DNA of 20,889 nucleotides from a virus: positions 1 to 20,889 of IMG/VR virus record IMGVR_UViG_3300033978_000390. The stretch is one strand, 5' to 3'. How positions within the stretch are numbered: position 1 is the stretch's first letter; each line of letters starts with the position of its first letter. Under the pieces are notes generated by a model. The model was not told where the DNA came from and searched no databases. It saw nothing but the letters and a program-made list of their open reading frames with translations. Both the position numbers and the translations under genes were made by a program. Shown piece by piece: positions 1-20,889 of this stretch.

Positions 1-50
1 GCTGGGTCTGGACCACCGACCTCAAGGTCTTCACCCCGAAGGCCCGATGA
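1..50 (+). CDS. 3' end of an upstream gene (partial)
   Basis: The frame beginning at base 3 is open from the window edge and reads WVWTTDLKVFTPKAR before a TGA at 48-50. This stop overlaps the ATG at 47 as ATGA, the coupling arrangement used repeatedly elsewhere in the window, which supports a real gene end. The tail is too short to identify the protein. Its position upstream of an HTH protein and a helicase suggests an early or replication gene, but this is inference only. Confidence 0.5.
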   Translation, partial: WVWTTDLKVFTPKAR

Positions 51-493
51 AGCGCTTCGACGCCCACGCCCTGTTCGCCGCCCTTGTCAGCGAACCCAAG
101 GACGTCCCTGATGGCTGGCTCAAGACCGTCGAGGTCGTGCGTCTCCTAGGTTATAACACCCGGGCAGGAGTCTCCCTGCCTTTGGCCCGCATCGTCAAAG
201 CCGGCTACGCTGAACGGAAGACGATGCCCCGAGGTCGGTTCGTTTATCGCCTGTCGCCCAGGTTCAAATCATGGCCCGCCGCCAAGGCCGCAGCTGAAGC
301 CCTCGAGAAGTTCAAAGCCCCAAAGGGATGGGTCACCCTTTCCGAGTACGCCCGCAAGCACGACCGCACCGTCCGCGGCATCCAGTACCGCATCGACGGC
401 ACCTCCATCCCTGTCCGCATCCTGCGCAATCCGCGTAGCGTATCTTATTACCGCCAGTCCGACCTCGACCGCGTCCTACGCAAAGCATCTTGA
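47..493 (+). CDS. Small two-domain helix-turn-helix protein
   Basis: This 148-residue protein is not assigned to a named family. Residues about 22-70 look like a winged helix: a helix pair (WLKTVEVVRLLGY, then a helix ending near IVKAGYAER), followed by a short beta wing with RGRFVYRLSP. Residues about 92-146 look like a MerR/excisionase-type HTH: GWVTLSEYARKHDRTVRGIQYRI, with a hairpin and a final helix SDLDRVLRKA. Two DNA-binding modules suggest a regulator or a replication-initiation accessory protein. It overlaps the preceding gene as ATGA, with a weak GAAGG four bases before the start. The helicase gene follows 42 bp later, so co-transcription is likely. Confidence 0.75.
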   Translation: MKRFDAHALFAALVSEPKDVPDGWLKTVEVVRLLGYNTRAGVSLPLARIVKAGYAERKTMPRGRFVYRLSPRFKSWPAAKAAAEALEKFKAPKGWVTLSEYARKHDRTVRGIQYRIDGTSIPVRILRNPRSVSYYRQSDLDRVLRKAS

Positions 494-535
494 CCACGGG
501 CACCCACGCCCCCAAACCCCAACCCTCTCTTCCAC

Positions 536-1846
536 ATGATCCCGCCGAATAACGTCGCCGCGGAACGCCACCTCCTCGGCGTCCTCCTCCGCGAAGCCTT
601 CCCCTTACCGGGCGACCTCCAGCCCTCCGACTTCTTTGAACCAGCGCATCAGGACATCGCCGCCGCCATGCTCTCGCTGGCCGTGGACGGAGTCGCCCCC
701 GACGAGCTGACAGTCTCTCAGCGCTTACGCCAGGTTAACAGCCCGGTGACCGAAGCCACCGTATCGCTCTTGGTCAGCGATGCCGGTCAGTCGGCATATC
801 GCCCCGAACACGCGGACCTGATCGCGGACGCCGCGACCCTGCGCCGTGCCCTGGTCGCCGCCGAACAGGCCACCGACCCCGACACGTTGCTCGACCATTA
901 TGCCCGCATCGCCGAGACGCGCAAGGGACGTAAGCCCAAGGTCGGCCCTGCCCGCATGGACTTCGACGCCCTGCTGTCCGCCGACCGCAAGAACGACCCT
1001 AACTGCATCCTCGGCAACCATCGCTGGCTCTGCAAGGGCGGTTCACTCCTGATCGTCGGCCAGTCGGGAACAGGCAAGTCCTCCCTGATGATGCAGGCCG
1101 CCGTCCATTGGTGCATCGGCAAGGACTTCTTCGGCATCAAGCCCGTCCGTCCTCTGCGGGCCATCGTGCTTCAGGCCGAAAACGATTTTCTCGACGTAGG
1201 GGAGGCCCTTCAGGACGTCATCGCCGGGGCTTACATCGACACCGCCGAACGCGACCAGCTCAGGGACCACCTCGCCATCTACCGCGACACCGTCTCGACA
1301 GGCACGACCTTCACCTCGGCCCTGCGTGACCTCATCATCGAGCATAAGGCCGACATCGTCTTCGTCGACCCTCTCCTGTCCTTCGCCGGCATCGACGTCT
1401 CCGATCAGGAGCAGGCGTCCAAGTTCCTGCGCCATGACCTCGCCCCCATCCTCCTTGAGACGGGCGCCGTCCTCGTGGCCATGCACCACACCGGGAAGCC
1501 CAAGGCCGCCTCCGACAAGGAAGGCCAGACCACCGCCGACCTAGCCTACGCGGGCCTCGGCTCCTCCGAGTTCACCAACTGGTTCCGCGAGGTCGCCGTC
1601 CTCTTCCGCTGCCAGGGCGAAGAGCCCATCTACAAGTTCGGCCTGACCAAGCGCCGTAGCCGGGCCGGTCTGAAGGACCATGAGAACCAGTTTAAGGGCG
1701 AGATTTACATCCGCCACGCCGCCGAGAAAGGGGTCATCCGCTGGGAATACAGCCAGCCCCCGTCCCAGATTGCGTCCGAAGTGTCTAGCAGGGATGCCGA
1801 TTCCAGACCCGCCAAGGGGTCTCCAAGGCGTTTGGGTCTGTCGTAA
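536..1846 (+). CDS. Replicative helicase: DnaB-like N-terminal domain plus RepA-like RecA core
   Basis: The protein is 436 residues. The N-terminus (about 1-110) resembles the DnaB N-terminal domain: PPNNVAAERHLLGVLL matches the family's PPxNxEAExxxLGxLL opening, and it is helical. After a linker of about 30 residues comes a RecA/RepA-type (AAA_25-like) ATPase. The Walker A is GQSGTGKS at 175-182, QAEND lies at 213-217, the Walker B is DIVFVD at 273-278, and MHHTGK at 316-321 is the usual histidine-bearing motif. The expected role is unwinding DNA at the phage origin, with the N-terminal part contacting primase or a loader. The last 25 residues are low complexity. The AT-richer non-coding segment just downstream is a candidate origin. 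The assignment as a P-loop helicase is firm; the exact subfamily is less so. Confidence 0.88.
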   Translation: MIPPNNVAAERHLLGVLLREAFPLPGDLQPSDFFEPAHQDIAAAMLSLAVDGVAPDELTVSQRLRQVNSPVTEATVSLLVSDAGQSAYRPEHADLIADAATLRRALVAAEQATDPDTLLDHYARIAETRKGRKPKVGPARMDFDALLSADRKNDPNCILGNHRWLCKGGSLLIVGQSGTGKSSLMMQAAVHWCIGKDFFGIKPVRPLRAIVLQAENDFLDVGEALQDVIAGAYIDTAERDQLRDHLAIYRDTVSTGTTFTSALRDLIIEHKADIVFVDPLLSFAGIDVSDQEQASKFLRHDLAPILLETGAVLVAMHHTGKPKAASDKEGQTTADLAYAGLGSSEFTNWFREVAVLFRCQGEEPIYKFGLTKRRSRAGLKDHENQFKGEIYIRHAAEKGVIRWEYSQPPSQIASEVSSRDADSRPAKGSPRRLGLS

Positions 1847-1948
1847 GACCGAGGACAGCCATAAGGACACAAAAGACCGCCTAAGCCATCCTAGGCTTGA
1901 CTTTGGATAAATCAATGACAGGCTAATGGACAACCTAATACACACCAC

Positions 1949-1971
1949 TTTAACAAACCCTTTATCAAACC
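1949..1971 (+). repeat. Two adjacent TTTAWCAAACC repeats
   Basis: TTTAACAAACC lies at 1949-1959 and TTTATCAAACC at 1961-1971, starting 12 bp apart with one mismatch. The first 11-mer recurs exactly at 3409-3419, against the start codon of the small terminase gene. The 12-bp step is about one helical turn, as expected for tandem protein sites. Candidate binders are the neighbouring HTH proteins or the small terminase. Confidence 0.45.
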
Positions 1972-1975
1972 GTTA

Positions 1976-2007
1976 GAGGGGGACAAATACAAGATGCAGT
2001 CCCCCTC
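1976..2007 (+). other. Perfect 9-bp hairpin in the non-coding region
   Basis: GAGGGGGAC at 1976-1984 pairs exactly with GTCCCCCTC at 1999-2007 around a 14-base A-rich loop. No T-run follows, so a simple intrinsic terminator is unlikely. A structured leader, a replication hairpin or a dyad operator are the alternatives. Confidence 0.6.
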
Positions 2008-2086
2008 ACCCAGTCCCTACGGCCTTGGCTGACGCCGGCCTAGGTCTGGGTCTAGAGGCAAGATACAGGGATACATTTCCACCACC

Positions 2087-2446
2087 ATGAACAACCCGAC
2101 AAAACCGCGCCGTCCTAGGCGCCTGAACAAGGCCGAGATCATCAAGGCCAAGGAACGTTACCGCGATATGTGGGCATCCAATCGTGCCAGGATGCTCAAA
2201 CTCGCCGAGCTAGGCCGAAAGGCCATCTCTGCCAAGCATGACGAACACAGGCTTTGGATGAGACAATGGCTAGCCAAATGCCCTTCGCACTTCAGCCGCG
2301 AACAACTCCGACGGATGATTGACCGTGACCGGGCCGAGGGCGACACGGCCAAGACCGAGTCCTACGTGAAGACCATGATCCGTTACGGATACGTCAAGTT
2401 CGACGACTCGACCATGCTCTGGGAGAATATGTATTTCAAACTATGA
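2087..2446 (+). CDS. Hypothetical basic protein, possible winged helix at the C-terminus
   Basis: I do not recognise this 119-residue protein. Residues 1-20 are Arg/Lys/Pro rich (KPRRPRRLNK). Residues 14-62 look like one long basic helix. From about 65, SHFSREQLRRMIDRD, then SYVKTMIRYGYVKFDD, resembles a helix, recognition helix and wing pattern. That arrangement fits nucleic-acid binding. Its stop overlaps the next start as ATGA (2443-2446), so the two genes are probably translationally coupled. A CCTAGG palindrome (2114-2119) lies in its first codons. No clear Shine-Dalgarno precedes the ATG; the upstream bases are pyrimidine rich. Confidence 0.7.
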   Translation: MNNPTKPRRPRRLNKAEIIKAKERYRDMWASNRARMLKLAELGRKAISAKHDEHRLWMRQWLAKCPSHFSREQLRRMIDRDRAEGDTAKTESYVKTMIRYGYVKFDDSTMLWENMYFKL

Positions 2447-2727
2447 GCATGAAAACACCACTAAGCTCCAAGATGGAACTCCACGTTACAACCGCGTTGG
2501 ACTCATTCCCTGATGCTATGACCAAGAAAGAATTGATTGAACATTGCGCTGCCTATATCGCATCCAACCCTGAGATATACATTACTCCTGGTTGGTTTGC
2601 CCAAGTCATGATGGAAGACGATTTGCTGTTATCCAAGCGGAAGAACAAGATCAGGGGAAGCAAAGCGTTCCTTTGGCTCAACGTCCACAAGCTGGATGGA
2701 AGATACCGGGGAAGGCTTATCGTCTGA
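2443..2727 (+). CDS. Hypothetical 94-aa protein, winged-helix-like, low GC
   Basis: The family is not recognised. TKKELIEHCAAYI (about 28-40) and TPGWFAQVMMEDDLLLSKR (about 48-66) resemble the first and recognition helices of a winged helix, followed by a basic wing-like stretch (KNKIRGSKAFLWLN). The start overlaps the previous stop as ATGA; a second in-frame ATG two codons later is an alternative start. Codon choice is clearly AT-richer than the terminase and head genes: bases 2521-2580 are about 42% GC. This suggests later acquisition or different selection. A transcription or replication accessory role is inference. Confidence 0.65.
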   Translation: MSMKTPLSSKMELHVTTALDSFPDAMTKKELIEHCAAYIASNPEIYITPGWFAQVMMEDDLLLSKRKNKIRGSKAFLWLNVHKLDGRYRGRLIV

Positions 2728-2772
2728 CTTTTGCTCATTGCCCGCTGAGTAATATCCTTTCCACTACACATC

Positions 2773-3300
2773 GTGACCAAGGCAAGCATCAATGACCTCA
2801 GCGCTCCCGGCAAGGAGGCTAAGTCGTTTGACGCTTGGTTCTTCTCACAGCCTAAGAAACTCCAGGAGAAGATGAGGGAGAACGGCGTGCTGCCCTACCG
2901 CGAGATGTCGCAGTCTCGGCACGTCTTCCAAGTGGACGCCAATCATCCGGCATGGTCGACGCGTGACGGGGACAACCTGCGTAAGGAGACGGAAGCGTTC
3001 ATCAGTAGAGATCATGTCGGCGTCATGCTCAAGGGGTTCATCGATGCGCTGGCCGCGACCAATAACTTCACCTGGCGTCGTCACGTCGAGACGGTACGCT
3101 GGGCGTTGTCATTGCCCGGATGCCTGGACTCCCGCACGATCGGCAGGATGTACGGACGCTCGCACTTCTGGCTGCGTAGTCGGGCCAAGGAAATCCAACG
3201 CGCCGTTAACTCTGACGCGTGCGGAATGTTTCCTCACTGTAATGCCAGACGCGACAAACATAAGCAGGCACGACCCCGCCACACACCCGAAGCACGATGA
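2773..3300 (+). CDS. Hypothetical 175-aa protein with central HTH-like segment
   Basis: The start is a GTG at 2773; the first in-frame ATG would remove about 33 residues. The middle (about 100-146) is the most ordered part: WRRHVETVRWALSLPG, then SRTIGRMYGRSHFWLRSRAK, reads like the HTH of a sigma-like or terminase-small-like protein. Two cysteines (C150, C156) and a basic tail follow. Its place just before the packaging genes suggests a late-gene regulator or packaging accessory. Its stop overlaps the ATG of a possible 38-codon ORF (ATGA, 3297-3300). The function is unproven. Confidence 0.65.
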   Translation: MTKASINDLSAPGKEAKSFDAWFFSQPKKLQEKMRENGVLPYREMSQSRHVFQVDANHPAWSTRDGDNLRKETEAFISRDHVGVMLKGFIDALAATNNFTWRRHVETVRWALSLPGCLDSRTIGRMYGRSHFWLRSRAKEIQRAVNSDACGMFPHCNARRDKHKQARPRHTPEAR

Positions 3301-3413
3301 ATAAGGCCCATATGACCCGTACAGGGAGTCTCCTCAGACCCCACCCCCTTCACGCGTGGCCCGACACCACGGAGGTTTTTCGTGGGGTCACCGTGCGAAA
3401 ACAGGCCGTTTAA
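3297..3413 (+). CDS. Possible 38-aa leader ORF before the terminase genes
   Basis: An ATG overlapping the previous stop as ATGA opens a 38-codon frame (MNKAHMTRTGSLL... to VTVRKQAV) ending in TAA at 3411-3413, seven bases before the small terminase start. It fills the apparent gap and matches the overlap style of the operon. Against it, the composition is unremarkable and the span also carries nested inverted repeats, so it may be a non-coding leader. If translated, ribosome movement would melt those hairpins, as in attenuator leaders. Confidence 0.3.
   Translation: MNKAHMTRTGSLLRPHPLHAWPDTTEVFRGVTVRKQAV
3337..3389 (+). promoter_or_regulatory. Nested inverted repeats upstream of the small terminase gene
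   Basis: GACCCCAC (3337-3344) is the exact complement of GTGGGGTC (3382-3389). Between them CGTGG (3355-3359) can pair with CCACG (3367-3371), which can instead pair with CGTGG (3381-3385). These pairings compete, so alternative RNA folds are possible. A T-run (3376-3380) lies inside the loop of the last pair, not after a stem, so this is not a standard terminator. In lambda-type phages cos and the small-terminase sites sit just upstream of this gene, so a packaging site is another option. Confidence 0.4.
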
Positions 3414-3419
3414 CAAACC
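3409..3419 (+). repeat. Third TTTAACAAACC copy, abutting the small terminase start
   Basis: This exact 11-mer also lies at 1949-1959, with a one-mismatch copy at 1961-1971. Here it ends at the base before ATG 3420. It could be an operator, a terminase-binding site, or a translation-initiation context. Confidence 0.4.
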
Positions 3420-3974
3420 ATGGCCCTCACTAACTCAGAACTGGGTTTGGCGCTCGGCGTCACGGCGCAACGCATCTCGGTCCTTCGACGCGAAGGTATG
3501 CCGACCGACTCCATCGACGCGGCTCGGGCGTGGCGGGAAGCCCGGGCGAACGTGCAGCGGGCCGCGGCACCGAAGGCCGCACCGGCGCAGCTCGATGACG
3601 GCTCCCTGGCTGACACGATCGGCGAACATCGGACCTTGGTCAGTCGGGCGCGTGGCGTCTGGCAGGCCGCGATGGAAGGGGGCGACCCGAACCAGGGGAA
3701 GTACCAGTCGAGTTATAACGCCTCGCTGAAGACGCTCGTCGCCCTCGAAGAAGAGCAGGAGCGTCGGCTCATCCTCACGAAGGATTTCATCTCGGCGAAG
3801 GAGGCCACCGAGGCCATGCGCGACATGACCGCCGGCATCGTCAACCGCCTCGACAAACTCGCCCTCGATGTCGCAGAGGGATGTAACCCCGAAAACCCTG
3901 CGAAGGCGGTGAAAGTTCTGGAGGCTTGGGTGCGCCGCGTGAAGGCAGATTTATCTACCCATGACGAAGCGTAA
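3420..3974 (+). CDS. Terminase small subunit, Nu1-like
   Basis: This 184-residue protein should recognise the packaging site on phage DNA and recruit the large terminase. An N-terminal winged-HTH (residues 5-28, SELGLALGVTAQRISVLRREGMP) matches the Nu1-type helix-turn-helix. A flexible Ala/Pro linker follows (about 45-60). The helical region about 85-150 (YNASLKTLVALEEEQERRL, ISAKEATEAMRDMTAGIV) matches the oligomerisation and terminase-contact part of these proteins. The neighbouring GpA-type large subunit supports the call. No Shine-Dalgarno is visible. The 3' end overlaps the following small ORF by 14 bases. Confidence 0.9.
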   Translation: MALTNSELGLALGVTAQRISVLRREGMPTDSIDAARAWREARANVQRAAAPKAAPAQLDDGSLADTIGEHRTLVSRARGVWQAAMEGGDPNQGKYQSSYNASLKTLVALEEEQERRLILTKDFISAKEATEAMRDMTAGIVNRLDKLALDVAEGCNPENPAKAVKVLEAWVRRVKADLSTHDEA

Positions 3975-4098
3975 GCCCAAGCCCAGGCGTAAGCCGATGC
4001 CGAAGCCTTCGCGTCCGTTCAAGCGCAAGCCGAAGAAATGGTCGGAGTTGTCTGACGAACTGTATCGTCTGCTCAAGGAGGCAGGGCTGTATGAATAA
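3961..4098 (+). CDS. 45-aa basic protein nested between the terminase genes
   Basis: The frame starts at ATG 3961, overlaps the small terminase end by 14 bases, and stops at TAA 4096-4098 inside the large terminase start, overlapping it by 8. Residues 1-26 are a Lys/Arg/Pro array with repeated RKPKP-type units (KRKPKPRRKPMPKPSRPF). Residues 27-45 look like a short helix (WSELSDELYRLLKEAGLYE). This resembles a nucleic-acid-binding tail plus a docking helix. No function is known to me. Complete coverage of the inter-terminase gap and the double overlap argue for a real gene that coordinates terminase expression or aids packaging. Confidence 0.6.
   Translation: MTKRKPKPRRKPMPKPSRPFKRKPKKWSELSDELYRLLKEAGLYE
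4075..4081 (+). promoter_or_regulatory. Strong Shine-Dalgarno for the large terminase gene
   Basis: AAGGAGG lies nine bases before ATG 4091. It stands out because most other starts in this window have no recognisable Shine-Dalgarno. It supports the chosen start. It sits inside the 45-codon ORF, so partial coincidence with Lys-Glu codons is possible. Confidence 0.55.
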
Positions 4099-5878
4099 AG
4101 CCGACCTGCTCCGCATCGGTCGGGATGTCCTGCGTCCGTCAGACTCGGGGGATGTAGTCGAATGGCTGGAGTCCAACGTGCTCGCCATCCCCGACTCACC
4201 GATGCCCGGGCCGTTCAGGTCCGAACGGACCCCTTGGGTCGCCGAAGCCCTACGCATCGCCGCCGATCCAGAGACGAAACTCCTCACCGTCCTCGCCAGC
4301 ATCCAGTCCGGCAAATCCCTCTTCGCCCGCCTGCTGACTTGCCACATCATCGCCAACGCTCCCGGCCCGACGATGGTCCTTCAGGCCACCGACCCCGAGG
4401 CCAAGGACTTCGCCCTGCGTTACCTCCGCCCGGTCTGGAACAACTGCCCGCCCGTGAAGGCGCGTCTTTCGGGCGACGACCTCGACAGGTCCACGACCGC
4501 GGACTTCGACCGCATGACGCTCTACTGCCGCGGCATCTGGAACGAGGCTAACCTTCAGCGCCTGTCCCTGCGTTACACCATCGCCGACGAATGTTGGATG
4601 TCCCCGCCCGGACACTTGGCGGAACTGAGCGCGCGCGTGACGGCGTTCGGTTGGATGGGCAAACGCATCTTCTTATCCCAGGGCGGACGGGCCGGGCAGG
4701 AGTTCCATCAGCTGCACGAGACGACCGACCAACGTGACTGGAATATGAGATGCCCGAAGTGCGACCACCTACAGCCGTGGGTCTGGGAGCAGATCAGGTT
4801 CCCCGAGGACGCCAAGTCGACCGGCACATGGGACTTGCACAAGGTCAGCGTCGGCACGACCTACGAGTGCGCTGCCTGCCGGACGCATCTGCCTGACACG
4901 AACGCTTCCCGCCTTGAGGCCAACGCCAGGGGAACCTTTGTCGCCACATCAGTAGCCGCCAACTCCGGGCACATCGGCCTGCATTGGAACAGCCTTGCGA
5001 CGATGAGCTGGGGCGAGTTGGGCGTGCTGATGCTCAAGGCCAAGGAGGCCAACGACCAATACGGCGACGAAGAGCCGCGGCGCATCTTCAAGCAGAAGCG
5101 GCTCGCCATGCCTTGGAGCGAAGAGGGCGGCGAGATGGTGGCGCTGGCCGAGGCCGCCAACTACAAGATGTCCGACCCTTGGGACGCCGAAGCGGCCATC
5201 ACCCCGAAGGCCCGCGTGGTCGACCAGAAGGACGCCGTCCCCGGAAGCATCCCTTTCCGCACGATGGGGGTCGACGTCCAGCGTGGCCACTTCTGGGTGA
5301 CGGTCCGCCGCTGGGCCAAGACCGGGCATAGCCGACTGATGGCCTTCGCCCGCATCGACTCATGGGGCAACGTCGAAGCCTTCGCCAAACAGCACGGGGT
5401 GCATCAGGCGCTGGTGCTCGTCGACTCCGGCGACAATACGACCGAGGTCTACCGCGAGACCGCCAAGCGGAATTGGAAGACCGCCAAGGGCTCAGGCTCC
5501 GATGACTTCGCCGTGACCGACAAGACCGGCAACACGACCCGCCGATTCTACTCCGAGAAGCAGTCCATCGTCGTCCCTGGCATCCCGCAGCGGGCGACCC
5601 TGATCGTCCACAGCGCCACGGCAGGCAAAGACCTTCTGCACGGCCTGCGGGCTCGCCGCGTCTGGTCCTACGCCCTCGACGCCACCCCCGAATACGTCGA
5701 ACAGTTGAACGCCGAAGTCCGCGTCAAGGACAAGCGGACCGGGAAACCCATGTGGATACTTCCCCAGGGGAAGCGCGATAATCACAGCCTTGACTGCGAA
5801 ATCCTCGCCCTCCTCGCCGCCGTCCGCTGGGGCATCGCTGGACGGGAAACCGCCGAAACCAACTTGACGGCTGAATGA
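4091..5878 (+). CDS. Terminase large subunit, GpA family
   Basis: This 595-residue motor and nuclease packages DNA into the prohead. The ATPase has a Walker A-like ASIQSGKS (69-76) and Walker B RYTIADEC (161-168, D166/E167). Cysteines C221, C224, C260 and C263 (CPKC and CAAC) form a likely zinc ribbon, common in GpA proteins. The C-terminal RNase-H-like nuclease shows D395 (MGVDVQRG), D445 (LVLVDSGDN) and D568 in DNHSLDCE. Length is close to lambda gpA (641). The lambda-family portal and gpW-like joiner downstream agree with this branch, whose relatives usually cut at cos, so cohesive ends are likely but not shown. Confidence 0.96.
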   Translation: MNKADLLRIGRDVLRPSDSGDVVEWLESNVLAIPDSPMPGPFRSERTPWVAEALRIAADPETKLLTVLASIQSGKSLFARLLTCHIIANAPGPTMVLQATDPEAKDFALRYLRPVWNNCPPVKARLSGDDLDRSTTADFDRMTLYCRGIWNEANLQRLSLRYTIADECWMSPPGHLAELSARVTAFGWMGKRIFLSQGGRAGQEFHQLHETTDQRDWNMRCPKCDHLQPWVWEQIRFPEDAKSTGTWDLHKVSVGTTYECAACRTHLPDTNASRLEANARGTFVATSVAANSGHIGLHWNSLATMSWGELGVLMLKAKEANDQYGDEEPRRIFKQKRLAMPWSEEGGEMVALAEAANYKMSDPWDAEAAITPKARVVDQKDAVPGSIPFRTMGVDVQRGHFWVTVRRWAKTGHSRLMAFARIDSWGNVEAFAKQHGVHQALVLVDSGDNTTEVYRETAKRNWKTAKGSGSDDFAVTDKTGNTTRRFYSEKQSIVVPGIPQRATLIVHSATAGKDLLHGLRARRVWSYALDATPEYVEQLNAEVRVKDKRTGKPMWILPQGKRDNHSLDCEILALLAAVRWGIAGRETAETNLTAE

Positions 5879-5991
5879 CCCTTGGCAACCTATCTTCAAG
5901 GGTACGGCGTTTAGTGTTGTGGGTGGAAGAGACTCATGGCGTGGGCTGGGCGTCGTACCCCCCTTTCGCCTTCCATTGCAGGCATATCTAA
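5879..5991 (+). other. Structured gap between large terminase and gpW-like gene
   Basis: This 113-bp gap carries GGGTACGGCG (5900-5909), which pairs with CGTCGTACCC (5951-5960) over ten positions with one G-U. The loop is about 41 bases. It ends in the TTCCA-N6-GCATAT element just before ATG 5992. No separate ORF fits. It is the only long gap inside the packaging/head block and may be an RNA structure or processing site. Confidence 0.4.
5971..5991 (+). promoter_or_regulatory. Start-proximal motif TTCCA-N6-GCATAT, copy 1
   Basis: TTCCA at 5971-5975, six bases, then GCATAT at 5982-5987 and CTAA directly before ATG 5992. The same elements at the same spacing precede the starts at 8586 and 11827. 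There is no Shine-Dalgarno. Confidence 0.45.
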
Positions 5992-6246
5992 ATGGCCTCT
6001 GGACTCTTTATCGGACTTACGGAGTGCGAACTCCTCGACATCAAAGCCAAGGCGGTCGCCATGATCACCGAAGGCAAGACCCTGATGTCCTACTCCGACT
6101 CCGGCTCGTCCGCGTCCAAGCAGTTCGCCATGCCCCCGAAGGAGATGCTTTCCGAAGCCATGTTCGCCCTGTCGCGTCTCGACCCTGCCACTTACGGCGC
6201 CCGTCGCACGATCATCTCGACCGACTGGCAGAACCGTCAGGACTAA
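5992..6246 (+). CDS. gpW-like head-tail joining protein
   Basis: The protein is 84 residues (lambda gpW is 68). It lies between the large terminase and portal genes, exactly as W does in lambda. It has an N-terminal helix (LTECELLDIKAKAVAMITEGKT), a short hairpin with SYSDSGSS that matches the polar beta segment of gpW, and a second helix (PPKEMLSEAMFALSRLD). gpW is added late in head assembly beneath the portal and allows the tail to attach. Similarity is weak at residue level; synteny and fold pattern carry the call. Confidence 0.75.
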   Translation: MASGLFIGLTECELLDIKAKAVAMITEGKTLMSYSDSGSSASKQFAMPPKEMLSEAMFALSRLDPATYGARRTIISTDWQNRQD

Positions 6247-6252
6247 CTTTCC

Positions 6253-7770
6253 ATGGCCACCCGCAAGAAGATTCCGACCGTCAGCCTGCGTCCTTCCAAG
6301 ACGCCAAAGGCCATGCCAGCCGCCGCCCCGCAGCCGCAAGCCTCCTACGGCGATTGGCAGTCCATCGGCGTGACGCGTGCCCGCCGTGCGGCCTACGGTG
6401 CCGAACCTCGTGACCTTCGCCGTGACCTGACCCCTTACGACCGCCTGACGATGGTCCGCAAGTGCCGCTGGGCCGAGCGTAACTCCGGCCTGTTCAAGCA
6501 AATCCTTGCCGACATCTGCCTCTACACGGTTGGCGACGGCATCAAGCCCCAGAGCCACGCGTCGACCCCTGAGATGCAGGAACGCTATGAGGCTTACTTC
6601 GCCGAGAAGGCCAAGCGCATCGACATCACGAACCGCTTTAGTTTCTACCAGGCTCAGTCCATACTCCTCCGCGGCATGATCCGCGACGGTGATTCCTTCG
6701 CCGCCAAGGTGCGTAACGGCGCCGGGGAGGCCAAACTCCAGCTGATGGAAGCCCACCGCGTCGGCGACCCTCTCGAAGGCAAGGTGCCCGAGGGTATGCA
6801 TGACGGCATCCAGTTCGGTCCGTTCGGCGAATACATCGCCGTCAACATCTACCGTTCCGACGGCTCGTCGCGCCAGATTCTCGCCCAGTCGATGATGATG
6901 GTCGTCGACCAGGAGTACGCGTCCGGCGCCCGTGGCGTCCCCCTGCTCCAGCACTCCATCAACTCCATCCAGGACGAGATGGAAATCCTCGCCCTCGAGA
7001 AGCAGGCCGTGAAGGACAACGGCGACATCACCCGCATCATCAAGAAGCAGGGCGGAGTCATCGACGGGGACATGGCCAACGAACTAGGCAACGCCACCGG
7101 CTCCTATTCCAACCTCGCCAACACGATGGGCGGCAAGGTCATCGCCCTCGAACCCGGTGAGTCGATGGACTCCTTCCAGAGCAACCGCCCGAACGCCACC
7201 TTCAATGGTTTCATCGCCGCCCTCGAACGAGACATCAGCATGGGCATCTTGCCTTACGAGTTTGTCAGCGACCCTTCTAAGCTTGGAGGCGCGTCAATTC
7301 GTCTAGTCACAGCCAAGGCCGCACGGGTATTCGGAAAATATCAGGCCGTGCTGATCGAGAACTTCTGCGTCCCGACTTGGGGCTACATCATCGGACAAGG
7401 TATCGCTGACGGAGACCTGCCTGATGATCCGAAGTGGAATGAAGTCTCCTGGACTACCCCGAAGTCCGTGACCGTTGACGCTGGCCGCGATGCCGCTAAC
7501 GACCGCAACGACGTCGAGATGGGCCTCCTCTCCATGTCCGAACTCTACGCCCAGCGCGGCCTAGACTTCCGCACCGAGATGGACAAGCGGGCCAACGATA
7601 TGGCCTTTATCATCGAGAAAGCCAAGACCGCCAAGATTCCGATTTGGATGCTCTACAAGCCCGACTTCAACTGGCTCCAGCAGGGACAAGCCAACAGCCA
7701 GATTTCAGAAGTCACGGCTGACAACCTCGACCTCCCTCCGCCCCCGGAGCCCGACCAACCCGCTTCCTAA
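6253..7770 (+). CDS. Portal protein, lambda family
   Basis: This 505-residue protein should form the dodecameric DNA channel at one capsid vertex. YDRLTMVRKCRWAERNSGLFKQI (62-84) followed by YTVGDGIKPQ (91-100) matches the opening of lambda gpB-type portals, where an Arg-rich helix precedes a VxGxGI segment. The central part contains the stem and wing region, and SKLGGASIRLVTAKAARVF (about 342-360) is the usual conserved Gly/Ser/Arg helix. The N-terminal 30 residues are basic and Pro/Ala rich. Length fits the family (lambda gpB 533). Codon use between about 7261 and 7480 is less GC-biased than in the flanks. Confidence 0.94.
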   Translation: MATRKKIPTVSLRPSKTPKAMPAAAPQPQASYGDWQSIGVTRARRAAYGAEPRDLRRDLTPYDRLTMVRKCRWAERNSGLFKQILADICLYTVGDGIKPQSHASTPEMQERYEAYFAEKAKRIDITNRFSFYQAQSILLRGMIRDGDSFAAKVRNGAGEAKLQLMEAHRVGDPLEGKVPEGMHDGIQFGPFGEYIAVNIYRSDGSSRQILAQSMMMVVDQEYASGARGVPLLQHSINSIQDEMEILALEKQAVKDNGDITRIIKKQGGVIDGDMANELGNATGSYSNLANTMGGKVIALEPGESMDSFQSNRPNATFNGFIAALERDISMGILPYEFVSDPSKLGGASIRLVTAKAARVFGKYQAVLIENFCVPTWGYIIGQGIADGDLPDDPKWNEVSWTTPKSVTVDAGRDAANDRNDVEMGLLSMSELYAQRGLDFRTEMDKRANDMAFIIEKAKTAKIPIWMLYKPDFNWLQQGQANSQISEVTADNLDLPPPPEPDQPAS

Positions 7771-7777
7771 TTTCATT

Positions 7778-8563
7778 ATGCGTTTCCTCACCAACGGACT
7801 GTCGGGCCGCGAGCCCCTCCTCATCGACCCGACCAAGGCCAAGGACCACGCTGTCCTCGCTGAGAAGTTCGGCTTCACCGATATGCTCGCGCAGCTCTTC
7901 GGCGTGGCCCCCAAGCCCTACGTCGTCGATGGCATCGGCATCATCCCGGTCGTCGGCGTGATCGGCAAGGGACTGTCGCCCCTCGAAAAGATGATGGGCG
8001 CCGTGGATGTGAACGAAGTATCTGAAGCCCTCGACGCGTTCGCCGCCAACCCCGAGGTTGAAAAGGTCGCCCTGCAAATCTCTTCCCCTGGTGGCACGGT
8101 CACCGGCGTCGAAGAACTTGCCAACAAGGTCCGCAACTTCGGCAAGCCGACCCTCGCTTACACCGACTCCGAGATGGCGTCCGCCGCCTATTGGATCGGC
8201 TCCGCTGCCGACCGCGTCGTCGCCAGCCCGTCCAGCACCGTGGGCTCCATCGGCGTGTACATGGCCATCCCCGACTACTCCGAAGCCGCCAAGATGGCCG
8301 GCATCAAGATGGTCGTCATCAAGTCCGGCAAGTTCAAGGGCGCCGGCATCGAAGGCACGTCCCTTGACGAAGGCCAACTCGGCAACCTCCAAGAGGGCGT
8401 CGACACGATCCACGCCGAGTTCAAGGAAGCCGTGAACATGAAGCGCAAGATGGTTAAGGCCGAAGCCATGGAAGGCCAGGTCTTCTCCGGCAAGCAGGCC
8501 GCCGCCCAGGGATTGGTCACGGGTCTGGCCGACTCCTTCAACGACGCCCTGCGTTCGTTCTAA
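7778..8563 (+). CDS. S49-family capsid assembly protease
   Basis: This 261-residue SppA/ClpP-fold serine peptidase corresponds to lambda gpC. The nucleophile is Ser135 in EMASAAYW, after the oxyanion segment SSPGGTV (102-108). The general base is Lys187 in KSGKFKGAG. The Ser-Lys spacing of 52 equals that of the Ser147/Lys199 dyad in B. subtilis SppA. TVGSIGVYM (154-162) is the conserved dimer-interface segment. It should degrade scaffold and mature the prohead. Unlike lambda, the scaffold is not an internal start of this gene but a separate ORF downstream. Confidence 0.93.
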   Translation: MRFLTNGLSGREPLLIDPTKAKDHAVLAEKFGFTDMLAQLFGVAPKPYVVDGIGIIPVVGVIGKGLSPLEKMMGAVDVNEVSEALDAFAANPEVEKVALQISSPGGTVTGVEELANKVRNFGKPTLAYTDSEMASAAYWIGSAADRVVASPSSTVGSIGVYMAIPDYSEAAKMAGIKMVVIKSGKFKGAGIEGTSLDEGQLGNLQEGVDTIHAEFKEAVNMKRKMVKAEAMEGQVFSGKQAAAQGLVTGLADSFNDALRSF

Positions 8564-8585
8564 TTCCATAAACAGCATATTCAAG
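8564..8585 (+). promoter_or_regulatory. Start-proximal motif TTCCA-N6-GCATAT, copy 2
   Basis: TTCCA at 8564-8568, six bases, GCATAT at 8575-8580, then TCAAG and ATG 8586. It occupies the whole gap between the protease stop and the scaffold start. It shares spacing with the copies before 5992 and 11827. Confidence 0.45.
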
Positions 8586-9026
8586 ATGACCATCGAAGAG
8601 CAACTCCTCGCCGCCACCGCCGCCGTCTCTGGCCTCACCGCCGAACGCGACGACCTCCGCACGACTGTGGAAAAGATGACGGTCGGCGTCTCTGCCGAAC
8701 TCGAAAGCCTCAAGGTCGAAGCCGCGTCCAAGGACGCCAAGCTCGCCGAACTGACCGCCGCCCTCGAAGTGGCCGTCAAGGAGTCCGAGTCCTTCAAGGC
8801 CCTCGTCGAGCAGCACGAAGCCACCAAGGTCAGCGCCTCCAAGGAAGCCGCCAAGATCGTGGCCTCCGTCGGCGTCTCCCCGGTCGAACTCAGCCCCGCG
8901 GATGGCAAGCCCACCGCCGAAGCCGTCGACCACCTCGCGACCTTCATGTCCCTCCCTGTCGGCAGCAAAGAGCGTAACGCTTACTTCGCCGAACACCGCA
9001 ACGCCATCATCAAGGCGTGCATCTAA
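8586..9026 (+). CDS. Candidate head scaffolding protein
   Basis: This 146-residue protein sits between the protease and the major capsid genes, the Nu3 position. Residues 1-85 form a heptad-rich, Glu/Ala/Lys-dominated coiled coil (ERDDLRTTVEKM, then KDAKLAELTAALEVAVKE). The C-terminal part (about 110-146) is a compact helical patch, TAEAVDHLATFMSLPVGSKE. A coiled coil with a small C-terminal capsid-binding segment is the normal scaffold design. It is presumably removed by the upstream S49 protease. The name rests on position and architecture, not on sequence match. Confidence 0.75.
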   Translation: MTIEEQLLAATAAVSGLTAERDDLRTTVEKMTVGVSAELESLKVEAASKDAKLAELTAALEVAVKESESFKALVEQHEATKVSASKEAAKIVASVGVSPVELSPADGKPTAEAVDHLATFMSLPVGSKERNAYFAEHRNAIIKACI

Positions 9027-9060
9027 TTTCCCCCTAACCTCAATCTCCTAAAACACACAT

Positions 9061-9930
9061 ATGGCTAACTCCATTGCTAACGCTCCGGCTATCCTCGCGG
9101 AAGCCGTCATCGCTTCCCTCAAGGGCAAGCTCCCGTCCCTCCGTGCCTTCTCCAGCGTCTTCACCGCCGCTGAGTCGGGTGCCGGCAAGACCGTCCAGGT
9201 TCCCCTGATCGGCGTCTCCACCGCTACCGAGTTCGGTTCCGGCGGATACCTGACCCAGGACGACGCGACGATCACTGCCGCCAACGTCACCCTGAAGCAC
9301 TTCAAGGTCTCGTCCCGCTTCTCGCCCCTCGACGTCAAGTCGTACGGCGCGCAGTTCCTCTCGAACGCCTTCGTTCCGACGGCCTCCAACGCCCTCGCTG
9401 AAAAGTGCCTCGCTGAAATCGGCGCCCTCATCCTGAACGCCAACTACGCCTCCAGCGTGGACACCGGCGCGGCCCTCACCTACGCTGAAGTCGTCACCGC
9501 CAAGGGCGTGCTCGACGCCGCCAAGGCCGCTGAACCCCGCGCGTTCATCCTCAACCCGACCTACGCCAACGGCCTCCTCGGCGACGCGACCATCATCGGC
9601 AACTCCGTCCTCGGTGCCGGCATCCTGACCTCCGGCCAGATCGGTACCCTCGCTGGTGCCGCCGTCTACCAGTGGAACAGCCTCCCGACGAACAGCGAAA
9701 ACCTCGCTGGCTTCGCCTGCGGCGCTGACGCCATCGCTGTGGCCTCGGCCCTCCCGATGTCGGAAATCCCTGGCTTCGAAGTCGCCAACGCTGTCGACGC
9801 GGACACCGGCCTCGGCGTCCAGATCCTCATGGGTCAGGAACAGTCCGGCTTCTACAACGTCACCGCCACGCTGCTCTTCGGTGCCGCTGTCGGTCGCGCG
9901 ACCTCCCTGCACCGCCTCAAGACCGCCTAA
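9061..9930 (+). CDS. Major capsid protein, HK97 fold
   Basis: This 289-residue protein is the expected shell subunit. It follows protease and scaffold and is followed by a strong terminator, consistent with a highly expressed gene. The N-terminal helix (SIANAPAILAEAVIASLKGKLPSLRAFSSVF) precedes an extended loop (about 43-80), then a mixed alpha/beta P- and A-domain with VVTAKGVLDAAKAAEPRAF and FILNPTYANGLLGD, typical of P22/HK97-type coat proteins. Codons are the most uniformly biased of the window, fitting high expression. No decoration protein gene accompanies it. Confidence 0.88.
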   Translation: MANSIANAPAILAEAVIASLKGKLPSLRAFSSVFTAAESGAGKTVQVPLIGVSTATEFGSGGYLTQDDATITAANVTLKHFKVSSRFSPLDVKSYGAQFLSNAFVPTASNALAEKCLAEIGALILNANYASSVDTGAALTYAEVVTAKGVLDAAKAAEPRAFILNPTYANGLLGDATIIGNSVLGAGILTSGQIGTLAGAAVYQWNSLPTNSENLAGFACGADAIAVASALPMSEIPGFEVANAVDADTGLGVQILMGQEQSGFYNVTATLLFGAAVGRATSLHRLKTA

Positions 9931-9951
9931 TAGCGGCCCAAGGTTCAAACG

Positions 9952-9978
9952 AGGCTCCCAGCAATGGGGGCCTTTTTT
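9952..9978 (+). terminator. Intrinsic terminator after the capsid gene
   Basis: AGGCTCCCA (9952-9960) pairs with TGGGGGCCT (9965-9973) around a GCAA tetraloop: nine pairs with one G-U. Six Ts follow at 9973-9978. This is a canonical rho-independent terminator 22 bases after the capsid stop. Confidence 0.88.
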
Positions 9979-10008
9979 GTGCCCTAATCCAATCCGGGCA
10001 AGTATAGG

Positions 10009-10389
10009 ATGAGCCTCTACGGAACCGAGTTTCTCAATGACGCCAAAGAGATGGTGGCGGACTTCGGCGTGGCCGGGTCGGCCAACTCCGGGGCCATCAC
10101 CTTCTCCTGCCTCATCTCCGACCCCGCCGTCTCGACCGTGCTCGAAGCAGGGGGGTATATGGAACGGACCCAGTACTCGGTCAGGCTCCCCGCTGTAACG
10201 GCCTCCTGGAGCCAGCCAGACGGGTCTATGGGGGCATCGGCGGCCCTACTCTCGGCAGGGGTGCCCATCGCCTCCCTAGGCCAAGGCAAGAAAATCGTAG
10301 CCGGCGGGAAGACCGTCCGCATCACCAGCCAGACCTACAAGCCCGGGTCGGCCTGGATCACGCTCGTCGTCATCGACGATAACCAGTAA
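10009..10389 (+). CDS. Head-tail joining protein, FII-like
   Basis: This 126-residue, beta-rich protein directly follows the capsid gene, the FII position of lambda. The pattern ISDPAVSTVLEAGGYMERTQYSVRLP, then GKKIVAGGKTVRITSQTYKPGSAWITLVV fits the small barrel of gpFII-like connectors, which often read as 'variables-defined, strand, Gly-rich turn, strand'. It would seal the head and accept the preformed tail. The start is the ATG at 10009; TATAGG directly abuts it and is too close to act as a Shine-Dalgarno. Confidence 0.72.
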   Translation: MSLYGTEFLNDAKEMVADFGVAGSANSGAITFSCLISDPAVSTVLEAGGYMERTQYSVRLPAVTASWSQPDGSMGASAALLSAGVPIASLGQGKKIVAGGKTVRITSQTYKPGSAWITLVVIDDNQ

Positions 10390-10393
10390 AGCC

Positions 10394-11362
10394 GTGGTCA
10401 AGGTCTCGATTGAGCCCAAGTCTCAGGCTGAGTTTATTTCCGCCCTGCGTCAGTTCGCCGCCGACTGCGGCTTGACGATGCGTGACGCCTGCGTCGAACA
10501 AGCAGCGCTTGCCTGCGTAGACGCGGCAACCTTTACCCCTCCGATGCCCAAGGGCGGGGGCCGTGGTCTGACCAAGGACGCGCAACGAGCTGGAAATAAC
10601 GCCATCGACGGCGACGTCCGCAAGATGTTCGTGGCCGCCGACGACAAGACTTCCAAGGCAGCCCCTGGGCTACTGATGAACCAGATGGCCTACGCCGTAA
10701 AGTCAGGCAACTTCGGTTCATTTCAGAAAATCATGGCCTCTGGCCACTTAGTCGGGATGAACAAAATCCCGCCCATCGTCCGCAAGATTGCCGGCGACCA
10801 GAACTACGATCGCGCGTTCAAGAAGGCCAAGAACTACTATAACACGACCAACATCATCCTTTCCGACTATGGAACGCAGGGCTTCGTCCAAGAAATTAAG
10901 CCCAACCATAACCGCATTAAGGGCAAGTTCGGCGGCCGCATCCCTTTGAAGGTTCGCCCGGTCAAGGTGCCCATGCTCGTGGACAGCGCCAAGGATTTGA
11001 AGGCATACATCGAGGAACGGCAACTAATGGTCGGCTCAATCAAGTCAGGATGGTTGATGGCCCTTCTATCCCTGCCCAAGCCCATCATCAAGGGCGTTCC
11101 CAAGAATGTCGGCGTCGAGCTGATGAAGCCCGCCTGGATTAAGCGCCATAACAACACCATCGGGCGTAGCACCACTAACGCCAATCAGAACCTCGTCGAA
11201 GTCTCGGTCATTAACACCAACGGCAACGTCAACAACATCGCCGTCACCGCTGACACCCTTGGTTTAGTCTATGGCAATCGGGTAAAGCAAATGCGCGACC
11301 GATTTAAAACGCACTTCAGCGACACCATCAAAACAACCAATAATAAGCGCCGCATCCGCTAA
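10394..11362 (+). CDS. Tail completion protein, Z / HK97 gp10-like
   Basis: The start is a GTG at 10394, five bases after the previous stop. The 322-residue protein is longer than lambda gpZ (192). Its N-terminus (SQAEFISALRQFAADCGLTMRDACVEQAALACVDAATFTPP) matches the helical opening of gp10/gpZ-type proteins, in which a long helix leads to a TPP turn. The C-terminal third (KSGWLMALLSLPKP, then KPAWIKRHNN) contains the usual 'aGWl...pawI+rH' type segment. It should cap the tail before head joining. The middle (about 100-220) is rich in Asn and Lys and is probably an insertion. Codon bias is weaker than in the head genes. Confidence 0.65.
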   Translation: MVKVSIEPKSQAEFISALRQFAADCGLTMRDACVEQAALACVDAATFTPPMPKGGGRGLTKDAQRAGNNAIDGDVRKMFVAADDKTSKAAPGLLMNQMAYAVKSGNFGSFQKIMASGHLVGMNKIPPIVRKIAGDQNYDRAFKKAKNYYNTTNIILSDYGTQGFVQEIKPNHNRIKGKFGGRIPLKVRPVKVPMLVDSAKDLKAYIEERQLMVGSIKSGWLMALLSLPKPIIKGVPKNVGVELMKPAWIKRHNNTIGRSTTNANQNLVEVSVINTNGNVNNIAVTADTLGLVYGNRVKQMRDRFKTHFSDTIKTTNNKRRIR

Positions 11363-11367
11363 CCTTT

Positions 11368-11802
11368 ATGGGCACCAAATCCATCCGTCACATCGTCGAG
11401 GCCACCCTCGCGACCTACCTTTCGACCCAGACTGGGTTGACCGCCGTCACGTTCCTCACCGGGGACAGCGCCGCGACCCAGACCCTGCCCAAGGCCGTGG
11501 TCCTCTGCGACTCCGCCCGTGCCCCTGGCGACCTCCCCGAGGGTTTAGGCAACTACTCTTGCTCGGTCCGCATCACCCTCTTCTCCAACGCCGACGACAC
11601 GACCCTCGCCGATCACCGTGCCCGCTGCGCCGCCCTGTCCGGCAATATGCGTGACCTGACCAGCATCAAGGCGGCCTTCGTCACCTCGACCGACGCGACC
11701 TGCTACGATGTCATCATCGGGTCCGAAGACGAGGGCATCGATGAACGCTCCTGGGCGACCGCTTTCTCGTTCGACGTGCTCGTGGTCCTGCCCGCCGCCT
11801 AA
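11368..11802 (+). CDS. Tail terminator protein, U-like
   Basis: This 144-residue protein (lambda gpU is 131) opens with a helix (KSIRHIVEATLATYLSTQTG) and then alternates strands and helices with GNYSCSVRITLFSN and SWATAFSFDVLVV. This is the alpha/beta layout of gpU-like tail terminators, which form a ring that ends tube growth. It lies between the Z-like and tube genes, as in lambda. Call by synteny and fold pattern. Confidence 0.72.
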   Translation: MGTKSIRHIVEATLATYLSTQTGLTAVTFLTGDSAATQTLPKAVVLCDSARAPGDLPEGLGNYSCSVRITLFSNADDTTLADHRARCAALSGNMRDLTSIKAAFVTSTDATCYDVIIGSEDEGIDERSWATAFSFDVLVVLPAA

Positions 11803-11805
11803 TCA

Positions 11806-11826
11806 TTCCAAAGCCCGCATATTCAA
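11806..11826 (+). promoter_or_regulatory. Start-proximal motif TTCCA-N6-GCATAT, copy 3
   Basis: TTCCA at 11806-11810, six bases, GCATAT at 11817-11822, then TCAA and ATG 11827. It lies in the 24-bp gap before the tail tube gene and matches the copies before 5992 and 8586 in sequence and spacing. Confidence 0.45.
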
Positions 11827-12204
11827 ATGGCCGCCATCTCTAACGGAACCACCTGCATCTACGGTATCGCCGGTACTGTCACCAACCTCTTCGTCCAGAG
11901 TTACACCCTCACGTCCTCGTTCAACTCCGAGGCCACGGTCGTCGATGAAAATGGCCTGACCAAGACCCACCGTCTCGATGACCGCAAGTCCGAGATCACG
12001 GTTGAAGGCATCGCTAAGACTGCCACCATGCCCGCCCTCGGCGCCAGTCTCTCTTTCACGACGAACACCGCTTCGGCCTATCCCTCTGGCTCCGCTTCGA
12101 CTTCTTTCTCGGGAGTCATCACGAAGATTGATGACAAGGGTTCGTCCCAAGGCTTCACGTCGGTGTCCATCACGGCCATCGACTACGAAGGCATCTCGAT
12201 GTAA
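11827..12204 (+). CDS. Major tail tube protein (V-like, short)
   Basis: This 125-residue, beta-rich, Ser/Thr-rich protein follows the tail terminator gene and precedes the chaperone and tape-measure genes. The core (SYTLTSSFNSEATVVDENG, then HRLDDRKSEITVEGIAK) is a common tube-subunit pattern in which paired strands form the inner barrel. The C-terminal half (STSFSGVITKIDDKGSSQGFTSVSITAID) completes the barrel. Lambda gpV is 246 residues with a separate Ig-like domain; this version has only the tube domain. Confidence 0.75.
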   Translation: MAAISNGTTCIYGIAGTVTNLFVQSYTLTSSFNSEATVVDENGLTKTHRLDDRKSEITVEGIAKTATMPALGASLSFTTNTASAYPSGSASTSFSGVITKIDDKGSSQGFTSVSITAIDYEGISM

Positions 12205-12210
12205 TTGACT

Positions 12211-12225
12211 TCCCCGCAAAGGGGA
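12211..12225 (+). other. Small hairpin before the chaperone gene
   Basis: TCCCC (12211-12215) pairs with GGGGA (12221-12225) around GCAAA, 13 bases before the GTG start. No T-run follows. It may tune initiation of the weak GTG start. Confidence 0.3.
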
Positions 12226-12238
12226 CAGCATCAAGGAA

Positions 12239-12856
12239 GTGGACCGACGCTTCTTAAATGCCTATGTCGACCCGGCGCCTTTTCGGCTGCTGGGTCGTTT
12301 GCTTTACCCCTGGTGCCTCAAGTACCGGGTGCGTCTGATGGCCTTGGACTCCCCGCTTCTGACGGGCTCCCGCGGCGTCACCCCTGCCGACCTTGTCTTC
12401 GCCTGCCAAGTGTGCGCCGAAGAGCAACTCGGGGCAATCGGCTGGCGGGACCAGCTGCGGATCGTCAGCCTCGAGAACAACCCTGCCAAGTTCGAGCGCC
12501 TGCTGGAAGCCTTCGCCGGCTACATCCTCGTCCAAGACTGGCCCAAGTTCTGGGAGCAGTCCAAAGCCAAGGCGGGCGGGGGCGGCGACAAGGGCGTTCC
12601 GTGGCCCCTGTCCATCGTGGCCAACCTCATCGCCAACGGCATCGAAGAGAAGCGGGCGTGGGAGATGCCCGAGTGTCAGGCCATCTGGCTCAACTCCGCC
12701 CTGGCTATCCGCAAGGGTGCGGACGTGGCGATCATGTCCCCGGAGGAGGAAGCCTTCATCGCCGAAGAACTGGCCAAGGAGCAGGCCGCCACGGCTGCGC
12801 CCCCTTCCAATCCTGCAAAGGAAACACCCGACGATGGCACAATCCCTGGAGCTTAA
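12239..12856 (+). CDS. Tail assembly chaperone candidate (G-like)
   Basis: The 205-residue protein starts at GTG 12239. It lies between the tube and tape-measure genes, where tail chaperones occur. Residues 48-100 are helical (TPADLVFACQVCAEEQL, FERLLEAFAGYILV). RAWEMPECQAIWLNSALAIRKG (139-160) resembles the conserved C-terminal helix of such chaperones, followed by an acidic stretch PEEEAFIAEELAKEQ. The gene overlaps the tape-measure start by 23 bases. I found no convincing slippery heptamer, so a G/GT-type frameshift product is not supported. It would hold the tape measure during tube assembly. Confidence 0.6.
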   Translation: MDRRFLNAYVDPAPFRLLGRLLYPWCLKYRVRLMALDSPLLTGSRGVTPADLVFACQVCAEEQLGAIGWRDQLRIVSLENNPAKFERLLEAFAGYILVQDWPKFWEQSKAKAGGGGDKGVPWPLSIVANLIANGIEEKRAWEMPECQAIWLNSALAIRKGADVAIMSPEEEAFIAEELAKEQAATAAPPSNPAKETPDDGTIPGA

Positions 12857-13724
12857 CATCAAGACGACCTCGGACGTCCCGCAGGCCATGGAAAAGGCCA
12901 AGGCGGCGACGACTGGGCTAGCCAAGCAGGTCGGGGCCTTCGAAAAGCAGGTCGGGGATATCGGCAGGAAGTTCGGGACTTCCTTCAAGGACATCTTTCT
13001 TTCTTTCCTTGGACCTATGGCTTTGGTCACCGGAGCCATGGCTTTGATTGGTAAGATGATCGCGGACAATGAAAGGAAGAGGGCCGAAGCCAATCAGGCC
13101 GCCATCGACGGGACTAACGAGCTGATGTCTGCGGAGGACAAATATTGGGCCCGAAAGAATGAGAGAGAGAAGCAAACTGCCAAGGCCATCGAGGAGGCTA
13201 AAACCGCACGTGAAAACACTACGCAAGAGTTCCTAGAAAAAGACCCAAGGGGTCAGGAGATGCTCAAGGAACTTCAGTTCAAATCTATGAGTGACCCGAT
13301 GGGTCTTGGTCGCGTGGCATTCAGCAAACAGAAAGACATCCAAGACAAAGTACAAGCCTTGATTGGCGGAGATGCGGCAAAGGCGAACTGGGAAGAAACC
13401 CAGCGCAAGCAGAAGTTGGCCGCCGAACGCATCCGCAAGGAAGAGGAGGAAGCCAAGGTCAAGGCCGCCAAGCAGACAGGCAAGGAAGGCTTGTCCGCAC
13501 CTAACTCGATATCCGGAAACATCATCGGCGTCGGCCAGAACCCGGTCGTGACAGCCCTCCAAGAGCAGCAGGCCATCCAGCGCGAGCAACTCGCCTACCT
13601 CCAGATCATCGCGTCCAACAAGACAGCATCACCTGCCGCCGACGTCACCGCTTCCGGCGCCACTCCCTCGACCCCGGCTAACGCCTCGCCTTCGCGCGCC
13701 GCCCTCCTCACCAAGAACAAATAA
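12834..13724 (+). CDS. Short tape-measure-like protein
   Basis: The frame is open far upstream, but that part is a shadow of the chaperone gene; the first sensible start is ATG 12834, with AAGGA 11 bases earlier. The product is 296 residues. It has a helical N-terminus, a hydrophobic segment (about 53-77, DIFLSFLGPMALVTGAMALIG), a long charged helical region (about 78-225, rich in Lys/Glu) and an Ala/Ser/Pro C-terminus. Tape measures set tail length and often carry a hydrophobic segment. This one is much shorter than typical tape measures; a dedicated membrane-insertion protein is the alternative. Confidence 0.6.
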   Translation: MAQSLELNIKTTSDVPQAMEKAKAATTGLAKQVGAFEKQVGDIGRKFGTSFKDIFLSFLGPMALVTGAMALIGKMIADNERKRAEANQAAIDGTNELMSAEDKYWARKNEREKQTAKAIEEAKTARENTTQEFLEKDPRGQEMLKELQFKSMSDPMGLGRVAFSKQKDIQDKVQALIGGDAAKANWEETQRKQKLAAERIRKEEEEAKVKAAKQTGKEGLSAPNSISGNIIGVGQNPVVTALQEQQAIQREQLAYLQIIASNKTASPAADVTASGATPSTPANASPSRAALLTKNK

Positions 13725-13726
13725 CC

Positions 13727-14593
13727 ATGGCCCTCGTTCAAAACGGCAACGCCCTGTCCGGCAAACTCCTCAACCCAGGAGGGACTTATACGACGGACGG
13801 CTATGGCCTCATCACCGGGACGGCCACCTTCTCCGTCGACGCGGCGTCGTCCGGGACTGCGGTCGTGGGCGGTCAGGTCCACCCAAGTTACTCCGACCTC
13901 TTCGTCCATAAATACACGATCACCAAAGGACCGCTGAAGGTAGATACGATCGTCGCGGAATATGTCGGAATCGACAGCACCACCACGACCGGCGGCAAGA
14001 CCAACCCGAACGTCACGGCCTCCAACGGCCTGACCTCCGAGCACATCGTCACGCACCCGAACTTCTTCGGGCCAGTCACGGGCTTCACCACGGCCATCGC
14101 AGGCGACGGCACGACCTTCGCGAACTCGACAATCTCGGAGAACGAAAAGGTCGGCGGGATCTTCGGCGCTCATTTCACCAAGGGGACCGCCACCAACGCC
14201 GGGTCGTTCGTCGGCTTCAAGGATTCATCGACCCCCGCAAAGCAATATTTCTACGGCAAGAATCAGTACCTCGCTCCGACGACTTCTTTCTCCGGAGTCA
14301 TCTACACGAACACTTCAGGTGATTGCGCGACCCTCCGTGACGCGGTCGGAAAGACCAGCACGACCAACTCTTTCGGAGGCATCAAACTATTGCCAACCCA
14401 CATCGGGACAACTTTCACGGCAACCGTCAAAGGCGAGGCCCGCCCCACGATCATGTTGTCTCAGGTCAGCTTTGAAGACTACTGCGTCCAATCCTCCGGA
14501 ACGCCCAAGATTTTTAAGGTCAACTATGAGATTAGGTTCAACCGCGAGGGCTACCCTGCCGAAGTCTATAGCGCGTCGGTCGCACCCTCATGA
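13727..14593 (+). CDS. Unrecognised structural tail protein, 288 aa
   Basis: I do not recognise the family. The protein is almost wholly beta, rich in Gly, Thr and Ser, with short polar turns and no transmembrane segment. The N-terminus (ALVQNGNALSGKLLNPGG) and the C-terminal KIFKVNYEIRFNREGYPAEVY are typical of structural subunits. It starts two bases after the tape-measure stop and overlaps the next gene as ATGA (14590-14593). Position after the tape measure fits a distal tail or hub component. It could alternatively be a second tube-like or adhesion protein. Confidence 0.6.
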   Translation: MALVQNGNALSGKLLNPGGTYTTDGYGLITGTATFSVDAASSGTAVVGGQVHPSYSDLFVHKYTITKGPLKVDTIVAEYVGIDSTTTTGGKTNPNVTASNGLTSEHIVTHPNFFGPVTGFTTAIAGDGTTFANSTISENEKVGGIFGAHFTKGTATNAGSFVGFKDSSTPAKQYFYGKNQYLAPTTSFSGVIYTNTSGDCATLRDAVGKTSTTNSFGGIKLLPTHIGTTFTATVKGEARPTIMLSQVSFEDYCVQSSGTPKIFKVNYEIRFNREGYPAEVYSASVAPS

Positions 14594-16014
14594 GCAAGGC
14601 ACAACCAGGCAGCGGGTACGGCTTCACCTCCAGCGGGTACGGCTTCACCCTCAACACGGAGAAGCCTTTCGCAGACGCAGGAGCAGGGTCGGCCACCGAG
14701 TCGTTCCAGCAGTTCCAGGTCCGCAGCATCAAGGTCGGCGTGGACAACAAGCTCCAGATCGCCAAGGGGACGGTCACCTTCACCCAGAGCAATATGCCGC
14801 GCGTCAAGTTCGGCGGTCATTACGACAAACGCCAGGCATGGCTCAGCAAGGTGGCGGTCTACGGCACCGGCATCTCCCGAACGGCCGGCGCTGGTTCGCC
14901 CATCTGGATGGAAGGCGGAGGCTATTATAACATCAACTCGGCGGGGACTTACTACATCACGGTCAGCAAGTTCGACATCAACCAGTCCAACGACGACACC
15001 GACTCGGACCTCCTGAACGCCGAGACGCCTTGGGTTTCCATCTTCAAGTCCGGCGACTCCATCGAGGACACCATCTTTTCCGAGACCGGGCCTTCGGAGT
15101 ATGCCAACACGACGAACATCCACAAGATGACCGGGTATACCTCAGCGGATATCGGCGGGACCAAGGACTGGGGCAACTGTCACACGACCTATTTCAACCC
15201 CGTCAAGTGGGGCTATGACGTCAAACTGATCGCCATCGTCTACGCCACGTCATTCGCTGACAGCATCACTTTCACCATTGACCAGCATATCGTCGGACCC
15301 ATCGACCTGCATATCCCCTGCCAGTTCAACGGGACATTCCTGACCAATCGGGATGACCTGAACGAGACCAACGACCCGTATAATATCAACAGAGACGCAG
15401 ACCCGGCTTGGCCCAACATCGCCAACGCCTCGACTAAGACGGCGATGGACGGACTGACGGCCGCGAACACCGACTGGTACCAGGAGTTCGTCGGTCCGGC
15501 GGATTGGACGGAGCAGAACTTCGACTATCGGACCACGGGGAGCTGCGCCGCCCAGGACGACGATGCGGACGCGTGCGAGCATCCGTTCCAGTTCCATCCC
15601 TTCGTCGTCGAAAGCGATGCCGGCGACCTGTACCGCGCCAACGTCTGTTCGGGCATGGTCAACAATTTGGTGCCCTTCGACGAAGCGGAATCTGGTACGC
15701 TGCTCCCCGCCACCCTCGACTTCTTCGGCACGACCGACACCTACATTTACCTGCGGGTCGGGACCAAGAATCACACGACCGATACGCCCATCTTCCCGGT
15801 CACGGACATCACGGACGAACATTACCCGACAATCTGGCAGTCCACGACGACCCTCACGGACACGGACGAGTACTGCTATATCCTCATGGGCGTGGCGCGT
15901 AACATCGGCGACCCGGAAACCTTCACCGTCGACCAGACCATCTCCGGCTCCGTCTGGGCCGAGCGTATGAAGATCGGAACTCAAACCGCGGTCTATTACT
16001 GGGCCGGAGTCTGA
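14590..16014 (+). CDS. Unrecognised tail-tip protein, 474 aa
   Basis: The family is not recognised. This beta-rich protein is rich in Asp, Thr and aromatic residues. The N-terminus holds a tandem duplication (SGYGFTSSGYGFTL). Acidic clusters (QSNDDTDSDLL, AQDDDADACEH) suggest metal-binding loops. The C-terminal half (VTDITDEHYPTIWQS, DTDEYCYILMG) reads like a carbohydrate- or plug-type beta domain. It overlaps its upstream neighbour as ATGA and its downstream neighbour as TGATG. A baseplate or central-fibre role in place of the lambda M/L/K/I/J set is inferred from position. Confidence 0.55.
   Translation: MSKAQPGSGYGFTSSGYGFTLNTEKPFADAGAGSATESFQQFQVRSIKVGVDNKLQIAKGTVTFTQSNMPRVKFGGHYDKRQAWLSKVAVYGTGISRTAGAGSPIWMEGGGYYNINSAGTYYITVSKFDINQSNDDTDSDLLNAETPWVSIFKSGDSIEDTIFSETGPSEYANTTNIHKMTGYTSADIGGTKDWGNCHTTYFNPVKWGYDVKLIAIVYATSFADSITFTIDQHIVGPIDLHIPCQFNGTFLTNRDDLNETNDPYNINRDADPAWPNIANASTKTAMDGLTAANTDWYQEFVGPADWTEQNFDYRTTGSCAAQDDDADACEHPFQFHPFVVESDAGDLYRANVCSGMVNNLVPFDEAESGTLLPATLDFFGTTDTYIYLRVGTKNHTTDTPIFPVTDITDEHYPTIWQSTTTLTDTDEYCYILMGVARNIGDPETFTVDQTISGSVWAERMKIGTQTAVYYWAGV
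14610..14649 (+). repeat. Tandem 21-bp repeat at the 5' end of a tail gene
   Basis: CAGCGGGTACGGCTTCACC occurs at 14610-14628 and again at 14631-14649, 21 bp apart. It encodes SGYGFT twice and keeps the frame. The near-identical DNA suggests a recent slippage duplication. Confidence 0.85.
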
Positions 16015-16520
16015 TGGCCTCACGTATCGGAGGGCCAAGCGCTAGCTTGTTGTTTACCTGGGCAAGCGTACGTTCGCCGCTTGTATGGTCTGGGGCTGTT
16101 CTCAGCACTCCTCCCAGTTATCACCAAACGACATATTCACGAGCGTTCCCAGATACGACAAGCGACCCTTACCCGAAGTTCTTCATCTGGGAAAGCGGCT
16201 CGCTGTTTAGTTGGAACAGGCATGGGGGCTTTGGTAGCACAATTCCTCCTTATTATTGGATTGAGGGATACCTTGGCGACGAAGAGGCAGACCCCCCGGT
16301 TGAGGATCAAAGTTTCTTCGGGGTTGGTTTTACTGCATGGCCTGTCGACCGGGTAGACAATTATCAGTTCAAGGAACTAATCGGTGAAGAAGTCGACACC
16401 GATGGAGGCACGTTCACGATCACGCAAGACGCCCACTCTATCACGGGCGGGGCTGCTCAGTACATCCCCGGCATCTACGCTACCGAAATCTACACCATCG
16501 GCAAACTAACCCCGGTCTGA
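16014..16520 (+). CDS. Unrecognised tail protein, 168 aa, lower GC
   Basis: Not recognised. The start overlaps the previous stop (TGATG). The protein is rich in Tyr, Trp, Pro and Gly (FFIWESGSLFSWNRHGGFGS, PPYYWIEGYLGDEE), with an ordered end (GTFTITQDAHSITGGAAQYI). High aromatic content fits surface or sugar-binding roles. Base use is different from the neighbours: 16081-16140 is about 48% GC, and third positions are mixed. A recent import or a rapidly evolving tip protein are possible. Confidence 0.55.
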   Translation: MASRIGGPSASLLFTWASVRSPLVWSGAVLSTPPSYHQTTYSRAFPDTTSDPYPKFFIWESGSLFSWNRHGGFGSTIPPYYWIEGYLGDEEADPPVEDQSFFGVGFTAWPVDRVDNYQFKELIGEEVDTDGGTFTITQDAHSITGGAAQYIPGIYATEIYTIGKLTPV

Positions 16521-16552
16521 CCCCCTTCCATCCTACGCAAGAATAAGACCCG

Positions 16553-16873
16553 ATGAGCTGCCCAAACACCGTCACCATCTCGAGGGGCAATTCCTTCGCC
16601 TGCGTATTCTCGTGGACTCCCGGCGCCTCCGGCCCTGCCAACCTCCTGACCACGACCCTCTCCTCGACCTTCGAGGACAAGCAGTTCAACCAGTACCAGA
16701 TGACCGTCACCAAGGCGGGCGACGGCCTGTCCTTCACGGTGGCCTACCCCGGCTCGACGGCTGACTGGGCCATCGGCCTCGGGCGCTGGGACATCAAGTT
16801 CGTCTTCCCCGGCTCGTCCGTGACCCGTTCGGAAATCTTCCGCGTCAACGTCATCGACTCCGTCACCGTCTGA
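16553..16873 (+). CDS. Small beta-sandwich tail protein, fibre-proximal
   Basis: This 106-residue protein precedes the fibre gene by four bases. The pattern TVTISRGNSFACVFSWTP, then FEDKQFNQYQMTVTKAGDGLSF and WAIGLGRWDIKFVFPGSSVTRSEIFRVNVI is a seven-strand-like sandwich. It recalls the N-terminal domain of baseplate BppU-type proteins, which attach fibres to the tail tip. Likely a fibre adaptor. The call is by pattern and position. Confidence 0.5.
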   Translation: MSCPNTVTISRGNSFACVFSWTPGASGPANLLTTTLSSTFEDKQFNQYQMTVTKAGDGLSFTVAYPGSTADWAIGLGRWDIKFVFPGSSVTRSEIFRVNVIDSVTV

Positions 16874-16877
16874 TTTT

Positions 16878-19043
16878 ATGGCCTTCGGCACCATCACCAG
16901 CACCTCCAACACGTTTGGATCAGTAGACGGCACGGCCACGGGTTCAGTCCCCGGTACCCTGTCTGGTTCGGTCGGCGTCCCCGGTCCGCAGGGTCCGGCG
17001 GGGGCGACAGGTCCGGCTGGTCCTGCGGGTCAAGGCGTGCCGGCTGGCGGGACTACGGGGCAGGTTCTCGCCAAGGTGGACGGCGACGACTACAACACCG
17101 AGTGGATTGACGTGGACGTCTCAGACAAGCGTGACCTGACGGACTACGACTTCACGAATGTCGCGAATACGTACCTGACGACCTTCGGGCTGACGCTGGA
17201 GCCTACGGCCTCCATCGACATTGGAACTTTCAATTCCAGCGTGAACGCCTTGGGTATCAACATCGCCGTCGACGAAAGCCAAGGCGGCACTATCGACGCA
17301 CCTCAGTATGAAAGTTTCTTTAATTATCAAAGCGCCCAATTAAGGACTCGCAATTGGATTGATGGCACGGCTGACGCTGGCTTGGGCATCACAGTATCAA
17401 CGAATAAAGTATTTTTCACGAACTACGCTGGTTCGGCGTCTGGCTTCATGCAGTATGGCAATGGGAACATCATCTTCGGCAACGGCTCCGTCCAGACCAT
17501 CGCCTTCCCCGGCTTCAACAACGCCGCCCTCACCGGCAACCCGACCGCCCCGACCGCCACCTTCGGCGACAACGATACCTCCATCGCCACGACGGCCTTC
17601 GTCCAGGCTGGCCTCCTCGGTGGCACGGCAAACGCCCGCAACCTCGAAGTCCAAGTCCGCAACCAGTCCGGCTCGACCATCCCTGCCGGGTCCATCGTCT
17701 ACATCTCCGGGGCCACGGGTAACCTCCCCCTCATCACGCTGGCCCAGGCTAACAACGACGCGAACTCGGCCCAGACCATCGGCTTCGTCAAGACCTCCAT
17801 CTCCAACAACGGCACGGGCTACGTCATCGTGCGGGGCGTCCTTGAGGCCATCGACACTTCAGCGCTGACCGAAGGCGTCCAACTCTACCTCTCACCGACG
17901 ACCGCCGGAACCTGGACTACGACCAAGCCATCGGCTCCCCAGCATCTGGTCTACGTCGGCGTGGTGATCCGTTCGCACCCTACGCAGGGGACCATCCTCG
18001 TGGCGGTCCAGAACGGCTACGAGCTGCACGAACTGCACGACGTGGCCTTGGCGTCCGAGGCCAACAACGACCTGCTGGTCTACGAACTCTCGACCGACCT
18101 GTGGAAGAACAAGTCCTTTGCGACGCTGGGGCTGGCTGGCTTGAACAGCCCGACCTTCACGGGTACGCCCTCCCTGCCGACCGGCACGATTGGCGTCACG
18201 CAGACTGCGGGCGACAACACGACGGCCCTTGCTACCACGGCGTTCGTGACGGCCTCCAACCCGGACGCCTCGACCACGGTCAAGGGCCACGTCGAACTGG
18301 CGACCAACGCCGAAGTGATCGCGGGAACCTCGACGACGACGGCCATCGTCCCCGGCAACGCTGGCTTCCTGCTGACTGACCCTCGTCTGCGTTCGCTGGC
18401 TGCTCTCAATGGCAGCGCAGTCCAAGGCTCTGGTACGGCCTCGGCAAACGCGGGTTTTGCATATGGCCGAGAAATGTACCTCAGCTCGCTGGCGACTGGC
18501 CGTGCGGCTTGGTTGTATGGCCTTGTTGGGGTGGTTGGTTTCAACTCCAGCATTGCGAACCGCAACCAAATCGACTTTTCAAAGAAAGTCTGGATGTCCG
18601 GCTATGCGTGCTTTGGGTCGACGTTCAGCGGAACGGCCTACATGGGCGACGCCAACACCATGTGCCGCATCACCCTCGGAGGATATTCCACCAACACCAC
18701 GGGCGACATGACCCTGCGAGGCATCGGCCTTAAGAAGGTCGGCGGAGTCGGTTCGTTCGTCACCCTCACCGTCCACAACGGAACGACCCTCACCGATGTG
18801 GCGACCACCGTCGCCGTGGCGGATGGGGCTGGTATCAATTGGGTCATCTACTCCGACGGCACGGGCAACGTCACGCTCTACATCAACGGCACACAGGCCG
18901 CCACGACTACCGCTGGCCCGACCTCTGCGACCGCCAGTAACGCAGGATGCTACCGCGAACAGGTCGAGGCCGCAGCCACCCCTGGAGTCCGTCAGGCGTT
19001 GAACATCGGAGCCGGTGGCGGCTGGCTATACCTTGAAGGCTAA
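16878..19043 (+). CDS. Tail fibre / receptor-binding protein with collagen-like segment
   Basis: At 721 residues this is the largest protein in the window. After an N-terminal attachment part (1-32), six Gly-X-Y triplets (about 33-53, GVPGPQGPAGATGPAGPAGQ) suggest a trimeric stalk. GQVLAKVDGDDYNTEWIDV (61-79) is a common fibre module. Two fibre repeats of the type TAPTA..DNDTSIATTAFV occur at 218-242 and 427-457. A beta domain (about 255-380) lies between them, and VKGHVELATNAEVIAG (468-483) precedes the receptor end. The C-terminus (about 500-721) looks lectin- or LamG-like (INWVIYSDGTGNVTLYINGT). It should bind the host surface. Confidence 0.87.
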   Translation: MAFGTITSTSNTFGSVDGTATGSVPGTLSGSVGVPGPQGPAGATGPAGPAGQGVPAGGTTGQVLAKVDGDDYNTEWIDVDVSDKRDLTDYDFTNVANTYLTTFGLTLEPTASIDIGTFNSSVNALGINIAVDESQGGTIDAPQYESFFNYQSAQLRTRNWIDGTADAGLGITVSTNKVFFTNYAGSASGFMQYGNGNIIFGNGSVQTIAFPGFNNAALTGNPTAPTATFGDNDTSIATTAFVQAGLLGGTANARNLEVQVRNQSGSTIPAGSIVYISGATGNLPLITLAQANNDANSAQTIGFVKTSISNNGTGYVIVRGVLEAIDTSALTEGVQLYLSPTTAGTWTTTKPSAPQHLVYVGVVIRSHPTQGTILVAVQNGYELHELHDVALASEANNDLLVYELSTDLWKNKSFATLGLAGLNSPTFTGTPSLPTGTIGVTQTAGDNTTALATTAFVTASNPDASTTVKGHVELATNAEVIAGTSTTTAIVPGNAGFLLTDPRLRSLAALNGSAVQGSGTASANAGFAYGREMYLSSLATGRAAWLYGLVGVVGFNSSIANRNQIDFSKKVWMSGYACFGSTFSGTAYMGDANTMCRITLGGYSTNTTGDMTLRGIGLKKVGGVGSFVTLTVHNGTTLTDVATTVAVADGAGINWVIYSDGTGNVTLYINGTQAATTTAGPTSATASNAGCYREQVEAAATPGVRQALNIGAGGGWLYLEG

Positions 19044-19047
19044 TCAG

Positions 19048-19248
19048 ATGAGCATCACGACTTACCGCATCACCATGACCGGGGCCACCCTCTCCGACCC
19101 CTACGCTTTCCTGCAAGCGGTTTTCCCGCAGCGCAACGGCGAACCCGCATCCTCGGACGGAGCCAGCGTGACCGTCACCTTCGACACCCCGCAGACGCCC
19201 GTCGACCTCGGCCCCCTCGTCAAGGTGGAGACCGTCGTGACCGCTTAA
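19048..19248 (+). CDS. Small protein after the fibre gene, possible fibre partner
   Basis: I chose ATG 19048, after the fibre stop; an upstream in-frame ATG at 19015 would lie inside the fibre gene and adds residues that are not conserved-looking. The product is 66 residues, beta-rich (TTYRITMTGATLSD, ASVTVTFDTPQTPVDLG), with no signal or membrane segment. The family is not recognised. A fibre-assembly helper or minor tip protein is the simplest reading. Confidence 0.6.
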   Translation: MSITTYRITMTGATLSDPYAFLQAVFPQRNGEPASSDGASVTVTFDTPQTPVDLGPLVKVETVVTA

Positions 19249-19251
19249 CCT

Positions 19252-19386
19252 ATGATCACCGCCATCCTCGTCTCGTTCATCCTCGGCCTGGTCACGGGAC
19301 TGCTCGTGATGCGTAAGCACAAGGCCAAGGCCGACACCATCGAAGCCAAGGGCAAGACCCTCCTCGACGCCCTCAAGGGCAAGTAA
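19252..19386 (+). CDS. 44-aa single-helix membrane protein
   Basis: ATG 19252 opens a 44-codon frame ending at TAA 19384-19386. It fills most of the gap between the fibre partner and the lipoprotein gene, three and four bases from each. Residues 2-20 form a hydrophobic helix with a GxxxG-like face (ITAILVSFILGLVTGLLVM), followed by a highly basic tail (RKHKAKADTIEAKGKTLLDALKGK). This fits a small holin, antiholin or inner-membrane lysis factor. It belongs to the lysis-type cassette by position. Exact role is unproven. Confidence 0.65.
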   Translation: MITAILVSFILGLVTGLLVMRKHKAKADTIEAKGKTLLDALKGK

Positions 19387-19390
19387 GCCC

Positions 19391-20134
19391 GTGCGCCTCG
19401 CCCTGGCCGTCATCGTCCTGCTGGCCCTGACGACCGGGTGCAGCCTGCTCCGCAAGGGCGACCCTGCCCCGCTGCCGAAACAGCCCGACGCACCGACGAC
19501 TCCCTCGGTCGTCCAGAACCTCGGCAAAGACCTCGACAAGACGGACCACCGCGTCGCCTCGGCCCTCGTGGCCATCGAGCGCAACGCCGACAAGCCCAAG
19601 GTGGTCGTCGCCGAGTCCCGCCTAGCCCAGTCCTATCTGCCCGCCCCGCCTGAAGGGGACGTGGCCTTCGCCATGGCCCGGGCGACCAAGGCCGACCCTA
19701 TCGACTACGCCAAGCAGATGGAGTTCGGACGCAAACTCGCCACCGCCGTGACCCGCGCCTGGGAGAAGCTCGAAGCCGACCAAGCCGAAGCCAAGCGAGT
19801 CTCCGGCCTGAAGGACGCCCGCATCGTCGAGCTGACGAAGGAGGTCGACCGCGTGAAGAAGGACGCCTCCGCCCAGACTTGGACGCTCGTCGGTGCCGGA
19901 CTCGCCGCGATCGGTGCGCTGACGACCGCCTTCATGGGGCCGAAGGTCGGCGTCCCCCTGCTCCTCTGCGGAGCCTTCTGCGGGTCCGTCCCCTTCATCA
20001 TCGACTCGCCCTGGTTCGAATACGCGGCCGGTGCGACGCTCGTCATCTCGTGCGGCCTCGGCCTCTGGTGGCTCGCCGACAAAGTCCGGGACGCGGTCAA
20101 CAAACCTTCCGACGATGAGCCGCCGCAAGCCTAA
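19391..20134 (+). CDS. Lipoprotein with C-terminal membrane helices, u-spanin-like
   Basis: GTG 19391 begins a signal peptide (MRLALAVIVLLALTTG) with a likely lipobox TTGC, Cys17; the -3 Thr is unusual, and +2 is Ser, not Asp, so outer-membrane sorting is expected. Residues 23-105 are Pro/Lys-rich, and 105-160 form a coiled coil (AWEKLEADQAEAKRVSGLKDAR region). Hydrophobic segments follow at about 164-182, 186-204 and 210-229. An outer-membrane lipid anchor plus C-terminal inner-membrane helices is the u-spanin layout (T1 gp11), though three segments instead of one is atypical. It would join the two membranes during lysis. Length 247 residues. Confidence 0.6.
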   Translation: MRLALAVIVLLALTTGCSLLRKGDPAPLPKQPDAPTTPSVVQNLGKDLDKTDHRVASALVAIERNADKPKVVVAESRLAQSYLPAPPEGDVAFAMARATKADPIDYAKQMEFGRKLATAVTRAWEKLEADQAEAKRVSGLKDARIVELTKEVDRVKKDASAQTWTLVGAGLAAIGALTTAFMGPKVGVPLLLCGAFCGSVPFIIDSPWFEYAAGATLVISCGLGLWWLADKVRDAVNKPSDDEPPQA

Positions 20135-20402
20135 GCCCGTCAAGGTGGTCTGGCGCAAGTTAGGCCGTGAGCGTGCATGGGGTCAGGCCACGATCGGCGA
20201 AGACCTCATCGAGATTGACCCCCGCCTCGGCGCCAAGCGTCAGTTGGAAGTCTTGTGCCATGAGCAGGTCCACCTGCTTTTCCCCGGCGTGGCCGAAGCC
20301 GAAGTCGACAAGGCCGGCAAAGCCCTGGCGAAGATGCTCTGGGCTCAGGACTACCGCCGCGTCATGCTCGCCCCCAACGCCAAACCGCCCCGCATCTCGT
20401 GA
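20115..20402 (+). CDS. Mini zinc-metallopeptidase-like protein (HExxH)
   Basis: The frame is open upstream within the lipoprotein gene; ATG 20115, overlapping its end by 20 bases, gives a sensible 95-residue start. The motif H49-E50-Q-V-H53 is a zincin site, and E61 (eight residues after H53) is a plausible third ligand. The preceding strand (DLIEIDPRLGAKRQLEVLC) and following helices (EVDKAGKALAKMLWAQDYRR) match a small phage family I recall with HExLH...E. Whether it is enzymatic is unknown. Cell-wall cleavage, or processing of a phage or host protein, are possible. The stop overlaps the next GTG as GTGA. Confidence 0.7.
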   Translation: MSRRKPKPVKVVWRKLGRERAWGQATIGEDLIEIDPRLGAKRQLEVLCHEQVHLLFPGVAEAEVDKAGKALAKMLWAQDYRRVMLAPNAKPPRIS

Positions 20403-20728
20403 GCGCCGCCCTGCCCCAACCTCCCTCCCCCGACGAGATTCCCGTCGAGGCCCGCGACATCGGCATGGGCATCCTGATCGGTTCGGTCTCTTGGCTGGTC
20501 CGTTACTTCTGTTCCAGCGAGAAGCAGTCGCTAGGCTACATCCTGCGCCGCACGGCCACCGCCGGACTGACCTCGCTTCTGGTCGGGCTTGGCACGAAGG
20601 GCTACTTCTCCTCCGAGGCCCTGGCCTTCGCCGCCGCCGGGTGCGCTGGTTACGCGGCCCCCGAATTAAGTGACGCCCTGCTGGCCCGTATCAAGGCCAT
20701 GAAGGGGAAGATACCCCCTAAGGGGTAA
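20399..20728 (+). CDS. Holin-like small membrane protein
   Basis: GTG 20399 overlaps the previous stop (GTGA). The 109-residue protein has a polar Pro-rich N-terminus, hydrophobic segments at about 21-38, 52-66 and 73-87, and a basic tail (RIKAMKGKIPPKG). AGCAGYAAPELSDALLARI recalls the C-terminal motif of LydA-type holins (G-GxGxAAPELxD). Such proteins form the inner-membrane hole that triggers lysis timing. No endolysin gene follows within the window. A stem at 20712-20727 covers the stop codon. Confidence 0.68.
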   Translation: MSAALPQPPSPDEIPVEARDIGMGILIGSVSWLVRYFCSSEKQSLGYILRRTATAGLTSLLVGLGTKGYFSSEALAFAAAGCAGYAAPELSDALLARIKAMKGKIPPKG

Positions 20729-20754
20729 ACCCGCCTCTGAGGGCAAGCCAGAGG
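20712..20754 (+). other. Two hairpins after the holin-like gene
   Basis: TACCCC (20712-20717) pairs with GGGGTA (20722-20727), covering the stop codon. CCTCTG (20734-20739) pairs with CAGAGG (20749-20754). Neither has a good T-run, so they may stabilise the 3' end or act with the terminator downstream. Confidence 0.5.
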
Positions 20755-20809
20755 GGTCTATTGCCCCTTGACGTGGCGGCCTAGGGTGGCACATTGGAAC
20801 TTATAACGG

Positions 20810-20850
20810 CCCCCGCCTCTGTCTGACGAGACAAGTGGGGGTCTTCTTTT
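20810..20850 (+). terminator. Intrinsic terminator of the lysis/late operon
   Basis: CCCCC (20810-20814) pairs with GGGGG (20837-20841), and the inner TGTCT (20820-20824) with AGACA (20829-20833), separated by an internal loop and closed by GACG. TCTTCTTTT follows at 20842-20850. This ends the + strand gene series. TATAAC at 20802-20807 lies just before it, without a matching -35. Confidence 0.78.
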
Positions 20851-20889
20851 GGCCCTTGCGGAAAGGTGCTTGACGAATGTGGAACAGTC
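20851..20889. other. Right window edge, no gene seen
   Basis: These 39 bases contain TTGACG (20870-20875), a possible -35 element, but the window ends before a -10 could be checked. The same CTTGACG occurs at 20767-20773. Confidence 0.3.

Follow-up and report, generated by a model that had tools for sequence, protein, structure and literature searches.

Why should three late genes of a phage, none of them preceded by a Shine-Dalgarno (SD) sequence, begin a few bases downstream of the same gapped motif, TTCCA-N6-GCATAT? This question is raised by the IMG/VR virus record IMGVR_UViG_3300033978_000390, which was analysed here as a single window over its whole length of 20,889 bases. The original prediction, which named the three genes gpW-like, scaffold and tail tube, offered three readings of the motif: a non-SD initiation element, an overlapping promoter giving very short leaders or a site for an early-encoded regulator.

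Materials and Methods

Approximately 200 loci of related viral contigs were collected with the terminase, the protease and the motif itself. We used tblastn to find orthologous starts and compared the 60 bases upstream of them. Counts refer to distinct upstream sequences, which are mutually related, so that the numbers do not represent independent events. Eleven other genes were included: primase/helicase, gene 2773, TerS, TerL, portal, protease, major capsid protein (MCP) and genes 10394, 12239, 12834 and 13727.

Results

Five copies of the element in the window

The window contains TTCCA-N6-GCATAT at three places and no others (5971–5987, 8564–8580 and 11806–11822), always on the plus strand, and ATG follows after 4, 5 and 4 bases, as claimed. 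The motif was never found in dinucleotide shuffles of the window (expected number 0.00). With up to two mismatches, five occurrences were found against 2.3 expected, which is not significant, so the signal resides in the exact form. The full pattern obtained from relatives, TNCCAWN5GCAWN4A, matches four times against 0.07 expected. Two copies, at 16526–16545 and 9987–10006, had been overlooked; the three copies listed originally were correct, and there are five in the window (Table 1) and six element-bearing genes in some relatives. At copy 5 the ATG lies 7 bases past the end of the element. The spacers between the two boxes differ completely, which indicates that the copies are not recent duplicates.

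Table 1. Element copies in the window, the genes that follow them, and neighbouring features.
Feature	Position	Strand	Sequence	Proposed start	Leader (nt)	ATG	Remarks
Candidate late regulator, 175 aa	2773..3300	+					Conserved in relatives; just upstream of small terminase gene
Copy 1	5971..5990	+	TTCCATTGCAGGCATATCTA	A 5990	2	5992	Exact pattern match
Gene under copy 1, 84 aa	5992..6246	+					ORF between TerL and portal (gpW position)
Copy 2	8564..8583	+	TTCCATAAACAGCATATTCA	A 8583	3	8586	Pattern match
Gene under copy 2, 146 aa	8586..9026	+					ORF between protease and MCP (scaffold position)
Intrinsic terminator	9951..9980	+					Between MCP gene and copy 3; 10-bp stem, 6 G-C pairs, T run
Copy 3	9987..10006	+	ATCCAATCCGGGCAAGTATA	A 10006	3	10009	First T of pattern replaced by A
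Gene under copy 3, 126 aa	10009..10389	+					ORF
Copy 4	11806..11825	+	TTCCAAAGCCCGCATATTCA	A 11825	2	11827	Pattern match
Gene under copy 4, 125 aa	11827..12204	+					ORF in tail tube position
Copy 5	16526..16545	+	TTCCATCCTACGCAAGAATA	A 16545	8	16553	Pattern match
Gene under copy 5, 106 aa	16553..16873	+					ORF

The terminase, portal, protease and MCP of the window were confirmed via PHROGs. For the other three, gpW, scaffold and tail tube are names that follow from gene order only and are backed by no family or PDB sequence: no family match was obtained for the product of gene 5992, no significant family match for that of gene 8586, and neither a family match nor a significant PDB match for that of gene 11827. 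The proposal that the motif marks proteins needed in defined amounts fails to separate the genes, as portal, protease and MCP lack the element.

A split element with rigid spacing

Across 88 distinct cores, the conserved signal comprises 20 bases, T0-N-C2-C3-A4-W5-N5-G11-C12-A13-W14-N4-A19, with 2.0 bits of information at T0, C2, C3, A4, G11, C12 and A13, 1.9 bits at A19, 1.2 bits at W5 and W14 and mostly 0.2–0.6 bits in the flanks. The second half of the original motif, GCATAT, is a frequent variant and should be replaced by GCA-W-N4-A as the conserved part, since GCAAG, GCAAA and GCAAT are found besides GCATAT at orthologous sites. Internal spacing is rigid across relatives, and N6 is under hardly any constraint (the same cores contain 52 different hexamers), as expected of two recognised boxes approximately one DNA turn apart. 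Given this free spacer and the divergent flanks, the boxes have evidently been kept while their surroundings changed. An exhaustive count of all gapped trinucleotide pairs tested ranked CCA-6-GCA first as the pair present in most genes. Few column pairs exceeded shuffles and they formed no helix, nor was a consistent one found in single-strand folds of three of the five sites; an RNA hairpin at the site was therefore rejected.

The full element was found in the distinct orthologous upstreams of gene 5992 (57/57), gene 8586 (53/57), gene 10009 (41/43, the window's own copy being one of the two deviants), gene 11827 (59/60) and gene 16553 (29/29), and, in some relatives, of a sixth gene, 11368 (23/67). 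It was absent from all 614 upstreams of the eleven other genes, and mononucleotide-shuffled upstreams gave six matches in 19,380. Ten phage contigs of 13–33 kb each carried four to six copies, all on the coding strand with none antisense, and a reversed-pattern control gave no matches in these contigs. Every copy is located 3' of TerL, among the late genes. The original inference from identical spacing to a real signal thus survived the comparison with relatives, the element being near-universal before orthologues and essentially absent elsewhere.

The terminal A is fixed and the start codon floats

Of 118 distinct cores, 117 carry A at position 19; position 18 is occupied mainly by T or C, giving a Y-A step that fits a bacterial initiator or transcription start. 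The ATG lies 19, 20, 21, 22, 23, 25, 26, 27 or 52 bases from T0, that is, 0–8 bases past A19, or 33 bases past it in three distinct upstreams. A19 is anchored to the element, not to the ATG. The start codon is shifted at the gpW-position gene (GGCAAGTTTAA-ATG versus GGCAAGTTTATCCCAT-ATG) and at the scaffold-position gene (AAG-ATG versus AAGACT-ATG); at the tail tube orthologue of three loci (L105, L115 and L129) a 31-base insert separates an intact element from the ATG, and in the gene 10009 orthologue of locus L234 A19 doubles as the first base of the ATG. Leader length has thus been altered independently before several genes. For an element read in mRNA and placing ribosomes, constraint would be expected on the distance to the ATG, yet it is the ATG that floats.

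A terminator immediately upstream of copy 3

All 44 of the 44 distinct upstreams retain the hairpin and T run of the intrinsic terminator that follows the MCP gene; the stems covary, and their compensating changes include GAGGCTCCC/GGGGGCC, GAGACCCCC/GGGGGTC and AGGGCTCC/GGGGCCCT. The T run and the ATG of gene 10009 are only about 30 bases apart, a gap mostly filled by the element: copy 3 lies a few bases past the T run and ends 3 bases 5' of the ATG. With copy 3 directly past a terminator, transcription would have to restart there.

Likely host and use of Shine-Dalgarno sequences

Close relatives, with terminase identities of 89% and 83%, were binned in Opitutales and Opitutae metagenome-assembled genomes (MAGs), and this binning of phage contigs suggests, indirectly, that the hosts are probably Opitutae bacteria. 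Among the matches listed, the named phage with the lowest terminase E-value was Verrucomicrobia phage P8625 (~24% identity). Once phage contigs were set aside, the two Opitutae MAGs that carry relatives contained the pattern at control or chance level only, which marks the element as a phage signal. On these numbers we rejected a promoter or translation signal used throughout the host, and a non-SD initiation signal of host type, as in the original prediction, is likewise disfavoured.

No SD sequence (GGAG, GAGG or AGGA, ~5–15 bases 5' of the ATG) precedes the start at any of the five element sites. Its absence before the three genes had been correctly noted, yet does not distinguish them: in crude gene calls on the two likely host MAGs, SD sequences were found at 9% and 10% of starts against 6% and 10% of control positions. 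As this lack of excess agrees with the report of SD-scarce Verrucomicrobia (PMC10783764), the missing SD looks like a trait of the lineage.

From these comparisons we conclude that the element is real, conserved in hundreds of relatives, phage-specific and restricted to five or six late genes.

Known promoter classes and a candidate factor

No sigma-70 pair (TTGACA plus TATAAT-like hexamers, 16–18 bases apart) was present at the five sites; a scan of the region found three such pairs against 2.7 expected, and the alignment of relatives (88 distinct cores) showed no −35 conservation at the element. By inspection, neither strand fits the sigma-54 pattern (GG at −24 and GC at −12; TGGCAC-N5-TTGC), the offset from CC to GC in the element being about 9. 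The early regions of two relatives, G004 (a complete genome of 28,230 bp) and G013, contain no coding-strand ORF of the size of a phage single-subunit RNA polymerase, the longest early ORF encoding a DnaB-like protein of 436 aa, and neither ORF inspection nor family searches revealed a phage RNA polymerase or sigma factor. From the lack of a sigma-70 pair and of a polymerase-sized ORF, and from the genome length of G004, we infer a phage factor that would redirect the host polymerase. The protein encoded at 2773–3300 has an HTH-like pattern at its C-terminus, judged by eye, gave no Pfam or PHROG match and was modelled by AlphaFold with low confidence (pLDDT 44); its position and its conservation are what make it a candidate.

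Discussion

A probable late promoter beside the start codon, and its rivals

Of the three readings offered originally, the best supported is that of an overlapping promoter giving very short leaders, because A19 keeps its place in the element whereas the start codon shifts and because one copy lies directly past a covarying terminator. We consider it probable, though well short of certain, that the element is a phage-specific late promoter with its start at A19, giving near-leaderless mRNAs. The original motif would then be the visible core of a 20-bp promoter, T-N-CCA-W-N5-GCA-W-N4-A, with the last base as the putative +1, and transcription would start 0–8 bases 5' of the ATG of five late genes (six in some relatives), yielding leaderless or nearly leaderless late mRNAs that would suit a host lineage apparently making little use of SD pairing. 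Since the element has neither a −35 nor a −10 hexamer and is not used by the hosts, its probable reader is the host RNA polymerase under the redirection of a phage protein, a role for which the 175-aa protein is a candidate. A broader proposal, which we advance more tentatively, is that the Opitutae RNA polymerase is directed by a factor of the phage to a two-box promoter not described before (CCA near −17, GCA near −8 and A at +1, with neither hexamer), and that near-leaderless mRNAs express the late genes throughout an entire uncultured phage group.

Several observations count against a promoter. All but three distinct upstreams have the element no more than 8 bases from the ATG, as would equally be expected of a translation signal; both hexamers are lacking, and no phage polymerase or sigma factor that might read such a promoter was detected; and antitermination, the main escape from the terminator argument, might carry late transcription through into gene 10009. 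If the element instead acted in mRNA, a 30S-associated or phage-encoded factor would recognise CCA-N6-GCA and recruit ribosomes to genes that cannot be coupled to translation of the preceding gene. Such a role would explain why the site always lies directly upstream of a start codon, why window genes starting less than about 10 bases past the previous stop lack it, and its use in an SD-poor host lineage; we nevertheless think it unlikely, as the distance to the ATG varies (19–27 and also 52 bases from T0) with A19 unmoved, host genes do not use the element, the MCP and terminase genes have long gaps before them and yet lack it, and no conserved hairpin is formed.

A DNA site of the operator or stoperator type, bound by a phage regulator and acting to delay or tune late genes by overlapping promoters or blocking elongating polymerase, draws some support from two phage-private boxes one helical turn apart in a single orientation, and from the known role of Cluster A stoperators in transcription control (mentioned in PMC3203893). 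This reading appears improbable to us, given that the copies stay at start codons and are not scattered through intergenic space, that an operator alone leaves the strong A19 unexplained and that, on inspection, the sequence lacks full dyad symmetry. Trimming of a polycistronic late transcript by sequence-specific RNA processing just before certain start codons would also produce 5' ends at a fixed base beside the ATG, but would leave the terminator before copy 3 unexplained, and we regard it as very improbable. Chance repetition or duplicated intergenic sequence has nothing in its favour beyond the small copy number in one genome; it is opposed by the absence of exact matches from shuffles and by the top rank of CCA-6-GCA, and is refuted by the counts in ten contigs and in orthologous upstreams, so that we give it practically no weight. 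A late promoter starting at A19, which would account for the fixed A, the floating ATG and the terminator before copy 3, is the most likely reading, with a translation element in second place.

Comparison with known systems

In one class of phage late promoters, host polymerase is redirected by a phage-encoded activator or sigma-like factor. The element resembles these promoters in its few dispersed copies, restricted to late genes, in its rigid spacing and in its initiator-like Y-A; it differs in lacking −35 and −10 hexamers and in its unusual closeness to start codons.

The closest known kind is the Start-Associated Sequences (SAS) of Cluster K mycobacteriophages. SAS are contiguous 13-mers, GGGATAGGAGCCC, with an SD core, present in 11–19 copies at non-structural genes (PMC3203893); their role was still ill-defined in 2024, and the extended SAS is thought to hold a promoter (PMC11373665). 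Both are short, asymmetric, phage-private repeats, nearly always in one orientation and kept across subclusters; like SAS, the element lies a few bases upstream of start codons in one orientation and is essentially absent from the host (two Opitutae MAGs, with the host assigned by binning). In contrast to the 13-bp SAS consensus, the element is a split 20-mer with its own logo, no SD core and a fixed A at its end, and it precedes five or six late genes, with no restriction to non-structural ones.

Verrucomicrobia phage P8625 and its relatives carry a start-proximal TTGACA plus an inverted repeat, GTATCC-N5-GGATAC. TTGAC lies ~36 bases 5' of the ATG, and P8625 itself has four copies of the element; in this clade the combination of TTGACA and repeat is found at a gene that follows TerL and at tail genes further on, ending a few bases from the ATG. 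Host type and gene positions correspond to those of our element, whereas a canonical −35-like TTGACA and a palindrome are features of the P8625 clade; with a promoter-like and a palindromic part, the P8625 element also resembles the extended SAS. The resemblance between the two elements, TCCA-N6-G(C/G)ATA, is no more than suggestive of common descent, and the P8625 element gives the impression of a different answer to the same need. The genome paper of P8625 makes no reference to promoters.

Significance

Phages of uncultured Verrucomicrobiota were abundant in the viral contig collection searched, and our literature search found nothing on late promoters of Opitutae phages or on the timing of expression in phages of uncultured Verrucomicrobiota. 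For this group, the element offers a sharp, testable map of five putative late transcription starts and may aid start-codon calling in hundreds of IMG/VR contigs. It would also add a better resolved second example of start-associated sequences, for which no function in mycobacteriophages has been settled since 2011, and would represent a promoter whose position is tied to the start codon in a lineage with little Shine-Dalgarno pairing.

Sequence context of individual late genes

Upstream of gene 12834 (named, like other genes, by the window coordinate of its start codon), positions 12790-12834 carry TTCCAATCCTGCAAAGGAAA, which resembles the putative late promoter element, has N5 spacing, is conserved among relatives and falls within the preceding, overlapping gene. 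This sequence may represent either an SD-like AAAGGAA or a degenerate copy of the element.

In three related loci (L105, L115 and L129), a 31-base insert, GCCTAACCCGCTAAAAATTTTTTACCCTCT, separates the element from the ATG of the tail tube orthologue (named by gene order). It occurs with two different element backgrounds, and the orthologue has a shifted start codon and one additional cysteine.

The major capsid gene follows a 34-base gap (9027-9060) devoid of the element. It has a leader of its own, conserved and rich in C, A and T (relatives read TAATTTCCCTCAACCCTCA...ACACACCATG), which may be a start signal of another type. Immediately 3′ of this gene lies a strong intrinsic terminator (9951-9980) with a covarying stem, present in all 44 distinct relatives.

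Genome size and early region

The 32,851-base contig of relative G004 (loci L250 and L251) has ends repeated with a period of 28,230, which gives its genome size. Compared with relative G013, the early region of the window is shorter by roughly 9 kb and lacks ERF-like, PDDEXK, SSB-like and dNMP-kinase-like genes.

Start-proximal signal of P8625-like phages

In Verrucomicrobia phages of the P8625 type, late-gene ATGs are immediately preceded by TTGAC(A)-N9/10-GTATCC-N5-(T)GGATAC; the P8625 genome paper makes no mention of promoters. This signal combines a putative promoter with a palindrome.

Positions of the start-proximal signal in loci of P8625-like phages
Locus	Sites
L145	5412, 10736, 15558, 17499
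L236	2625, 7948
L284	7711, 13373
L294	9929
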